Of a DNA stretch of 64,000 nucleotides, positions 1-64,000 are shown piece by piece. The first letter of the stretch is position 1, and each line of letters begins with the position of its first letter. The stretch lies in contig DAHUZB010000017.1 in the NCBI GenBank assembly GCA_027306785.1, forward strand, positions 1 to 64,000, read 5' to 3'. The notes under the pieces were generated by a model. The model did no database searches. It was not told the DNA's origin and saw only the letters and a list, made by a program, of their open reading frames with translations. The position numbers and the translations under genes were made by a program. The DNA is from Vulcanimicrobiota bacterium (GTDB lineage: Bacteria > Vulcanimicrobiota > Vulcanimicrobiia > Vulcanimicrobiales > Vulcanimicrobiaceae).

Positions 1-131
1 AAGCGTGCCGCAAGACGATGAAGCTCGACTTGAAGCCGTTGCAGTGGCGCGGGTTCTGCCGCTCGTCCGGAAGCCAGCGGTGCCCATGCAAGCGCAAGCG
101 TGATGGCGACGATCGCAACAATGCGGCGCAT
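1..131 (-). CDS. exported protein, N-terminus only (cut by window edge)
   Basis: The minus strand opens at an ATG at 131 and stays open to base 1. The first 20 or so residues read as a classic signal peptide: two arginines after Met, then a run of I, V, A and L, ending near ASG/RAA. About 20 residues of the mature protein follow (PAPLQRLQVELHRLAAR). An amphipathic Leu-rich segment just after the leader resembles the start of serine beta-lactamase or penicillin-binding-like hydrolases, but this is only a guess because the body lies outside the window. It sits 55 bases downstream of the ABC permease on the same strand and may be cotranscribed with it. Confidence 0.6.
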   Translation of the reverse strand, partial: MRRIVAIVAITLALAWAPLASGRAAEPAPLQRLQVELHRLAAR

Positions 132-186
132 ACGTTGTGTCTCGGTCACGTTGCAAGAAAGTATATCATGATGCGCCGTTCGGAAA

Positions 187-1047
187 TCAATACGGCACGC
201 CGTCGGATGCGGGCGCGCGTACGCGTCCCGTGATTCCGGCGAGCGCGAAGAGCGCAGCAAGATACGGCAACGCCTGCATCGCATCGGCGGGAAGCCACGC
301 GATGCGTCCCTGCAGCACGTACTGTAGCGCTTCGAAAAGCCCGAAGACCACGCATGCGGCCGTTGCGCCGAGCGGATTCCAGCGCCCGAAGATCACGGCG
401 GCGAGCGCGATGAAGCCGCGGCCCGCCGTCATGCCGTCGGAGTAGAGATTCAACTCGCCGAGCGAGAGGAACGCGCCGCCGAGTCCCGCGAGCGCGCCCG
501 AGAGCGTAACCGCGGCGAGGCGCATCGCGAGCGGGTCGATGCCCGCCGATGCGAGCGCGGCGGGATTCTCACCGCACGCGCGCACGCGCAGTCCCCACGG
601 CGTGCGCGTGAGGAGCCACTGCAGCACGAGCGCCGCGACGAACGCGAGCGCGACGAGGACGCCGTAGTGGCGTCCGAGCGCGGGAACCTGCGCGCTCGCA
701 CCGGGCTGATTGAAGATCAGCACGAGGCCGTAGGCGGCACCGCCCGCGCAGATGAGGTTGATGCCCATGCCCGCGACGATCTGATCCACTTTGAAGCGCG
801 TCGCCGCGACGCCGAGCACGTAGCCGAGCAACGCACCCGCGGCGATCCCCGCCAGGATGCCGAGAAGCGGCTGACGCGTGGCATACGAGACGATCACGGC
901 GGTGAACGCTCCGATTGCCATCATGCCTTCGAGCCCGATGTTGATCACGCCCGAGCGTTCCGAGAGCACCCCGCCGAGCGCGGCATAGATGATCGGCGTC
1001 GCCTTGATGAGCGTGAGGACGAGCAGCGAGAGAATCAAAGCACCCAT
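187..1047 (-). CDS. ABC transporter permease, nucleoside type (YufQ-like)
   Basis: A 286-residue integral membrane protein of the BPD_transp_2 (branched-chain/ribose) permease family. It starts MGALILSLLVL and carries the family pattern LSERSGVINIGLEGMM near residue 30, followed by about eight hydrophobic segments. The ATG at 1047 is chosen because longer in-frame extensions are Arg-rich and run through the neighbouring permease. It follows the first permease by 5 bases and is the last of four importer genes (BMP lipoprotein, ATPase, permease, permease). By family knowledge the two permeases pair in the inner membrane to import nucleosides or purine-like substrates; the substrate is inferred from the BMP-type binding protein. 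Confidence 0.9.
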   Translation of the reverse strand: MGALILSLLVLTLIKATPIIYAALGGVLSERSGVINIGLEGMMAIGAFTAVIVSYATRQPLLGILAGIAAGALLGYVLGVAATRFKVDQIVAGMGINLICAGGAAYGLVLIFNQPGASAQVPALGRHYGVLVALAFVAALVLQWLLTRTPWGLRVRACGENPAALASAGIDPLAMRLAAVTLSGALAGLGGAFLSLGELNLYSDGMTAGRGFIALAAVIFGRWNPLGATAACVVFGLFEALQYVLQGRIAWLPADAMQALPYLAALFALAGITGRVRAPASDGVPY

Positions 1048-1052
1048 CGTCG

Positions 1053-2075
1053 TTACTCCGCGGCCGGTTCGATGCGCGTCGTCACGTAGCGTCGTGCGGC
1101 GAGCACCAGGATGATCAAACCTTCGATCACGTGGATCGCGTCTTTGGGAACCTGCGCGCTCGCCTGCATCGCGAGTCCGCCCGCTTCGAGGATGCCGAAG
1201 CCGAAGGCGGCGAGACAGATCCACAGCGGTTGTAAGTCGCCGACCAGCGCCACCGCGATCGCGGTGAAGCCGTAGCCGGGCGAGAGCTGGGTGTTAAAGC
1301 GATGCAGTTCGCCGGCGACGATCGTCGCGCCGCCGACGCCCGCGATGGCACCCGAGAGCGCGAGCGAGAGCCAGGTGATGCGTCGAATGTCGATGCCCGC
1401 ACGGCGCGCCGCTTCGGGCGCTTCGCCCGAAGCGCGAAGTTCGTAGCCGAAGACCGTGCGCGAGAAGAGCCATTGGAGCACGAGTGCGAAGGCGAGCGCG
1501 ACGAGCAGGCCGATCGAGAGCCGCGAGCCGGGCAGCAGCGTGGGCAGCCAGTACGTCTGATCGAGCCACGCGGTCTCGGCGCCGGTCGCGAGCGGTCCTT
1601 TGAGCGGTCCGCTCACGAGCGCGAGCGAGATCGCGGCGGCCACGAAGTTCAGCATCAGCGTCGAGATGATCTCGTTTGCGTTGAAGCGCGCCTTCATCCA
1701 ACCCGCGATTGCGCCCCACAGCCCGCCGCCGATCGCGCCGAGCAGCAGCAGCAGCGCCATGCCGATCACGCCGGGCAGATGCATCTGCGCGCCCACCGCG
1801 CCCGCGAAGAGGGCTCCGATCAGCAGCTGCCCCTCGGCGCCGATGTTGAAGAGGCCGCCGCGAAACGCAAGCGCGATGCCGAGCGCGGGAAAGAGCAGCG
1901 CGGTCGTGGCCACCAGCGTCTCGCCGAGTTGGCTCGTGCCGCCGAGCGCGCCCACGAAGAGCGCGGTGAAGCCGTCGATCGGGCTCGTGCCCGCGACGAT
2001 CATCGCAAGCGACATCAAAAGGACGAGCAGAAGCACGGCGCCCGCGGGGCCGGTCAACGTTCGTTGCAGCTTCAT
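1053..2075 (-). CDS. ABC transporter permease, nucleoside type (YufP-like)
   Basis: A 340-residue membrane protein beginning MKLQRTLTGPAG, with about nine hydrophobic segments and the BPD_transp_2 signature GGLFNIGAEGQLLIGA near residue 75. It is the first permease of the importer. Its ATG overlaps the ATPase stop codon by four bases (ATGA), so the two are probably translationally coupled; the second permease starts 5 bases after its stop. The family works as a heterodimer of two such permeases with one duplicated ATPase. Length and motif order are normal for the family. Confidence 0.92.
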   Translation of the reverse strand: MKLQRTLTGPAGAVLLLVLLMSLAMIVAGTSPIDGFTALFVGALGGTSQLGETLVATTALLFPALGIALAFRGGLFNIGAEGQLLIGALFAGAVGAQMHLPGVIGMALLLLLGAIGGGLWGAIAGWMKARFNANEIISTLMLNFVAAAISLALVSGPLKGPLATGAETAWLDQTYWLPTLLPGSRLSIGLLVALAFALVLQWLFSRTVFGYELRASGEAPEAARRAGIDIRRITWLSLALSGAIAGVGGATIVAGELHRFNTQLSPGYGFTAIAVALVGDLQPLWICLAAFGFGILEAGGLAMQASAQVPKDAIHVIEGLIILVLAARRYVTTRIEPAAE

Positions 2076-3499
2076 TCGGTCAACCCCGCCATCAAGCGGC
2101 CGATCGCCCCGCGATCGACGTTCGCGCGTTCGAATGTGCCGACGATCGCGCCGCGGTACATCACCGCGATGCGGTCGGCGAGCGTGAGAATCTCGTCGAG
2201 TTCGAACGAGATGAGCAGCACGGCGGCGCCGCCGTTGCGCGCTTCCATCAAGCGCGACTGCACGAGCGCGGCGGCGCCGACGTCGATGCCGCGCGTGGGA
2301 TTATACGCGAGCACGAAGGCGGGATCGTCGATCAGCGCGCGTCCGACCACGATCTTCTGCTGATTCCCGCCCGAGAGCGTGCGCACCGGCACGTCGAGCG
2401 AGGCCGCGCGCACGTCGAAGCGATCCTTGATGCGCTGCGCATCGGTGCGAGCGCGTGCGCGATCGAGCGTGAAGCCGTGTCGAATCTCCGCGCGCTGCTG
2501 GCGTCCGAGAATCGCGTTGTCCACGATCGACCACGGCATCACGAGCGCCTCGCGGTGACGGTCCTGCGGAATGATCCCCGTGCGCGCGCGTCCGTCGGCG
2601 TACGCGATCGTCCCCTCGTAAGGAATCATGCGCGCGATCGCGTCGGCGAGCGTGGTCTGTCCGTTGCCTTCCACCCCCGCGATGCCGAGAATCTCGCCCG
2701 CTTGCACGTCGAGCGACAGGCTCTCGATGCGCGTCTCGCCGCTGCCGGCGCGCAGGTCGCGGATCGAGAGACACGGCGCCGGTGCGCTCGCGGAGCGCGT
2801 GGCGACGCTCGGCAGATCGCCGCCGACCATCGCGCGCGCGATCGCGTCGATGCTCGTGGAGGCGGTCTCCATGCGCGCGACGATGCGCCCGTGACGCATC
2901 ACGCTCACGCGCGTCGCGTACGCGATCACCTCTTGCAGCTTGTGCGTGACGATCATGATCGCGGTGCCGCGTGCCGCGAGCCCTTGCACGGTTGCGAAAA
3001 AGGCCGCGATCTCGGCGGGTGCGAGCGCCGCAGTCGGCTCGTCGAGCAACAGCACGGCGGGCTCGCGGTCGAGTTCGCGCAGCAGCTCGACGCGCTGCTG
3101 CACGCCGATCGGCAGCGTCTCCACGATCGCGTCGGGATCGATCGCGAGGCCGTTGCGCTCGGCGAGCTCGCGCACGCGGGCGCGCGCGGCGTCTTCGTCG
3201 ATTCGCCAGCCGCGTCGCGGTTCGCGCCCGAGCAGCACGTTTTCCCACACGCGCAGGCGCCCGACCAATTCGAAATGCTGATGAACGAGTCCGACGGTCC
3301 CCGCGGCCTGCACGCTGCCCTCATCGGGCCGCACTTCGCCGAAGGCGATCGCGGAGAGCGTCGATTTGCCCGCGCCGTTCTCACCGACGAGCGCGTGAAT
3401 TTCGCCGGCCGCGAGCTCCAAATCCACGTCGTCGACGGCGACGACGCCCGGATAGCTCTTGCGGATGCCGCGTAGGGTAAGGGCGGCGGCGTCCGTCAC
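2072..3499 (-). CDS. ABC transporter, duplicated ATP-binding protein (nucleoside/sugar type)
   Basis: A 475-residue protein with two tandem ABC domains. The first has Walker A GENGAGKST near residue 40 and Walker B LLLDEP. Its signature region reads PIGVQQRVEL instead of LSGGQ, a usual divergence in this subfamily. The second has a degenerate Walker A (GVEGNGQTT) and a canonical LSGGNQQK signature. This asymmetric pattern is typical of RbsA/YufO-type ATPases and is not a sign of decay. The start overlaps the BMP lipoprotein stop and the stop overlaps the first permease start, each by four bases. It should energise the two permeases for nucleoside-type uptake. Confidence 0.93.
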   Translation of the reverse strand: MTDAAALTLRGIRKSYPGVVAVDDVDLELAAGEIHALVGENGAGKSTLSAIAFGEVRPDEGSVQAAGTVGLVHQHFELVGRLRVWENVLLGREPRRGWRIDEDAARARVRELAERNGLAIDPDAIVETLPIGVQQRVELLRELDREPAVLLLDEPTAALAPAEIAAFFATVQGLAARGTAIMIVTHKLQEVIAYATRVSVMRHGRIVARMETASTSIDAIARAMVGGDLPSVATRSASAPAPCLSIRDLRAGSGETRIESLSLDVQAGEILGIAGVEGNGQTTLADAIARMIPYEGTIAYADGRARTGIIPQDRHREALVMPWSIVDNAILGRQQRAEIRHGFTLDRARARTDAQRIKDRFDVRAASLDVPVRTLSGGNQQKIVVGRALIDDPAFVLAYNPTRGIDVGAAALVQSRLMEARNGGAAVLLISFELDEILTLADRIAVMYRGAIVGTFERANVDRGAIGRLMAGLTE

Positions 3500-4521
3500 A
3501 GGGCGACCGGTTTGAAGTCGGCGAGCGCTTTGAGCGAATCGGGCGGCACGATCTTGCCGCTCACGATCGCGGCTTGAATCGCGTGCAGGCGCGCGATGTT
3601 CGCCTCGCCGATCGCGGCGCGCGTATATTTGAAGTCGGTTAGCCCGATCGCGCCGTCTTTAAGGCCGAAGACGACGTGCCCGTGCATCGGCTTGCCCTCC
3701 TGCAGCGAGCGCGCCACGTCGAACACGGCGACGTCGACTTTCTTCACCATCGAGGTGAGTACGCGGCCGGGCGCAAGCGCATCTTGATCGGAATCGACGC
3801 CGATGATGTAGTCGTCGTTGCGCGACTTCACCGCGTCGATCGCGCCCAAGCCGACCTTGCCCGCCGCGGTATAGATGATGTCGGCGCCGTCGTTGAAGAG
3901 CAGGTTCGCAAGCTCTTTGCCCGCGGCGACGTCGTCGAAGCTGCCCGCGTACTTCACGTCGATCTTGATGTTCGGATCGATCTCGCGCGCGCCCGCCTCG
4001 TAGCCCGCGGCGAACTTCTCGATCAGCGGAATATCTTGCCCGCCGAGAAAGGCGATGTGATGCGTCTTGCTCACCATCGCGGCGAGCGCGCCCGCGAGAA
4101 ACGAACCGTCCTGCTCGCGGAAGGTGATGGATACCACGTTCGGATCGTTGATGACGGCATCGACGATCGCGTAGCGTTGGTCGGGATGCTGCTTGGCGAC
4201 CTGATCGAGATCGAGCCCCATCAAAAAGCCGATCGCGTAGATCATCTTGAAGTGCAGGTTGGTGAGCGCGGTTAGGTTCGGCTGGTAGTCGGCCGCCGAG
4301 CGCGACTGTAGCACCTGAATGTAGGCGCCGAGCTTGGCCTTCGAGGTCAGGAGCCCGCGATACGCGGAGTCGTTGAACGAGCGATCGCCGAGTCCGCCCA
4401 CGTCGGTCACCATGCCCAGCGTGAGCTGTCCCGGCGCGGGTCCGCGCCGATGGCCGCAGGCGGCGAGCGACAATGCGCAGATCGTCGCCGAGACGAGCGC
4501 GGCGATAGCCTTCACCTTCAT
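3496..4521 (-). CDS. BMP-family substrate-binding lipoprotein
   Basis: A 341-residue precursor starting MKVKAIAALVSATIC with lipobox LAAC around residues 19-22, so the mature protein is a Cys-anchored lipoprotein. The mature N-terminus has the Bmp/PnrA hallmark GMVTDVGGLGDRSFND, followed by a periplasmic-binding fold with GGQDIPLIEKFAAGYEAG and IIYTAAGKVG. Family members bind purine nucleosides, and the adjacent ABC genes fit that role. It heads the importer operon. The 53-base gap upstream separates it from a divergent DUF5069 gene and must hold both promoters; I see no clear operator there. Confidence 0.93.
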   Translation of the reverse strand: MKVKAIAALVSATICALSLAACGHRRGPAPGQLTLGMVTDVGGLGDRSFNDSAYRGLLTSKAKLGAYIQVLQSRSAADYQPNLTALTNLHFKMIYAIGFLMGLDLDQVAKQHPDQRYAIVDAVINDPNVVSITFREQDGSFLAGALAAMVSKTHHIAFLGGQDIPLIEKFAAGYEAGAREIDPNIKIDVKYAGSFDDVAAGKELANLLFNDGADIIYTAAGKVGLGAIDAVKSRNDDYIIGVDSDQDALAPGRVLTSMVKKVDVAVFDVARSLQEGKPMHGHVVFGLKDGAIGLTDFKYTRAAIGEANIARLHAIQAAIVSGKIVPPDSLKALADFKPVAL

Positions 4522-4574
4522 CGCGCCTGACTACGACTCGGGGAGGCCGAAGCCTTCGTACCGAATCGCCGACC

Positions 4575-5039
4575 ATGCACGTCAAGGATCTTCGTACCGA
4601 GCCCCCGCGCCGCTGGAACGAACGCATCGACGGAATCGCGTGGCTGCCGCGCCTCATCGACAAGACGCGCGCCGCGCACGCGGGCACCCTCGGTGCGTAT
4701 CTCTACGGGCAGTCGCCGGTGGATCGCGCGTGTCTGCGCGCGCTGCGCCTCGGCCACGCCGAGTTCGCGCGGATCGTGCGCGACGCGCCCGACGACGGCG
4801 CCGTGCTCGCCGCGCTCGCGGCGCGCGATCCCGAGGCGCTCGAACGCGCGCGCCGTTGGAGCGAGCGGCTGGGCCGCGATCATCGCCTCTTCATGCTGGT
4901 GCTCGATATCGACGACGGCTACGCGGGCGCGACGTGGCGCCCGTTTAAGCCGGTGATGAACGCGGCGGCGAACGCGCTGACGTGGACGATCAAGCGCGTC
5001 CGGCCGTCGCGTGCGATCGAGGCGGCGAACGAACGCTGA
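4575..5039 (+). CDS. DUF5069 family protein
   Basis: A 154-residue soluble protein starting MHVKDLRTEPPRRWNE. It matches my recollection of the DUF5069 pattern: a WLPRLIDKTRA segment, then GTLGAYLYGQSPVD (residues about 39-52), and a C-terminal DxDDGY stretch. No signal peptide or membrane segment is visible and the function of the family is unknown. Its TGA overlaps the ATG of the AI-2E transporter gene by one base, so the two are probably cotranscribed. It is transcribed divergently from the nucleoside importer. Confidence 0.75.
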   Translation: MHVKDLRTEPPRRWNERIDGIAWLPRLIDKTRAAHAGTLGAYLYGQSPVDRACLRALRLGHAEFARIVRDAPDDGAVLAALAARDPEALERARRWSERLGRDHRLFMLVLDIDDGYAGATWRPFKPVMNAAANALTWTIKRVRPSRAIEAANER

Positions 5040-6121
5040 TGGGTGAGCGCGGCCCCTGGGGCTGGGTGACCGAAGCGCGGCTCACGTACGCGCTCAAGCT
5101 ACTGCTCGTGATCGTGCTCGCGCTCTATCTCGGCGGCATCGCGATCGCGTTTCTCGAACGCATTGCCGCGGTCGTCTACATCGGGGTCGGCGCCGTCTTT
5201 TTCGCCTATCTCATCGCGCCGATCGTCTCGCGGTTGGAACGGCGCATGCCGCTCGTCGCCGCGATCCTCGTCGTCTACGCGGCGCTCGCCTTCGTGGTTG
5301 CGCTCGTCGGTTGGCTCGTGATCCCGCGCATCGCGAGCGACGCGAGCGATCTCGTGCGGAACTGGCCGCAGCTTTACGCCGCGCTCAGTGCCTATTTGAG
5401 CGACCCGAATAATCCGCTGCTCTCGCGCCTGCCCGATACGCTGCGCGCCGACGTGCTGCGCATTCCGGTCACGATCGCGGAGTGGCTGCACGCGCACGGC
5501 TTCGAGACGGTCGGCCGCGTAATGAATTTCGCGCTCGGCGCCTTCGCGGCGGTGGCGACCTTCGTCATCATTCCGCTCTTCGCCGCGTACCTGCTGCTCG
5601 ACATGGCTCGTCTGCGCGGCGCGCTCTTGCGTCTGCTGCCCGACGATCGTCGCGCCTCGGTGCTCGAGTTCATCGGCGACGTGGACCGCATCTTCGGCGG
5701 GTTCATTCGCGGTCAGCTGCTCGTCGCGCTCTGCGTCGGCGTGATGCTCACGATCGCTCTGCTCGTGATGCACGTGAAGTACGCGTTCTTGCTCGGGCTC
5801 ATGGCGGCGGTCGGCGATCTCATTCCGTACGTCGGCGCGATCCTCACCTTCATTCCCGCCGTCATGGTGGCGCTCGCCAACAACGGATGGGTGAACGCGC
5901 TGATCGTCGCGGGACTCTTCGTCGGCATCTACGAGATCGAGGGACACCTGATCGCGCCGACGGTGGTCGGCAGCCAGGTCCGCTTGAGCCCGCTGATGGT
6001 GTTGCTTGCGATTTTGATCGGAGCCGAACTCGGCGGCGTGCTCGGCATGCTCGTCGCGGTGCCGATCGCCGGCATACTGCGGGTGATCGTGCTGCGCGCT
6101 ACGAAGCAAGGCTCCCCGTGA
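5039..6121 (+). CDS. AI-2E family transporter (PerM/TqsA-like)
   Basis: A 360-residue polytopic membrane protein. The ATG at 5039 shares a base with the DUF5069 stop; an upstream in-frame Met at 4982 lies inside that gene and is less likely. About eight hydrophobic segments follow the family plan: two N-terminal helix pairs, a soluble middle with the LLRLLPDDRR pattern, then GLMAAVGDLIPYVGAI near residue 265 and IYEIEGHLIAPTVVGSQV near residue 305. Members export small solutes or signal molecules, but the substrate cannot be predicted. The stop overlaps the GTG of the arginase gene. Confidence 0.88.
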   Translation: MGERGPWGWVTEARLTYALKLLLVIVLALYLGGIAIAFLERIAAVVYIGVGAVFFAYLIAPIVSRLERRMPLVAAILVVYAALAFVVALVGWLVIPRIASDASDLVRNWPQLYAALSAYLSDPNNPLLSRLPDTLRADVLRIPVTIAEWLHAHGFETVGRVMNFALGAFAAVATFVIIPLFAAYLLLDMARLRGALLRLLPDDRRASVLEFIGDVDRIFGGFIRGQLLVALCVGVMLTIALLVMHVKYAFLLGLMAAVGDLIPYVGAILTFIPAVMVALANNGWVNALIVAGLFVGIYEIEGHLIAPTVVGSQVRLSPLMVLLAILIGAELGGVLGMLVAVPIAGILRVIVLRATKQGSP

Positions 6122-7011
6122 GCAGCATTCTCGAACACGCGCGCGCGACGCGCGTCGATATCATCGGCGTTCCCATGGATCTCGGCGCGAGCCGTCGCGG
6201 GGTGGATATGGGGCCCTCCGCCGTGCGCTACGCCAAGCTGCATGATCGTCTGCGCGCGCTCGGTATTCCCGAGATCGTGGATCACGGCAATCTGCACGTG
6301 CCGATTCGCGAATCGCTCGATAACGAGGATCCTTCGGCGAAGTATCTCGGCGTGATTCGCGATGTCTGCGACGAGCTTGCGGGCATGGTCGAACGCAGCG
6401 TGATCGACGGCGGTCTACCGATCGTGCTCGGCGGCGATCACTCGATCGCAATGGGGACGCTCGCCGGGCTCACGCGCGCGCATGCCGCCCCGCCGGGATT
6501 GATCTGGATCGACGCGCACGCCGACATCAACAATCCGGAGAGTTCGCCGAGCGGCAACGTGCACGGCATGCCGCTGTGGTTCGCGCTGAAGAACGGCTAC
6601 GCGTTGCCGCACGCGAGCGTGCAAATCGGCCTGCGCGACGTGGACGAGAGCGAGAAGCGGTTGCTGCGCGAGTCGGGCGTGCGCGCGTTTTCGATGACGG
6701 ATGTCGATAAGCTCGGCATGCCGCGCGTCATGGAAGAGGCGGTGGCGATCGCGGGCGCGGGCGGGCGGCCGATTCACGTCTCGTTCGATATGGACGGCAT
6801 CGATCCGAGCGAGGCGCCCGGCACCGGTACGCCGGTCAAAGGCGGTCTGAGCTACCGCGAAGCGCATCTCGCGATGGAACTCGCGCACGAATCGGGCCAG
6901 TTGCGTTCGATGGAGATGGTGGAGATCAATCCGATCCTCGACACGCGCAACCAAACCGCAACGCTCGCCGTCGGCCTGATCTGCTCGGGCCTCGGAAAAT
7001 CGATTCTCTAG
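6118..7011 (+). CDS. rocF: arginase
   Basis: A 297-residue ureohydrolase read from a GTG at 6118 that overlaps the transporter stop (GTGA). Family motifs are complete: GVDMGPSAVR near residue 28, GGDHS at about 105-109, DAHAD at about 132-136 and SFDMDGIDP at about 222-230. These supply the His and Asp ligands of the two Mn ions. The GVDMGP and SFDMDGIDP forms favour arginase (arginine to ornithine plus urea) over agmatinase or formimidoylglutamase, though this should be confirmed by phylogeny. No urease or ornithine cycle gene lies nearby in this window. Confidence 0.88.
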   Translation: MSSILEHARATRVDIIGVPMDLGASRRGVDMGPSAVRYAKLHDRLRALGIPEIVDHGNLHVPIRESLDNEDPSAKYLGVIRDVCDELAGMVERSVIDGGLPIVLGGDHSIAMGTLAGLTRAHAAPPGLIWIDAHADINNPESSPSGNVHGMPLWFALKNGYALPHASVQIGLRDVDESEKRLLRESGVRAFSMTDVDKLGMPRVMEEAVAIAGAGGRPIHVSFDMDGIDPSEAPGTGTPVKGGLSYREAHLAMELAHESGQLRSMEMVEINPILDTRNQTATLAVGLICSGLGKSIL

Positions 7012-7016
7012 CCGAG

Positions 7017-7538
7017 CTGCCGCTGCTCGCGCTTGCGAGCGATGCCGATCGCGGCCGACGCTGCGCCGCCGAAACGATCGCTGCAAGCAACGCGGCGATC
7101 GTCTGCATTCACGAGATCGACGCGGGCGATGCGCTCGCGCTTGCGACGCAGTTCGCCTGTGACTGGGCCTACCGCGGCGGCGAGGCGCTGCTCTGGCGTA
7201 ACGATTTTCGCGCGCAGCGGGTGCACGATCGCTACCTGCCGGTCGCGCCGCTGCGCCCGTTCGAGCGGCGCGGCCTGCTCGAAGTGGTCGGCACCTGGAA
7301 CGGTGTCGCGCTCACGCTCGTGGCGGCGCGCTTTGCCTCCGATCGCACGAGCTTGCGCGAATGGCGTTTCACGCGTGGGGTGCTGCGCCGCGCGAGCGAA
7401 CGCGCGCTGTTCTTCGCCGACGGCGTGAGCCCGGAGCTCGCACGCATCGGCGTCGCCGATCTCGGCTTCGTATCCCGCATGGATCCGCCGTGCGCGGTCT
7501 ATCGGCGCGACGAAAGCAGCAGGGCCCTCTCTCAGTAA
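7017..7538 (+). CDS. degenerate endonuclease/exonuclease/phosphatase-like protein, start unclear
   Basis: An open frame of about 174 codons begins right after the arginase stop. Its N-terminus (LPLLALASDAD), then IVCIHEIDAG and RRGLLEVVGTWNG, resembles the EEP (DNase I-like) fold: the metal-binding Glu of the QE motif is kept as HE, but the TH motif expected after the beta strand reads AAR. No ATG, GTG or TTG start exists in frame near the 5' end; CTG at 7017 fits the fold best, while the first ATG at 7221 would remove half the domain. The gene may use a rare start, or be a decayed copy that lost its start. Confidence 0.45.
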   Translation: MPLLALASDADRGRRCAAETIAASNAAIVCIHEIDAGDALALATQFACDWAYRGGEALLWRNDFRAQRVHDRYLPVAPLRPFERRGLLEVVGTWNGVALTLVAARFASDRTSLREWRFTRGVLRRASERALFFADGVSPELARIGVADLGFVSRMDPPCAVYRRDESSRALSQ

Positions 7539-7581
7539 CGACGTAGGTGCGGGAAAACTCAAGTTAATTTTCGCGCGAGAT

Positions 7582-7586
7582 GGAGG
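7582..7586 (+). promoter_or_regulatory. Shine-Dalgarno GGAGG that decides the start of the first PKD-protein gene
   Basis: A perfect GGAGG ends 5 bases before an in-frame GTG at 7592. The alternative ATG at 7580 overlaps this site and would have no ribosome binding site of its own. Confidence 0.6.
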
Positions 7587-7591
7587 CGGGT

Positions 7592-9778
7592 GTGCGTCGA
7601 CGCGGCCGCTCGGTGTACGGGTTCCTGGTATCTATACTGCTATCCGTCGCGACATCGCGCGGCGCTCTTGCGGTGCAGCCTGCGTTCGCGCCGGTCGTGC
7701 TTTCGGCATCGCCCGCCTCGGTGCTCACGGGGCAGCCGGTTCTTTTTACGGTGTCGGGACTGCCCGCGGTAAACGGGCCGATCGTGCTCGTCTTCGGCGA
7801 CGGGGCCGCGCAGGTATTGAGCGGTCCGACGGTCGTGACGCACGTCTACGTGCAACCGGGTTTCTACAGCGCGCACGTGGATGTGTTCGGCAAACCCGCG
7901 GCGTTTGCAAACGTCCGCGTCGCGACCCCTGTGCCGCGCGTGCCGGCGGGAATCGTCTATTCCGCGACGCTTTCCGTGTCGCCGGTCGCGGCGGGCGCAC
8001 AGACCGAGGTCTTGCTGAACTACGGCTTGGACATCGAGCCGACGACGCTACCATCTCAAAATCTCGCGCTCGAGGCCGTCGTCGACCTTCGCGACGCACG
8101 GGGGACCTTGCTACGTCGCAGTGACGCCCTACCGGTGTATGCTTCTCCATTCGAGGGCCCGAGCGTCCGTTCTCTGCGGATTCCGTATTCCGTGCCGCTC
8201 GACGCGTCGGGAGCCTATTCATTGACGGTTGCGCTTCGCACCGTTGCAGGCGGACGAGTTCTGGTTACACCGCCGATACCGCTGCGTGTGCTTCCGGGGC
8301 CCGATCCCGCGCCCGCGCTCAAGAGCGCGGTTCGCGGGAGCGGAGCAATCGATATCGGCCCTGCCACGCCGTCGCGCGAATCGGTCAACGCCGCGATTAC
8401 GACCGAGTTACAATTCCGCTCGTCCGCGCTCGGTATCACGGGCACCACCGATCCTCTTTCGAGTCGCTCCGACGCCACCGTGTATCTGCGATCGGGAAAG
8501 CCGGGGCCGGTGCGAGCGCCGGACGCGCAGGGCGGCGGAGCGGCAAAGACGTCGACGGGTTGGCTCATCGCCGACGGCCGTACGATCGTGACATTGCCGC
8601 AGGTGCTCGGGGGCGGCGACGTGGTGCGGGGCCTCTTCGGCGAGTACGGCCGAGGTCACGTGCATGTGGATGCCGCAAGCGGATCGTCGGCGCTCGCGTT
8701 CGACGGCTTGCAGCGGCAGCATGCAAACGTGTTCGGCGTGTCATACGACGACGCGAAGACGAAAGCGGGCGCCCATGTCATCGCCGTTCGCGATGATACC
8801 TCCAGCGGCTTTTTCGGTGCTTCGGAACAATCGGTGACCACGGTGGCATCGCTCGAGCGGCATCTCTCGCAACGTTTGGACGTCAGCGGCGATATCGGCT
8901 TCGCCCACGTGAACGGCTTGACGTTCGGCGCGCCGTCGGGTTCCGACGCGGGCGACGATGTGGCCGTGAACTATGCGAACTCGCGAACGGTCGTCTCCGC
9001 GACGTATTCGAACGCCGGTGCGCTGTTCGGCGCCGTGGGCGGTCCCGGCGCCGCCGGAGATCAGGCGACGACCGCGATGAACGCGCAATTCGGTCTCGGT
9101 GCCCGCGGCACACTGATGATCGGCGCGACGCAAGCGACGACGCGTTCCGTGTATTCGCGCGTGACGAATGCGGACGTCGGATACGTGCTGGCGCTCCCGA
9201 ACGCACTCGCGTTCTCGTTGACGGCGACGCGTGTCGCGAGCAGTAGCGCCGGCGTCGATACGGACGCGGATACGGGGAGTCTAAGCGTATCGCGCGCATG
9301 GGAACATTCGTCCTTCGGACTCTCGGAGAGTCTGACCGCGATGCGCGATCGCCTCGGCGGGGCGCTGAACGCGGTCGTGCGGACGACGAGCCTCAATTGG
9401 ACGAAGCAACAGGGCCCGCGCCAACTCGCGCTCGGCCTCAACGCGATGAACAACGCACCGATGCCGACCGTCGGCGGCATGTCTCCCTTCGGAATCCCGT
9501 TACTCACGGGCCTTGCGAGCACCGGGGCGAGTGTCGTCTACGCTCTGCCGATCGGCCGGCCCGGAACCTTCGAGACCCAGGCGTATTTCTCGACGACGAA
9601 TACGAGCGGCGCGCTCAGACGCTCGATCGATCGCGATCTTGCGGTTACGCTCAGCCGGCATATCGGGCGGCATCTCGCGCTCGGATTGAAGTATGAAATA
9701 CTTTCGCATCGCGATACGGTGCCGGGTTACTCCACCGTTTCCCCCGGTCTTCGCATCCATCTCGAGGTGACGCAATGA
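7592..9778 (+). CDS. exported PKD-domain protein with beta-rich C-terminal half
   Basis: A protein of about 728 residues with an N-terminal signal peptide (GFLVSILLSVATSRGALA). A PKD-like beta-sandwich follows at about residues 30-115, with VLVFGDG and HVYVQPGFYSA. A second Ig-like region runs to about residue 240. From about 260 to the end the sequence is a long series of short alternating hydrophobic/polar strands rich in Gly, Thr, Ser and Tyr (for example VSATYSNAGALFG, RHLALGLKYEIL). This reads like an outer-membrane beta-barrel, though it ends in VTQ without a terminal aromatic residue. Function unknown. It overlaps the next gene by four bases and heads a three-gene operon of large exported proteins. 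Confidence 0.8.
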   Translation: MRRRGRSVYGFLVSILLSVATSRGALAVQPAFAPVVLSASPASVLTGQPVLFTVSGLPAVNGPIVLVFGDGAAQVLSGPTVVTHVYVQPGFYSAHVDVFGKPAAFANVRVATPVPRVPAGIVYSATLSVSPVAAGAQTEVLLNYGLDIEPTTLPSQNLALEAVVDLRDARGTLLRRSDALPVYASPFEGPSVRSLRIPYSVPLDASGAYSLTVALRTVAGGRVLVTPPIPLRVLPGPDPAPALKSAVRGSGAIDIGPATPSRESVNAAITTELQFRSSALGITGTTDPLSSRSDATVYLRSGKPGPVRAPDAQGGGAAKTSTGWLIADGRTIVTLPQVLGGGDVVRGLFGEYGRGHVHVDAASGSSALAFDGLQRQHANVFGVSYDDAKTKAGAHVIAVRDDTSSGFFGASEQSVTTVASLERHLSQRLDVSGDIGFAHVNGLTFGAPSGSDAGDDVAVNYANSRTVVSATYSNAGALFGAVGGPGAAGDQATTAMNAQFGLGARGTLMIGATQATTRSVYSRVTNADVGYVLALPNALAFSLTATRVASSSAGVDTDADTGSLSVSRAWEHSSFGLSESLTAMRDRLGGALNAVVRTTSLNWTKQQGPRQLALGLNAMNNAPMPTVGGMSPFGIPLLTGLASTGASVVYALPIGRPGTFETQAYFSTTNTSGALRRSIDRDLAVTLSRHIGRHLALGLKYEILSHRDTVPGYSTVSPGLRIHLEVTQ

Positions 9779-12700
9779 ATCTGCGTGATACCTTCGCGGC
9801 CGCCTGCTGTGCGATCGGCGCGCTGTTGCCGATACCAGCATTCGCGCTCGGAATCGCTCCGGGATCGATCGTCGCGGCGCCGTCGGTAACGACCGTCGGC
9901 GTGCCGGTGGTGTTTACCGTTACCGAACCGCGCGGCATGAACATGCTCCCCGGCGCAACGGTGGAGTTCGGGGACGGAACCGGCCAGCACATAACACCCG
10001 CCGGAGGGATGGCGACGGTCGTTCATGCATATGCGCGCCCGGGACGCTACGTTGCGACGGTCTCGTTCATGAGTTCGTTCGTCTATGAAGCAGTGGTGAC
10101 GGTAAACGGCCCGGTGACCCCCGCGCCCCCGAGCGACGGCCGAGGAGGCGCGCTCGATGCACGTTTGTCGTGGCCGGACGGCTCATCTTCGGTGCAGGCC
10201 ACCTCGCAAGCCGCCTTGCCGCGTCCTGTTGCTCGTGTGCTCGGCTACCGCGGCCCCGCGACCGTTACGTTTTATGTGGACGGAGCTCCCCGCGCGTCAA
10301 CGCCCGCCGTTCTCGCGGTTACGGGAACGACGATTCCGTTCATCGCGCCGCTCCCGAGCGGCGGCGGCCGCCATACGCTTTCGTACCGAGTCTCCTATCA
10401 AGGCGCGAGCGGTCTCTCGAGCGCACTCTCGCCGACGATCGACTACGCGCTCGATGCAAGCCCCGCACCCGTCGCCGCGACTTCTCTACCCGCGTACCTG
10501 CATTTTAACGGATTCGATGTAGCGGTCGTCCGCGGATCGCGCAACGCCGACGGCACATTCGATGCGACGGGAACGGTGGCGGTACTCGGCGCGCGTGAAA
10601 CCGTCGCATTTCGCGGACTTCGTCTCGCCGCGGCGACGCGAAGTACCGTGATCGTGCCGAACGCCGACGGAACCGGTACGCAGTCGAATGCGTCGATTTC
10701 GGGCGTGCTCGGCCTCCGCTCGCAGGATGACCTGACCGTGGATCGGGTGAACGCGGCATACACCGCGTGGCAAAACGCGGCGGTTCAATCAAACGCTCGC
10801 GCATCGATAAGTCTGGATAAAATCTACGGCGGCGCGGCGTACAGCACGTTTATCGATCGGGGCTACACGTTCGGAATCGCGGGCGTAGCGCTCGGGGCGG
10901 TCGGGACGCCGAGTTCGATCACGTTGCTATATCGCCCGAACACGGTCGGCGCGATGCCGCTTCCGTATACGGGCGGTTCGGGAGTCGTCTTCGCGGCGAC
11001 GGCGGGTACGCCGTTTTACGGGGAACCCACGGCGTGCACGGGCCTGACGCCCGCAAAGGGGCACGTCACGTCGATTCCTTCGGCGGTGCAGCACGGTTGC
11101 GTTTCGCCGCCCGATGCCGCGAACGGCGTCCTGCACGTGCCCATCACCCTCTCGCTCGCGGTTAGGAATATCGACGAATTCGGGCAAACGAACGCCGACG
11201 TTGCGTTTCCGGCGAACGCGAAATTCGGCGGGAGCGGAGATGTCAATTGGTTGACGTCATCGGCCCCCGGAGCCGCGATCGCGTTTTCGTTCGGGACGCC
11301 GCAAATCGATCCGCAGCCGTCGAGCGGTCGCGCGTCGGGCTCGCTCACCGCTCGTGGTGTCACCGTTGCAGTCGCACCCGAGAGCGTCACGCCGACCGCG
11401 GGCGCCGATTCGCTGAGCGCGCAGATCGACGAGCGATGGAACGCGGACGGAAGCGTCGATTTCGATCACGCGTTTGCGGGGAATCTTCCGTTTCCGATCG
11501 TAGCTCCGCAAAGTTTCAGTCTGGCGATTACGTCGATGAACGTGGCCGTGCACGAATCGTCGGCGCATGCGTCGGACGTGAGGGCCGGATTCTCCGCGGG
11601 TCTCGATAACGGTCGCACCGTTACCGGCTCGGTCGACGGCACGTTAGATGCGTGCGGTTCGTATACCGGCACGACGGCGAACGTAACCCCGATCGTCGAC
11701 GGGGGTGTGACGGTTGTCGCGCGCAGCGCACGGCTGAAGGTCGGTACGGCCGATTGGGAAGGCTGTAACTCGAATTCGTCGGCGGAGTCGTATTGGGTGA
11801 ACGATCCGTTCTGGCGACAGGCGACGCTGCCTCCGCACGGGGCGCCGACCGCCGTGCCGAAGCTCGACGATTGGGGTTTGAACGTCGACGCCGGAACCGT
11901 CTCTACGCCGACCCTGCCGAGCCCGGTATCGTTTCGTTCGCAGCGTTCCGGTTTCGGCTACGGCGGTGCGATCGTTACCTCGGCGGGCACGAGCGCGGCG
12001 ATGACCGCGGTGTTCTACCTGTCCGGCGATAACGCGCGTACGTCGATCGACGGTTTTCCATACGACCTTGCAAGCTTGGCGCTCTTCGAGCAAGGCGGCA
12101 CGGTGACGACGCAAACCGCGACGGGCACGCTCGTCATACCGCAGCCGGTCGGCGCCTCGATGACGGCATACGGTACCGGTACGAACGCCGACGGAGGCGT
12201 GGCGAGTCTGTTCGTGCCGAAGGCGACCCGGATCGCCCTCGCGGCATGGAAATCGGCACTCGTGCTCGATGATGACGCCTTCTCCACGCATCACACGCTC
12301 CCGATTCATGCGGCCGTGTCGATTCCGTTGTTGCCGTCGCTCGATGCTTCGGGCGCACTCCTTCCCGACGGCCACGTGCAAGGCGATGCGCTGACGGCAT
12401 CGCCCGGAAACGCGCCGGTCTCGCGCGCCGGTATCGATATCGACGTCGCGACACTGGTCTTCCCGTGGAGCGATTCGAACGCGGCGGACGGCCCTCCGGG
12501 CATCGTCGGTGCGCCCGCGGTCAACGGGTGGTCCGACAACGGAAAATCGGTTGAGATCGATTCCGATAACGGGATTCTTTCGCCGCCGACCGACTACAAG
12601 ATGGAGCTGCGCCAAGATATCGGAATCACCGACTTCGACGTCTTTTTGCAGTACACACCGAATACGAAGACATGGACCGGTCGCGGCCGCTCGAAGACGG

Positions 12701-13764
12701 CCGACGGCGTCTTGGATTTGCAACTCGCGTTGTTGCTCGATCGACATCGCGAACACGTCGAAATCGGCGGCAATATCGGAAAAATCACGAACGAACCGGG
12801 CTCCGGAAACGACGCGACCGACGGCGGAAGTCTATCGCTCGCCGAATTGCAAGGTGAAGCCGATTTCGATCGCGCCTCCGGCTCGTTGCAACATCTCGTT
12901 GTCGCGGGGGCGCTGACGGTCGATCCGCTCGATGCCGCCGTCGTCATGCTCTATCGAACCGATCCGACCGACGGATGGGTAAGCACGAACGTTAGCGCCG
13001 CTTCATCCGACGAGGCGCATGCGGTCGGGTTTCTGCAACAGCACTTCGAAAACTATTGCACGAGCGATTGGTGCTTTGCCGGAAATGTCAATGCCACGCT
13101 GAATCAGGATGCGGCATTGAGCGGCGAGGCGGGGTTCGGTCGCGCGACGAGTTCGGGCGGAGGTCCTTCCGGTTTCGCGTTTTACGTAGATGCCGCACTA
13201 CAGACGTCGCTGCGACCGAAGCCCTTTACGGGGATGGCCGCCGGTGACTTCGACCAGCATCCTACGGCATGGGATATGGAACTCGGGGTCGGTGGGATAC
13301 CGATCTTCGGCGTGTTGCAGGCGGGTGGAAACCTGTGCATTTGGGATCATCGTGAAACCAACTCGCTGTCCGCCGCGTCGTGCGACTTTGCCGATGCGAA
13401 CCAGGGCGTCGATCTGGTGCATCCGGTTCCGGAGCGCGGTATCGGCTTCGGGCTCGGGGTCGGCGTGAACGTCGCGATGCCGAACCAAGATCCGATCATC
13501 AGCGGTTCCGGCGCGCTCGCGCTCGCAGGGTCGACGGCCGGCTTCGAGGGGCAACTCGGAGTCGCCGCAAGCGCCCGTATTTTCAAAGTCGATATCGGAG
13601 ATGTCGGTGGATATTTCGACCTCAAATACCCGCCGTGGCGGTTCAACGGTAACGTGAAGGTCGACACCTGCGTGGCCGGTGTGAAACTCGGCGGAACATT
13701 CGATGTTGCCGCTCCGCCGACGAGCGTGGATCTTTCGGGCGTCAACGTCGGCGTGTGCTTGTGA
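9775..13764 (+). CDS. giant exported PKD-domain surface protein
   Basis: A 1329-residue precursor with a signal peptide ending near AFA (residue about 24) and a PKD domain at about 30-115 (ATVEFGDG, HAYARPGRYVATV). That domain is clearly related to the one in the preceding gene. The rest is beta-rich, low in charged helices, with scattered Cys pairs (EPTACTG, NYCTSDWCFAGN, GGNLCIWD, TASCDF-like positions, and GVCL at the end). No recognised catalytic motif was seen. The start is an ATGA overlap with the upstream gene. I infer a large extracellular or cell-surface protein; export genes specific to it are not in the window. Confidence 0.8.
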   Translation: MNLRDTFAAACCAIGALLPIPAFALGIAPGSIVAAPSVTTVGVPVVFTVTEPRGMNMLPGATVEFGDGTGQHITPAGGMATVVHAYARPGRYVATVSFMSSFVYEAVVTVNGPVTPAPPSDGRGGALDARLSWPDGSSSVQATSQAALPRPVARVLGYRGPATVTFYVDGAPRASTPAVLAVTGTTIPFIAPLPSGGGRHTLSYRVSYQGASGLSSALSPTIDYALDASPAPVAATSLPAYLHFNGFDVAVVRGSRNADGTFDATGTVAVLGARETVAFRGLRLAAATRSTVIVPNADGTGTQSNASISGVLGLRSQDDLTVDRVNAAYTAWQNAAVQSNARASISLDKIYGGAAYSTFIDRGYTFGIAGVALGAVGTPSSITLLYRPNTVGAMPLPYTGGSGVVFAATAGTPFYGEPTACTGLTPAKGHVTSIPSAVQHGCVSPPDAANGVLHVPITLSLAVRNIDEFGQTNADVAFPANAKFGGSGDVNWLTSSAPGAAIAFSFGTPQIDPQPSSGRASGSLTARGVTVAVAPESVTPTAGADSLSAQIDERWNADGSVDFDHAFAGNLPFPIVAPQSFSLAITSMNVAVHESSAHASDVRAGFSAGLDNGRTVTGSVDGTLDACGSYTGTTANVTPIVDGGVTVVARSARLKVGTADWEGCNSNSSAESYWVNDPFWRQATLPPHGAPTAVPKLDDWGLNVDAGTVSTPTLPSPVSFRSQRSGFGYGGAIVTSAGTSAAMTAVFYLSGDNARTSIDGFPYDLASLALFEQGGTVTTQTATGTLVIPQPVGASMTAYGTGTNADGGVASLFVPKATRIALAAWKSALVLDDDAFSTHHTLPIHAAVSIPLLPSLDASGALLPDGHVQGDALTASPGNAPVSRAGIDIDVATLVFPWSDSNAADGPPGIVGAPAVNGWSDNGKSVEIDSDNGILSPPTDYKMELRQDIGITDFDVFLQYTPNTKTWTGRGRSKTADGVLDLQLALLLDRHREHVEIGGNIGKITNEPGSGNDATDGGSLSLAELQGEADFDRASGSLQHLVVAGALTVDPLDAAVVMLYRTDPTDGWVSTNVSAASSDEAHAVGFLQQHFENYCTSDWCFAGNVNATLNQDAALSGEAGFGRATSSGGGPSGFAFYVDAALQTSLRPKPFTGMAAGDFDQHPTAWDMELGVGGIPIFGVLQAGGNLCIWDHRETNSLSAASCDFADANQGVDLVHPVPERGIGFGLGVGVNVAMPNQDPIISGSGALALAGSTAGFEGQLGVAASARIFKVDIGDVGGYFDLKYPPWRFNGNVKVDTCVAGVKLGGTFDVAAPPTSVDLSGVNVGVCL

Positions 13765-13775
13765 GCGAGGTTGGG

Positions 13776-15560
13776 ATGAGATACCTGCGCGCGTTGGCGC
13801 TGTCGCTATTCGCGATCTTTCCGACCTGCGGTATAGCGTCGGCCGGCGGCACCTTGCTCGTGGTTGCAGGAAACGCGCCGCACGGGGTTGCCGTACGCTG
13901 GTTCGGCACGGGTTTCAAAAACGGGGAGCGCGCGACGATTTCGCGGGTAACTCCGAGCGGCACCGCCGTTCTCGCGACGGTCACGCTGCATGCGGATGCG
14001 AGAACGGGGGCGTTGGGCGAGTTTTCTCCGCTCGCGGCGGCCGTAGCCGACGGAGATGCCTTGGTGGACACGGGCGTGACGCCGGGTGAGAACGTGCGGT
14101 ATCGGCTGCAGCCGGAGGGTGCGGGAGCGAGCATCAGCGGACCCGTGCGCGTCGGACCCGGCCGGATGTCCTCAACCTACAAGATACTCGGCGTTCGAGC
14201 GCTTGCGGTGGCGAACGGAATCCGCATCGCGATCGCGCAGCCCGAACGCGCCGCCGTCGTCGTGATCGAGCGTAAGGAAGGGGCACGCTATCGCATACTC
14301 GGTGCCACGATTCCGTTGCACTCCGGGAAACCCGCCTACTTTTCGGATACATCGGCGCCGATCGGCGTTACCTCACATTATCGCGTACATCTCGAGGATC
14401 TTTTCGGAAACAGCAGCCCGCGTAGCGTTGCTTTCGACGCGCTCGCTCGCGATTTGCGCCCGCCCGCGAGACCCTACTTGCAGGCGCGCGCCCCGGGAAA
14501 AAACGTGCTGCTTTCCTGGTCGCGTTCTACGAACGGTCCGCGCATCGCGGCGACGGAAGTGTATCGGCGCCCCTTTCGAGGGGCATTCGTTAAGATCGCG
14601 ACGCTCGGTAGTATGGCGACGAGCTATCGCGATGCAGCGCCGCCGGGGCCGTCGTTCGAGTATGCGGTGCGCTCGCGGTCGGTTAACGGCGTCGTGAGCG
14701 CAATTTCGAACGGCGTATTCGCGTTCGTAAAAAAAACAGCACCGCCGGATGCTCCCGCCGGATTGCTTGCCAAGGCGCTTCACGGTGCAATTGCGCTTCA
14801 CTGGGATGAAAGCCGCGATCCGACGACGTTCGAGTACCTGGTGTTTCGGCGCGACGGAACGGGCTCTCCCGTGCTTGTTGCGACGGTCGCGAAGGGAACG
14901 CACGCCTATCGGGATGTACTCCCGTCTGCATCGGTGACGAGCTATGCGTACGGCATCGGTGCGATGGATACGAGCGGAAATCGAGCGGCGCCCCTGCGCT
15001 GGGTTCGCGCTCGTGTCTTGCGCGCATCGCTGCCGGTGCCCGATCCGCCGCTCGACGGCCGCTATCTCGCGGGATCGGTCCGGCTGACACTGCTTCCTCT
15101 GCGCGATCCTGATATTCGTATGCTTACGATCGAGCGCGCCGACGACGGAGCGGGCTATCATCCCGTCGGGCGCATTCGAGCCGATGCGACCACGTTTCGC
15201 GATGGCGCGGTGGTGCTCGGTCATCGCTACGCCTATGCGGTGAAGAATGCGGGCGGTACGTCGCGCCCGCTCGTGGTGACGCTGAGTCTCGCCGCCTTCG
15301 TTCCAACCGCTCCGAGGGCCGCCTACATCGACGCGAACGATATCGTGGTCTCCATGCCTCGGCTGCCCGCGGGAACGCGCGTCGATATCGTTCGTAGGGT
15401 GGGTTCGATGTTCACCGTGGTCGCTCGCGGTTTCGTCGGGCTCCGATATCGCGATCGTGTCGTCGATGCGCGAGCGTACCGTATCCGATACGCGATCGTG
15501 GTGCTCGGGAGCTTCGATCGCAGCCGCCGCAGTGCGTTCTCGGCTCCGATGCGTCCGTAG
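13776..15560 (+). CDS. exported protein of tandem fibronectin III-like repeats
   Basis: A 594-residue precursor. The ATG at 13776 is preceded by GCGAGG with ideal spacing and opens a good signal peptide (RYLRALALSLFAIF, cleavage near ASAG); the in-frame TTG/GTG options further up lie inside the previous gene. About six beta-sandwich repeats follow; the clearest Fn3-like ones are near residues 230-330 (GKNVLLSWSRS, ATEVYRRPF, FEYAVRSRS) and 335-425 (GAIALHWDES, YLVFRRD, YAYGIGAMD). No enzyme motif is visible. It closes the operon with the two PKD proteins, suggesting that the three assemble or act together outside the cytoplasm. Confidence 0.82.
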   Translation: MRYLRALALSLFAIFPTCGIASAGGTLLVVAGNAPHGVAVRWFGTGFKNGERATISRVTPSGTAVLATVTLHADARTGALGEFSPLAAAVADGDALVDTGVTPGENVRYRLQPEGAGASISGPVRVGPGRMSSTYKILGVRALAVANGIRIAIAQPERAAVVVIERKEGARYRILGATIPLHSGKPAYFSDTSAPIGVTSHYRVHLEDLFGNSSPRSVAFDALARDLRPPARPYLQARAPGKNVLLSWSRSTNGPRIAATEVYRRPFRGAFVKIATLGSMATSYRDAAPPGPSFEYAVRSRSVNGVVSAISNGVFAFVKKTAPPDAPAGLLAKALHGAIALHWDESRDPTTFEYLVFRRDGTGSPVLVATVAKGTHAYRDVLPSASVTSYAYGIGAMDTSGNRAAPLRWVRARVLRASLPVPDPPLDGRYLAGSVRLTLLPLRDPDIRMLTIERADDGAGYHPVGRIRADATTFRDGAVVLGHRYAYAVKNAGGTSRPLVVTLSLAAFVPTAPRAAYIDANDIVVSMPRLPAGTRVDIVRRVGSMFTVVARGFVGLRYRDRVVDARAYRIRYAIVVLGSFDRSRRSAFSAPMRP

Positions 15561-15570
15561 GGATTGTGCG

Positions 15571-16284
15571 CTAGAGCTTGATCGTGGTGGTGCCTTCGCA
15601 GGGGATGCCCGCGCCGCAGACGGCGGGATCCCACGAGGCGTCGGCGAGCAGCGCGCGGATGCGCGCTTCGGTGGCGTCGTCGAGCGGCGGTTGGAAGCGC
15701 ACGCGTTCGGTGTGGCCGTGTTCGTCGACGGTGACGACGAGCGTAACGGTGACGCCGAGCTTTGCGAGGCTCTGCAAAACGGAGGGGTCGAGCACCGGGT
15801 CCGGCTGATCCACGCCGAGCGGCAGGTAGCCGCCCTGTCGGTCGGCATGGCGGGTGCTGGCCACCGTCGTCGTCTGCGCGGGGGCGCTTGCAATCGGCGC
15901 CGCGCTCACGCCCGTGGTCGCATCGGGCGCGCCCGCTCGCGGTGCCGCGACGACCGGCGCGACGCTCTGCGTGCGTAGGGGCTGCGCGGGCAGGACGTGC
16001 ACCGGTCGCGTTCCGAGACGGGCGGGCGCGGGCGTGGCGCGAGCGAGGTGCGGGAGCGGGGCGCGTTGCGGCGCGGCGGCGACGTGCACGCGCACGACCG
16101 GGCGTACCACCTCGCGCTGCACGCGGATGATGCGGGCGAACGAGATCGTTTCGACCGAGGGACCGTCGCCTTGCACGACGGCCAGTGCCGGGATGAGCGC
16201 GGCGATCGCAAGATGGATCGCGAGCGACGCCGGAAGCGCCACCCGCAGGAGCGGATCGTCGCGCCGAAGCGTACCGGTGCCCAT
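15571..16284 (-). CDS. TonB-like energy-transducer protein
   Basis: A 237-residue protein built like TonB: a short cytoplasmic N-terminus, one membrane helix (LLRVALPASLAIHLAIAALI), a long Pro/Ala/Arg-rich periplasmic linker (about residues 60-150), and a C-terminal domain of about 80 residues (VTVTLVVTVDEHGHTERV). The C-terminal domain holds a Cys pair (AVCGAGIPCEG), unusual for TonB and possibly a disulfide. The ATG at 16284 is preferred because an upstream extension is Arg-rich and has no hydrophobic start. It is convergent with the PKD/Fn3 operon. If the first operon gene is a barrel, this could be its energy partner, but that is inference. Confidence 0.7.
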   Translation of the reverse strand: MGTGTLRRDDPLLRVALPASLAIHLAIAALIPALAVVQGDGPSVETISFARIIRVQREVVRPVVRVHVAAAPQRAPLPHLARATPAPARLGTRPVHVLPAQPLRTQSVAPVVAAPRAGAPDATTGVSAAPIASAPAQTTTVASTRHADRQGGYLPLGVDQPDPVLDPSVLQSLAKLGVTVTLVVTVDEHGHTERVRFQPPLDDATEARIRALLADASWDPAVCGAGIPCEGTTTIKL

Positions 16285-16381
16285 GCGTACCTCTTCTAGC
16301 GGACTGCATTGGTCGAACGCGCCGGGGCGCCTGCTCGTGACGCTCTGCAACACCGCCGCCGCAGCGTGGGTTATGTGGCGC

Positions 16382-16633
16382 ATGATCGACACGAATATCG
16401 TTCTTTATCAAGCGGAGTGGTGCCCGTATTGCGCGCGCGTTCGCGCCAAGCTCACCGACCTGCTGCTCGACCACAAAGTAGTGAACGTGCCGCACGACCA
16501 CGCGCAGCGCACCGTCGTCAAGGAGCTCTTCGGCGTCACCGGCATCCCCTCGATGACCGACGGTGACGTGAAGATCGCCGATGACGACGATAAGATCATC
16601 GCCTATCTCGAAGAGAAGTACGGCAAACGATAA
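16382..16633 (+). CDS. glutaredoxin family protein
   Basis: An 83-residue thioredoxin-fold protein starting MIDTNIVLYQ. The redox motif CPYC is at residues 14-17, the cis-Pro is in VTGIPSM (about 52-58), and the C-terminal helix is IIAYLEEKYGKR. This is the classical dithiol glutaredoxin layout and length. An alternative ATG nine bases upstream (16373) is possible. It is divergent from the TonB-like gene, and a strong hairpin follows 16 bases after its stop. Confidence 0.85.
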   Translation: MIDTNIVLYQAEWCPYCARVRAKLTDLLLDHKVVNVPHDHAQRTVVKELFGVTGIPSMTDGDVKIADDDDKIIAYLEEKYGKR

Positions 16634-16649
16634 CGCGCGCCCCCGAGAG

Positions 16650-16693
16650 ATGCAACGAGGCCGTCGGCGGTAATGCCGACGGCCTCGTTGCAT
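16650..16693. terminator. perfect 19-bp hairpin between convergent genes, likely bidirectional terminator
   Basis: The arms 16650-16668 and 16675-16693 are perfectly complementary over 19 bp with a 6-base loop. It lies 16 bases after the glutaredoxin stop and 20 bases after the end of the convergent broken gene. T tracts are weak on both sides (TTTT at 16702-16705), so it may be only partly intrinsic. Confidence 0.75.
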
Positions 16694-16713
16694 GCGTGCG
16701 GCTTTTCCCGGCT

Positions 16714-17214
16714 TTACGGTGCCGGACTTTTTTGCGGATAGACGCCGTTCCAAGCGCCTGAGAAACGGGGAGTTAGAATGATGGATGCGTTCTTTGCCGT
16801 CCGTAGGTAGGACGTGATGCGAGCGATCACGGTACGCTCGGGGAGATGGGGTCCGCCGAGGAACGTGTAGGAGTTTCCATAGAGCTTGAACGCGGTTCCG
16901 TTGCGTGAGACGAACAGTTAGCGTGCCCCCGACTTCGAGCTAAGGACGTAGGCTTCGGGTTTACGTGGAGCCGAGCGCAACGCGACGATGTGGATATCGT
17001 ACATGAGCATGAGGCCGCCTGACGGGGGGAACATAGCCTGGCCGATTTTCGGGGATTGAGCGCCGCCGCGGTCTCGGCAATCCGCACCGTACGTTGCAGG
17101 CTGGAGGCGATGCTTTACCTCGGGAGCTGCCTCTGCCGGTAGCAAGAGGAGCGCCGTTGCACCAAGGATGGCAACGAGCATCGCGATGATCGATTTAGAT
17201 TCGAGAAGTTCCAT
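16714..17214 (-). pseudogene. module protein B, copy 1: exported small protein interrupted by in-frame TAA
   Basis: The ATG at 17214 starts a 98-codon frame with a membrane leader (SIIAMLVAILGATALLLLPAEA) that stops at TAA (16918-16920). The same frame continues without another stop for 67 codons to a TAA at 16714. The continuation is protein-like (LFVSRNGTAF, NSYTFLGGP). Around the stop, the reading GAR-stop-LFVSRNG...YTFLGGP lines up with KRLWFEDTMG...VTFLGP of the 125-residue gene at 18248-18625, placing the TAA at a Leu. This looks like a nonsense mutation of a once 166-residue gene; TAA is a normal stop elsewhere in the window. Function unknown. Confidence 0.6.
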
Positions 17215-17295
17215 CCAAAGCGCCCCCGGGAAAACAGGTTATGCTTGCGTGCCGCTCGCCATGCCGAGCGCGGACTCCGAGTGCTGGTTCGAAAG

Positions 17296-17706
17296 CTAGT
17301 AGCATGTGTAAAAGCTGAAGCCTTGACGGGCTGCCTCGACGATATCCGGGGTCTTCGTGATAGGAATCATCTGTCCGACCCCGGCGTCACGAGAAGTGTA
17401 CGCATCGAGGCCAAGCAGGTGAAGCGCTGCGCGCGTATCATCCGCTTTCGGGCGCGGACCGGAAACCGGGCCGTCGAAGTACCATGCTTTTCCGTCGCGG
17501 CGGATGACGATCCATCCGGGCGAGCGGCCATCGATCGCAAGCGCGATCGCGTGAGCGATATCCGTGCGTGGCGTTGCCGGGCTAATCGGTACGTTGCTCC
17601 CTCTCCAACGATCGATATACGCGCACAACGAAACGGGAGCCGGCGGCGTGGGACGGATGATCGGCTGAAATGCGAGATGCATCCACAGCGCAGCGAGCAT
17701 TATCAT
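17296..17706 (-). CDS. module protein A, copy 1: small exported Cys-pair protein
   Basis: A 136-residue protein starting MIMLAALWMHLAFQ, a short hydrophobic leader. The mature part has two Cys, near residue 28 (SLCAYID) and at the penultimate position (YTCY), which could pair. It aligns by eye with the 134-residue gene at 18810-19214: GWIVIRRDGKAWYF with GYTIAYVAFGSDGVRYL, then LLG, DAG/DAA, IPITK/VPLTK and a C-terminal F-x-x-x-C. No known family was recognised. It lies 81 bases upstream of broken copy B1. Its codon usage is less GC-biased than that of the flanking operons, so the island may be acquired. Confidence 0.6.
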   Translation of the reverse strand: MIMLAALWMHLAFQPIIRPTPPAPVSLCAYIDRWRGSNVPISPATPRTDIAHAIALAIDGRSPGWIVIRRDGKAWYFDGPVSGPRPKADDTRAALHLLGLDAYTSRDAGVGQMIPITKTPDIVEAARQGFSFYTCY

Positions 17707-17711
17707 AGCAG

Positions 17712-17960
17712 TCAGCTGTCCTTAAGCGACGAAAACGGCAGCGGAGATGATAGCTGAAGATCGATAGCGGACGCGGCTTTCCCGGTTGCTAACCCGGTCG
17801 CCTGTAGAAAATTGCGTTGATCGTCACGCACAAACATCGCCCAACACGTACGGTGGGCGATCCGGATCGGAACGAACGATTTTCGAGGCGGATATTGCTC
17901 TGTTCCGCAGCGCGGCGCCGCGCTGCTCACGGCAGAGGTGGTGTGATGAGTCACGAACAT
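17712..17960 (-). CDS. possible small ORF upstream of module A copy 1
   Basis: An 82-codon frame from ATG at 17960 whose TGA ends five bases before the ATG of the 136-residue gene. The spacing suggests an operon partner, and the third-position GC is moderately biased. There is no convincing ribosome binding site, signal peptide or family resemblance, and a longer open frame through the transposase remnant is clearly spurious. Low confidence. Confidence 0.22.
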   Translation of the reverse strand: MFVTHHTTSAVSSAAPRCGTEQYPPRKSFVPIRIAHRTCWAMFVRDDQRNFLQATGLATGKAASAIDLQLSSPLPFSSLKDS

Positions 17961-18120
17961 ATTCAGCCGATTCCCGCCTTTGCTTGACATCCGAGGTGTC
18001 GTACGATCGTGTCCCGGCCCGTGGTGTATGAGAGAGTCGCTCTCGTAGGATAGAGAGCGGCCATCGTGGCTTTCGGCGAAGGTTGTTTTTGCACAAATAG
18101 CCGACCGAAAGGGATCCACG
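17961..18120 (+). other. spacer with likely left end of an IS256-type remnant
   Basis: This stretch holds no supported gene. A TTGACA at 17984-17989 has no good -10 partner. A hairpin at 18039-18059 (CGCTCTC ... GAGAGCG) lies 61 bases upstream of the transposase remnant start, where an IS256-family terminal repeat would be expected; that identity is inference. Confidence 0.3.
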
Positions 18121-18246
18121 ATGGCCAAACTCCGTATCGTACTTTCCGAGCTGATCGAAAAGGGCGGCGACGTTGACTTCGTCCGCGAGATGTTGCAGTA
18201 CGCCGTGCGGCGGCTTGCCCTACGACGAGCGCAGCCCCCGTCGTAG
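18121..18246 (+). pseudogene. 5' remnant of an IS256-family (Mutator) transposase gene
   Basis: The ATG at 18121 opens a 41-codon frame whose first 33 residues match what I know of IS256-type transposase N-termini: a short lead, then LSELIEKGGDVDF and VREMLQYAVRRL. The conserved remainder (catalytic DDE region, several hundred residues) is absent; the frame hits TAG at 18244. It lies between two related sets of small exported proteins and points to past insertion and deletion here. No second IS end was recognised downstream. Confidence 0.55.
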
Positions 18247-18247
18247 G
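18219..18247. terminator. hairpin between transposase remnant and module B copy 2
   Basis: A 9-bp perfect stem (18219-18227 with 18239-18247, loop of 11) begins one base after the stop of the minus-strand 125-residue gene. It could end transcription of that operon, but no T tract follows. Confidence 0.35.
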
Positions 18248-18625
18248 CTACATCGGGAGATCGGTCCGGAAGCAACCGTCATATCGCATATCGGGCCCCA
18301 AGAACGTCACCGCGACATCGTTCGTGATGTGGATATAAAAGCCCATCGTGTCTTCGAACCACAAGCGCTTGTCTTCGGTGCGTACGATGTAGCCGCGTAT
18401 TCCGGGCGTTCCTTTGACCCGAACGACCCAGACGTTGACAACGCTCGCGGCTTTTCCGCTTCCGATCGTATTCGATGTTCCAAGCGCGGACTCCGAGCCG
18501 TGACACGTTGTGCCCGCTTTCGGAATCGACGCTCCCGCAGGAAGGCGATTCGCGAGCTCTCGCAAGAGATCGCTTGCATAACGCGGCGACGGCGCCGCCG
18601 CAACGACGTCGGGATGCGTAATCAT
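18248..18625 (-). CDS. module protein B, copy 2: small Cys-containing protein
   Basis: A 125-residue protein starting MITHPDVVAAAP, without an obvious signal peptide. The C-terminal half (VWVVRVKG, GYIVRTEDKRLWFEDTMG, VTFLGP) aligns with the broken gene at 16714-17214. It has Cys near residue 42 (TTCHG) and near the C-terminus (DGCFRTD). Its ATG overlaps the stop of the 63-residue gene (ATGA). It is last in a four-gene coupled operon. Fifteen bases inside it (18483-18497) recur at 17267-17281, between A1 and B1, a further hint of duplication. Function unknown. Confidence 0.6.
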   Translation of the reverse strand: MITHPDVVAAAPSPRYASDLLRELANRLPAGASIPKAGTTCHGSESALGTSNTIGSGKAASVVNVWVVRVKGTPGIRGYIVRTEDKRLWFEDTMGFYIHITNDVAVTFLGPDMRYDGCFRTDLPM

Positions 18626-18813
18626 GACTGCGTACCGTGTGGCTGCGGAAGCGGCCCGGTGAAGCAGTGGTGGATCACAGGACCGTATCCATTATGTGAT
18701 CCATTTTTGCGGGAGATCCCCTCCACAATCGCGCTCCACTCGGCGCTTGTCAATTGCGCGCTCCCGATATAGCTCGCGACGGCCGATCCGCCGACTTTTG
18801 GAACGATGCTCAT
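18622..18813 (-). CDS. 63-residue protein of the small exported module
   Basis: A tiny gene bounded by ATGA overlaps on both sides: its ATG (18813) overlaps the stop of the 134-residue gene and its TGA overlaps the ATG of the 125-residue gene. The sequence (MSIVPKVGGSAVASYIG..., with LTSAEWSAIVEGISR predicted helical, one Cys near residue 50) matches no family I know. No counterpart is visible in the first copy of the module. The precise coupling on both sides is the main evidence that it is real. Confidence 0.5.
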   Translation of the reverse strand: MSIVPKVGGSAVASYIGSAQLTSAEWSAIVEGISRKNGSHNGYGPVIHHCFTGPLPQPHGTQS

Positions 18814-19214
18814 CCCTTCGGCGGCGCTCCCGCACAGTAGAGCTCCTTGAAGTTCGGGCCGTCGAGTCGAGCGCGTTGCGACTTCGTAAGCGGAACCACC
18901 GATGCGGCATCTCCCGCGGAAAAGCGATGCTTCCCGAGCAGAAAGGCGAGCATGGACGTCATATCCGGTGCGAGTCGCCGATAAGGGGGAAACATCAGAT
19001 AGCGGACCCCATCGGATCCAAAGGCTACGTATGCAATCGTATACCCTTGATATGATGGATCGCTCGGTGTCACCCGATCTATGCGGAGCACGTGCGCGGG
19101 CGGGTTCGCTAGCCCGATAAATGCGCCGATGGATGCGGTGCCGCCCGGACAAACCGCGCCATTCTTCGTAAGAAGTTGCGTCGTGAGAGCGGCGAGGTAC
19201 ATCGTGGATATCAT
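18810..19214 (-). CDS. module protein A, copy 2: small exported Cys-pair protein
   Basis: A 134-residue protein. The ATG at 19214 is chosen because it overlaps the TGA of an upstream lipoprotein gene (ATGA); in-frame ATGs at 19250 and 19235 lie inside that gene. A short hydrophobic leader (MISTMYLAALTTQLL) is followed by Cys (AVCPGG), and a second Cys lies near the C-terminus (LYCAG), matching the pattern of the paralogue at 17296-17706. Shared blocks are Gly-Tyr/Trp-x-Ile, LLG, and PLTK/PITK. No known family was recognised; the pair of Cys suggests an oxidised extracytoplasmic protein. Confidence 0.62.
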   Translation of the reverse strand: MISTMYLAALTTQLLTKNGAVCPGGTASIGAFIGLANPPAHVLRIDRVTPSDPSYQGYTIAYVAFGSDGVRYLMFPPYRRLAPDMTSMLAFLLGKHRFSAGDAASVVPLTKSQRARLDGPNFKELYCAGAPPKG

Positions 19215-19357
19215 GATGAGAACGTTCCATTCCATGCCTGAGTGAAGCATCCGCGAGTGTACGGTAGCAACGGAAGCGATCCGCCTTTACAGCCCGCGAA
19301 TGCAAAAAGCGCTCCCAAAACAAGGATCGCAGAAAATACCGGTACCGGAAAGAACAC
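19211..19357 (-). CDS. 48-residue lipoprotein heading the small exported module
   Basis: A GTG at 19357 opens a 48-codon frame reading V-F-F-P-V-P-V-F then SAILVLGALFAFAGC: a lipoprotein signal peptide with lipobox FAGC at about residues 20-23. The mature peptide is only about 26 residues (KGGSLPLLPYTRG...). Its TGA overlaps the ATG of module protein A copy 2. It is short and starts with GTG, so it is easily missed. The upstream sequence GAAAG is a modest ribosome binding site. Small anchored lipoproteins of this kind can be entry-exclusion, lysis or immunity factors; nothing more specific can be said. Confidence 0.5.
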   Translation of the reverse strand: MFFPVPVFSAILVLGALFAFAGCKGGSLPLLPYTRGCFTQAWNGTFSS

Positions 19358-19514
19358 CTTTCAAAGCGTTTTGATTGCGTAGGTTAGTCGCGCCGCCTGT
19401 TGCGAAATGCGGCTTGACCTTTGCGAAACATCATCATGCGGGCTCGTAGGCATCGCGTCGATACGTGGAATGTGCATCTAGTCCGAACGTCCCGAAGGGC
19501 TCGGTCGACATGCA

Positions 19515-21581
19515 TTATCGCGCATGCGGCGCGATGCGGACCGGGATGCCGTTCAGGGCTGCGTTGCCGGTCGCTGCGTCGATGGCGTCGCCGGTCAGAT
19601 CGTTGATGCTCGCGCCGGGATGCTCCGTTGCGACGCGCATGCGCGTGCCCGGTTTCGTGTGGCCGAAGCCGTGCGGCAGGCTTACCACGCCGCGCATCAT
19701 CTCGTCGCTCACCTCGACCGGCACGGTGATGCGGCCGTAGTCGCTCTCCACGTGCACGGCTGCGCCGCTTTCGACGCCGAGGTCGGCGGCATCGTCGGGA
19801 TGCAGCAGCAGCGTGCAGCGATCGGCGCCGCGCATCAGGCGCGGTGCGTTGTGCATCCACGAGTTGTTGCTGCGCAGTTGGCGTCGCCCGATCGCGACGA
19901 ATCGCGGCGGCCGGTCATCGAGCGTCGCCCGCAGGCGCGGCAGATCGTCGAGAAAGCGGCGCGGAGCGAGGCGGATGCGGCCGTCGCCGGTGAGCAGGCG
20001 CTGCGGCATGCACGATTCGAGCGGACCGTAGTCCACGCCGTGCGGATGGGCGAGCAGTTCATCCACGCTCGTGCGACGAGGGCCGAAGCGCAGGCCCGCA
20101 TCCAGGCGTTCGCGCGGAGGCGCGAGCGCCTTGCCGGTGAGCCGCTGCGCGAGCGCATCGAAGATCTGCCAATCGAAACGCTGCTCGTCGGCTAGCTCGA
20201 AGACGGGCGCGTTCACGCGAGCGGTGTTGCGCACGGCGAAGTGATGGAAGATCACGTCGTAGTGCTCCACTTCGAGGCCGATCGCGGGCGGTAGAATCAG
20301 ATGCGCGTGGCGCGTGGTCTCGTTGAGATACGGATCGATGCAGAGCACGAAGTCCAGCTCCGCGAGCGCGCGGTCGAGCGCGGCGCCGTTCGGGGTGGAG
20401 AGCACGGGATTGCCCGCGATCGTCACGAGTGCGCGCACCTGTCCCGCGCCGGGCGTCGTGATCTCATCGAGCATCGTCACCACCGGAAGCTCGCCGTTGA
20501 ACTCGGGCAGTCCGCGTACGCGCGAGCGGTAACGCCCTTCGTGCACCTCGCCCGGCTTCGCGCGCAGCAGCAGATCGAAGGCGGGCAAGGGCCACATCGC
20601 GCCGCCCGGCTCATCGAGATTGCCGGTGATCGCGTTGAGCGCGACGACGAGCCATTGGCAGAGTCCGCCGAAGGCTTGCACCGAGAGACCCATGCGTCCG
20701 TAGGCAACCGCACGCGGCGCGCGGGCGAAGGCGCGCGCGATCTCGCGCGTCGTCTCCGGCGCGATGCCGGTGTGCGCGGCGACGCGCTCGGGCGCATACG
20801 CGGTCGCCGCGTCGCGCAGCGCGTCGAGGCCGTCGAGGAGCGGTGCGAGTCGTCCGAGATCGACCAGGCGCTCGTCGAAGATCGTCGCGATGAGCGCGAG
20901 CAATAGCAGCGCATCGGTGCCGGGACGGATGAAGTGGTGCTCGTCGGCGGCCTGCGCCGTCTCGGTGCGGCGCGGATCGATCGTCACCACGCGTCCGCCG
21001 CGCCGTTGCATCGTGCGCAGACGCTCGCGGATGCCGGGCGCGGTCATAATGCTGCCGTTCGAAACGAGCGGGTTCGCGCCCATCACCAAAAAGTAGTCGG
21101 TGCGGTCGAGATCGGGGATCGGCAGCAGCATCGGGTGCCCGAACATCTCGAGCGCCGCGACGTGATGCGGCAATTGATCCACGCTGGTCGCCGTGAAACG
21201 GTTGCGCGTGGAGAGCGCGCGCAGAAAGCCGCTCGAGCTGAGCATCGAGCCGCTGTTGTGTACGTTCGGATTGCCGAGATAGGTCGCGATCGCATCGCCG
21301 CCGTGCGCCGCTTCGATCGCACGCGAGCGTTCCGCGGCAAGATCGAACGCGTCGTCCCACCCGATCGGCTCGAAGCCCGATGCGGTGCGCACGAGCGGCG
21401 TGCGCAGGCGGTCGGCATCCTCGCGAAGATCGATCAGCGCGGTCGCTTTCGGGCAGATCGCCCCGTGCGAGAGCGGATCGTCGGGATCGCCGCGCAGATC
21501 GCGCACGCGCCCGTCCTCCACCTCGATCCGCAAGCCGCAGATCGCTTCACACAGATTGCACGCGCGGTAATGGGTGGTCAT
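19515..21581 (-). CDS. molybdopterin-dependent oxidoreductase with N-terminal 4Fe-4S domain
   Basis: A 688-residue member of the DMSO reductase/formate dehydrogenase superfamily. The N-terminus has the cluster motif C-x2-C-x3-C at residues 8-15 (ACNLCEAICG) with the fourth Cys at about 43 (GAICPKA). Further blocks are GSMLSSSGFL, MGANPLVSNG, GGRVVTIDPR, and a C-terminal molybdopterin-dinucleotide domain (HPDDAADLGVESGAAVHVES). There is no Tat signal, so it is probably cytoplasmic. Residue 184 or so in the usual Cys/Sec/Ser ligand zone is not obvious, so the substrate is unknown. It ends the tetrapyrrole operon; mobA upstream in the same operon makes the dinucleotide cofactor it would need. 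Confidence 0.88.
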   Translation of the reverse strand: MTTHYRACNLCEAICGLRIEVEDGRVRDLRGDPDDPLSHGAICPKATALIDLREDADRLRTPLVRTASGFEPIGWDDAFDLAAERSRAIEAAHGGDAIATYLGNPNVHNSGSMLSSSGFLRALSTRNRFTATSVDQLPHHVAALEMFGHPMLLPIPDLDRTDYFLVMGANPLVSNGSIMTAPGIRERLRTMQRRGGRVVTIDPRRTETAQAADEHHFIRPGTDALLLLALIATIFDERLVDLGRLAPLLDGLDALRDAATAYAPERVAAHTGIAPETTREIARAFARAPRAVAYGRMGLSVQAFGGLCQWLVVALNAITGNLDEPGGAMWPLPAFDLLLRAKPGEVHEGRYRSRVRGLPEFNGELPVVTMLDEITTPGAGQVRALVTIAGNPVLSTPNGAALDRALAELDFVLCIDPYLNETTRHAHLILPPAIGLEVEHYDVIFHHFAVRNTARVNAPVFELADEQRFDWQIFDALAQRLTGKALAPPRERLDAGLRFGPRRTSVDELLAHPHGVDYGPLESCMPQRLLTGDGRIRLAPRRFLDDLPRLRATLDDRPPRFVAIGRRQLRSNNSWMHNAPRLMRGADRCTLLLHPDDAADLGVESGAAVHVESDYGRITVPVEVSDEMMRGVVSLPHGFGHTKPGTRMRVATEHPGASINDLTGDAIDAATGNAALNGIPVRIAPHAR

Positions 21582-21619
21582 GGAAGACGATTAACCTTCC
21601 GCGGTCGGCATTGCCTCTT

Positions 21620-22390
21620 TTACGCGGCGGCGAGCAGGAGGGCGGCCAGGGCGCCGATGAGCGTGGCGGCGAGGTTCACGGCGTCGTTGCCCAGCCAGGC
21701 GGCGCCGCGGCGCAGCACCGTCGGCGTACCGCAGGCATGGGGGTTCGTCTCGCACTCGCGCGCGCAGGCGGGGCAGTAGCGCAGCGACTGAGCGCTCGCG
21801 CCGAGCAGTGAATCCGCGAACGCACCGAGCACGCCCGCGCCGAAGACGGGCACGAACGGCGCGAGATGCACCGCCGATGCGGCGAGCGCGACGCAGGCGG
21901 ATCCGGCAAAGGTTGCGAGCGTACCTTGCAGCGTGATGCCGCCCGAGAGTCCGGTCGCGAGCGGGCGCAAGGTGAGAATCGAGCGCGGCGTACCGCGCGC
22001 GAGCGTGCCGATCTCGGTGCCCCACGTGTCGGCCGCCGCCGCCGCGAACGCGCCCGCGAACGCCGCGAATGCGAGCGCGACGCTCTGCCCGGCGAAGAGC
22101 AGCGCGCATGCGGCGATGCCGCCGTTGGCGAGAACTTGCAGGCCGTCGCGCGCGCCCTGCTTGCCGATGTCCACGAGCGCTTTTTTGCGCGCGCGTCCGA
22201 CGCGCGAGAGCAGCGTGGCGGGAACGAAGAACGCGAAGAGCACGAGTGCCGCGGGCCAACCGCCGATGCCGAAGGTGAGCGTGCCCACGAAGAACGCGGC
22301 GGCGCCGCCGGTTACGGAGAGCGCGCGAGCGCGCCAGGCGGCGAGGGCGACGGCGAGCGCGAGCGCGGCGCCGACCGCAACCTGCGTCAT
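21620..22390 (-). CDS. DUF92 (TMEM19-like) integral membrane protein
   Basis: A 256-residue protein with about seven hydrophobic segments starting MTQVAVGAALALAVALA. The DUF92 pattern is present: LSVTGGAAAFFVGTLTFG near residue 25, ADTWGTEIG near residue 120, GITLQGT, FGAGVLGAFADSLLGA, a Cys-rich loop CPACARECETNPHACG, and WLGNDAVN. Related proteins include phytyl-phosphate kinase-like enzymes, but bacterial DUF92 function is unsettled. The ATG overlaps the cobA-hemD stop by four bases. Placement next to quinone and tetrapyrrole genes would fit prenyl-alcohol salvage, which is inference. Confidence 0.82.
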   Translation of the reverse strand: MTQVAVGAALALAVALAAWRARALSVTGGAAAFFVGTLTFGIGGWPAALVLFAFFVPATLLSRVGRARKKALVDIGKQGARDGLQVLANGGIAACALLFAGQSVALAFAAFAGAFAAAAADTWGTEIGTLARGTPRSILTLRPLATGLSGGITLQGTLATFAGSACVALAASAVHLAPFVPVFGAGVLGAFADSLLGASAQSLRYCPACARECETNPHACGTPTVLRRGAAWLGNDAVNLAATLIGALAALLLAAA

Positions 22391-23904
22391 GCGAAGAGCG
22401 AGAGGTGTGCTTCGAGCGCGTCGAGCAGTCCGTCGGTCGTGAACACGTCGGCGACCACGTCGACGTGCAGGCCGCTGCTCTCGGCGGCCTCGGCCGTGAT
22501 CGGACCGATGCAGGCGACGAGCTTTCCGCGCGATGCATCGTGCGCCGCCTGCGTGCCGCCGAGCAATTCGACGAAACCGTGCACGGTGCTCGCGCTCGTG
22601 AAGGTGAGCACGTCGGCGCGCTCGACCTTCCGCGCGAACTCGGGATCCACGTCGAAGACCGTCTTGTACGCGGCCGTCACGTGCACGCGGCGACCGGCAT
22701 CCTCGAGCATCTGCGGTAGCACGTCGCGCGCCTCTTGCGCGCGGTAGACGAGGATGCGCTCGCCGTCGTGTGTCGCCTCGATCAGTGCGCGCGCCACCTC
22801 TTCGCTGATGAATGCGCTCGGTACCAGGTCGGCACGCACGCCGTGCGCGCGCAAGCGTTCGGCCGTTTTGCTGCCGATCGCGGCGATACGCGTCTTGCCG
22901 ATGTAGCGGGCATCGGCGTCGAGCGAACGTAGCCGTTCGAAGAACGCATCCACGCCGTTCTGCGAGGTAAAGACCACCCATCCGTACGATGCGAGATCGT
23001 CGATCGCGGCGTGGGCCGCGTGCGAATCGTCGGGCGGCACGATCGCGATCGTCGAAGCGAGAATCGGCTCCACGCCGCGCGCGTAAAGCGCGTGCGCGAA
23101 GGCTTCCGCTTGATGCGCGGGACGCGTGATCAACACGCGCTTGCCGAAGAGCGGCGTGCGGTCGAACCAGCGTAGCTCATCGCGCAGCGAGACGACGCCG
23201 CCGACGACCACGATCGCGGGTGCTTTCAAACCTTCGCGCGCGACGATCTCCGCAATGCTCTCGAGCGTTCCCGTGACCGTGCGCTGCGTGGGGCGCGTGC
23301 CGTCTTGAATCACCGCGACCGGCGTCGATGCTTCGAGGCCGTGCTCGACGAGTTTGGCCGAGATGCCCGCGAGATTGCCCATCGCCATCAGCAGCACCAG
23401 CGTGCGATGCGGATCGGCGAGCTTCGCCCAATCGATGGTGGACTCGGGCTTGGTCGGATCTTCGTGTCCGGTCGCCACCGTGAAGGCGGGGTTGAACTCG
23501 CGATGCGTCACGGGAATACCGGCGTAGGCGGGTGCGGCGATCGACGACGAGATGCCGGGCACCATTTCGAACGGGATGCCCGCCGCATGCAGCGTCTGCG
23601 CCTCTTCGCCGCCGCGCCCGAAGACGTACGGATCGCCGCCCTTCAAGCGCACGACCGTGTTGCCGTCGCGCGCCTTGCGCACCATCAGCGCTTCGATCTC
23701 GGCCTGCGGCATCGCGTGATTGCCGCCGCGTTTGCCCACGTAGATGCGCTCGCAGCTCGGCGGTGCGAGCGCGACGATCGGATCCGAGGCGAGCGCGTCG
23801 TAGAGCAGCACGTCGCACGTGCGCAGCGCGTCGGCCGCACGCACGGTGAGCAGGCCCGGATCGCCCGGACCCGCGCCGACCAGAATAACGCGTCCGTTAG
23901 GCAT
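22387..23904 (-). CDS. cobA-hemD: uroporphyrinogen-III C-methyltransferase / uroporphyrinogen-III synthase fusion
   Basis: A 505-residue two-domain enzyme. Residues 1-245 are SAM-dependent CobA: VGAGPGDPGLLTVRA at the start, VRLKGGDPYVFGRGGEE near residue 85, and VPGISSS. Residues about 258-505 are full-length HemD: VLITRPAHQAEAFA, WVVFTSQNGVDAFF, ILVYRAQEARDVLP, LTFTSASTVHGF and CIGPITAEAAE. It closes the uroporphyrinogen III ring and methylates it to precorrin-2 on the route to sirohaem or cobalamin. The ATG at 23904 overlaps the hemA stop by eight bases. This fusion is known in several phyla. Confidence 0.93.
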   Translation of the reverse strand: MPNGRVILVGAGPGDPGLLTVRAADALRTCDVLLYDALASDPIVALAPPSCERIYVGKRGGNHAMPQAEIEALMVRKARDGNTVVRLKGGDPYVFGRGGEEAQTLHAAGIPFEMVPGISSSIAAPAYAGIPVTHREFNPAFTVATGHEDPTKPESTIDWAKLADPHRTLVLLMAMGNLAGISAKLVEHGLEASTPVAVIQDGTRPTQRTVTGTLESIAEIVAREGLKAPAIVVVGGVVSLRDELRWFDRTPLFGKRVLITRPAHQAEAFAHALYARGVEPILASTIAIVPPDDSHAAHAAIDDLASYGWVVFTSQNGVDAFFERLRSLDADARYIGKTRIAAIGSKTAERLRAHGVRADLVPSAFISEEVARALIEATHDGERILVYRAQEARDVLPQMLEDAGRRVHVTAAYKTVFDVDPEFARKVERADVLTFTSASTVHGFVELLGGTQAAHDASRGKLVACIGPITAEAAESSGLHVDVVADVFTTDGLLDALEAHLSLFA

Positions 23905-25237
23905 CGGTATCGTCGACGACCGCGAGGTGGGGCAGCAGTTCGCCGATCTGTTCGGCCAGGTTGAGCTCGAAGAGTTCGTCCAGCAGGCGCGCATGCACGA
24001 GCGCTTCGTCGCGATCGGTGGTCGCCTTCTCGCGAATCTTCACCACCACCGAGTGCAGCAGCCTCGAGACGATCGTCATCGACATCCCGGTTACGAGCAT
24101 GCGCTCGCGTTCGGTGAGATCGGGACAACGGGCGAAGAGACGCTCCAATTCACGCTCCCGAATCGCCTCGGCTTTCTGCGTGAGCGACGCGATCACCGGA
24201 ATCGCGAGACGCGATTGATACCACTGCGAGAAGCGCGCGATGAACTCGTCGATGATTTCTTCGACCTGCGGAATCGCTTCGCGCCGCACTTCGAGCTTCT
24301 CGTCGACGACCGTTTTCAATCCGTCCACGTCGACGAGCGCGACGCCCGGAACGCTCGTCACCTGCGGGTCCGCGTCGCGCGGCACCGCGATATCGATGAT
24401 GAAGAGCTCGCGTTCGGGACGCCGCTCCATCGCTTCGCGCACTTTGTTGCGCGTCACCACGAAGTTCGACGCGCCGGTCGAGGTGACCACGATATCCGAT
24501 GCGGCGAGCGCGTCGACCAATCCCGGCATCTCCACCGCCTCACCGAAGCCGACCTCGGCGATCAGCTCGCGGGCGCGCGAGAGCGTGCGATTGGTGACGA
24601 TCAGTTTTTGCGCGCCCTCCAGGCGCAGGCGCTTGACGGCGGTGCGCCCCATCTTGCCCGCGCCGATCACGAGCACCGACTTGCCGTCGAGCGTACCCAA
24701 GCGCGCTTTGGCGGCTTCGATCGCGGCGGTCGCGATCGAGGTGGACTCATCGCCGATGCGCGTCTGCGAACGTGCGTGTTTACCCGCGTTGAGCGCTTCG
24801 CGGAAGAGGCGATGCAGCGTTTTGCCGATCGCGCGCGCGTGCTGCGCCTGCACGTAGGCGTCTTTGACCTGACCGAGGATCTCCGCTTCGCCGATCAGCA
24901 TCGAATCGAGGCCGGTCGCGACGCGGAACAGATGCTCGATCGCCTGACGCCCGAGCAGCGTGTAGAGATACGAATCCAGATCGTAGCGCTCGCGCGCGGA
25001 GCCGTGGCCGAAATTACCGAGGAACGAACGCAACTGCGCGACGCCGGTCTCGTAGTCGTTGATCTCGGCGTAGATCTCCAAGCGCCCGCAGGTTTGGAGC
25101 ATCACCGCTTCTTTGACGGCGGAGTAGTCGCGCAGCGCGGTCAGCGCTTCCACCACGCGGGTGGCGGGAAAGGCGTGGCGTTCGCGCACTTCCACGGGCG
25201 CGGTGTTGTGCGAGAGCCCGAGGCAGACCAGCGGCAT
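23897..25237 (-). CDS. hemA: glutamyl-tRNA reductase
   Basis: A 446-residue enzyme making glutamate-1-semialdehyde from glutamyl-tRNA, the first committed step of the C5 route to haem. Start MPLVCLGLSHNTAPVEVRER is canonical; the catalytic Cys is in LQTCGRLEIYAE (residues about 46-57), the NADPH-binding region has VLVIGAGKMGRTAVK, and the C-terminus is the helical dimerisation domain. The ATG at 25237 shares one base with the rex stop. With HemL in the same operon, the organism uses the C5 pathway, not ALA synthase. Confidence 0.95.
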   Translation of the reverse strand: MPLVCLGLSHNTAPVEVRERHAFPATRVVEALTALRDYSAVKEAVMLQTCGRLEIYAEINDYETGVAQLRSFLGNFGHGSARERYDLDSYLYTLLGRQAIEHLFRVATGLDSMLIGEAEILGQVKDAYVQAQHARAIGKTLHRLFREALNAGKHARSQTRIGDESTSIATAAIEAAKARLGTLDGKSVLVIGAGKMGRTAVKRLRLEGAQKLIVTNRTLSRARELIAEVGFGEAVEMPGLVDALAASDIVVTSTGASNFVVTRNKVREAMERRPERELFIIDIAVPRDADPQVTSVPGVALVDVDGLKTVVDEKLEVRREAIPQVEEIIDEFIARFSQWYQSRLAIPVIASLTQKAEAIRERELERLFARCPDLTERERMLVTGMSMTIVSRLLHSVVVKIREKATTDRDEALVHARLLDELFELNLAEQIGELLPHLAVVDDTDA

Positions 25238-25875
25238 CAGGCGCGCGCCTCGCGCGAGCTCTCGGCGGCGGTCAGCCATGAGGTGAGGATCGACATCTCG
25301 CCCGCGAGATCGATGTTGCGCACGGCGACCGGTTCGCGCAGGCGCAGCGCGGTCGGCGCGAAGTTCAAGATCGCGCGCACGCCCGCGGCGGCGAGGCGCT
25401 GTGCGCTCGACTGCGCGGCGGCGGCGGGCACCGCGATCACGCCGATGTTGCAGTCGGCCTCGCGGACGGCCGCCTCCAGGTCGGCGACGTCGCGCACGGG
25501 GATGCCCTCCCAGCGTTGCCCGATCACCGCGGGCGACCGATCGAAAATGGCCGCGATGCGAAAGCGCGCTTCACGGGCGGTAATGAACGTTGCGAACGCA
25601 TGTCCGAGATACCCGAACCCGACGATCGCGATGCGCCAGTCATGCTCCAATCCTAAGACCCAGGCGAGCTGCTCAACTAGCGGATTGATAGCATAGCCGC
25701 GACCGCGACGCCCCTGTGCCCCGAGTGCCGAGAGATCTTTACGAATCTGGGTCGACGAAATCGAGCCCACCAGGGCGGCTAGCCCCTCCGAGGTGATCGT
25801 GCTCTTGCCCGCGGCCTGCGCCTCGCGCAGCGCCCGGTGGTAGGCGTAGAGGCGGGGGATCGCCGGATCGATCAT
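25237..25875 (-). CDS. rex: redox-sensing transcriptional repressor Rex
   Basis: A 212-residue protein with the Rex layout: an N-terminal winged helix (residues about 1-75, IPRLYAYHRAL, SSTQIRKDLSALG, GRGYAI) and a Rossmann NAD(H) domain starting IAIVGFGYLGHAFA near residue 85. The typical G-x-G-x-x-G reads GFGYLG. Rex senses the NADH/NAD+ ratio and represses respiratory genes when NADH is high. It lies inside the haem operon between hemL and hemA, with overlaps on both sides, similar to the rex-hemACD arrangement described in Streptomyces coelicolor. I could not find a clear palindromic Rex operator in the short upstream gaps. Confidence 0.93.
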   Translation of the reverse strand: MIDPAIPRLYAYHRALREAQAAGKSTITSEGLAALVGSISSTQIRKDLSALGAQGRRGRGYAINPLVEQLAWVLGLEHDWRIAIVGFGYLGHAFATFITAREARFRIAAIFDRSPAVIGQRWEGIPVRDVADLEAAVREADCNIGVIAVPAAAAQSSAQRLAAAGVRAILNFAPTALRLREPVAVRNIDLAGEMSILTSWLTAAESSREARA

Positions 25876-27173
25876 CGGGCGGCGCGCAGCGCCTCCGCGA
25901 GGCTCGCGTCGGCGGCGGCGAGCGTCTGCTCGATCTCCCGCGTGGTGTGCGCGCTCGAAACGAAGCCCGCTTCGAACTGCGAGGGCGCGAGGTAGATACC
26001 GCGATCCAGCATGGCGTGGAAGAACTTCGCATAGAGTGCCGTGTCCGACTTCATCGCGCTCTCCAGATCGACGACCGGCCCGGGGTGGAAGAAGAAACCG
26101 AACATCGATCCCGCATAGGCGCCGGTGAACGGCACGTCGTGCTTGGCGAAGATCTCGCGCAGGCCGTCGGTCAGCAGTTTGGTCAGCACTTCCAGCCGTT
26201 CGTAGAGCGTCGCGTCGTCGCGAACGAGCTTCAGCGTGGCGATGCCCGCCGCCATCGCGAGCGGATTGCCCGAGAGCGTGCCCGCGTGGAAGACCGGGCC
26301 CTCGGGTGTGAGATAGGCCATGATCTCGTCGCGGCCGCCGAACGCGCCGACGGGCAGACCGCCGCCGATCACTTTGCCGAGCGTCGTGAGATCGGGAGCG
26401 ATGCCGGTGCGCTCCTGCACGCCGCCGCGCGCCACGCGAAAGCCGGTCATCACTTCATCGAAGATCAGCACCGCGCCGTGCCGCGTGCAGAGCTCGCGCA
26501 CGCGCTCCAGATAGCCCTCGCGCGGCAACACCAGGCCCATGTTGCCGACATAGGGCTCGACGATCACGCCCGCGATCTCGCCCGCGTACTGCGAGAAGAC
26601 GGCTTCGAGTGCGTCGGCGTCGTTGTACGGCGCGACGAGCGTATCGCTCGCGGTGCTCTTCGGTACGCCGGGCGAATTGGGCACGCCGAGCGTGAGCGCG
26701 CTCGATCCCGCCGCGATCAGGAATCCGTCGGCCGCGCCGTGATAGCAGCCTGAGAACTTCACGATCTTTTCGCGGCGCGTGTATCCGCGTGCGAGGCGAA
26801 TCGCGTTCATCGTCGCCTCGGTGCCGCTCGAAGTGAAGCGAACTTTTTCGATGCTCGGTACCATCGCGACGATCAACTCGGCGAGTTCGCTCTCGGCCTC
26901 GGTCGGCGTGCCGAACGAGCTGCCGCGCGCGGCCGCGCTCTGCACCGCCTTCACCACCGCCGGATGCGCGTGGCCGACGATCAGCGGCCCCCACGAAAGG
27001 ACGTAGTCGATGAAGGTGTGTCCGTCCACGTCGGTGATCGTCGCGCCCGCGCCGCTACGCATGAAGACGGGCGTGCCGCCCACCGCTTTGAACGCGCGTA
27101 CCGACGAGTTGACGCCGCCCGGAATCACGTTTTTGGCGCGCGCGAATGCGGAGATGGAGCGTTCGAAGTTCAT
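25872..27173 (-). CDS. hemL: glutamate-1-semialdehyde 2,1-aminomutase
   Basis: A 433-residue PLP enzyme converting glutamate-1-semialdehyde to 5-aminolevulinate. Motifs: VIPGGVNSSVRAFKAVGG near the N-terminus, SSGTEATMNAIRLARG, KFSGCYHG, FDEVMTGFR and the PLP lysine in TLGKVIGGGLPVGAFGG. The ATG at 27173 overlaps the mobA stop (ATGA); the long in-frame upstream extension is Arg-rich and spurious. Its stop overlaps the rex start. Confidence 0.95.
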   Translation of the reverse strand: MNFERSISAFARAKNVIPGGVNSSVRAFKAVGGTPVFMRSGAGATITDVDGHTFIDYVLSWGPLIVGHAHPAVVKAVQSAAARGSSFGTPTEAESELAELIVAMVPSIEKVRFTSSGTEATMNAIRLARGYTRREKIVKFSGCYHGAADGFLIAAGSSALTLGVPNSPGVPKSTASDTLVAPYNDADALEAVFSQYAGEIAGVIVEPYVGNMGLVLPREGYLERVRELCTRHGAVLIFDEVMTGFRVARGGVQERTGIAPDLTTLGKVIGGGLPVGAFGGRDEIMAYLTPEGPVFHAGTLSGNPLAMAAGIATLKLVRDDATLYERLEVLTKLLTDGLREIFAKHDVPFTGAYAGSMFGFFFHPGPVVDLESAMKSDTALYAKFFHAMLDRGIYLAPSQFEAGFVSSAHTTREIEQTLAAADASLAEALRAAR

Positions 27174-27748
27174 GACCTTCCTTGCGAGCGGATCAGATCG
27201 TCCGCGGTGTTGACGTTCGTGAAAAACGCGGCGTCGAGCGGAACGCGCCGCGTGCGCAGCCGGTCGAGCAACGCATGCATCGATGCGCTCTCGCGCTCGG
27301 CGAGCAGCGCACCGCCTTCGCGCAGCAGCGCCATGCGATCGTAGAGTGCGGCGAGGGGTTCGGCCTGCGTGCCGTGGATCGGCACCGCCGCCTCGTCGCC
27401 CGTCTCCCACGCGTCGTCGAGCGCGTGCAGTACCGCGGTCGTGACGTTCGGCGCATCGCCCGCGACGACGAAGATGCGCGCGGCGTGTACCGTGCCCGCC
27501 GCGGTGACGATTCCGCCGAGCGGTCCGCGGTCGGGGCGACGGTCGATCACGATCGGACAGGTGAGGCGCTCGTCGAGCGCACTCGAAAAGCTGCCGCGCC
27601 CCGCGATGATCACCGGCGCCGCTTCGCGTACGTGCTCGTACACGCGCAGCAAGAGCGGCTCTCCGTCGACCTCGGCCTCGAGTTTGCCGGGAAAGCGCGT
27701 GGCGCGCCCGCCCGCGAGGATGACGGTCGCGACGTCACCGAGCGCCAT
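27170..27748 (-). CDS. mobA: molybdenum cofactor guanylyltransferase
   Basis: A 192-residue nucleotidyltransferase. The N-terminal signature [21 protein letters not shown] matches the MobA/IspD-type loop LAGG-x-x-x-R-x-G-K with some divergence (ATRFPGK), followed by [12 protein letters not shown] and [10 protein letters not shown] in the place of the metal-binding CDMP. It attaches GMP to molybdopterin. The molybdopterin oxidoreductase at the end of the same operon is its probable client. The ATG lies inside the last codons of hemB (14-base overlap). The divergence of the GDAP motif leaves a small chance of a related cofactor transferase. Confidence 0.8.
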
Positions 27749-28706
27749 GGCGTCGCGCGTACTCCTTGGCGAAGTAGGTGATGATGATGTCGGCACCCGC
27801 GCGCACGAAGCTCACCAGCGTTTCGTCGATCGCGCGCTCGCCTTCGAGCCACCCGTTTGCGATCGCGGCCTGCAGCATCGAGTATTCGCCGCTCACGTTG
27901 TAGACGGCGATCGGCACGTCGAAGTTCTCGCGCGCCGCGCGCACGATGTCGAGGTAGGGCAGCCCGGGCTTGACCATGATCACGTCGGCGCCTTCTTCGA
28001 TGTCGAGCGCCATCTCGCGCAGCGCCTCGCGCGCGTTGGGCGGATCCATTTGGTAGGTCCGGCGATCGCCGAATTGCGGCGTGGAATCGGCCGCTTCGCG
28101 AAACGGTCCGTAGAACGCCGAGGCGTACTTCGCACTGTAGGCCATGATCGCGACGTCGGTGTAGCCCCGCGCGTCGAGCGCGCTGCGCAGCGCGTCCACG
28201 CGGCCGTCCATCATGTCGGAGGGCGCCACCACGTCCACGCCCGCCTCGGCGTAGGTGATCGCGGTACGTACGAGCAGCGCGACGGTGGCGTCGTTATCCA
28301 CGTCGCCGCGTTCGTCGACGATCCCGCAATGCCCGTGATCGGTGTATTCGCAATTGCAGAGATCGGCGATCGCGTACATCTCGGGAATCGCGCTCTTGAT
28401 CGCACGGATCGTCCGCTGCACCACGCCGTTCGGATCGTAGTTGCTCGACGCGATCGCATCCTTCGTTTCGGGGATGCCGAAGAGCAGCACGCCGCGCACG
28501 CCGAGCGCAAAGAGTTCGCGCGCCTCGGCGACCGCGCCGTCCACGGTGAAGCGCGAGATGCCGGGCATCGAGGAGATGGGGCCCGCGTCGCTTGCGCGTT
28601 CCGTGACGAAGAGCGGTTGCACGAGCGCGTCGACGCGAACGTGGTGTTCGCGTACCATGGCGCGCACGACGGGAGTGCGGCGAAGGCGGCGCGGGCGAAT
28701 CTGCAT
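27735..28706 (-). CDS. hemB: porphobilinogen synthase (5-aminolevulinate dehydratase)
   Basis: A 323-residue enzyme condensing two 5-aminolevulinates into porphobilinogen. Starts [15 protein letters not shown]. The zinc-type Cys motif is present ([14 protein letters not shown], near residues 118-131), then [10 protein letters not shown], the first Schiff-base lysine in [16 protein letters not shown] and the second in [10 protein letters not shown]. This is the zinc-dependent form. It overlaps the upstream fusion gene by one base and mobA by 14. Confidence 0.96.
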
Positions 28707-30601
28707 CAGGCTTCCAGTTGCTCCGTGACGATGGCGACGAATGCGTCGATCGACGCGTCGGGTGAGATCACATCGGGCTCGAAGCCCGCGTCGCGTGCGG
28801 CGGCGCCGGACTGCGGTCCCATCGCTGCGACCCGCGGGCGGCGCTCCGCGTTGCGCAGCGCGTCGAGATAGCGCCCGGCCGCGGCGACCGATCCGCTGGA
28901 GGGAAAGAGTACGAAGTCGGGGAGCAGCGCGTGCGGATCGGGGCCGTGCTCGCCTTCGCGTAACTCGATCACATCGATGCCTCGCGCGCGCAGATGCTCG
29001 GCGATGCGGCTCGGTCGCTCCTGCGTGCGCGGCAGCACCACGCTGCGCGGACGGTTCGGCGCGATGCGCGCCTGCAGCGCGCGTGCGATGCGTTCGCCGA
29101 GCTCTTCGGCCTGCGCACCGTCGGCCGCGACGCCGACGATCCGTTCGCGGATCATCGCGGGCGGATCGCCTTGCGCGTATGCGGCGTCGATCGTCATCGT
29201 TTCGCCGTCGAGCCCGGCGTGGATGCCGAGGGGAGCGTTGCAGCCCGCGCGCAGCAAGCGTAGCGCCGCACGCTCGGCGGCGACGCAGCGTTCGGTCGCT
29301 TCGTCGTTCACGGCATCGCGCAGCAGCTGCGTGAGATGCGTCTTGGCGGCGAGCACTTCGATCGCGAGCGCGCCCTGCGCGACCGCGGGCACCATCGTTT
29401 CGGTCGCGAACGGCACGGTGTGCGTCGCCCGCACGTGCAGGCGATTCAAGCCCGCCATCGCGAGCACGATCGCGTCGTACTGCCCGTCGCGCAGTTTGCG
29501 AAGCCGCGTATCGACGTTGCCGCGAATGTCTTCGTAACGCAGGTCGGGGCGCAACGCCTGCAACTGGGTGCGGCGGCGTAGGCTCGACGTGCCGACCACG
29601 GCGCCCGCGGGCAGATCCTCGAAGCGCGCGTAGCGTTCCGAGCAGAACGCGTCGCGCGGATCTTCGCGGCGCGAGATCGCGGCAAGGTGCATATCCGGCG
29701 CGAGCGCGCCGGGAAGATCTTTGCACGAATGCACGGCGTAATCGGCCCGTCCGTCGCGCAGCGCGACCTCGAGCTCTTTCACCCACACGTTCTCGCTGCC
29801 GATCGCCGCGATCGGACGATCCTGCACGCGGTCGCCGGTGGTCGTGACATTGACGATCGTTGTCGCTGTGCCGCGCTCGGCCAGACGCGCCGCGACCATG
29901 CGCGTCTGCGTCATCGCAAGCGCGCTCGCGCGCGAGGCGCAGATCACGCTCGCGGTCGCGCGCGCGGCGTCGCCGTGTCGGCGGAGCGCGAGCACCGATT
30001 CCACGCGATCTTCACCGGCGATCGGATTCATCGCCGCGAGTTCGTCGATCGGCAGCTCCGCGAGCTCGCGCATCACGGCACCGCGTTCGGCATCGTCGTC
30101 GAGCGCGGTGCGCACGTAGGCGCGCATACGCGCGAGCGTGCGCGCGGCGGCGTCGTAGCGTGCGTCGAAGCGTTCGCCGAGTTCGCGCGCGAGGCGTTTG
30201 GCGAAAGCGGGTGTACTGCCGCCCGAATCGATCGTGAAGGTCAGGTCGCCCACGCGCACCGTCGCTTGCATGGTGAAGTCGCCGCGTTCGGGATGCACCG
30301 CGTCGCAGACCAGCACGCGCGCGCCGCGCGCATCGTCGACGACGGCGGCGTTGACCTCCTCACGATCGGTCGCGGCGACGGCGAGCGCGACGCCGTCGAG
30401 ATCCTCGGGGGCGTAGGGGCGCAGGGCGAGCGAGCCGTGCGTTTCGTCGATCAGCGCGCGCAGACGCGCGTCGATCGCGGGCGCCACGACGCGGAGCGTG
30501 AGACCGGCGGCGAGGAGCGCGTGCGCCTTTCGGAGCGCGACGTTGCCGCCGCCCACGATGAGCGCTCGGCGGCCGTCGCCGTGCAGAGCAATCGGAAGCA
30601 T
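28706..30601 (-). CDS. hemC: triple fusion: precorrin-2 dehydrogenase, hydroxymethylbilane synthase (HemC), half-size HemD-like domain
   Basis: One uninterrupted frame of 631 codons. Residues 1-190 are a CysG/Met8-type precorrin-2 dehydrogenase ([41 protein letters not shown]). Residues about 217-510 are Hem[23 protein letters not shown] near 291, [23 protein letters not shown], and the dipyrromethane Cys at 454 (AGCNAPLG). Residues about 518-631 look like a shortened uroporphyrinogen-III synthase: [49 protein letters not shown] full HemD also exists in the cobA-hemD gene of this operon. ATG at 30601 fits the MLPIAL start; an alternative is at 30646. It heads the tetrapyrrole operon and is 48 bases from a divergent gene. 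Confidence 0.9.
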
Positions 30602-30649
30602 GGAGTGTGCGGATGAGTTCAGCGCCGATGCGCCAAACACCGCCATCCT

Positions 30650-32299
30650 ATGGAGAAACCCGCGCGTGCGGCTTTTGTCGGCGCTATCATCGCCGCACTC
30701 ATCACGTTGCCCGGTCTCGGGGTCGGGACGCTGTGGGACAACAGCGAGACCGCCTACGGCGAGGTCGCCCGTGAGATTCTGCTCACCCACGACTGGATCG
30801 TGATGCATCTGAACGGCGCGCCGTGGTTCATCCAGCCGCCGCTCTACTTTTGGGTCGCCGCGCTCTTCGCCAAGCTGCTCGGCGTGACGCCCTTCGCGCT
30901 CCGGCTGCCTTCGGCGCTTGCGACGATCGGCATGGGCGCGATGACCGGCTACGCCGTGGCTCGGCAGGCCGGTACGCGCATCGGCGTCTACGCGAGCGTG
31001 ATTCTCTCCAGTTGCCTGATCCAAGCGGTGATCGGGCGTCTCGCGATCATGGATGCGCTGCTCGACGTGGCGGTGGCGCTTACGGTCTTTTGGTGGTTCC
31101 GTGCCCTCGAGACGGGACGCGACCGGTACTTCGTGTACGGGTGGATCGCGGCGGCGTTCGGCTTTCTCGCCAAGGGTCCGGTCGCACCGGTCGTGGCGTT
31201 GCTCGTCATCGGGCCGTATTGGCTGTGGAATCGGCGCGAGGAGCAGACGTATCTGCCCTCGTGGCGCGGGTGGCTGGGCGGCCTCGGGCTCACCGGGCTG
31301 ATCGTCGCGCCGTGGCTCCTCGCCAACGCCGCGCATTCGGGACCGCATTCGCTCGCGGAGCTGATCGGCCACTACACGATCGGGCGCTACACGGGCGTGA
31401 TCGAGAATCAATCGGGTCCGGTCTGGTACTATCTGCCGGTCGTGATTCTCGGTCTCTTTCCGTGGATCGCGTTTCTTCCGATGGCGCTCGTGCGCGGCTC
31501 GAGCGCGCTGCGCGATGCGAGCACACCGCCCAATCTCGCGCGTCTGTGGCGTCTCGCGATCGTATGGATCGTGATGCCGCTGCTCTTTTTCAGCTTTGCG
31601 AAGACGAAGCTGCCGAATTACATCGCGCTCGAATTTCCGGCGCTCGCGCTCGTGGTCGCGCTCTATCTCGACGGCGTGGTGCGCCGCGGCGTGAGCCGGT
31701 CGGTCATCCTGTCCGCGGCGAGCGTGCCGATCTTCATCGGCCTGTGCGCGATCGCGATCGCGCTCTTCGTGCGCGATAACAAACTCACGTCGTCGGCGCT
31801 CTCGGTGGAACCCGATCTCATCAAGATGGGCAGCTCGATCTTCGTCGGATCGGTGGTAACGACGATCCTCTTCGCGCGTCGTCGCACGATGGCGATCGCG
31901 CCGTACGCGCTGGCGGCGTCGATGCTGATCGCGGTCGACATCATGGCGATCGTCGCGCTCCCGCATGCCGAGCAATTTAAGCCGATCCCGCCGCTTGCGG
32001 CGGTGATCCAGCGCGAGCGTCAGCCCGGCGACGTGGTGGCGATTCAGAGCTTCCGCGGCGCCAACGCACTCGTCTTTTACACCGAGCCTCCGGTGTACGG
32101 TATCGCGCCGCCCGGCTCGACCAAAAGCAAGGAAGGGCCCGACCCGCGCTCCGTCATCTGCACGCATCCCCGTGTGTGGCTCGTCGCTCCGGCCAAGCGC
32201 CCGGCGGTCGATCCGCTCTACGGCCGCACGCGGCGCGAGATCGCGACCGCCGGAAGCGGCGCGCTCTTCCTGATCGACGGCCCGCCCTGCCATAGCTGA
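30650..32299 (+). CDS. GT39/ArnT-like membrane glycosyltransferase
   Basis: A 549-residue membrane protein with about eleven hydrophobic segments. The first periplasmic loop has the acidic pattern LWDNSETAYGEVAREIL and the family block WIVMHLNGAPWFIQPPLYFW (residues about 49-68), as in ArnT and protein O-mannosyltransferase-like enzymes that use polyprenyl-phosphate sugars. A further block is GRLAIMDALLDVA, and FAKTKLPNYIAL matches the conserved K-x-P-x-Y segment. It would transfer a sugar to lipid A, a glycan or a protein at the outer face of the inner membrane; the acceptor is unknown. It is transcribed divergently from the haem operon. Confidence 0.88.
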   Translation: MEKPARAAFVGAIIAALITLPGLGVGTLWDNSETAYGEVAREILLTHDWIVMHLNGAPWFIQPPLYFWVAALFAKLLGVTPFALRLPSALATIGMGAMTGYAVARQAGTRIGVYASVILSSCLIQAVIGRLAIMDALLDVAVALTVFWWFRALETGRDRYFVYGWIAAAFGFLAKGPVAPVVALLVIGPYWLWNRREEQTYLPSWRGWLGGLGLTGLIVAPWLLANAAHSGPHSLAELIGHYTIGRYTGVIENQSGPVWYYLPVVILGLFPWIAFLPMALVRGSSALRDASTPPNLARLWRLAIVWIVMPLLFFSFAKTKLPNYIALEFPALALVVALYLDGVVRRGVSRSVILSAASVPIFIGLCAIAIALFVRDNKLTSSALSVEPDLIKMGSSIFVGSVVTTILFARRRTMAIAPYALAASMLIAVDIMAIVALPHAEQFKPIPPLAAVIQRERQPGDVVAIQSFRGANALVFYTEPPVYGIAPPGSTKSKEGPDPRSVICTHPRVWLVAPAKRPAVDPLYGRTRREIATAGSGALFLIDGPPCHS

Positions 32300-32380
32300 C
32301 CGAGGTCGAGCCTAGGCCGGAGGAGCGTTCGGCGGGATAGAGCAAGCGAGCGACTCGTATCGCTACGTTAGTATGTCGGT

Positions 32381-32614
32381 ATGGCAAGGGCGTTCAAGAA
32401 GATGGTCTACTTCGATGCTGAACAGGAGCGCCGGATCAAGCAACTAGCGCGCGCCGCGAAGACGTCGGAGACCGAGATCGTACGCCGTGCCGTCGACGCG
32501 TTGTGGGAGCGAGAGGCGGCCCTGGTCGCAGACGACGCGCGTCGTATCGCGATACACCGAGCGCAGCATCCGGATGGGTGGCCCGACGATCCAACGACGT
32601 GGTTTCGAGGATGA
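32381..32614 (+). CDS. ribbon-helix-helix antitoxin
   Basis: A 77-residue protein starting MARAFKKMVYFDAEQE. The N-terminal strand and two helices (MVYFDAEQERRIKQLARAAKTSETEIVRRAVDAL) have the ribbon-helix-helix pattern of CopG-like antitoxins, with an acidic tail that would wrap the toxin. The TGA overlaps the ATG of the MazF-like frame, the usual antitoxin-first order. The 81 bases upstream probably hold the promoter, autoregulated by analogy with the family. Confidence 0.75.
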   Translation: MARAFKKMVYFDAEQERRIKQLARAAKTSETEIVRRAVDALWEREAALVADDARRIAIHRAQHPDGWPDDPTTWFRG

Positions 32615-32958
32615 CCCCGGGCCGAATCGTCGTCGTCGATTGGCGTGATGCGCTCCGGGGCTCCGGAGAGCCGAATACGATGAGGCCCGCGGTCGTTATC
32701 GGTCGCCCCGACCTCTATGGCGTCGGCTTCGGCTAATTGCTCGTCGTGCCAATGACGAGTGATCCCGCACTCGCGCTCTACGGAGCGACCCTTGAGATCT
32801 CCCCGACCGAAGAGAATTGTTGCTTGACGCGCTCGTATGCACTTGCGTGGAACGTCCAGAGTGTTCCACTGCAGCGGGTTCGTGCAACCGAGGCCGGTAT
32901 AACGCCGGAGCAACTCGAATCGCTTCGCGATCAGGTTGCGCGGCTCGTCGAGCGCTGA
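32611..32958 (+). pseudogene. MazF/PemK-like toxin gene interrupted by in-frame TAA
   Basis: The ATG overlaps the antitoxin stop. The first 41 codons (GRIVVVDWRDALRGSGEPNTMRPAVVIG...) match the MazF/PemK start, including the E-x3-x-RPAVV block. TAA at 32734-32736 follows GVGFG. The same frame then resumes as LLVVPMTSDPALALYG, the next MazF block, and ends at TGA (32956-32958). The whole would be a 115-residue toxin, normal for the family. The interruption implies a dead toxin, or termination with re-initiation at the TTG right after the stop. The antitoxin upstream is intact. Confidence 0.7.
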
Positions 32959-32967
32959 ACGCGGCAT

Positions 32968-33010
32968 AAAAAAGATCGGGCGGTGCGAGGTGCACCGCCC
33001 GATCTTTTTT
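32968..33010. terminator. strong intrinsic terminator, bidirectional
   Basis: Perfect 19-bp arms (32968-32986 and 32992-33010) around a 5-base loop. The GC-rich stem is flanked by six A on the left and six T on the right, so it can act on both strands. It separates the toxin remnant from the end of the convergent cytochrome b gene. Confidence 0.92.
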
Positions 33011-33028
33011 CCGGAGAGATCGTTTCAG

Positions 33029-34486
33029 TTAGTGGATGTCGGAGACGCTGACCGCCGACGCCTTGTTCGAACCGAGGCCGCCGCGGATGTAGGTGATCAC
33101 GTCCGCGATGTCCTTATTCGAGAGCTGGCCCTTCCACGCGGGCATCTGCGCCGCGTAGCTCTGACCCATGATGACCTTGCCGTGCAGGCCGTTGAGCAGC
33201 ACGGTTACGACGGCCTTGGGATCGCCGGTCACCATCGAGTTGCCCGCGAGCGGCGGAGCGACGCCGGCCTGACCCATACCGGTCGCACCGTGGCAGCTCG
33301 AGCAGTTCTGCGAGAAGATCTTCTGCCCGTCGGCGAGCGCGTCGCTCGCGCCGCCCGCGGCGGGTGCCGCTTCGGCCGGTGCGGCGGCGAGGATCTGGGC
33401 TTCGGTCTGCGAGGGCGGACCGGCCGCGATCTTCGCTTGAATCGTGTTCTGCGCGTAGAACGAGAGCGCCACGATAACGGCGATCACGACCGCCGTCGTG
33501 CCGATGATGCCCTTACGCGCGCTGAACGAACGCGTGGTGGCGCGGTCGATCCACGGCAGCGCGAAGACGATCAGAATGCCGATCGTCGGCACGATGATCG
33601 CGGCGAGCAGTTCCGGGAACGGTCCGTTGCCGAGGAAGATCGGCACCAGGTTGAGCAGACCGAACAGGAACAAGAAGTACCATGCCGGGTACGGGATAAA
33701 CTGCGAGTTCGTCGGATCGGCCTTCGCATCGAGGAAGGGCGGTGCGAAGAACGCGAGCGCGACGATGATCAGGAACACGAGCAGCGAGACGAACGCGTCC
33801 ATGAACATCTGATCCGGCCAGAAGCGTCCCGGCTTGAGCGTGCGCGGTTCGTCCGCGACCGGTCCGGCCGGACCGTTGTGGCGGAAGATCGCGAGGTGCG
33901 CGCCGACGAGCGCCACGAGCGCCGCGGGCATCAGCCACACGTGCAGGCCGAAGAAGCGATTGATGGTGTTGGTACCCATCGTGCCGCCGCCTTGCGCGAT
34001 GCTCTGCAGAATCGCGCCGCCCGGCGGAAGACCCGCGATGTTGAGCGAGACCTGCGACGCGAAGTACGCATCCATGTCCCACGGCAACAGATAGCCGGTG
34101 AGACCGAGGACGAGCGTGACGATGAGCAGCAGCACGCCGACGATCCATTGGATCTCGCGCGGCGATTTATATGCGCCCCAGATCAGCACTTGCAGCAGAT
34201 GCAGGAAGACGAGCGCGATCATCGCGCTTGCGCCCCAGTAGTGTATCGAGAGCAAGAAGTGGGTGAAGGGATTGAGATAGATGGCGCGCGTCGACTCCCA
34301 CGCCGTCGCCGCCGACGGTGCGTAGAAGAACGTGAGGAAGATGCCCGTGACGATCTGCATGATCATCGCGAACATCGTCGCGCTGCCGAAAACGTACCAA
34401 TAACTCGCGCCGCCCGGAATATCTTCCGTCAGGAAGTCCTTCGCCATCGAGACGAAGCCGGTGCGCGACTCGATCCAGTTGAGCAT
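33029..34486 (-). CDS. cytochrome b fused to a C-terminal cytochrome c domain (bc complex)
   Basis: A 485-residue membrane protein. Haem-ligand pairs are H82/H96 (13 residues between) and H182/H197 (14 between); the 14-residue spacing in the second pair is b6-like. GYLLPWDMDAYFA and the C-terminal helices (subunit IV region) are in the same chain. The Qo-site PEWY motif reads PAWY (267-270), without the acidic residue. After a linker rich in Ala and Pro (about 355-380), a class I cytochrome c domain has CSSCH (395-399) and likely ligand M448 in QMPAWKG. It follows the Rieske gene by 12 bases. The complex oxidises quinol and passes electrons to its own c domain. Confidence 0.93.
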   Translation of the reverse strand: MLNWIESRTGFVSMAKDFLTEDIPGGASYWYVFGSATMFAMIMQIVTGIFLTFFYAPSAATAWESTRAIYLNPFTHFLLSIHYWGASAMIALVFLHLLQVLIWGAYKSPREIQWIVGVLLLIVTLVLGLTGYLLPWDMDAYFASQVSLNIAGLPPGGAILQSIAQGGGTMGTNTINRFFGLHVWLMPAALVALVGAHLAIFRHNGPAGPVADEPRTLKPGRFWPDQMFMDAFVSLLVFLIIVALAFFAPPFLDAKADPTNSQFIPYPAWYFLFLFGLLNLVPIFLGNGPFPELLAAIIVPTIGILIVFALPWIDRATTRSFSARKGIIGTTAVVIAVIVALSFYAQNTIQAKIAAGPPSQTEAQILAAAPAEAAPAAGGASDALADGQKIFSQNCSSCHGATGMGQAGVAPPLAGNSMVTGDPKAVVTVLLNGLHGKVIMGQSYAAQMPAWKGQLSNKDIADVITYIRGGLGSNKASAVSVSDIH

Positions 34487-34498
34487 CGGAGTCCTTCC

Positions 34499-35176
34499 TT
34501 ACGACTGATACGAGATGACGATGCGATCTTCGACCGACGACTTGTAGCGGATCCACATGATCTCCGCCGTGCCGCTCTGTTCGCGCAAGGGGAGCGGATC
34601 CAAGCCGCGCGGGGCCGGGCCTGCCAGGTGCTCGCCGTCGAAGTTGAACTGCGAACCGTGGCACGGGCAGGCGAACTTGTTGCCGCTCTCGTCCCACGCG
34701 AATCGGCAGCCCAGATGCGGACAGATCGGGCTGAAGATGACGAAGTTCATGTTGACGACGTCGTAGGGCAGATCCGACTTGCCGTCCTTGGTGAAGAGAT
34801 CGGGGCGCGCCGCTTCGAACTTCGCCTGATCCACCTTGATGCCCCAGACGTACTCGTCCGAGGTCTGCATCGGCAGGTACGAGTCTTTGGATTTCAGGCT
34901 GAAGGTGAGCTTGACGGGCTTGGCCGTCGCCGCTTGAAGCTGCTTGACCTCATCGTCGGTCAGCGGAGCCCAGTTCCCGGTTCCGCCGCCGCCTTTGGGA
35001 AGCAGCGAGCCGACGATCGGGATCACGAGGCCGACACCGATGATGCCGCCCATGACCGTGGTCGCCTTCGCCATGAACGTCCGGCGGCTGATTTCCTCAG
35101 CCGTGCCCGGATCGTCATAGGCACTGTAAATCTTACGCTGGGCGCCTTCTGAAGCGCCCGCAGAATGCTTGGACAA
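34499..35176 (-). CDS. Rieske 2Fe-2S protein of the bc complex
   Basis: A 225-residue protein read from TTG at 35176 with GGAG about ten bases upstream. A Tat-type anchor has SRRTFM (residues 30-35) followed by one hydrophobic helix ([19 protein letters not shown]). Cluster box 1 is CPHLGC (152-157) and box 2 is CPCHGS (170-175), giving two Cys and two His ligands plus the disulfide pair. The tatA and tatC genes in the same block supply its export route. It is cotranscribed with the cytochrome b-c gene. A 133-base gap upstream may carry its own promoter. Confidence 0.93.
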
Positions 35177-35244
35177 CTCTCACACTCTCCGGAAGGTGAT
35201 GTAGGGCCCGGCGGTACCGGCCCGCTAGAGCCCATTCCTCACGA

Positions 35245-35250
35245 ATTGTA
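35245..35250 (-). promoter_or_regulatory. possible -10 box for the Rieske/cytochrome b genes
   Basis: On the minus strand TACAAT (one mismatch to TATAAT) lies 69 bases before the Rieske start, in the only gap over 100 bases in this operon. No good -35 accompanies it. A 7-bp hairpin (35292-35308) next to the ccsA stop may partly end the upstream transcript. Confidence 0.25.
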
Positions 35251-35309
35251 CGGTCGCCCTCTTCTGTACGGCTACCGGGAAAGTCCAATCCTCGCCGCGC
35301 GGCGGCGAA

Positions 35310-36323
35310 TCAGACCTTGTAGCTGTGCAGGCCGCTGATCCAGATGTTCACGCCGAGGTAGGTGAAGACCACGATTCCGAACCCCAGGATGCTCACCCAG
35401 TTCGTGCGCAGGCCCCGCCAGGCGTTGCGGGTGTGGAGGTGCATGTAGGCGAGGTAGACGATCCAGGTGGCAAGCGCGGCGGTCTCCTTCGGGTCCCACT
35501 GCCAGTAGGCGCCCCACGCCTCCTTGGCCCAGGCCGCGCCGGTAATGATCCCGAGCGAGATCAGCGGCAGGCCGATCGCCACCGCCCGATAGACGATCAC
35601 GTCGAGCTGCGAAAGGGTCGGCAGCGAGCTCAGCCACTGCGCCATCGGATTCCCCGCCGCCGCCGCCGCCTCGAGCGCCGGCGTCTCGCCGCGCACCTGC
35701 ATCGGCTGCGCGGCGACGCCGGCATCTTGGAGCGCGGCCGACGCCATCATGTAACCCGGCGTCAAACGTACGGCCACTCCACCGACATCGGAGACTGCCT
35801 CCGCCGCAATGTTCTTTACTCCGGCGATGCGCTGCTCGGCGTAGTATTTCACCAGGTAGATGGCCGAGAAGACGAAGGCGACGAGGAAGGCGGCGTACGA
35901 CGAGACGACGATCGGCACGTGAATCTTGGCCCAGTACGATTGCAGCGACGGGACCGGCGGCATCGTGCCTTCGTTCCAGGTGACGCCGTAGGCGAGCGCG
36001 ATCGCGGCGATCGCCACCACGAATCCGGCGGCGTACCACGCCTTGTAGCGCCACGCGAAGAAGATGATGAACGCGACCGACATCGCCGCGAAGAGCGAGA
36101 GCGAGCCGTACAAATTGAGCAGCGGCCAGATGCCGGTGAGCGCGTAGCGCACGATCAACTGCGCGAACTGCGCGACGCAGCCGACGATCACGAGCGGCGC
36201 GCCGAGGTTGCGCAGGTACTCTTCGCGGGCGAAGAAGTAGGCGATCAGCGCGAGCGCGCCGATCACGTAGCTCGCGATCGCGACGATCATCAATAGTTCG
36301 TCGGCTTGCAGGTGTCCGGTCAT
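35310..36323 (-). CDS. ccsA: cytochrome c biogenesis protein CcsA (System II)
   Basis: A 337-residue membrane protein with about eight helices. The haem-handling tryptophan-rich motif is WGAYWQWDPKET (near residue 270), with conserved His residues in flanking loops (WAKIHVPIVVSSYAAF and YMHLHTRNAWRG). It works with ResB/CcsB to attach haem to apocytochrome c on the outside of the membrane; the c domain of the bc complex is an obvious client. It starts directly after the resB stop with no gap. An unusual Ala-rich insert lies between helices at about residues 195-235. Confidence 0.93.
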   Translation of the reverse strand: MTGHLQADELLMIVAIASYVIGALALIAYFFAREEYLRNLGAPLVIVGCVAQFAQLIVRYALTGIWPLLNLYGSLSLFAAMSVAFIIFFAWRYKAWYAAGFVVAIAAIALAYGVTWNEGTMPPVPSLQSYWAKIHVPIVVSSYAAFLVAFVFSAIYLVKYYAEQRIAGVKNIAAEAVSDVGGVAVRLTPGYMMASAALQDAGVAAQPMQVRGETPALEAAAAAGNPMAQWLSSLPTLSQLDVIVYRAVAIGLPLISLGIITGAAWAKEAWGAYWQWDPKETAALATWIVYLAYMHLHTRNAWRGLRTNWVSILGFGIVVFTYLGVNIWISGLHSYKV

Positions 36324-37712
36324 CTAAAATGCCTCCGCGGGCTGCAGGTGAGGTGAGGGGCCGGGCGGCTCCAGATGCGAGCGCAGTTCGTCCACGAGTT
36401 CGCGGAACTGCGTCTCGAAGATATCGTACCCTTTCACGGTGGTCGCGGCCAGACCGATCGTGCAGGTCCCGCGTTCGGCGTTCGCGTCGACGCGCGCATA
36501 GAGACGCGCGGGCAGGAAGTAGAACGAGATCACGAGCCCGGCGAGCAGCACCATGGCGCCGATGCCGACGAGCGGAATACCGGGATCGTAGCGGTACTGG
36601 AAGCCGCTGTAGAGCAGATAGCGCTGCGGCGTCGCGCTCCAACCGTTGCCGAGAGCGATCGGCGTGTGCAGGTCGATGAGCGCGCTGCCGAGATTCGCTC
36701 CGCTCTGATCCATCGAGAGCACCACCGCCGGATCGTTTACGCGCGGATCGGCCGAGGGCATGCCGCTGCTCTTATCGACCGTCGGCACGAAGCGATCGTA
36801 GACGAGCGCGTTACGCGTGCCCGGGATCGCTACTTGCTCGCCCTCTTTGAGCACGACGTCGCCGAAACCGGGAACGGGCTTGCCGTCGTGCGTGAACGAG
36901 AACTGCGTGGCGAAGCCGTAACTTGCTTGATAGTAGAGCGTGCCATCGACGTCGATCGGATGATTGACGCGCACGGTCATCTTGCGCGGGATGCCGTCGT
37001 TGCCGGTGACGGTGACGTGCGAGACGTAGTCGATCGGCTGGTAGACCATGCCGCTCTTGGTGAGGATCGGTTTGATCGTGTAGCGGAAATCGTCGAGGCG
37101 AATGAAGGCCTTGGTTTGCGGAATCTGCACCGTTTGACCGGTGACGATCGCCGCATCGCCGGAAAATCCGCGCGCCCAATAGACCGTGGTTCCCGCCGCG
37201 ATGATGACGAAGCCGAGGTGCGCGATCAACACGCCGCGGCGCGCCCAATTGTGCTTGTCGGCGAAGCTCCATTCGGTGCCGTCGAATTCGCGCTTACGCA
37301 CGTTCCAGCCGCGCGAGGAGAAAAAACGCTCCACCCGCGCGCGTACGTCGTCTTCGCCGCCGCGCAACTCGATCTGCGCGTGCAGCGGAATCTTTTCGAT
37401 TTTTACGGGACGCAGCGGCGGCAGACGCGCGGGAATCACGCGCTTGAAGGTGCAGACCGCGAGCGAGATGAGGATCAGGCCGATGATCCCGATGTACCAC
37501 GGTGAGTGGTAGATGTTGTCGAATCCGAGCCGCAGGATCGCGCGCGCGATCGCGGCCGGATAGCTGCTGAAGTAGACGCTCGCGTCTTTTCCTTGATCGA
37601 CGATGACGCCGATCATCGTCAGGATGCCCCACACCACGAAGAGGAGCACCGCGAAGAGCACGTTGCCGAACGTGCGAACGAGCGCTTCGTACGAGTCGCG
37701 TATCGCCGTCAC
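36324..37712 (-). CDS. resB: ResB/CcsB-type cytochrome c biogenesis protein
   Basis: A 462-residue protein from a GTG start (37712). Three N-terminal hydrophobic segments (NVLFAVLLFVVWGILTMIG, YIGIIGLILISLAVC, VLIAHLGFVIIAAGTTVYWARG) flank a soluble region, then a large periplasmic beta-rich domain and a final helix (VGIGAMVLLAGLVISFYF) with a cytoplasmic tail. This is the ResB plan. It forms the System II haem lyase with CcsA, encoded immediately downstream. Confidence 0.9.
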   Translation of the reverse strand: MTAIRDSYEALVRTFGNVLFAVLLFVVWGILTMIGVIVDQGKDASVYFSSYPAAIARAILRLGFDNIYHSPWYIGIIGLILISLAVCTFKRVIPARLPPLRPVKIEKIPLHAQIELRGGEDDVRARVERFFSSRGWNVRKREFDGTEWSFADKHNWARRGVLIAHLGFVIIAAGTTVYWARGFSGDAAIVTGQTVQIPQTKAFIRLDDFRYTIKPILTKSGMVYQPIDYVSHVTVTGNDGIPRKMTVRVNHPIDVDGTLYYQASYGFATQFSFTHDGKPVPGFGDVVLKEGEQVAIPGTRNALVYDRFVPTVDKSSGMPSADPRVNDPAVVLSMDQSGANLGSALIDLHTPIALGNGWSATPQRYLLYSGFQYRYDPGIPLVGIGAMVLLAGLVISFYFLPARLYARVDANAERGTCTIGLAATTVKGYDIFETQFRELVDELRSHLEPPGPSPHLQPAEAF

Positions 37713-37721
37713 CTTACGAGC

Positions 37722-38468
37722 CTAGGCCGTCTGTTCCGCGGCCCGCCACGACTTCTCAAGCACGAGCACGATCCAGATGGAGATTTCGTAGAGCACGTAC
37801 ATCGGAGCGGCGAGCAGCGCCATGGTGAGCGGATTGCCGTCGGGCGCGGCAATGCCGGCCGCGATGACCATCCCGAAGAGCGAGTGGCGGCGGTAGCGCG
37901 CGAGCCCGGCGGCGTTCACGATCCCCAAGCGCGCGAGCCCCACGAGCACGACCGGCGTCTGGAAGATCAGCGCGAAGAGCGCGAGCAGAATCAGGAGAAA
38001 TCCGATCGTCTGCCCGATGCCGAAGGTCGGCGTCGCGACGGCGTCCGTGATGTTGACGAGCGCCGCGACCACCCGCGGGATCACGAGGAAGTGCGCGAAG
38101 GCGATGCCCATGCACGCGAGCAGCAGCGACGGGGCGATGAAGCTGTAGACCATGCGGCGAGTACGCGGCGCGACGGCCGGTACGACGAACATCCACCCCT
38201 GGTAGAAGAGCATCGGCAGCCCGACGACGATGCCGCCGATCAGCGAAAATTTGAACTCGGCGAAGATCACGTCGGCGGGTCCGAACGCGTGCAGCGTGAT
38301 ACCGTGAAAATAGGTGTCCACCATCCACTTGATGATGAACTGCGAGGGCCAGAAGAGCAGCACCGCGATGCCGCCGACGGTCGCGATCGCGGTTAAGAGA
38401 CGCGTACGGAGCTCCCGAAGGTGCTCCGTAAACGGCATCTCTTTTTGGTCCCAGGATTCGTCGGTCAC
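37722..38468 (-). CDS. tatC: Sec-independent translocase TatC
   Basis: A 248-residue, six-helix membrane protein. The canonical N-terminal motif MPFTEHLRELRTRL begins at residue 11, so the true start may be the ATG at 38438 and not the GTG at 38468. Conserved features: the cytoplasmic EHL/ELR acidic pair, and F-x-P-A-L-x-P-x-E-R-like VPAVAPRTRRMVYSF near residue 95. TatC recognises twin-arginine signals. The Rieske protein downstream is a likely substrate. Confidence 0.94.
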   Translation of the reverse strand: MTDESWDQKEMPFTEHLRELRTRLLTAIATVGGIAVLLFWPSQFIIKWMVDTYFHGITLHAFGPADVIFAEFKFSLIGGIVVGLPMLFYQGWMFVVPAVAPRTRRMVYSFIAPSLLLACMGIAFAHFLVIPRVVAALVNITDAVATPTFGIGQTIGFLLILLALFALIFQTPVVLVGLARLGIVNAAGLARYRRHSLFGMVIAAGIAAPDGNPLTMALLAAPMYVLYEISIWIVLVLEKSWRAAEQTA

Positions 38469-38474
38469 GGGCGG

Positions 38475-38771
38475 CTAGGCGCTCGTGCCCTTTCCGGGCG
38501 TCGGCGGCGGCACCGGTTCGCCCGAGACGCTGCCCGCTTCGACCGCGCTCATCGGGTCGGCGGCGGCGGTCTCGACGCGGCGGCGCGCCTCTTCGCGGGC
38601 ACGCGCGGCCGCTTCATCGGCCTCGATCTGGCCCATCATGAACTCTTTTTTCGCTTGTCCGGCGCTGCGGGCGAGCTTGGGCAGCTTGTCCGCGCCGAAG
38701 AGCAGCGCGCCGACGGCGAGGATGCCGATCAGGATCGGCGCGTCGATGAACGCGAGCATGGGGTGCAGCAT
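38475..38771 (-). CDS. tatA: TatA/TatB-family translocase subunit
   Basis: A 98-residue protein with one N-terminal helix (DAPILIGILAVGALLFGADKLPKLARS), the FG-x-x-x-LP hinge, and an amphipathic helix with a charged tail. The fit is best to TatA; the short tail and KLPKLARS also allow TatB. It sits six bases upstream of tatC. A Pro-rich end (GEPVPPPTPGKG) closes it. Confidence 0.9.
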   Translation of the reverse strand: MLHPMLAFIDAPILIGILAVGALLFGADKLPKLARSAGQAKKEFMMGQIEADEAAARAREEARRRVETAAADPMSAVEAGSVSGEPVPPPTPGKGTSA

Positions 38772-38794
38772 GGGGTTGGTTCTCCTTGTCGTTC

Positions 38795-39751
38795 CTAGTC
38801 GACGACGGCGTCGGCCAGGCGTTGCAGCTCTTCCTTCGCCGCGCTCGGCGGCAATGGCTTCAGCGCCGCGTGCGCCCGCTCCACGAAGCGGCGAATCTCC
38901 GCTCGCGTGGCGTCGAGCCCGCCCGCGGCGGCAATGCCGTCAACGATCGCCGGGATGCCGTCGGTTCCGTCGCTGCCGTAGAAGTTCGCCACTTCGCCGC
39001 GGAACGCGTCGCCGCCGCGCGCGAGCGCGAGAATTAACGGAATCGTCATCTTGCGCTCGGTGAGATCGTTGCCGACCGGTTTGCCGATCGTCCGCTCGTC
39101 GGCTTCGAGATCGAGCAGGTCGTCGGCCATCTGAAACGCGATGCCGTAGGCGTCGCCGAAGGCGCGCAGCGCCTCGATCTGCGCGGGCGTGCCGCCGCCC
39201 ATGATCGCACCGCATTCGGCCGACGCGGCGAAGAGGGTGGCGGTCTTCTTGCGCGCGATTTCGACGTACTGCTCGAGTGTGGTATCCAGGTCGCCGAGCG
39301 CGCGCAGTTGCAGGACCTCGCCGTCGCAGATCGCGGCGAGCGTGGCCGAGAGAATGTGCGGCACCGGAGGCGGATAGTTCGCGGTGACGTTTTTGAAAAT
39401 CCAGGCGAACAGGTAGTCGCCCGCGAGCACGCTCACGCGATTGCCGAAATCGACCGCGGTCGCGTTCACGCCGCGCCGCGTCTGCGCATTGTCCACCACG
39501 TCGTCGTGGATCAGCGTCGCGACGTGGATCAGTTCCATGTATGCCGCGAGGTGCAGGTGCTCGGTCGGCGCGCCGCCGCAGGCGCTCGCGCCGAGCAGCG
39601 TCATGCGCGGGCGTAGGCGTTTACCGCCCGCCGCGAGCATGCGGCGTACGGCCTCGGTAATCAGCGCGTTGTCGGTGCTGAAGCGCTCGCGAAAGAACGA
39701 TTCGATCAGTTCGTACAGATTCGATTCGTCGCTGCGAATGGCGTCGATCAC
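38795..39751 (-). CDS. polyprenyl diphosphate synthase (long chain, quinone side chain type)
   Basis: A 318-residue all-helical prenyltransferase from a GTG start overlapping the ubiE stop (GTGA). The first Asp-rich motif is HDDVVD near residue 84, the second DDLLDLEAD near residue 213; GGKRLRPR near residue 42 binds diphosphate. Residues before the first motif are small (ATLIH), which in this family favours long products. With ubiE/menG upstream, it most likely makes the side chain of menaquinone, or undecaprenyl-like chains. Confidence 0.9.
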   Translation of the reverse strand: MIDAIRSDESNLYELIESFFRERFSTDNALITEAVRRMLAAGGKRLRPRMTLLGASACGGAPTEHLHLAAYMELIHVATLIHDDVVDNAQTRRGVNATAVDFGNRVSVLAGDYLFAWIFKNVTANYPPPVPHILSATLAAICDGEVLQLRALGDLDTTLEQYVEIARKKTATLFAASAECGAIMGGGTPAQIEALRAFGDAYGIAFQMADDLLDLEADERTIGKPVGNDLTERKMTIPLILALARGGDAFRGEVANFYGSDGTDGIPAIVDGIAAAGGLDATRAEIRRFVERAHAALKPLPPSAAKEELQRLADAVVD

Positions 39752-40494
39752 GATGCCGTCCGATCGGCGGGCTTGGTGCCGTAATGCGCGGCGATCGCGC
39801 CGCCCATGATGCGCTCGAAGCCCGCGTCGGCGAAGCCCGCTCGCGCGAAGCGGTCGCGCAGCAGGTCGGCGTTCGGATGGTTGGTGAGCGAACTCGGAAG
39901 GTAGGTGTAGGCCTGCTTCGATCCGCCGACGAGTCCGCCGACGAGCGGAACCACGCCGTAGAAATAGAGATCGAACATGCGCTTCCAGAGCTTGTTCGGT
40001 GCTTTGCTTACGTCGAGGTTCACGAAGCGCGCGCCCGGTTTGAGCACGCGGAGAATCTCGCGTAGCACCTGATCGATGTCCACGACGTTGCGCAGGCTGA
40101 AGCCCATCGTCGCGCCGTCGAAACTGTTATCCGCGAAGGGAAGCGCCATCACGTCGCCTTCCACGAACGTCGCGGAGCCGCGCGCCTCGCGCGGTGCGCG
40201 CGCCCGCGCGCCCTCGAGCATGGGGGCGCAGAAATCGACGCCGGTTACCCGCAGGCTCGGATCGGTGCGCAGCAGATGGAAGACCACGTCGCCGGTGCCG
40301 CAGCAGAGGTCGAGCACCGTGCCGCCCGCGGGCGGCGCGAGGAGCGCGATCGCGCGTTTGCGCCAGCGCTCGTCCATGCCCGCCGTCAGCACGCGGTTGG
40401 CCGCGTCGTAACGCGGCGCGATGCGCGCGAACATCTCGCGCACGAACGTGCCTTTATCGCCGGGGGCGGGCGTGGTGGTCGTCGGTGAGGCCAT
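39748..40494 (-). CDS. ubiE: demethylmenaquinone/ubiquinone C-methyltransferase
   Basis: A 248-residue SAM methyltransferase. The ATG at 40494 gives a short Thr/Pro lead and then VREMFARIAPRYDAANRVLTAGMD, the UbiE/MenG signature. Motif I is VLDLCCGTGDV (near residue 60), and the conserved FSLRNVVD and YLPSSLTNHPNADLLRD follow. It performs the final ring methylation of menaquinone. It heads the respiratory block running to 33.0 kb and is divergent from the PLD-like gene. Confidence 0.94.
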   Translation of the reverse strand: MASPTTTTPAPGDKGTFVREMFARIAPRYDAANRVLTAGMDERWRKRAIALLAPPAGGTVLDLCCGTGDVVFHLLRTDPSLRVTGVDFCAPMLEGARARAPREARGSATFVEGDVMALPFADNSFDGATMGFSLRNVVDIDQVLREILRVLKPGARFVNLDVSKAPNKLWKRMFDLYFYGVVPLVGGLVGGSKQAYTYLPSSLTNHPNADLLRDRFARAGFADAGFERIMGGAIAAHYGTKPADRTAS

Positions 40495-40577
40495 CGGTTC
40501 GTCGCTCTTTCCAAGCCGTGCGGTGCTCTCCTCCGGTCGGGTTGTCGCACGCGACCTTTGTCGGGATTGCACGGCTG

Positions 40578-41474
40578 ATGATGATGCTCAGTTCAACCGG
40601 AACGATGCTCGCGGCGTTGCGCGACGCGCATGAGATCACGCTGCTCGCCTACATGCTGCACCCGGGCGCGATGGAGGATGCCCTTGTCGCGGCCGCGCGG
40701 GGCGGCGCGCGGGTGCACGTGCGGCTCGAGGGGCGGCCGTACGCCGATGCGCGCGGGGGGCTGCTCGCGCGCAATCGCGCGGAGATCGCCAAGCTCACCG
40801 CCGCCGGGATCGACGCTCGGCTAGTCGATACCGATCCGCGCGCGCCCGAGCCCCTGCACGCCAAAGCCGTCGCGGCCGACGACGCGCTCTTTCTCGACGA
40901 TCGGAATTTCAACGGCGATCGCGGCGATACGATTCTGCGCGACACGACCGCGCGCGACGTGCGTACGTTCCGGGCGGCGGCCGACGGTCGCGATACGGCG
41001 GGTTCGCCGTGGTTCGCGATGCACAAGCGCGGCGCGCTCGCGCTCGAAGCGAAGGTGATCGAGGCGGCGCGACCCTCGAGCGATCTCGTCGTCGAGAGCG
41101 AATCCTTCGGGCGGGGCGACGCGGTCTATTCGGCGCTCGATCGCGCGGCGCTCGCCGGCCTTTCGCCGCGGCTGCTGGTGGCACGGAGCGAACTCGCGCA
41201 CGACGCGCGTGAAGCGGCGGCCCTTGCGCGGCTCGTGCACGACGGCGTTCGCGTGCGCGTCTGCGCAGATCAGGAGAAGTTTGCCGTTGCGGGATCGCGC
41301 GCGTGGGTGGGATCGGCCAACGCGAGCGCGGCATTCGCGCAGCCCGACACGATCGATTGGGGGGCGCGTACGAGCGCGCCCCCCATCGTTCATCGCCTGC
41401 GTGCGGCGTTCGAGCGTCGCTGGAGCACCGCTCGAACGTTCGAACCGCCTACTTCTTCGCGTGCGGTTTCATGA
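40578..41474 (+). CDS. phospholipase D-like protein with one intact and one altered HKD motif
   Basis: A 298-residue protein from one of three consecutive ATGs at 40578-40586. The first half has HAKAVAADDALFLDDRNF, a good H-x-K-x(n)-D motif (near residue 94). The second half has QEKFAVAGSRAWVGSAN, where the H of HxK is Gln. Canonical PLD-family enzymes need two HKD motifs, so catalysis may be lost or come from a dimer. No signal peptide is visible. Its last 26 bases overlap the convergent M61 peptidase gene. Confidence 0.7.
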   Translation: MMMLSSTGTMLAALRDAHEITLLAYMLHPGAMEDALVAAARGGARVHVRLEGRPYADARGGLLARNRAEIAKLTAAGIDARLVDTDPRAPEPLHAKAVAADDALFLDDRNFNGDRGDTILRDTTARDVRTFRAAADGRDTAGSPWFAMHKRGALALEAKVIEAARPSSDLVVESESFGRGDAVYSALDRAALAGLSPRLLVARSELAHDAREAAALARLVHDGVRVRVCADQEKFAVAGSRAWVGSANASAAFAQPDTIDWGARTSAPPIVHRLRAAFERRWSTARTFEPPTSSRAVS

Positions 41475-43356
41475 TCTCGCCGAGCATGTCGGGCGTGCCC
41501 TTCACGCGCTCGAGGTGCGGATACTTCGGCCCGCCGTGATAGGCGACCGAGAGCGTTTGGTACCAGCCGTTCTGCTCGGCGACGAGCGAGATCGGCGCCG
41601 ACGAATGCTCGGCGGTTTTGAGCGCGTACTCGAACGTGTCGGGATCGAAGGCCTGACCGTCGATCGCCTCGATCGACATACCCGGCGCGAGCCCGGCGTT
41701 CCACGCGGGCGAACCCTCGCGCACGTCGTAGACGGTGCCCTTGCCCGAGATATCCGCGCCGATCGAATACCATGCGTTGATGCTGTGGCTCAGCTCTTCG
41801 CCCGCATGGATGAACGCATTCGGCTTGTCGTTGTAGACGAGCTTCCAACCCGAACGCGCGAGTTCGCCGGTCGGCGGATGGATCGCGACCGAGTACACGT
41901 ATTTTTGGAAGAACGCATGCCAATCGTAGGGCTGCACGCGATCGAGCAGCGCTTCGATGTCGGCGCGCGTGTAGGTCTTCGTGATCGGACCGGTCGAGGT
42001 CGGAGCGGTGAACTCGTGCAGGAACGTGTCGAGCGAGCGCTTTCCGTGCGAGCGCTCGCGGATGATCGTATCGGCGTCGAGCCACATCAGCTCGCCTTCG
42101 GTGTAGAAGTCACCCGCGCTACGGCGAATCGCGTGATAGTCGCCGCGCGCCATGTAGTAATACGGCGCGCCCGCGGTGAGATCGATGATCGGCGTCGTGT
42201 CGCGTCCGGTCTCGGTGTCCATCTCGGCGTAGATCGAGGCCAGATACTCCGGGTACTCCGACGGCTTGCGGATACCGGCCCGGAACGAGATCAGATCGCC
42301 GAGGTACTGATTCATGCCCTCGTAGACCCACAGCAGATCGGTCTGCATCGGCACCTGAAAGTTCGGCGTCGTCAGATCGGCGGGGCGACGATACTTGCCG
42401 TTCCACGAATGCGAGAACTCGTGCGTCACGAGATCGCCCCCGCGCAATTGCTCGAGCGGGTTCGTGAGGAAGTCGTCGGGCGAACGGTCGTCGCTCGACT
42501 GATGGTGTTCGATCCCCTGAAAGCCGATCGAATCATCGAGCGTGAGCAGCGCGTGATAGTCGGCGAAGTGGTGCGAACCGTAGAGCGCGAATGCCTCGGC
42601 CGGAACGCGCTTGTACGCATCGATCACGTCTTTTTTGATGTCGAGATCCTGCGGGCGGGCGGCGAATGCGTCGAGTTCCACGTAGGTGTCGTCGCCCTTG
42701 TAGAGCGTCCACTTGTGCACGTACTTCGCCATGTCGAGCTGCGAATCGACGAGCATGTTCAGCGGCGTGAGGGCGAAGGTCGTGCGATCGCCGCCGGTCT
42801 GCGGGTCGCGCAGCGCCGTGCCGAATTGCCAGCCGTGCGGGAGCGTGATCGTCGGCTTGACGTAGTAGTCGTGCGAGCTCACGCCGTCCTGATAGAGCAG
42901 CGCGCGATTCCAATTGATGATCGCGACCGTGTGCGACGACATCGTGTCGCCCGGCGCATTCATCAGCACGTCGAATTTCACGTCGAGTTCGGAGACGCCC
43001 GCGGGCACGTTTACGTGGAAGCCCCACGTATCGATCGTATCGCGGTTCCACGCGAGCGTTTTGCCGTCGGCGCTCACGCGCAGGGCGGCGAGATCGTTGA
43101 GGGGGCCGGTGGGTCCGTGCTCGCCCGGAATCCATTTGGGATAGACGAATGTGAACGGACCCGGACGCACGGGAATCGTCTCGTGCACGAAGAGCAGCCC
43201 GCGCCCCGCCTGCGAGGCGTCGACGTCGAGCACGACGGGATGCGACTGCGTCGCGTACGAGGTCGCGGGCGTGAACGGCAACACCGTCTGCGCGTGCGCG
43301 GATCCGGCCGTGAACGCAAGAATAGCGGCGCACGCAAGCGCCGATCGGCGAATCAT
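41449..43356 (-). CDS. M61 family glycyl aminopeptidase-like protein with PDZ domain
   Basis: A 635-residue exported protein with signal peptide (ALACAAILAFTAGSAHA). The N-terminal beta domain is followed by the zinc site HEFSHSWNGK (near residue 315) and the downstream Glu in LLWVYEGMNQYLG. A PDZ-like domain (about 535-610, GMSIEAIDGQAFD) precedes the C-terminus. M61 enzymes release N-terminal Gly or Ala from peptides. The frame upstream of 43356 is Arg-rich and was excluded. It lies 13 bases after tatD on the same strand. Confidence 0.9.
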   Translation of the reverse strand: MIRRSALACAAILAFTAGSAHAQTVLPFTPATSYATQSHPVVLDVDASQAGRGLLFVHETIPVRPGPFTFVYPKWIPGEHGPTGPLNDLAALRVSADGKTLAWNRDTIDTWGFHVNVPAGVSELDVKFDVLMNAPGDTMSSHTVAIINWNRALLYQDGVSSHDYYVKPTITLPHGWQFGTALRDPQTGGDRTTFALTPLNMLVDSQLDMAKYVHKWTLYKGDDTYVELDAFAARPQDLDIKKDVIDAYKRVPAEAFALYGSHHFADYHALLTLDDSIGFQGIEHHQSSDDRSPDDFLTNPLEQLRGGDLVTHEFSHSWNGKYRRPADLTTPNFQVPMQTDLLWVYEGMNQYLGDLISFRAGIRKPSEYPEYLASIYAEMDTETGRDTTPIIDLTAGAPYYYMARGDYHAIRRSAGDFYTEGELMWLDADTIIRERSHGKRSLDTFLHEFTAPTSTGPITKTYTRADIEALLDRVQPYDWHAFFQKYVYSVAIHPPTGELARSGWKLVYNDKPNAFIHAGEELSHSINAWYSIGADISGKGTVYDVREGSPAWNAGLAPGMSIEAIDGQAFDPDTFEYALKTAEHSSAPISLVAEQNGWYQTLSVAYHGGPKYPHLERVKGTPDMLGEIMKPHAKK

Positions 43357-43369
43357 CCTGACCTCCACT

Positions 43370-44134
43370 TCAGGGCAAAGAGAAGAACATGCGCGCGTTC
43401 GCGTCGGTCGTTTGCACGACCTCGTCCGGCGTGACGCCGAGCACGTCGGCGAGCTTGCGTGCCGCGAGCGCGACATACGCCGGTTCGTTGCGCTTGCCGC
43501 GGTGCGGAACGGGCGTGAGATAGGGACAATCGGTCTCCAGGATCAACGGTTGCAGGCCGACCGCGCGCACCGCCTCGCGCAGACCCTCGGCGCTCTTGAA
43601 CGTCAGCACGCCCCCGATGCCGAGCAGCATGCCGAATTCGTTGACGTAGGTTTGCGCCTGCTGCGCGTCGCCGGTAAAGCAGTGGATCACGCCGCGCATT
43701 CCCGGGCGCCATTCTTCGCGCAGGATCGCGAGAAAATCGTCGTAGGCATCGCGCTGGTGAAAGATGACCGGAGTCGCTCGCTCGCGCGCGATTGCGAGCT
43801 GCGCGCGCAGCACGCGCCGCTGCGCGTCGCGCGGGCTGTGATCGTAGTAGTAGTCGAGTCCCGTCTCCCCGATCGCGAGCACGCGCGGATCGGCGAGAAA
43901 CGGCGCGAACGCCGCCGCCAGGTCGTCGGGCGCGTCTTGCGCCTCGTGCGGATGGATGCCGACCGACGCATAGACGCCGTAGGCATGCGCGGCGTCGAGC
44001 GCGCGGCGCGAATCCGCGAGGTCGCAGCCGACCGTCACGATCTGCGTGATACCGGCTTCGCGGGCGCGCGCCACGACCTCGGCGCGGTCGTCGTCGAAGG
44101 CGCGGTCGTGAATGTGCGCGTGGGAGTCGATCAC
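43370..44134 (-). CDS. tatD: TatD-family metal-dependent hydrolase (DNase)
   Basis: A 254-residue TIM-barrel hydrolase from a GTG start overlapping the GGDEF gene stop. Metal ligands are visible as DSHAHIHD (residues 3-10), AIGETGLDYY near residue 87, VIFHQRDA, VIHCFTG and ETDCPYLTP near residue 200. TatD enzymes act as 3'-5' exonucleases on damaged DNA or RNA. Confidence 0.92.
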   Translation of the reverse strand: MIDSHAHIHDRAFDDDRAEVVARAREAGITQIVTVGCDLADSRRALDAAHAYGVYASVGIHPHEAQDAPDDLAAAFAPFLADPRVLAIGETGLDYYYDHSPRDAQRRVLRAQLAIARERATPVIFHQRDAYDDFLAILREEWRPGMRGVIHCFTGDAQQAQTYVNEFGMLLGIGGVLTFKSAEGLREAVRAVGLQPLILETDCPYLTPVPHRGKRNEPAYVALAARKLADVLGVTPDEVVQTTDANARMFFSLP

Positions 44135-45813
44135 GCCGTTTCGCGTTCTTCGACGATGCGGTTGCGGCCCTGGCGTTTGGCTTCGTAGAGGCCGCGATCG
44201 GCGCGCGCCAGCAGGCCTTCGGGCGTATCGCCCACGACGGCCGTCGCGACGCCGATGCTGGTGGTCACGGGCTCGCCGTTCGCGTAGCGCATGCCCCCGA
44301 GCGCGACCGCCAAGCGCAGCCGTTCGGCGACCGTCATCGCGACGTCGCGCGCCGCGCCGGGCATCACCACGAGAAACTCTTCACCGCCGATGCGTCCGGC
44401 GGTATCGCCGCCGCGCACCGTGGTGCGGATGATCTGCGCGATCTTCTTCAGGCATTCGTCGCCCGCGGCGTGACCGAGCTGATCGTTGATCGTCTTGAAG
44501 TGATCGATATCGAGCAGCAGCACGGCGCCGCGCTCCACGAGCGCGGTATCGTCGAGCATCACCTGCAGGCGCTCCATCGTATTCGCGCGATTGTAGAGCG
44601 AGGTCAGTGCGTCGATCGTGGCGGCGTTCTGCGTCGCGGCGAGCGCGCGCATGTCGCGCAGTAGCGGCGCGAGTTCGGCGGCGGCGTTGGTGAACTGGCC
44701 CATCTGTTCGTTCGAAAGCGCACGGTCGGTACGGCGATGCACGACGAGCGCGCCGTGCAAATCGGCCTCGAGGCGCGCGGCGAACGCATAGACGATGTAG
44801 TAGTCGTCTTTCACCGTCGTCGACGGCTGCCCGCTGAATTTCAGGCGCACCAGGATGCGTTTGCGCGCCTCGTCGCCCGCCGAGCTCAAGGCCGGGCCGA
44901 GCGTCGTGATCGTGCGCCACGAATCCACGCGCTCGCCCGCCGCGGCGAAGACGGTGACCGTCTCGTCGAACGACGGCACGCGCAGCGTGGCGAGGATCGC
45001 GTTGATCTGCGGGAGCGGATCGCGCTCGCCGATCATCGCCTGCACCGCATCGCGCACCAGACGCAGGCGATGCAGTTCGGCGTGCTGATCGTCGATCGTG
45101 CGCAGCAGAAACGAGGTGACGATCACCGGCAGCCACATCACCATCGCCACGTAGACATGGCCGCGTGCGATCGCGTCGCTCACGACGAGCGCCCAGATCA
45201 CGTTGCCGATGCCGACGATCCACGTGCGCGGATCGCTCAGCGCGCGCTCCCAGATGCGACCGATCGAGATGCGGTTGCAGAGGGCGGCGACCGGCGCCGA
45301 AACCAGCAGCAAGAACAGGATGATGACGAGCGCGAGGACGCCCATCAGAATCGCGTTGCTCTCGATCGGCGGCAGCGCGCGCGCGACGGTGATCTCCGGC
45401 ACGAGCGGTAAGAACGCGAGCGTGCAGAGCACGCGCAGCACCCCGTGGCGCGCCAGGTTGGCGGGCGCGCTCGCGCGCGCGATGATCGCCGCCGCTCCGA
45501 AACCGAGCGCGTACGCAAGCGCGGCGGCGGTGATACCGAGCGTGCCGCCGAGCGCGATGAGCGGCGCGGCCACGGCGACATCCAGAAAGACCGCTTCGGC
45601 ACTCTGTCCGGTGCGTCGCAGGCGCAGGCCGCGAATCGGCAGAGCGTAGATCGCGGCGAAGCAGAGCACGACCGATCCGCACGCGGTGATGATCCAGTCG
45701 ATCGGCTTGAACGACGTGGCGTTGAGCGTGACGACGACGGCGAGCGCCGCGACGGCGATCGTGCCGCCGCCGAGCGTGATGAATCGCCCCGAGTCGCGCT
45801 CTTCGGCGGCCAT
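44131..45813 (-). CDS. membrane-bound diguanylate cyclase
   Basis: A 560-residue protein with about eight N-terminal hydrophobic segments (residues 10-255), a soluble GAF-like middle region (about 270-390) and a C-terminal GGDEF domain (about 395-560). The active site reads RIGGEEFLVV, a functional GGEEF form, with LTSLYNRANTMERL and LLDIDHFKTINDQLGH upstream. It should make cyclic di-GMP in response to a membrane or cytoplasmic cue. No RxxD inhibitory site is obvious. The ATG at 45813 is two bases after the metG stop. Confidence 0.9.
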   Translation of the reverse strand: MAAEERDSGRFITLGGGTIAVAALAVVVTLNATSFKPIDWIITACGSVVLCFAAIYALPIRGLRLRRTGQSAEAVFLDVAVAAPLIALGGTLGITAAALAYALGFGAAAIIARASAPANLARHGVLRVLCTLAFLPLVPEITVARALPPIESNAILMGVLALVIILFLLLVSAPVAALCNRISIGRIWERALSDPRTWIVGIGNVIWALVVSDAIARGHVYVAMVMWLPVIVTSFLLRTIDDQHAELHRLRLVRDAVQAMIGERDPLPQINAILATLRVPSFDETVTVFAAAGERVDSWRTITTLGPALSSAGDEARKRILVRLKFSGQPSTTVKDDYYIVYAFAARLEADLHGALVVHRRTDRALSNEQMGQFTNAAAELAPLLRDMRALAATQNAATIDALTSLYNRANTMERLQVMLDDTALVERGAVLLLDIDHFKTINDQLGHAAGDECLKKIAQIIRTTVRGGDTAGRIGGEEFLVVMPGAARDVAMTVAERLRLAVALGGMRYANGEPVTTSIGVATAVVGDTPEGLLARADRGLYEAKRQGRNRIVEERETA

Positions 45814-45815
45814 CT

Positions 45816-47348
45816 TCAGCCGTGTGTCTCCGCGAGATCGATGCGCGGAAAGAGTGCGTCGCCCACGGTCGTACGCGTGCCGGGCGCGAGCGTGCCCCAG
45901 CGCAGCATGCTCCAGTCGTCGGCGATACCGTCGCTCAGCCCGAGCTGCGACCAGATCGCCTGCGTGCGTTCCGGCATCACCGGGTGCAGCAGCATCGCGA
46001 GCCAGCGCAGGCCCTCGCAGAGATCGTAGAGTAGCGCGTGCAACTGCGCGACCGACGCGTCGTCGCCCGCTTTCGCGAGCGTCCACGGTTTCTCGTCGTC
46101 GATACGTCGGTTGAGCGCGGTGACGAGTTCCCACGTATCCTCGAGCGCTTCGCGGAAGCGAAGATCGAGCAGTTTGCCGCGCACGCGCAGGGGAAGTTCG
46201 GCAAAACGCGCCGCGAACGCGCCGTTCGCCGCGTCCGCCCGCGGCACGACGCCGTCGTTGTATTTTTGCAGCATCGAGAGCGATCGGCGAACCAGATTGC
46301 CGAGATCGTTGCCGAGATCACTGTTGTGACGTTGCGCGATCTTCGCTTCGGAGTACGAGAAGTCGCTGCCGAACGGCGCTTCGCGCAGCAGAAAATAACG
46401 CAGCGAATCGGCGCCGAAGCGTTCGGCGAGCGCGAACGGATCGACCGCGTTCCCCATGCTCTTGCCCATCTTCTGCCCGTCGACCGTGATCCAGCCGTGC
46501 GCGAAGACGAGTTCCGGGGCCGCTTCGCCGAGCGCCCACAGCACCGCGGGCCAGATGATCGTGTGGAAGCGCGCGATCTCTTTGCCGATCAACTGCACCG
46601 ATGCGGGCCACAGCGAACGAAAACGGGCATCGTCTTCCGACCAGCCGATCGCGGTGATGTAGTTGAGCAGCGCGTCGAACCAGACGTAGATCACGCCGCC
46701 TTCGTTCGGAATCGGGATACCCCAGTCGAAGTTGGTGCGCGAGATCGAGAAGTCTTCGAGTCCCTCTTCGAGGATCGCCGTCATCTCGTTGTAGACGCTC
46801 TGCGGACGCACCCACTGCGGGTTGTTCTTAAAGTGCTCGAGCAGGCGGTCGCGATACTTCGAGAGCCGGAAGAACCAATCGTCTTCCGAGATCCACTGCA
46901 CCTCGCGTCCGCAGGTGGGGCATTTGCCGTCGACGAGCTTCGATTCGAGCCAGAACGTCTCGTCGGAGACGCAGTACCAGCCCTCGTATTTGCCGAGATA
47001 CACGTCGCCGCTCTCGCGCAGGCGTTCGAACACGCGTTGCACCTTCGTTTCGTGGCGCGGCTGCGTGGTGCGGATGAAATCGTCGTACTCCACGTGGTAC
47101 GCGGCGAAGAGCGATTGCCAGCGCGGCACGAGTTCGTCGCACCACTGCTGCGGCGTCTTACCGTGCTCGGCCGCCGCATTCGCGACTTTCTGCCCGTGCT
47201 CGTCGGTGCCGGTGAGGAAGAACGCCGGCCCCGCGGTGCGTGCGGTGCGGGCGAGCACGTCCGCCACGACGGTCGTGTAGGCGTGACCGATGTGCGGATT
47301 CCCCGAAATGTAATAGATCGGCGTGGTGACGTAGTACGAGCGCTTCAT
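45816..47348 (-). CDS. metG: methionyl-tRNA synthetase
   Basis: A 510-residue class I synthetase. YVTTPIYYISGNPHIGHAYTT carries the HIGH motif near residue 19, CPTC near residue 143 binds zinc, and KMGKS lies near residue 295. The anticodon-binding helical domain follows. It lacks the C-terminal tRNA-binding extension found in E. coli; this short form is common. It overlaps the rsmI stop by four bases. Confidence 0.95.
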   Translation of the reverse strand: MKRSYYVTTPIYYISGNPHIGHAYTTVVADVLARTARTAGPAFFLTGTDEHGQKVANAAAEHGKTPQQWCDELVPRWQSLFAAYHVEYDDFIRTTQPRHETKVQRVFERLRESGDVYLGKYEGWYCVSDETFWLESKLVDGKCPTCGREVQWISEDDWFFRLSKYRDRLLEHFKNNPQWVRPQSVYNEMTAILEEGLEDFSISRTNFDWGIPIPNEGGVIYVWFDALLNYITAIGWSEDDARFRSLWPASVQLIGKEIARFHTIIWPAVLWALGEAAPELVFAHGWITVDGQKMGKSMGNAVDPFALAERFGADSLRYFLLREAPFGSDFSYSEAKIAQRHNSDLGNDLGNLVRRSLSMLQKYNDGVVPRADAANGAFAARFAELPLRVRGKLLDLRFREALEDTWELVTALNRRIDDEKPWTLAKAGDDASVAQLHALLYDLCEGLRWLAMLLHPVMPERTQAIWSQLGLSDGIADDWSMLRWGTLAPGTRTTVGDALFPRIDLAETHG

Positions 47349-48223
47349 TCGGAGGCTGAATGTTCGCTAGCGGGTCCGTCGCCCATGCTGCGCGCTCGGC
47401 GGCGCTCCGAGGCACGCGCGTAGAGCGCGCGGCGATCCCCCGCGCCCGCGTCGGCGAGGGCGCGCGCGATCTCCTTGGCCCCGCGCCCTTCGTCGATCAG
47501 GGCGTCGATCCGAGCATCGAGGTCGGAGTCGGATGCGCCGTTCGGCACGGGCGGGGCGAGGCGGTAGGGCGCGATCGCAAAGGCGATCTCGCCGCGGATC
47601 GGCTCCTCGAGCGCGGCGTCGATCTCGGCGGGTGTGCCCGCGATCTGCTGCTCGAAGCGCTTCGTATACTCGCGGAGCAAAAACACGGAGGCATCGGGAG
47701 CAATGCGAGCAAGCTCGTGCAGGGTCGCGCGGATGCGCTGCGGCGATTCGTACCAGATGGTGGTCGCCTCGTGAGCGAAAGCCCGCGCGAACGCCTCTCG
47801 ACGTCCGGCCGCGTTGCGCGGCGGAAAGCCTTCGAAGCAGAAGCGCCGCAGCGGAAAGCCGGAGAGCACCGCGACGCCGAGCGCCGCGCTCGGCCCGGGC
47901 AGCACCGTGAGCGCCACCCCGGCAGCCCGCGCCGCCGCCACCAACTCGGAGCCCGGATCGGAGATTCCCGGCATCCCCGCATCGGAGACCACCGCCACGA
48001 GCTCCGTCGCCGCGCGATCCAAAATGCCACCGGTCACCGCCGCCGCGTTCTGTTCGCGATAGCTCCAGAGCTCTTTCGGACCGATGCCGAGCGCGTGCAG
48101 CAGCTTGCGCGCCACGCGCGTGTCTTCGGCTACGATGAGGCGCGCTTCGCCGAGGACCTCTCGCGCGCGCACGGTGATATCACCGAGATTTCCAAGCGGC
48201 GTCGGTACGAACACGAGCGGCAT
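47345..48223 (-). CDS. rsmI: 16S rRNA (cytidine-1402 2'-O)-methyltransferase
   Basis: A 292-residue tetrapyrrole-methylase-fold enzyme. The start MPLVFVPTPLGNLGDITVRA is canonical (an ATG at 48256 would add eleven non-homologous residues). VAEDTRVARKLL, SDAGMPGISDPGSELV and LPGPSA mark the SAM site. It methylates C1402 in the decoding centre. The C-terminal helical tail is RsmI-like (GAKEIARALADAG). Confidence 0.94.
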   Translation of the reverse strand: MPLVFVPTPLGNLGDITVRAREVLGEARLIVAEDTRVARKLLHALGIGPKELWSYREQNAAAVTGGILDRAATELVAVVSDAGMPGISDPGSELVAAARAAGVALTVLPGPSAALGVAVLSGFPLRRFCFEGFPPRNAAGRREAFARAFAHEATTIWYESPQRIRATLHELARIAPDASVFLLREYTKRFEQQIAGTPAEIDAALEEPIRGEIAFAIAPYRLAPPVPNGASDSDLDARIDALIDEGRGAKEIARALADAGAGDRRALYARASERRRARSMGDGPASEHSASE

Positions 48224-48322
48224 CCGTTTGCGGTTCGCCGCGGTCGCGTACATCACCCCGACCGGAACGACGCAGCCGTTTGCACGAAGGTGGCGGCGTG
48301 TGCACGCTCGTAGAGCGAGAAG

Positions 48323-48799
48323 GTGAAGCTCCGCTTGCGCGCCGGTATCGTATACGCGGCACTCGCCCTCGTCTTGGCCGCGTGTACGCCGCCGTACACC
48401 GCTCCGATGGCACCCGTTGCGTCACCGACGCCGTCGCCGACCGCATCACCGACGCCGTCGCCGACCGCGTCACCCACGGCAACGCCGACGCCGTCACCGA
48501 CGGCTTCGCCCACGCCGTCGCCGGGAGCCGTCGTGCTCGCGCCGAGCAGCGTCAACTTTACGTCGGTCGGAGCGAGCTACGCGCAGACGGTCGTTGTGAG
48601 TCAAGCGCACTTCACCGGGAGTTTTACGGCTGTTACGACGACGTGCGGCGGTATCGCAACGATCTCGCCGAGCAGCGGCACCTCCTTCACTGTGACGCCG
48701 GTCGCGGCCGGGAGCTGCTCGTTTACGATGTCGGGCGGAGGCGGCCTGAGCGCGACACTTTCGGTCGGCGTAACGACGACCAGCGTGGGAGGATCGTAA
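48323..48799 (+). CDS. lipoprotein with Thr-Pro-Ser-Pro spacer
   Basis: A 158-residue lipoprotein: signal peptide MKLRLRAGIVYAALALVLAAC with Cys21 as the anchor. Residues 34-67 are a low-complexity T-P-S-P-T-A spacer. A small beta-rich domain follows (about 70-158), resembling the choice-of-anchor/Ig type (SSVNFTSVGASYAQTVVVS) with two Cys (TTCGG, GSCSF). Function unknown. Its TAA overlaps the ATG of the next lipoprotein by one base, so both are made from one message. Confidence 0.8.
   Translation: MKLRLRAGIVYAALALVLAACTPPYTAPMAPVASPTPSPTASPTPSPTASPTATPTPSPTASPTPSPGAVVLAPSSVNFTSVGASYAQTVVVSQAHFTGSFTAVTTTCGGIATISPSSGTSFTVTPVAAGSCSFTMSGGGGLSATLSVGVTTTSVGGS
48422..48523 (+). repeat. tandem repeat coding for Pro/Thr/Ser spacer
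   Basis: Degenerate 18-24 base units related to CCGACGCCGTCGCCGACC encode repeating S-P-T-P-S-P-T-A. It is prone to length variation and lies between the lipid anchor and the folded domain. Confidence 0.85.
48787..48793 (+). promoter_or_regulatory. Shine-Dalgarno GGGAGGA for the glycine-rich lipoprotein
   Basis: GGGAGGA ends 5 bases before the ATG at 48799 and lies within the last codons of the upstream lipoprotein gene. It fixes the start against longer in-frame options. Confidence 0.7.
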
Positions 48800-51180
48800 T
48801 GCGGCGAATCATGTCTGCTGCCGCGCTGGCGGCGCTGGTACTCAGTGCGTGCGGTGGCGGCGGCTCGGTAAATCGGGCGGGCACGGGGCTTCCGCCGATC
48901 GGTGCGCCCGCGCCGACATCGCCGAGTCAAGAGATGAGCGTGAGTTTCCGCATCGTCGTGCCTTCGGCGTCAACGAGCGCGGCGCAGGCGCGGCATGCGG
49001 CGTATGTTTCGCCCTCGACGCAATCGGCGACGATCGCGGTCGGCGCCGCGACCTCCACGGTAAACTGCACGAGCGTGTGCAGCGGCACGGTGAACGCGCC
49101 GATCGGCAACGATACGTTTACCATCAAACTTTTCAGCGGTGTGAACGGGGGCGGGAGCTTGCTCTCCACCGGATCGCTCACGCAAGCGATCGTGGCCAAT
49201 CAAGCCAATCAGGTTAACGCAACGGTCAACGGCGTCGTCGCGTCGCTCGTGCTGACCGGGCCGACCGTTACGCCCGGAGCGGCCGGTTCGGCGACACTCG
49301 CCTTCGCTGCACGGGACGCGCAGGGCAACACGATCGTGGGTCCCGGCACGTATGTTGATGCAAACGGAAATCCGCTCACGATCACGATCTCCGATCCCGA
49401 CACCTCGGGTTCGTGTCTGACGACATCGAACTGCAGTCCGTCCGGTTCGGCGAGCTCGCTCGCGCTGAGCGCGCCGCCGAGCTCGAACGTTGCGCTGAAA
49501 TGGGATGGGAGCTTCGATACCAATCCCACGCTGACGGTGAGCGCGGCGTGCGTACCCGCAGCGGTGAATTGCGCGGCGCCCGCCTCGCAGCAGGCGGCGG
49601 TGCGCTTTCCGCCGCCGACGCTTACGGCGCTGAGCGCGTGGTCGGGAACGACCGGCGCGGGCACGGTGAGCGAAACGCTCACCGGCACGAATTTCGTGGC
49701 GGGGTCGACCACCGTTGCTGCCGGAACCGGGATCACGGTCGGCAGCGTGAACGTCACGAATGCAACCACGCTAACCGCTACGTTTAACATCGCCGGCGCG
49801 AGCTTCGGGACGCACCCGATCGCGGTGCAGACCGGCGCCGGAACCAGCGGTGCGCAGCTCTTCGCGGTCGGAGCGTCGTCGATTCAGGTCACGCTCTGCA
49901 CCGACGCCAACCCCGGCAACCCTCCCGGACAAGGGGTGGGCACGAGCAGCCCGTACGATTTACGCGGGGCGATCGAGGCCGCGGATCAGACGAGCGGCGC
50001 ACTCATCACCTTTGCACTCTCCGGCTGCGCGACGCCGAACACGATCGTTCTTGCGGGTCCGCTGCCACCGATCACGGCGAATACGATCATCGACGGCGGC
50101 TCCTACGGCGACGTGATCGTGAGCGGTGCGAATACCTACCGGGCGTTTTGGGTGAGCAGCGGCACGGTGACGCTCGAAAACCTCGAGATCGAAGATGCGA
50201 GCGCGCAGGGTGGGGCCGGCGGTGGCACGGCTACGGGCTCCGGCGGCGGCGGGGGGGCGGGACTCGGCGCCGGGCTCTTCGTCGCCGGCGGCTCGGTCGA
50301 GGCGATCGACGATTTCTTCTTGGATGACACCGTGAAGGGCGGCAACGGCGGCAGCGCCTTTGGTGGTAGCGGCGGCGGCGGAGGCGGCGGCGGTTTGGCT
50401 GGCGCGGGCGGAAACCAAGCGAGCTTCGCCGGCGGTGGCGGCGGCGGGCTTTTGGGCCCGGGCGTAACGTCTTCGGGATCAACAGGCGGCACGGGCGGGT
50501 CGGGGTTTGTGGTTTGCACCGACAACCTTGGCGGTGCATCGGGAGGTGGGCCAGGGTCGCCGGGCGGCTCGTCGTTGACCAGCGGGTGCGGAGGCGGCGG
50601 CGGCAGCGGCGGCGGCAGCAGCATTACGAACGGCCTTGTCGGCGGCGCCGGCGGAAGTGGGGCTTTCGGAGGCGGCGGCGGCGGCGGCGGTCCCGGGGGC
50701 GCCGGTAGCGGCGTCAGCGGCGCCGGGGGGGCTGGTGGAACGGGTGGCTTCGGCGGTGGTGGCGGCGCCGGCGGCAACGGCGGCGCGGGCAGCCCCTCCG
50801 CCGATAGCGCCGGCGGCGCCGGCGGCGCGGGGGGCGGCGGCGGGGGCGACTCCGACCAGGGCACGGGCGTCCCCGCCCCCGGGACCGGCGGTGTTCTCTC
50901 CCAATCCGTCGCAGGCGGCAATGGGTACTACGATGGCAGCGGCGGAGGCGGCGCAGCGGCTGGTCCGGCAGTCTTCGTCTACGCGGGGACCCTTGCCACC
51001 GTCGACAGCGGCGCAAGCGGTTGCGCAGCCACACCGGGCGCCGCAGGCGGCGCGGGATCCACCAGCGGGGGCGCCGATGCAACGCCGGTCTTCAATTACG
51101 GCGGAAGTGTCAACGGCGTCGCGGTGACCGCTCCGAACGGCGGTCCGGTCGCGAGCGCGCTCGGTAGCACCGCGCCGTAG
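48799..51180 (+). CDS. large lipoprotein: IPT domain, beta-helix and long glycine-rich tract
   Basis: A 793-residue lipoprotein (MRRIMSAAALAALVLSAC, anchor Cys18). Ig-like domains run from about residue 45 to 265; an IPT/TIG domain is at about 270-350 (LTALSAWSGTTGAGTVSETLTGTNF). A right-handed beta-helix start resembling polymorphic outer-membrane proteins follows (YDLRGAIEAADQTSGALITF, GTVTLENLEIED). From about residue 470 to 758 the chain is dominated by G-G-A-G-G repeats, similar in look to PE_PGRS or POMP passenger regions. No transporter domain is attached. A surface-exposed role is inferred. Confidence 0.82.
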   Translation: MRRIMSAAALAALVLSACGGGGSVNRAGTGLPPIGAPAPTSPSQEMSVSFRIVVPSASTSAAQARHAAYVSPSTQSATIAVGAATSTVNCTSVCSGTVNAPIGNDTFTIKLFSGVNGGGSLLSTGSLTQAIVANQANQVNATVNGVVASLVLTGPTVTPGAAGSATLAFAARDAQGNTIVGPGTYVDANGNPLTITISDPDTSGSCLTTSNCSPSGSASSLALSAPPSSNVALKWDGSFDTNPTLTVSAACVPAAVNCAAPASQQAAVRFPPPTLTALSAWSGTTGAGTVSETLTGTNFVAGSTTVAAGTGITVGSVNVTNATTLTATFNIAGASFGTHPIAVQTGAGTSGAQLFAVGASSIQVTLCTDANPGNPPGQGVGTSSPYDLRGAIEAADQTSGALITFALSGCATPNTIVLAGPLPPITANTIIDGGSYGDVIVSGANTYRAFWVSSGTVTLENLEIEDASAQGGAGGGTATGSGGGGGAGLGAGLFVAGGSVEAIDDFFLDDTVKGGNGGSAFGGSGGGGGGGGLAGAGGNQASFAGGGGGGLLGPGVTSSGSTGGTGGSGFVVCTDNLGGASGGGPGSPGGSSLTSGCGGGGGSGGGSSITNGLVGGAGGSGAFGGGGGGGGPGGAGSGVSGAGGAGGTGGFGGGGGAGGNGGAGSPSADSAGGAGGAGGGGGGDSDQGTGVPAPGTGGVLSQSVAGGNGYYDGSGGGGAAAGPAVFVYAGTLATVDSGASGCAATPGAAGGAGSTSGGADATPVFNYGGSVNGVAVTAPNGGPVASALGSTAP
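50208..51072 (+). repeat. glycine-rich low-complexity coding region
   Basis: Long runs of GGC/GGT/GGG codons with Ala, Ser and Asn, interrupted by short hydrophobic segments. It is almost free of A and T, and reads as apparent Pro-, Arg- or Ala-rich proteins in other frames. Confidence 0.85.
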
Positions 51181-51182
51181 CG

Positions 51183-52412
51183 CTACGACGACGTGCGCAG
51201 CACGGACCAGATCTGCGAGAGCTTCGGGGTGCGGCCGTAGAGCAGCATCCCGACGCGGTAGATGCGGCCCGCGATGATCGCGATCACATAGAGCGCGGCG
51301 AGGTTGACCGCGAGCGACCCGGCGATTTGCCAGAGCGGCACGTTGCTCACCGCGATGCGCGCGAACATGACGAAGGGCGCGAGGAACGGCACGAACGAGG
51401 TGATCACCGCGAAGGGTGCGTCGGGTGAGCCGAGCGCGCCCATCGCGATGAAGAGCGCCGCGATCACCGGAATCACGAGCGGGCCGCTAACGCTACCGAG
51501 ATCCTCGGTGCGATTGATGAGCGAGGCGAAGGCGGCGAAGACCGTCGAGACTTGCAGCATGCCGATCGCGAAGAAGACGAGGAAGCCGATCAGCACCGCC
51601 GGGGTGATGACGTTGAACAGGCCCGCGAGCGAGAAGATATTGTCGCCCGATGGGGCCGCGCCGCTGCCCGCACCCGGGGAGCCGGTGAGGACCGCCGCGA
51701 CGATCCAGATCACCATCTGCAGCAGCGCGAGCGTGGCGCCCGCGAGAATCTTGCCCGCAAGCAGTGCCGACGGATTCACCGACGCGACCAGCAACTCGGC
51801 GATGCGCGTCGTCTTCTCTTCGGCGACCGAGCTCATCACGATCTGACTGTTGAGCAGGATCAGCATGTACAAGAAAAAGATCAGCGTGTAGGCCACGGCG
51901 CGCGCGGCGAACGCTTCGTTCGCGTTCGCGAATTTGGAAGCGACGGGTTTGATCGCGATCGGCATCGCGGTGAGCGCGGCGACATCCGCGGTGCTTTTGT
52001 GTAGCGCGTCTTGCAGCAAAAGCGGCGTGAGCATGCGGTTGATGTCTTTGTTGTCCACGCTACCGGGATCGTGCGAGAAGACGGTGAGCGCGAGCTTCGT
52101 CCCTTGCTCGGTGAAAACGAAGGCCGAGGAGGCATGGTGAGCGTTCAACGTGTGCTCGTCGATCGTCTGCATCGGCAACTCGCCCTTGATCTTGTAATCC
52201 TTCGCGAGCAGCGGCTTGACGCGATCGAGCAACTTGGCGTCGCCGACGAGCACGATCGCGTTCGATCCGGTGAAGGCTTTGTCCAGCAGCGCGGGCATGC
52301 GCGTGATGAACATGATGCCGAGCACGCCGATCAGCAGACCGATCAGGAACGGACGTGACGTGATGCGGCGCTGGAGTTCGGCCGCGAAGACGGTGCCGAG
52401 GTCGTTGATCAT
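51183..52412 (-). CDS. ABC-2 type transporter permease (NatB-like)
   Basis: A 409-residue membrane protein starting MINDLGTVFAAELQRRITSRPF. One N-terminal helix (FLIGLLIGVLGIMFI) is followed by a periplasmic domain of about 140 residues, then about five C-terminal helices (LIFFLYMLILLNSQIVMSSVAEEKTTRIAELL is the NatB/YhaP hallmark). It pairs with the ATPase upstream to export an unknown substrate; NatAB relatives export sodium or peptides. The ATG overlaps the ATPase stop. It is convergent with the glycine-rich lipoprotein; both stops lie in a 12-bp palindrome (51176-51187). Confidence 0.9.
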   Translation of the reverse strand: MINDLGTVFAAELQRRITSRPFLIGLLIGVLGIMFITRMPALLDKAFTGSNAIVLVGDAKLLDRVKPLLAKDYKIKGELPMQTIDEHTLNAHHASSAFVFTEQGTKLALTVFSHDPGSVDNKDINRMLTPLLLQDALHKSTADVAALTAMPIAIKPVASKFANANEAFAARAVAYTLIFFLYMLILLNSQIVMSSVAEEKTTRIAELLVASVNPSALLAGKILAGATLALLQMVIWIVAAVLTGSPGAGSGAAPSGDNIFSLAGLFNVITPAVLIGFLVFFAIGMLQVSTVFAAFASLINRTEDLGSVSGPLVIPVIAALFIAMGALGSPDAPFAVITSFVPFLAPFVMFARIAVSNVPLWQIAGSLAVNLAALYVIAIIAGRIYRVGMLLYGRTPKLSQIWSVLRTSS

Positions 52413-53311
52413 GCGGTGGTCTCTCCGATCGCGTGCAAGTAGATCTCGTGGAGCGAGGGTTCGATCGATTCGAAGCGCGTGACGGGCGCGACGGCGACGA
52501 GTGATTTCAGCAGCGAGGCGAAATCGGTGCCGGCGGGGACTTCGTATTCGATCGTGCCGTCCATTCGCGCGAGCGGCCGGGCGCCCGAGATCGCCGCAAA
52601 CGGCGCGTGCAGCGCGTCGTCGGCCGGGGCCACGCGCACCACGCGCGTGGGCCATGCCGCTCGCAATTGCGCGAGCGTGCCGCCGACGCGATTCGCACCG
52701 CTCGCGATGATCGCGAACTCGCTGCAGAGCTCTTCCAGCTGCCACATCTGATGGCTGGAGAGCACGAGCGTGGTTCCGGCCGCCTTCAACTCGTGAAGCA
52801 CCGAGATCAGGACCTCGGCGTTGACCGGATCGAGACCGGAGAACGGCTCGTCGAGCACGAGCAACTGCGGCTGATGCACGGCGGCGCAGGCCACCTGCAC
52901 CTTCTGCTGATTGCCCTTCGAGAGCTCCGAACAGGGGCGCGCCGCGTACTGCTTGAGGCCGAGGCGTTCGATCCACCAATCGGCGCGTTTACCGATCGCG
53001 GGCTCGCGCATGCCGTGGAGCTTGCCGAAATAGATGATTTGGTCGCGCACCTTCATCTTGCCGTAGATGCCGCGCTCTTCGGGCAGATAGCCGAAATGAC
53101 GGCGGCTCTCCGAGGTGATCGGGGAGCCGTTCCAGCGAATCGTGCCGCCGTCGGGGGTGAGGATGCCGAGAATCATGCGCATCGTGGTGGTCTTGCCGGC
53201 GCCGTTGGGACCGAGCAAGCCGAACGTCACGCCGTCGTTGATGGAGAAGCTGACGTCGCTGACGGCACGCACGGTACCGAACTCTTTGCGAACGTGATCG
53301 ACTTCGAGCAT
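52409..53311 (-). CDS. ABC transporter ATP-binding protein (NatA-like)
   Basis: A 300-residue ATPase from ATG 53311 preceded by AAGAGG. Walker A is GPNGAGKTTT (near residue 39), the signature LSKGNQQKVQ, Walker B LLVLDEPFSGLDP, and a C-terminal DUF4162-like domain (RVVRVAPADDALHAPFAAI) is typical of export ATPases. It partners with the permease downstream. The 53-base gap upstream is shared with a divergent gene. Confidence 0.92.
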   Translation of the reverse strand: MLEVDHVRKEFGTVRAVSDVSFSINDGVTFGLLGPNGAGKTTTMRMILGILTPDGGTIRWNGSPITSESRRHFGYLPEERGIYGKMKVRDQIIYFGKLHGMREPAIGKRADWWIERLGLKQYAARPCSELSKGNQQKVQVACAAVHQPQLLVLDEPFSGLDPVNAEVLISVLHELKAAGTTLVLSSHQMWQLEELCSEFAIIASGANRVGGTLAQLRAAWPTRVVRVAPADDALHAPFAAISGARPLARMDGTIEYEVPAGTDFASLLKSLVAVAPVTRFESIEPSLHEIYLHAIGETTA

Positions 53312-53364
53312 GGTCGCCTCTTCCCGAGAGGGTTGCTCGCTTCTTGCATCGGAAGACGGGACGA

Positions 53365-54360
53365 GTGAGCGATTTGCTGCCGGTACCGGTCGAGAGCACG
53401 CCCGGCGGCGCCGTGCTGCTCTACGAGAGCGCGAACGGCGCCGTGCATGCGTCGCTGCGCTTCGCGGGGCTGCGTGCGAACGGCGCGCGCTTTGCACTCG
53501 GCGCGATCAACGGCACGCGCGAACCGCTGCTCGTCACGTTCTACGCGCACGCGCGCGGCGGCGCCGAGGTGCCGATCGCGCCGTACTCGCTCTGGGTCGA
53601 TGCGCAGACGCACGCGCAGATGGAGATTCCGATTCCTTGGCTCGCGCTACTCGGCGCGCGGGCGCTCTCGGCGCGGCTGCAGGGGCGCAACGTGCATCAG
53701 CGCGTCGAGGCCGCCATGCCGCGCCTGCGCTCGCCGCTCTGGTTTTTCGCAGGCGCGGCGGCGGTGGCGCTCGGTGTCGCGGTGCTCGCCGCGTTGCAGC
53801 CGCGGGTGCGCGCGTTCGACGTGCCCGCGCGCGCGGTCGCCGGTGCGACGGTGACGATTCGGTACGCAACGAGTGGTACGGGGCGCCGGATCTGGGAACT
53901 CGACGATCTCGCGGGGACGCGTATCGCGGGGGGCACGCTCGCGGACGCGGGCGGCAATCTCGTGGTGAACGCGCCCGCGAGCGACCGCGTGCGCGCCTAC
54001 GTGCTGCGTCTTCGCGAGCGCGGGGCGTTCGGCGAGGCGATCGCCGCGCGCCCCTTCGTGGTGGAGACGCCGGCGCCGCCCATCGCGCCGCCGCGCATCA
54101 CCGCGTTCGCGCTCGATGCATCGCGCGTGCCCGACGGCGGCACGGTGGTGGCGCGCTATCGCATCGATGCGCAGAGCGGCGACGTGCTCGCAAGCGATGC
54201 GCAGGGCACGATTTGGGCCGAGGCGCCGACCAATCCGCGGGGCATCACGCGGCTTACCCTGCCGCGTTTCGGTCGCGCGAAGGAGCTGCAGATTCGATTA
54301 GTCGTTCGGCGCGGGCGACAACTCGCCGCGAGCGGGATCGGGCTCGAGGTCACGCCGTAG
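53365..54360 (+). CDS. membrane-anchored protein with Ig-like domains, function unknown
   Basis: A protein of about 331 residues read from GTG at 53365 (a TTG at 53344 would add seven). The N-terminal domain (about 1-115) looks like a beta-sandwich; a single hydrophobic helix (LWFFAGAAAVALGVAVLAAL, about 125-145) follows, then an outside region of two beta-rich domains (about 150-331) with the Ig-like pattern AVAGATVTIRYATSG. No signal peptide was found, so the first domain should be cytoplasmic. No family recognised. Its last 63 bases overlap the convergent NCS1 permease gene. Confidence 0.65.
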   Translation: MSDLLPVPVESTPGGAVLLYESANGAVHASLRFAGLRANGARFALGAINGTREPLLVTFYAHARGGAEVPIAPYSLWVDAQTHAQMEIPIPWLALLGARALSARLQGRNVHQRVEAAMPRLRSPLWFFAGAAAVALGVAVLAALQPRVRAFDVPARAVAGATVTIRYATSGTGRRIWELDDLAGTRIAGGTLADAGGNLVVNAPASDRVRAYVLRLRERGAFGEAIAARPFVVETPAPPIAPPRITAFALDASRVPDGGTVVARYRIDAQSGDVLASDAQGTIWAEAPTNPRGITRLTLPRFGRAKELQIRLVVRRGRQLAASGIGLEVTP

Positions 54361-55710
54361 CGAGAGCGCCCACATCGCGAGCGCGCCCGCCGCGAAGCCC
54401 ACGTAATACGAGAGATCGCCGAACTGCGGAAACGCCCGCGCGAGCGGTCCGGTGAACCAGGCCTGATTCCAGAACGGAATCGAGGCCGCGAGACCCACGA
54501 GCCAGGCGATGAATCCCGGGCGCCAGGCGGGCATGCGCTCGGGATCGCGATCGCCGCCGCGCGCGAGTATCCAATCGATCAGCACCACGGCTGCCCACGG
54601 CGAGGCCCAGTACGAGAGCAGCAGCAAAAAGTTGGTGTAGAGTTCGGCCGTCTCGCGCGGATGGCCGCCGCCGCTTGCGAGCAGGGCTCCGATGATGCCC
54701 ACCGCTCCGGCCGCGAGCGCGCGCTTCACGCGCACGTTGAACGCCACGAGCGCGGCGAGCGCGCCCGAGTAGAGGTTCATGCAGTTCGCGGTGAGCGTGC
54801 CGAGCACGACCGTGGCGAGCACGAGTTTTGCGAGGATGCCCGATCCGAGTAACTGCGCGATCGCCTCGGTCGGCAGCGCGTTCGCGAGATTCATGCGGGT
54901 GGCGCTCACCGTCGCGGCACCGAGGATCTCGAGCGCGATGCACGGCAGCGCGCAGCCGATGAAGGCGTAGAACCAGACCGCGCGCGGATTGCTCGCGCGC
55001 GGGAGATAGCGCGAGTAATCCGATGCGCACGGCACCCAGCCGGTGGCGTACGAAAACGCAAGCGCCGTCGCATAGATGAAGCCCGCCGCCGCGCCGCCGA
55101 ACGCGAAGGGCGCGTGCGAATCGAACGGGGCGTTCCAGTGCGCGCGGGCGATCGTCACCGCGCCGAGCAGCACGAATCCGGCCGCCAAGAGCAGCACGCT
55201 CGCGCGTTCGAATGCGTGAATGAGGTTGTAGCCGTAGACGGCGAGCGCGATCTGCAGCAGCAGCATGATCGCGAGCGCGAGCAGGTAGCCGATGCCCGCG
55301 ATCGTCTGCAGCGCGTAGGCGCCGAAGACCGTGTTGATCGCGAACCAGCCGATGCCCGCGAGAAAGCTCAGCGCGGCGGGGGCGGTATTGCCGAGGCGTC
55401 CGAACGCGAGACGCGACGCGACCATTTGCGGCACGCCGTAGCGTGGGCCGAAGGTCCCGAGTATTCCGAGCAACGCGAAGCCGGCGATATTCCCGAGCAC
55501 GATCCCGATCGCGGCCGCGCGCAGGTCCGTTCCGTACAACGCGGTAACGAAGACACCGACCATCCAGGTCGCGATCTCGGCATTGGCCGAGAACCAGACG
55601 CCGAAGAGGTCGCGCGGCGATCCGTGACGCTGCTCGTCACCGACCGCTTCGATCCCCGTCGGCTCGACTTCGAGTACCTGATCTCGATACACCGTAGAGG
55701 AGGTAGTCAT
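54298..55710 (-). CDS. NCS1-family purine/cytosine permease
   Basis: A 470-residue membrane protein with about twelve helices. The N-terminus has DLFGVWFSANAEIATWMVG, and further family blocks are FGPRYGVPQMVASRLAFGRLGN, WFAINTVFGAYAL and DYSRYLPRASN. NCS1 carriers import nucleobases or related vitamins by cation symport. The nucleoside-type ABC importer elsewhere in the window would be functionally related, but no operon link exists. The ATG overlaps the divergent ATG of the 97-residue gene on the other strand. Confidence 0.88.
   Translation of the reverse strand: MTTSSTVYRDQVLEVEPTGIEAVGDEQRHGSPRDLFGVWFSANAEIATWMVGVFVTALYGTDLRAAAIGIVLGNIAGFALLGILGTFGPRYGVPQMVASRLAFGRLGNTAPAALSFLAGIGWFAINTVFGAYALQTIAGIGYLLALAIMLLLQIALAVYGYNLIHAFERASVLLLAAGFVLLGAVTIARAHWNAPFDSHAPFAFGGAAAGFIYATALAFSYATGWVPCASDYSRYLPRASNPRAVWFYAFIGCALPCIALEILGAATVSATRMNLANALPTEAIAQLLGSGILAKLVLATVVLGTLTANCMNLYSGALAALVAFNVRVKRALAAGAVGIIGALLASGGGHPRETAELYTNFLLLLSYWASPWAAVVLIDWILARGGDRDPERMPAWRPGFIAWLVGLAASIPFWNQAWFTGPLARAFPQFGDLSYYVGFAAGALAMWALSLRRDLEPDPARGELSPAPND
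55696..55704 (+). promoter_or_regulatory. strong Shine-Dalgarno inside the NCS1 permease start region
   Basis: AGAGGAGGT ends 4 bases before the plus-strand ATG at 55709. On the other strand the same bases are codons 2-5 of the NCS1 permease. Confidence 0.7.
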
Positions 55711-56002
55711 GATTCCCGTCCTTGCAGATACCTCGGTCGATCAAACCGCCTTCGCGGCGATGAGCGCGATGTTCGGCGTGATCGCCATCGTCGGCCTCGC
55801 GTTCATCGCCTTTACCATCTGGCTCTTTTGGCGCATCTTCACCAAAGCCGGGATGAACGGCGCGCTCGCGCTGTTGAACTTGATTCCGTCATTCGGACTC
55901 TTGATCTGTCTTCTGATCCTCGCCTTCAGCACGTGGCCGACCGAGATGCAGCAGCAGCCCGCGGGCGGCTCGCCGTACGGCGGACCGCCTATGGCGACGT
56001 AA
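55709..56002 (+). CDS. small two-helix membrane protein
   Basis: A 97-residue protein with two hydrophobic helices (FGVIAIVGLAFIAFTIWLFW, and SFGLLICLLILAFS) joined by RIFTKAGMNGALALLNLIP. The FTKAG/NLIP segment resembles DUF5684-like or DUF805-like small membrane proteins. The C-terminus is Gln/Pro/Gly-rich (QQQPAGGSPYGGPP). Function unknown. Its start codon overlaps the start codon of the divergent permease (shared CATG), and its last 14 bases overlap the convergent aminopeptidase gene. Confidence 0.7.
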   Translation: MIPVLADTSVDQTAFAAMSAMFGVIAIVGLAFIAFTIWLFWRIFTKAGMNGALALLNLIPSFGLLICLLILAFSTWPTEMQQQPAGGSPYGGPPMAT

Positions 56003-57428
56003 GCTCCGCGATCCAGCGCTCCACGGCGTCCGCGCGGGACGGGAGGATCGCCGAGAGATTCTCTCGTCCGCTCGCGGTGACGACGATGTCGTCTTCGATG
56101 CGTACGCCGATACCGCGGAAGCGCTCAGGCACGGTCGCGTCGTCGGGCTGGAAGTAGAGCCCGGGTTCGACGGTGAGCACCATGCCTTCGCGCAGCGCGC
56201 CGTAGCGATAGTGTTCGGCGCGCGCCGCAGCGCAGTCGTGCACGTCGAGACCGAGCATGTGGCTCACGTTGTGCAGCGTGTAGCGCCGGTAGTATTGCCG
56301 TTCGGGATCGAGTGCTTCGTCGAGCGAGACGCGCAGGATGCCGAGGTCGATCAGGCCCTCCGCGAGCACGCGCATGGCCCGGCGGTTCGGTTCCAAGAAG
56401 TCGACGCCGGGTGCGACCGCGTCGATGCCGATGCGTTGGGCTTCGAGCACGACGTCGTAGACGGCGCGTTGTTCGGGCGTGTAGCGGCCGGAGATCGGCA
56501 GCGTGCGCGTGATGTCGGCGGTATAGAGCGAGTCGCACTCCACGCCCGCGTCGAGTAGGAGCAGCGCGCGCGATTCGACGGCGCCGTCGTTGCGGTTCCA
56601 ATGCAGCGTGCAGGCGTGATGTCCGGCCGCCGCGATGGTGAGATAGCCCACGTCGTTTGCTTCGATGCGCGCGCGGCTCCAGAACGCGGCTTCGATCTCG
56701 CGTTCGCTCTTCACGCGCGGAAAGAGGCGGATCGCGTCTTCGAATCCGCGCTTGGTGATCTCGCAGGCTTTGCGCAACTCGGCGATCTCGTACTCGTCTT
56801 TGATCAAGCGCATTTCGGAACTGCGCACGGCGAGTTCTCGATCGGCATCGGTGCCGGCGCGCATGGCGTCGAGCGCGTGATTGTGTCCGCGCAGCACCGC
56901 GACCGGAACCTTCGACGCGTAGAGGTCGTGCAGGTACGCATCGATCTCGCGCAGCGGCGCGGTGCGATCGACGCCGTAATACGCGAGGCTCTCGTCGAGT
57001 CCGCGATGGCGGCCAACCCAGAGTTCGCCGTGCACGCGATCGGTGAAGAATTCCGCGGTGCCGCGATTGTGTTCCGGGCAGAAGAGCAGCGTGCGATGGG
57101 CGGCGCCGTCGGGCTCCATCACGAGCAGCGCGCCGGGCTCGCCGTCTCCCATGAAATACACGAAGTCGGTGGACGGGCGGAAACGGAAGTTGGTGTCGTT
57201 CGCGCGCACGTGCTCTTGCCCGGCGGGAATGACGAGCGTCACGCCCGGATACGCGCGCGAGAGTGCTTCGCGTCGCGAGCGCAGACGCGCGAGCTGCGGA
57301 TGCGTCGCGCGTTCGGCGGGCACGTCGATCCAATCGCGCGCCATGAACGCGACGAGCGCGGCGGGGGTATCGGGATCGTGGCTTGCTTTGCTGGTATCGG
57401 GACGTTGCTGCAGTTCTTCGGCGGCCAT
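55989..57428 (-). CDS. pepP: Xaa-Pro aminopeptidase (peptidase M24B)
   Basis: A 479-residue metallopeptidase with the aminopeptidase P N-terminal domain (VTLVIPAGQEHVRANDTNFRFRPSTDFVYFMG, about 65-97) and the pita-bread catalytic domain. Metal ligands are visible in LLLDAGVECD, YTADITRTLP, HNVSHMLGLDVHD, LTVEPGLYF and IGVRIEDDIVV. It removes N-terminal residues before proline. ATG at 57428 gives a natural start; the region upstream (95 bases) is shared with a divergent gene. Confidence 0.93.
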   Translation of the reverse strand: MAAEELQQRPDTSKASHDPDTPAALVAFMARDWIDVPAERATHPQLARLRSRREALSRAYPGVTLVIPAGQEHVRANDTNFRFRPSTDFVYFMGDGEPGALLVMEPDGAAHRTLLFCPEHNRGTAEFFTDRVHGELWVGRHRGLDESLAYYGVDRTAPLREIDAYLHDLYASKVPVAVLRGHNHALDAMRAGTDADRELAVRSSEMRLIKDEYEIAELRKACEITKRGFEDAIRLFPRVKSEREIEAAFWSRARIEANDVGYLTIAAAGHHACTLHWNRNDGAVESRALLLLDAGVECDSLYTADITRTLPISGRYTPEQRAVYDVVLEAQRIGIDAVAPGVDFLEPNRRAMRVLAEGLIDLGILRVSLDEALDPERQYYRRYTLHNVSHMLGLDVHDCAAARAEHYRYGALREGMVLTVEPGLYFQPDDATVPERFRGIGVRIEDDIVVTASGRENLSAILPSRADAVERWIAELTSP

Positions 57429-57523
57429 GAGACGGGCTTCGCGTTACGCCGTCGCCGAACCCTCGAACGCAAGCCCGACGAAACTCACAGGCCGGCTCAA
57501 GACGTCGGGTGTTCACTCAAGTC

Positions 57524-58009
57524 ATGAAGGTACAAACACTCGCACTCATCGCGGCGATCGCGGCTGCGCCCTTGAGTGCGCTCGCTCAGCAGCCGCCGCC
57601 GCCCGGAGGCCCGGGAATGGGCTCCGGCATGCACCGCCCTTCGGCCCAAGAGCGGCAGAAGTTCGAAGCGCTCCACGCGCAGGCGCGCAGCAAGGCGCTC
57701 GCCGCGCTCACGCCCGCGCACCGGGCGCTGCTCTCGCAGGTGGTCGGCGGCCTCGCCGTCGCGTCCGACCCCGACTATCGCGCCGCCGCGCGGCGTATCG
57801 ATGACGCACTCTCGGCATCGGAAAAAACGCAGGTGCTCGGCGTGCGCGACGAGCTCCGAAAAGAGATGACGGCGATGATGGGGAGCAATCGCCCGCAGGG
57901 CGGACCGCCGGGACATCCAATGGGCCACGGTAGTCGAATGAACGATCCGGGAGCCTTTTTGCTGATGCTCTCGTCGCATCCGATGGGAGGACCGCCGCCG
58001 CATCCATGA
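57524..58009 (+). CDS. small exported Pro/Gly/Met-rich protein (Spy/CpxP-like)
   Basis: A 161-residue precursor with signal peptide MKVQTLALIAAIAAAPLSALA. The mature chain starts with a Q-P-P-P-G-G-P stretch, followed by a helical middle (QERQKFEALHAQARSKALAAL, about 43-63) and a second helix with TQVLGVRDELRKEM, then a His/Met/Pro/Gly-rich tail. The layout resembles periplasmic Spy/CpxP-type proteins, and Met/His content might bind metal; neither is proven. The stop overlaps the next ATG (ATGA). Confidence 0.6.
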   Translation: MKVQTLALIAAIAAAPLSALAQQPPPPGGPGMGSGMHRPSAQERQKFEALHAQARSKALAALTPAHRALLSQVVGGLAVASDPDYRAAARRIDDALSASEKTQVLGVRDELRKEMTAMMGSNRPQGGPPGHPMGHGSRMNDPGAFLLMLSSHPMGGPPPHP

Positions 58010-58383
58010 ACGAAGCGCATACCGATCTCCGCGGGAGCGACGTGCTCGCGAACGAGCGCACCTTTCTCGCCTACGTTCGCACCGCGCTCGCGATGATCGG
58101 ATTCGGCTTCGTGATCGCCCGCTTCGGGCTGTTCGTGGAAGAGATCGCGGCCGTCGCGCACCTGCGCGTGACGGCCCCGCATCTCTCCACGAGTTTCGGC
58201 ATCGTGATGGCCCTCTTCGGCGTCACCGTCGCCGGCATCGGCGTGGTGCGCTACGTCGCGACCGCCGATGCGTTGCGGCGCGGCGAGGTGCGCGCGTTAC
58301 CGTATGCGCTCGCCTACGGCTTCTCGGTCGCGATCGTGGCGGTCGGGCTGATCGTCGCGCTGCTGCTGCTCGCCTACCGCTAG
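58006..58383 (+). CDS. YidH-family (DUF202) membrane protein
   Basis: A 125-residue protein with the DUF202 signature DVLANERTFLAYVRTALAMIGFGFVIARFGLF (residues about 12-43) and three membrane helices. Function unknown. It is translationally coupled to the exported protein upstream. Its TAG and the convergent nadC TAG share the bases CTAG at 58380-58383. Confidence 0.88.
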   Translation: MNEAHTDLRGSDVLANERTFLAYVRTALAMIGFGFVIARFGLFVEEIAAVAHLRVTAPHLSTSFGIVMALFGVTVAGIGVVRYVATADALRRGEVRALPYALAYGFSVAIVAVGLIVALLLLAYR

Positions 58384-59240
58384 AGTTCGATATCGAGACC
58401 GAGATCGAGCGCGGGTGCGCCGTGCGTGAGGTAGCCCACGCTGATCAGATCGACGCCGCTCTCGGCGACGGCGCGAATCGTCTCGGGGCGAATGCCGCCG
58501 CTCGCTTCGGTGAACACGCGCCCGTTCACGAGTTCCACCGCTTCGCGTAACTGCGCGGGCGTCATGTTGTCGAGCAGCACCGCGTCGATGCGCTCGTTCA
58601 GCGCTTCGCGCAGTTGCTCGAGCGTGTCGACCTCGACCTCGATCTTCACCATGTGTCCGGCGTGCGCGCGCGCACGCGCGACCGCTTCGCGGATCGAGCC
58701 TGCGAGCGCGAGGTGATTATCTTTGATGAGCACGGCGTCGTCCAAGCCGAACCGGTGATTGCTCCCGCCGCCGCAGCGCACCGCGTATTTTTCGAGCGCG
58801 CGCAATCCGGGCGTGGTCTTGCGCGTATCGACCACGTGCGCGCGCGTGCCCGCGACCAGGTCGACGAGCGCGCGCGTGGCGGTCGCGATTCCCGAAAGGC
58901 GACAGAGCAGATTCAGGCAGGTGCGTTCGCCGGTGAGCAGCGCGCGCGCCGGGCCTTCGAGTTCGGCAACCGTCGCGCCGCGTTCCACATGCGCGCCGTC
59001 GCGCACGCGGATGGTGGTGCGCACAGCGCCGGGTGCGAGCAGATCGAACGCGAGCAGCGCGGCGTCGAGGCCCGCCACGATGCCGGGAGCGCGCGCGGCG
59101 AGCACCGCGCGCGCGGCGCGGTCGGCGGGAACGATCGCGTCGGTCGTGAGATCGTTGCCGTGCGCGAGATCTTCGAGGAGCGCCGTACGCACCAGCGGTT
59201 CGACGACGATGCGCTGCGGACGATGCCCGGCGTCGTTCAT
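58380..59240 (-). CDS. nadC: nicotinate-nucleotide pyrophosphorylase (carboxylating)
   Basis: A 286-residue enzyme converting quinolinate and PRPP to nicotinate mononucleotide. Motifs: [18 protein letters not shown] near the N-terminus, [41 protein letters not shown] near residue 135, [11 protein letters not shown] and [16 protein letters not shown]. Its ATG overlaps the nadA stop. nadB is not in the window. Confidence 0.95.
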
Positions 59241-60241
59241 CGGCTGTACGCGAGCATGCGCTCGACGGCGGCGCGGGCGCGCTCGGCGACCGAAGGATCG
59301 ACCGTCACTTCGTACTCCATCGCTTCGAGCGAGTGCAGAATCTTCGGCAGCGTATTGCGCTTCATGTGCGGACACAGGTTGCACGGGCGCACGAACTCGA
59401 CGTCGGGATACACGCCCGCCACGTTGTCGGCCATCGAGCACTCGGTGATCAGCAGCACGCGCGCGCCGCGATGCGCGCCGACGTCGTCCAGCATGCCCTG
59501 CGTGGAGCCCACGTAGTCGGCTTCGGCGAGCACGTCGGGCGGGCATTCGGGGTGCGCGAGAATGCGTAGGCCGGGATCATCGTCGCGATACGCGCGCAAC
59601 TGCGCGCCGGTAAAGCGTTCGTGTACTTCGCAGTGCCCTTTCCACGCGATGATCTCGGTCGTCGTCTTCGATGCGACGTACTTGGCGAGATACTCGTCGG
59701 GCAAGAAGATCACGCGCGGAACGCCGAGCGCTTCGACGATCTTTATCGCGTTGCCGCTTGTCACGCAGACGTCGGATTCGGCCTTCACCGCCGCCGAGGT
59801 ATTCACGTAGGTGACGACCGGCACGTCGGGGTAGCGTTCGCGCAGCAGCCGCACGTCGGCCGCGGTGATCGAATCGGCGAGCGAGCAGCCCGCCCGTAGA
59901 TCCGGCACGAGCACGGTCTTGCTCGGGTTGACGAGCTTAGCGGTCTCGGCCATGAAGTGCACGCCGCAGAGCACGATCACGTCGGCGTCGGTCTCGGCCG
60001 CCTTCATCGCAAGCGCAAGCGAGTCGCCCACGATGTCCGCGACGGTGTGATAGATCTCGGGCACCTGGTAGTTGTGCGCCAAAATCACCGCGTTGCGCTC
60101 GCGTTTGAGGCGGTTGATCGCCGCGACGTAGGGCGCGTGGAGCGGCCACTCGACGCGCGGAATCACGTTCGCGACGCGTTCGAAGATCGGCGACGTCTCG
60201 CGTTCGACGTCGGGGTCGTAGGGCAGTTCGATCGTGCTCAT
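59237..60241 (-). CDS. nadA: quinolinate synthase
   Basis: A 334-residue 4Fe-4S enzyme making quinolinate from iminoaspartate and dihydroxyacetone phosphate. Blocks: [89 protein letters not shown] and CNLCPHMK, with the conserved cluster Cys residues present. The longer upstream frame is spurious. It forms a two-gene operon with nadC; 63 bases separate it from the divergent MscS gene. Confidence 0.95.
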
Positions 60242-60304
60242 GGGGTCGATTCGCGGTCTTGCGGTTGGAGGGCCGTGGACCCTGCCTGCCGCAGGTTGTG
60301 AGTG

Positions 60305-62017
60305 ATGCGGAAGCTCCGTCACCTTCTCATACCCGTCATCGCGGCCGCGGTTTGCGCGATCGCGGCGCCCGCGCACGCGCAGGTGCTCGGCCGCGCGCTG
60401 CCCTCGCCCGGCGTGCTCGGCGGGGTGGCCGTGCCGGGCATCGTGCAATCGGGACTCTTCGTCACCGCGCCGGTCACGGTGGACGGCGCACCCGTCTTTC
60501 GGATCGCGGCGCTCGCGAGCCCGCCGCCGGGCAGTCTGCCGATCGACACGCGGGTGCTGCTGGTGGAGAACGCGATCAGTCAGCTGCTCGCCGTCGATGC
60601 CAAGGGCGCGACCTTGTACGATCCGCAGAGCTTCAAGATCGGGATCGAGCGCGAGGCGTCGCAATACGCGCTGAGCGCCTACGACGACAAGCATCCGACG
60701 CCCGTCGATATCGTGACGATCACCTCGGTCGACGCGCAGTACCTGCGCATGCCGGAGCACGACGTGGCGCTCCAGTGGCAGGCCGCGCTCGAACCGGCGC
60801 TCGTGCACGCGCTGCAGAAGCGTCAACCGGCGCAGATTCGACGCAGCGCGCGGGACGTGACGCGCGGCGCGATACTGCTCGCGGCGATCACGGCGGGTCT
60901 CTTCGCACTCTGGGCGCTGCTCGCGGCGCGGGCGCGTCGGCTGCGGCGCAAGATCGAAGAGCGCGAGGCGCAGGCGCAGAGCGCATCCGACGACGGCGAC
61001 GCGGCGACCGAGCGGCGTCGTACGCTCGCGCTCGCGGTGCGCGTGGCTCAGCCCGAATCGCAACTGCGCGCCGTCGGCGCGCTGATGAGCACGATCGTGT
61101 GGCTCGGCGGCATCGTATGGCTCGTCGCGATCACGTGGGCGATGCTGCTCTTTCCGCAGACGACGCCGATCGGGCAGTTCGTCATCCGCGCGGCGAGCGG
61201 AATTCTCGCGGTGTGGATCGGCGCGTTCATCGTGGACCGCGTGCTCGAAGTCGCGATCGCGCGCTTCGCGATCCTCTACGCGCGGCGCGGACTCTCGAGC
61301 GAAGAACGGGCGCGGCATCTGCTGCGTGCGCCGACGATTTCGCGCGCGCTGGGCGGCTTCAAAACCTGGCTCGTGCTCTTCGTCGCGCTGCTCGCGTCGC
61401 TCGGCGTGCTGAACATTCCGGTCGCGTCGGTGGTGACGATCGGCGGCATCGCGGCCCTCGCGGTCGGCTTCGCGGCGCAGAGTTTGGTGCGCGATATCCT
61501 CAACGGAATGCTCGTGCTCTTCGAAGATCAATACGTGGTCGGCGACTACGTGATGATCGGCGATTACAACGGCGTGGTGGAGAGCCTCACGCTGCGGGTG
61601 GTACAGATTCGTGACGGCAAGGGCAACCTGATCACGATTCCGCACAGCGCGGTGACGCAGGTGGTCAACGCCTCGCGCACCTGGTCGCGCGTGGATTATC
61701 GCGTCGCGATCGACGCCGACGCCGACGTGGCGCGCGGGCTCGAGGTGGTGCGCGGCGCGCTCGAAGCCTTTGCCGAAGACGACGCCTGGCGCGACGCGGT
61801 GCACGACCCGTACGAATGGGTGGGCGTGGAGAGCGTTTCGCGTAACGGCATCGTGCTGCGCGCATCGATTCGCACCGCGCCGCTGCGCCAGTTCGAAGTG
61901 CGACGCGCGATCAACCGTCGCATGCTCGACGCGCTGCGAGCCGCCGAGATCAAACTCGGACTCGATACGCTCGGCGTGCCCACGCCCGCCGTCTACGCGA
62001 GCCCGGATCCGATTTGA
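60305..62017 (+). CDS. MscS-family mechanosensitive channel
   Basis: A 570-residue protein with signal peptide ([19 protein letters not shown]), an extracytoplasmic domain of about 180 residues, and then five or so helices. The MscS pore helix and beta domain read [44 protein letters not shown] in sections (about residues 375-420), followed by ITIPHSAV and the cytoplasmic alpha/beta domain. It should release solutes on hypo-osmotic shock. The ATG at 60305 follows an alternative GTG at 60302. It overlaps the next gene by one base. Confidence 0.92.
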
Positions 62018-62334
62018 TGCTTGCCGCCGTGCTGCTCGCTCAGAGCATCCTCGCCTCGCCCGCGCCGCTCCCCACGCGCATGCTGCTCGTGCTCAACACC
62101 AGCGGCGATCCGGTCCTCACCCTGCGCATCGGGGATGCACAAGCGCAACGGTGGGGACACGATGTGCTCGGCTTCGACGGCGCGATCGACGTGGGGCGCG
62201 GACGCGAACTACGCGTGCCCGTCGACCGCGCGCAGTGCGTGCGCGACCTGCAGGTGAGCTTTCTCGATCGCGCGCCGATCGTGATCCCGCACGTGAACCT
62301 TTGCACCGCAGCGCGCGTGGATATCGGAGCCTGA
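62017..62334 (+). CDS. small exported protein, function unknown
   Basis: A 105-residue protein starting at ATG 62017 that shares a base with the MscS gene stop. A short hydrophobic leader ([17 protein letters not shown]) suggests export. The mature part looks like a small beta domain with two Cys (AQCVRDL, NLCTAAR) that could form a disulfide. It lies between a channel and a sensor-like gene in one transcript. No family recognised. Confidence 0.6.
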
Positions 62335-62335
62335 C

Positions 62336-64000
62336 GTGAAGGTACTCGGCCGCGTCGTGCTCGCGCTCGTGACCGCGATGATTCTCGCGGTCTTTTATCC
62401 GCCGCTCGGCCATACCGATTATGCGGGCACGTGGGGCGACGGCACCTACGGCGTCTCGCTCGGCCGCGGCTTCGGTTCGCGCGTCACGCGCGTCGAATCG
62501 GGCTCTCCGGCGCAGCGTGCAGGCGTGCGCCCGGGCGATCGCGTGGTGATGAAACCGTTCTCGCCGGAGCCGCTCTTTTTGGCCTTTCCGCGCGTCGGCG
62601 AACGCGGAACGTTTCTCTTGGAGCATCCGGACGGCACGCAATTTCGCGTCTCGCTCGTCGCCGTACCGGTGCCGCGCTTCACGAATGCCGATCGCATCTC
62701 GGGCGTGCTCGCGATCGTGCCCGCGACGATCTTTTTGGGGATCGCCTTCGCGCTCGTCTTTCTGCGACCGAGCGTGATGACGTGGAGCTTTTTCGGTTAC
62801 GCCGCGGGCTACTTTTCGACCGGCCCGTCGTTCGAATACTTTCACTCGCTCCTTGCACCGGGCGCCTTCACCGTGCTCGCCTACGTGCTCACGGTCGTGT
62901 TCGGAAACTTCTCGGTGCTGCTATTGCTGCCGTTCATCATACGCTTTCCCGACGATCGTCTCTCGGGATTTCGGCGCTCGCTCGAGCGCGGGGCGTGGTG
63001 CGCGATCGCGCTCGCCTTCGCGGCGTACTCCTGGCAGTGGTACGTGTTGTGGCGCACCGGCACCGAGCCGTTCACGGCGCTCTTCAATACGTGGATACCG
63101 CTCGCGAGCTTCGGCGCCGCGACGTTTTTACTCGCGAAGAAGTACGGCTACGCCGAGCCGCAGACGCGTCAGCGTTTCGCCTTTCTGATTATCGGCTTGG
63201 TGGTCTCGTTTATCGCCTACGCGCTCTACTTCGTTCCCGGGGTTCCGTTCCGGGTCGCGCAGATCGTCGGCTACGGGGTGGTGATCATGCCGCTCTGCGT
63301 CGCGTATGCCGTGCTGCGCCATCGCGTGCTCGACGTCAACTTCGTGCTCAACCGCGCGCTCGCATACGGTGTGCTCTCCGTGCTCGTGATCGCGTTCGTC
63401 TCGTTGTTGGATTGGTTCTTTTCGCGGATCGTCTCGGAGCAGCACCTTGCGATCGTGGCCGAATTGGGCGTGACGATCGCGATCGGGTTCCTGCTCGATC
63501 GGATCAACAAGCTCGTCGAACGCGTGGTGGAGACGGTCTTCTTTCGCAAGCGGCGCGCGGCCGAGCACTACGTGCGGCGCGCGGCCCAGGCGCTGCCGTA
63601 CGCGACCGACGAACGCGCCGTGAACGAGGGCTTGGTCGACGTGCCGGTCGAGGCGTTTCACCTGGCGGGTGCGGCGCTCTACCGCCTCTCGGCCGATCGC
63701 TCGCGCTTCGAAGGCGCCGCCACGTCGGCGAATACCACGCTCGCACCGGCGGGGTTCGAGCGTAACGATCTGCTGGTGCGCATGCTGCAGGCCGACGAAG
63801 AACGCGTGTGGTTGGAAGATCTTCGCGCGCATCTCGATGCCGAGAATTCCCGCATCTACGTGCTCGCGGTTCCGATCACCGTGCGTCACGAATTGGTCTC
63901 GTTCGTGCTGTACGGCGCTCATCGCAACGGCGCGCAGCTCGACCCGGAAGAGGTCGAGCTGCTCGAAGAGCTCGCGCGCGAGGCGTCGCGCGCGTACGAT
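62336..64000 (+). CDS. PDZ-containing multi-TM sensor-like protein, C-terminus cut by window end
   Basis: From GTG at 62336 the frame is open to the end of the window (555 codons). The order is: one helix (VVLALVTAMILAVFYPPLG); a PDZ-like domain at about residues 35-105 (VTRVESGSPAQRAGVRPGDRVV); about seven membrane helices (about 120-345), including VLRHRVLDVNFVLNRALAYG, a pattern common in 7TM sensor histidine kinases; then a coiled linker (DRINKLVERVVETVFFRKRRA) and a GAF-like domain. The missing end probably carries a kinase or other output domain. It begins one base after the previous stop. Confidence 0.75.
   Translation, partial: MKVLGRVVLALVTAMILAVFYPPLGHTDYAGTWGDGTYGVSLGRGFGSRVTRVESGSPAQRAGVRPGDRVVMKPFSPEPLFLAFPRVGERGTFLLEHPDGTQFRVSLVAVPVPRFTNADRISGVLAIVPATIFLGIAFALVFLRPSVMTWSFFGYAAGYFSTGPSFEYFHSLLAPGAFTVLAYVLTVVFGNFSVLLLLPFIIRFPDDRLSGFRRSLERGAWCAIALAFAAYSWQWYVLWRTGTEPFTALFNTWIPLASFGAATFLLAKKYGYAEPQTRQRFAFLIIGLVVSFIAYALYFVPGVPFRVAQIVGYGVVIMPLCVAYAVLRHRVLDVNFVLNRALAYGVLSVLVIAFVSLLDWFFSRIVSEQHLAIVAELGVTIAIGFLLDRINKLVERVVETVFFRKRRAAEHYVRRAAQALPYATDERAVNEGLVDVPVEAFHLAGAALYRLSADRSRFEGAATSANTTLAPAGFERNDLLVRMLQADEERVWLEDLRAHLDAENSRIYVLAVPITVRHELVSFVLYGAHRNGAQLDPEEVELLEELAREASRAYD

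What the first reader, a model, noticed from the sequence alone, without database searches (positions are those of the whole stretch)
16714..19357. Duplicated module of small exported proteins with no recognised family
Two sets of tiny minus-strand genes share two protein types. Type A (17296-17706 and 18810-19214) shows matching blocks: Gly-aromatic-x-Ile, LLG, DAG/DAA, PITK/PLTK, an N-terminal Cys and a C-terminal Cys. Type B (16714-17214 and 18248-18625) shares an A/G-Y-I/V core, a Leu-rich R-x-W/L-F block, and VTFLGP/YTFLGGP. In both sets A precedes B. The second set adds a 48-residue lipoprotein and a 63-residue protein. A paired, duplicated, exported two-Cys system with a mini-lipoprotein is the best candidate here for an undescribed system (for example effector-immunity or exclusion). 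The alignments are by eye.
Basis: partly seen in the sequence, partly recalled or inferred. Interest (0 to 1): 0.75.

Follow-up and report, generated by a model that had tools for sequence, protein, structure and literature searches.

The report
Orphan partners of polymorphic bacterial lipoproteins
The tiny genes are leftovers and stand-alone partners of a fast-changing lipoprotein system that looks like bacterial weapon-and-antidote pairs; its protein family is not in the databases searched and is nearly confined to one poorly known bacterial family.

Summary
Pairwise, A1-A2 is not significant (E 0.16) and B1-B2 does not align beyond 8 residues. B1 carries an in-frame TAA. Profile searches instead put A1, A2 and B2 in one two-cysteine superfamily with no Pfam, NCBIfam, PHROGs, PADLOC or PDB match. 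It is almost confined to one family of Vulcanimicrobiota (Eremiobacterota). In relatives its usual setting is a two-gene module: a lipoprotein with a Cys/Gly-rich stalk and a variable C-terminal domain, overlapped or closely followed by a small, usually exported protein of matching type (14 modules, Mantel r=0.86, p=1e-4). Stalk copies in one genus carry other C-terminal domains instead, one like the M91 'effector' metallopeptidase, each followed by an unrelated small gene. That is the architecture of polymorphic toxin-immunity systems. In the window no intact lipoprotein is left: there are stand-alone small genes (A1, A2, B2), a pseudogene (B1), two lipoprotein remnants and an IS256 fragment. 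All lie in a 2.9-kb low-GC interval absent from one sister species and holding a single B2-like gene in another. Best reading: an orphan-immunity array. Toxicity and immunity are inferred, not shown.

The parts
16373..16633 (+). Left flank: glutaredoxin gene; adjacent to the molybdopterin oxidoreductase gene in sister species G002
   Evidence: Pfam PF00462 8.8e-11; synteny
16650..16693 (.). Perfect 19-bp inverted repeat (6-nt loop), probable bidirectional terminator at the left end of the interval
   Evidence: not called by the terminator scan, which needs a T-run
16714..17214 (-). B1: pseudogene of a small exported partner protein; in-frame TAA at 16918-16920 and the C-terminal Cys replaced
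   Evidence: intact 173-aa homologue in G001 (L170 4221-4742), 1e-29 across both sides of the stop, directly 3' of a lipoprotein
17254..17281 (-). Possible remnant of a second B2-like gene (reads SESALG, as in B2)
   Evidence: repeat D3, 94% over 18 nt; by shuffling only 8/300, so weak
17296..17706 (-). A1: intact small two-Cys protein (Cys28, Cys135); partner lipoprotein missing here
   Evidence: 59% identical homologue in G002, 48% in G093; in both it follows a lipoprotein-type gene with a two-Cys C-terminal domain
18005..18246 (+). Fragment of an IS256/Mutator-family element (left end plus first transposase codons, ATG at 18121)
   Evidence: 92% and 88% copies in the same genome; the open copy matches PF00872 at 5.5e-36
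18248..18625 (-). B2: intact two-Cys protein without a clear signal peptide in this genome
   Evidence: homologues in G002, G008, G001, G004; same superfamily as A1
18622..18813 (-). 63-aa ORF: remnant related to the C-terminal tail (..CF..PL) of a lipoprotein, kept directly upstream of B2
   Evidence: broken homologue directly upstream of the B2 homologue in G008 (E 1.1e-4; z 16, 0/2000 shuffles); ATGA overlaps with A2 and B2
18810..19214 (-). A2: divergent member of the two-Cys superfamily (ORF can extend to 19250; ATG at 19214 gives a 4-nt overlap with lip)
   Evidence: 16.0 bits, 0/1000 shuffles; no homologue in 60 relatives
19211..19357 (-). lip: 48-aa ORF with a lipobox N-terminus (FAGC) and a C-terminal tail GCFTQAWNGTF; likely internal-deletion remnant of a module lipoprotein
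   Evidence: tail matches the G001 partner protein's tail, 0/2000 shuffles; 57/2000 against the G001 lipoprotein
19515..21581 (-). Right flank: molybdopterin oxidoreductase
   Evidence: PF00384 5.9e-33; 78% identical in G002 with the glutaredoxin gene 15 bp away

Best explanation
The interval is a string of orphan partner genes and decayed remnants of a polymorphic lipoprotein system. Shown by comparison: in relatives the unit is a lipoprotein (lipobox, Cys/Gly-rich stalk, variable C-terminal domain) overlapped or closely followed by a small gene whose type matches that domain; stalk copies in one genus also carry an M91-like metallopeptidase domain or other domains, with a different small gene behind each; the window's interval has lost the lipoproteins and is a site of gain and loss. 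Inferred: the lipoprotein is displayed at the cell surface and its C-terminal domain damages or inhibits contacted related cells; the small protein, exported or periplasmic, binds the matching domain and protects the producer; A1, A2 and B2 are kept as stand-alone immunity against neighbours that still carry the lipoprotein, while B1, the 63-aa ORF and lip are decaying leftovers of replaced modules.
For: 14 lipoprotein-small modules, 13 of them with a gap of -116 to +12 nt (start codon uncertain in one), and matched types (Mantel r=0.856, p=1e-4; in the 13-module set r=0.81 over pairs of different genera). Constant N-terminus with different C-terminal domains in G087, G081 and G084, one M91-like (PF14891, 8.9e-4, with HELDH). 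Lipobox in the readable N-termini. Presence/absence at the same site: none in G002, one B2-like gene in G001, array in G000. Low GC of the interval and an IS256 fragment. No lipoprotein-length hit of the family in G000. B1 and the 63-aa ORF have relatives still linked to lipoprotein or partner genes. Strings of old immunity genes and polyimmunity loci are a described feature of such systems (PMC3482391).
Against: No toxic or protective activity is known for any member. In the two-Cys modules the lipoprotein domain and the small protein are homologous, which is not usual for toxin and immunity. Type matching could reflect only linked inheritance. The M91 match is below Pfam's gathering score. 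A conserved high-GC relative next to hsp20-lon in many genera shows that the domain also has a non-polymorphic role. B2 lacks a signal peptide here. No delivery system was identified; a VipB (type VI sheath) search was negative.
Confidence: 0.5

Rival explanations
1. Surface recognition or adhesion system without toxicity: the lipoprotein shows a variable two-Cys domain and the small exported homologue is its soluble partner (self recognition, assembly or masking).
For: Lipoprotein domain and partner share one fold family, unlike most toxin-immunity pairs; matched types; no enzyme-like motif noted in the two-Cys domain.
Against: Copies with the same lipoprotein N-terminus carry an M91-like peptidase domain and other unrelated domains, each with an unrelated small gene behind it, which fits effectors better.
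Confidence: 0.25
2. Lineage-specific secreted orphan genes that duplicate and decay, with no pairwise function: a genomic-turnover island at a permissive intergenic site.
For: Low GC, pseudogene, IS fragment, presence/absence among sister species; many solitary members.
Against: The lipoprotein-small adjacency recurs in about 8 genera with overlapping genes and matched types; two invariant Cys across 25 divergent sequences.
Confidence: 0.15
3. Envelope-stress or redox-related exported proteins derived from the conserved relative next to hsp20-lon; modules are local expansions of that function.
For: Conserved single gene in the order [two-Cys]-hsp20-lon in many genera; two conserved Cys; the window interval lies between a glutaredoxin and a molybdenum enzyme.
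Against: The window's neighbours are only the insertion site (adjacent in G002); family members elsewhere lie in unrelated contexts.
Confidence: 0.08

Closest known systems
Polymorphic toxin systems and polyimmunity loci (Zhang et al. 2012, PMC3482391)
   Same: Constant N-terminal part, interchangeable C-terminal domains, small gene directly 3' and matched in type, strings of leftover partner genes that differ between close relatives
   Different: Toxicity untested; the main C-terminal domain is an undescribed two-Cys family and the putative immunity protein is homologous to it; carrier is a short lipoprotein rather than a long secreted protein
SitBAI lipoprotein toxins of myxobacteria (PMC5562445, PMC8546572)
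   Same: Lipoprotein carrier with variable C-terminal domain and a downstream partner gene, on variable DNA
   Different: Another phylum; no upstream sitB-like gene seen in the modules examined; SitA domains are mostly nucleases; homology to SitA and presence of TraAB not tested
Peptidase_M91 'Effector protein' domain (PF14891)
   Same: One lipoprotein copy (L105) has a C-terminal HELDH stretch matching PF14891 at 8.9e-4
   Different: Below the gathering score; not present in the window

Membership tests
Polymorphic toxin system | One N-terminal carrier region joined to different C-terminal domains | tested here: met
   at least four different C-terminal domains on related lipoprotein N-termini in one genus (relatives, not the window)
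Polymorphic toxin system | Partner gene directly 3' of the carrier and matched to its C-terminal domain | tested here: met
   (14 modules; Mantel p=1e-4); linked inheritance is not excluded
Polymorphic toxin system | C-terminal domains of known toxin superfamilies | tested here: inconclusive
   M91-like domain, sub-threshold; two-Cys domain matches nothing
Polymorphic toxin system | Toxicity relieved by the partner protein | not testable with these tools
   needs expression experiments
Polymorphic toxin system | Intact carrier gene at the locus described | tested here: not met
   The window holds only remnants (lip, 63-aa ORF); no lipoprotein-length hit of the family in G000. The locus is filed as an orphan array, not a complete system
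Polyimmunity locus | Tandem same-strand partner genes with short spacing, differing between close relatives | tested here: met
   spacing is short for lip-A2-63aa-B2, but B2 to A1 is 541 nt with an IS256 fragment
Polyimmunity locus | Not interrupted by toxin genes | tested here: inconclusive
   Only remnants of carrier genes lie between
SitBAI | Homology to the SitA N-terminus and delivery by TraA/TraB | not tested
   No SitA or TraA sequence was used; SitA homologues were reported only from Myxococcales (PMC5562445)

The most novel reading that the evidence does not exclude
A polymorphic lipoprotein weapon system of Vulcanimicrobiota in which the toxic domain and its antidote are co-diversifying members of the same two-cysteine fold family, recruited from a conserved exported protein encoded beside hsp20-lon, so that immunity works by homotypic pairing.
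Probability: 0.3. Interest if true: 0.75.

Novelty: new variant of a known kind. Interest (0 to 1): 0.55.

Why it matters
If the reading holds, a barely studied phylum (Vulcanimicrobiota/Eremiobacterota, one cultured species in the paper read) has its own polymorphic lipoprotein antagonism or recognition system built on a protein family missing from the libraries searched, with domain and partner of the same fold family. It would give a first handle on contact competition there and a testable case of immunity by homologous pairing.

Tried and rejected
(1) A duplicated A-B pair: no significant direct A-A or B-B alignment; A1 and B2 turned out to be homologous to each other. (2) ORFs are chance: rejected for A1, B2 and B1, which have homologues at 1e-47, 1e-24 and 1e-29. 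(3) Phage or plasmid origin: no viral-contig relative, no PHROGs match, no plasmid match for one module lipoprotein; lineage-restricted instead (23 of 99 family genomes and 1 of about 50 other genomes of the phylum at 1e-6). (4) Known defence system: PADLOC negative. (5) Fold recognition: AlphaFold of A1 is moderate (pLDDT 68, pTM 0.57), of B2 poor (54, 0.44); Foldseek against PDB found nothing (best E 0.29). (6) PDB profile hits to antibody chains (E 0.07 and worse) taken as chance. (7) B1 as a two-Cys member: scores -0.4 bits; it is related only through its G001 module, whose lipoprotein scores 16.5 bits. (8) Type VI delivery: no VipB in this genome. (9) A cysteine-peptidase reading of the L152 C-terminal domain is by eye only; Pfam and NCBIfam found nothing there.

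Full report
Setting. The window is contig C26 of a 3.14-Mb genome; the window is 66.6% GC. One genome of the same family, G010, is a single contig of 3,508,363 bp, exactly the chromosome size published for Vulcanimicrobium alpinus WC8-2 (PMC9758169). So the window most likely comes from the family of Vulcanimicrobium, phylum Vulcanimicrobiota (Eremiobacterota/WPS-2); this is an inference from genome size. G010 itself had no two-Cys hit at 1e-3.

Checking the observation. The ORFs exist. A1-A2 aligns at E 0.16 and B1-B2 only over 8 residues at E 6-10 in direct comparison. B1 as given contains an in-frame TAA at 16918-16920. Three consecutive gene junctions (lip-A2, A2-63aa, 63aa-B2) are 4-nt ATGA overlaps, read directly from the sequence, so these ORFs look like one transcription unit.

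The site. In same-genus G002 the glutaredoxin and molybdopterin-oxidoreductase genes that bracket the interval end 15 bp apart. In same-genus G001 exactly one B2-like gene lies between them (L055 6098-6439). The interval (about 16640-19515) is 53-66% GC against 66.6% for the window. It contains a fragment of an IS256/Mutator element (18005-18246; copies of 92% and 88% elsewhere in the genome; PF00872 5.5e-36). This is a variable site.

A new superfamily. A1 has homologues in the family (59% in G002, 48% in G093, others to 1e-6) and so does B2. Iterated profiles started from A1 reach B2 (first at E 1.4e-4), and those started from B2 reach A1 (first at E 1.6e-4). In 25 aligned members only the two cysteines are invariant (A1 Cys28 and Cys135), with a G-[WYF]-x-Y..(D/N)G..(W/Y) hairpin-like core. 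Against a model built without window sequences, A1 scores 57.5, B2 46.6 and A2 16.0 bits, each above 1000 of 1000 shuffles; B1, the 63-aa ORF and lip do not. No Pfam, NCBIfam, PHROGs, PADLOC or PDB family matches. The family is almost confined to this bacterial family: 23 of 99 genomes, and one of about 50 others in the phylum at 1e-6.

The module in relatives. Most informative is the setting of the homologues. A longer protein with a lipobox, a Cys/Gly/Pro-rich stalk and a C-terminal two-Cys domain is followed by a small single-domain gene, usually with a signal-like N-terminus. In 14 such modules the gap runs from -116 to +12 nt in 13; in one the start is uncertain. The type of the lipoprotein domain predicts the type of the small protein: Mantel r=0.856, p=1e-4 for 14 modules, and r=0.81 over pairs from different genera in the 13-module set. 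Co-inheritance of linked genes alone would also give this, so it shows stable pairing, not binding. Nine of the 14 carry a recognisable lipobox by pattern or eye; in the other five the N-terminus is cut by a contig end, frameshifted or of unclear start.

Swapped C-terminal domains. In genus g25 the same lipoprotein N-terminus carries other C-terminal domains. L105 ends in a HELDH-containing domain matching Peptidase_M91 'Effector protein' at 8.9e-4, below the gathering score, followed by a 174-aa protein with a hydrophobic N-terminus. L152 ends in a domain that by eye resembles a cysteine amidase, overlapped by an exported 176-aa protein with a weak match to NF033672 (1.2e-5). L153 has yet another domain and follower. 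Constant carrier, swapped tips and matched 3' genes are what defines polymorphic toxin systems (PMC3482391). Lipoprotein carriers with this layout are known in myxobacterial SitA (PMC5562445).

Reading the window in that light. A1's closest relatives follow lipoprotein-type genes in G002 and G093, but upstream of A1 here there is only unrelated sequence and the IS256 fragment. B1 is a broken copy of a 173-aa protein that in G001 overlaps a lipoprotein gene by 20 nt; the match (1e-29) runs through both sides of the stop, and the C-terminal Cys is lost. The 63-aa ORF has a broken homologue directly upstream of the B2 homologue in G008 (z=16, 0/2000 shuffles), so it looks like the tail of B2's former lipoprotein partner. 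The lip ORF joins a lipobox to a tail (GCFTQAWNGTF) that matches the G001 partner's tail (0/2000 shuffles), which fits an internally deleted gene. No lipoprotein-length member was found in this genome. So the interval is a string of partner genes and remnants without a live carrier, much like the leftover immunity strings and polyimmunity loci described for polymorphic toxins.

How it most likely works. Inferred: intact modules in relatives put a lipoprotein at the surface whose tip harms neighbours lacking the matching small protein; the orphan genes here give protection against such neighbours, or are fading. Toxicity, binding and delivery are untested; VipB is absent. What weakens the toxin reading is that tip and partner are homologous in the two-Cys modules, and that a conserved high-GC relative sits beside hsp20-lon in many genera. 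A non-toxic recognition system remains a serious rival.

Structure. AlphaFold of A1 gave b-b-b-a-b-a-b at pLDDT 68, of B2 a similar strand order at pLDDT 54; Foldseek against PDB gave no match. The fold remains open.

Noticed in passing
L102 4346-4864, L103, L120, L123-L127, L129-L132, L134, L135: A conserved, high-GC two-Cys relative lies next to hsp20 and lon in many genera; probably a vertically inherited housekeeping member of the family.
   Followed up: partly
L105 5007-6263: The same lipoprotein N-terminus as the two-Cys modules ends in an M91-like metallopeptidase domain, followed by an unrelated 174-aa protein with a hydrophobic N-terminus.
   Followed up: partly
L152 2499-4059 and L153 2424-4022: Two further C-terminal domains on related lipoproteins with unknown following genes; by eye the L152 domain resembles a cysteine amidase.
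   Followed up: partly
window 9775-15560: Two large adjacent plus-strand genes (1329 and 601 aa, signal-like N-termini; weak PKD match in the first) next to a proline-rich minus-strand gene (15571-16392) that I took for TonB-like; conserved in G002 at 60-70% identity.
   Followed up: no
G000:C22 end and C25 end (L116, L117): IS256-family copies end exactly at contig ends, so this element probably breaks the assembly.
   Followed up: no
L034 5271-6170: The G093 module gene appears to be an NAD-epimerase-like N-terminus joined to the stalk and two-Cys domain; possible gene fusion or recombination scar.
   Followed up: no
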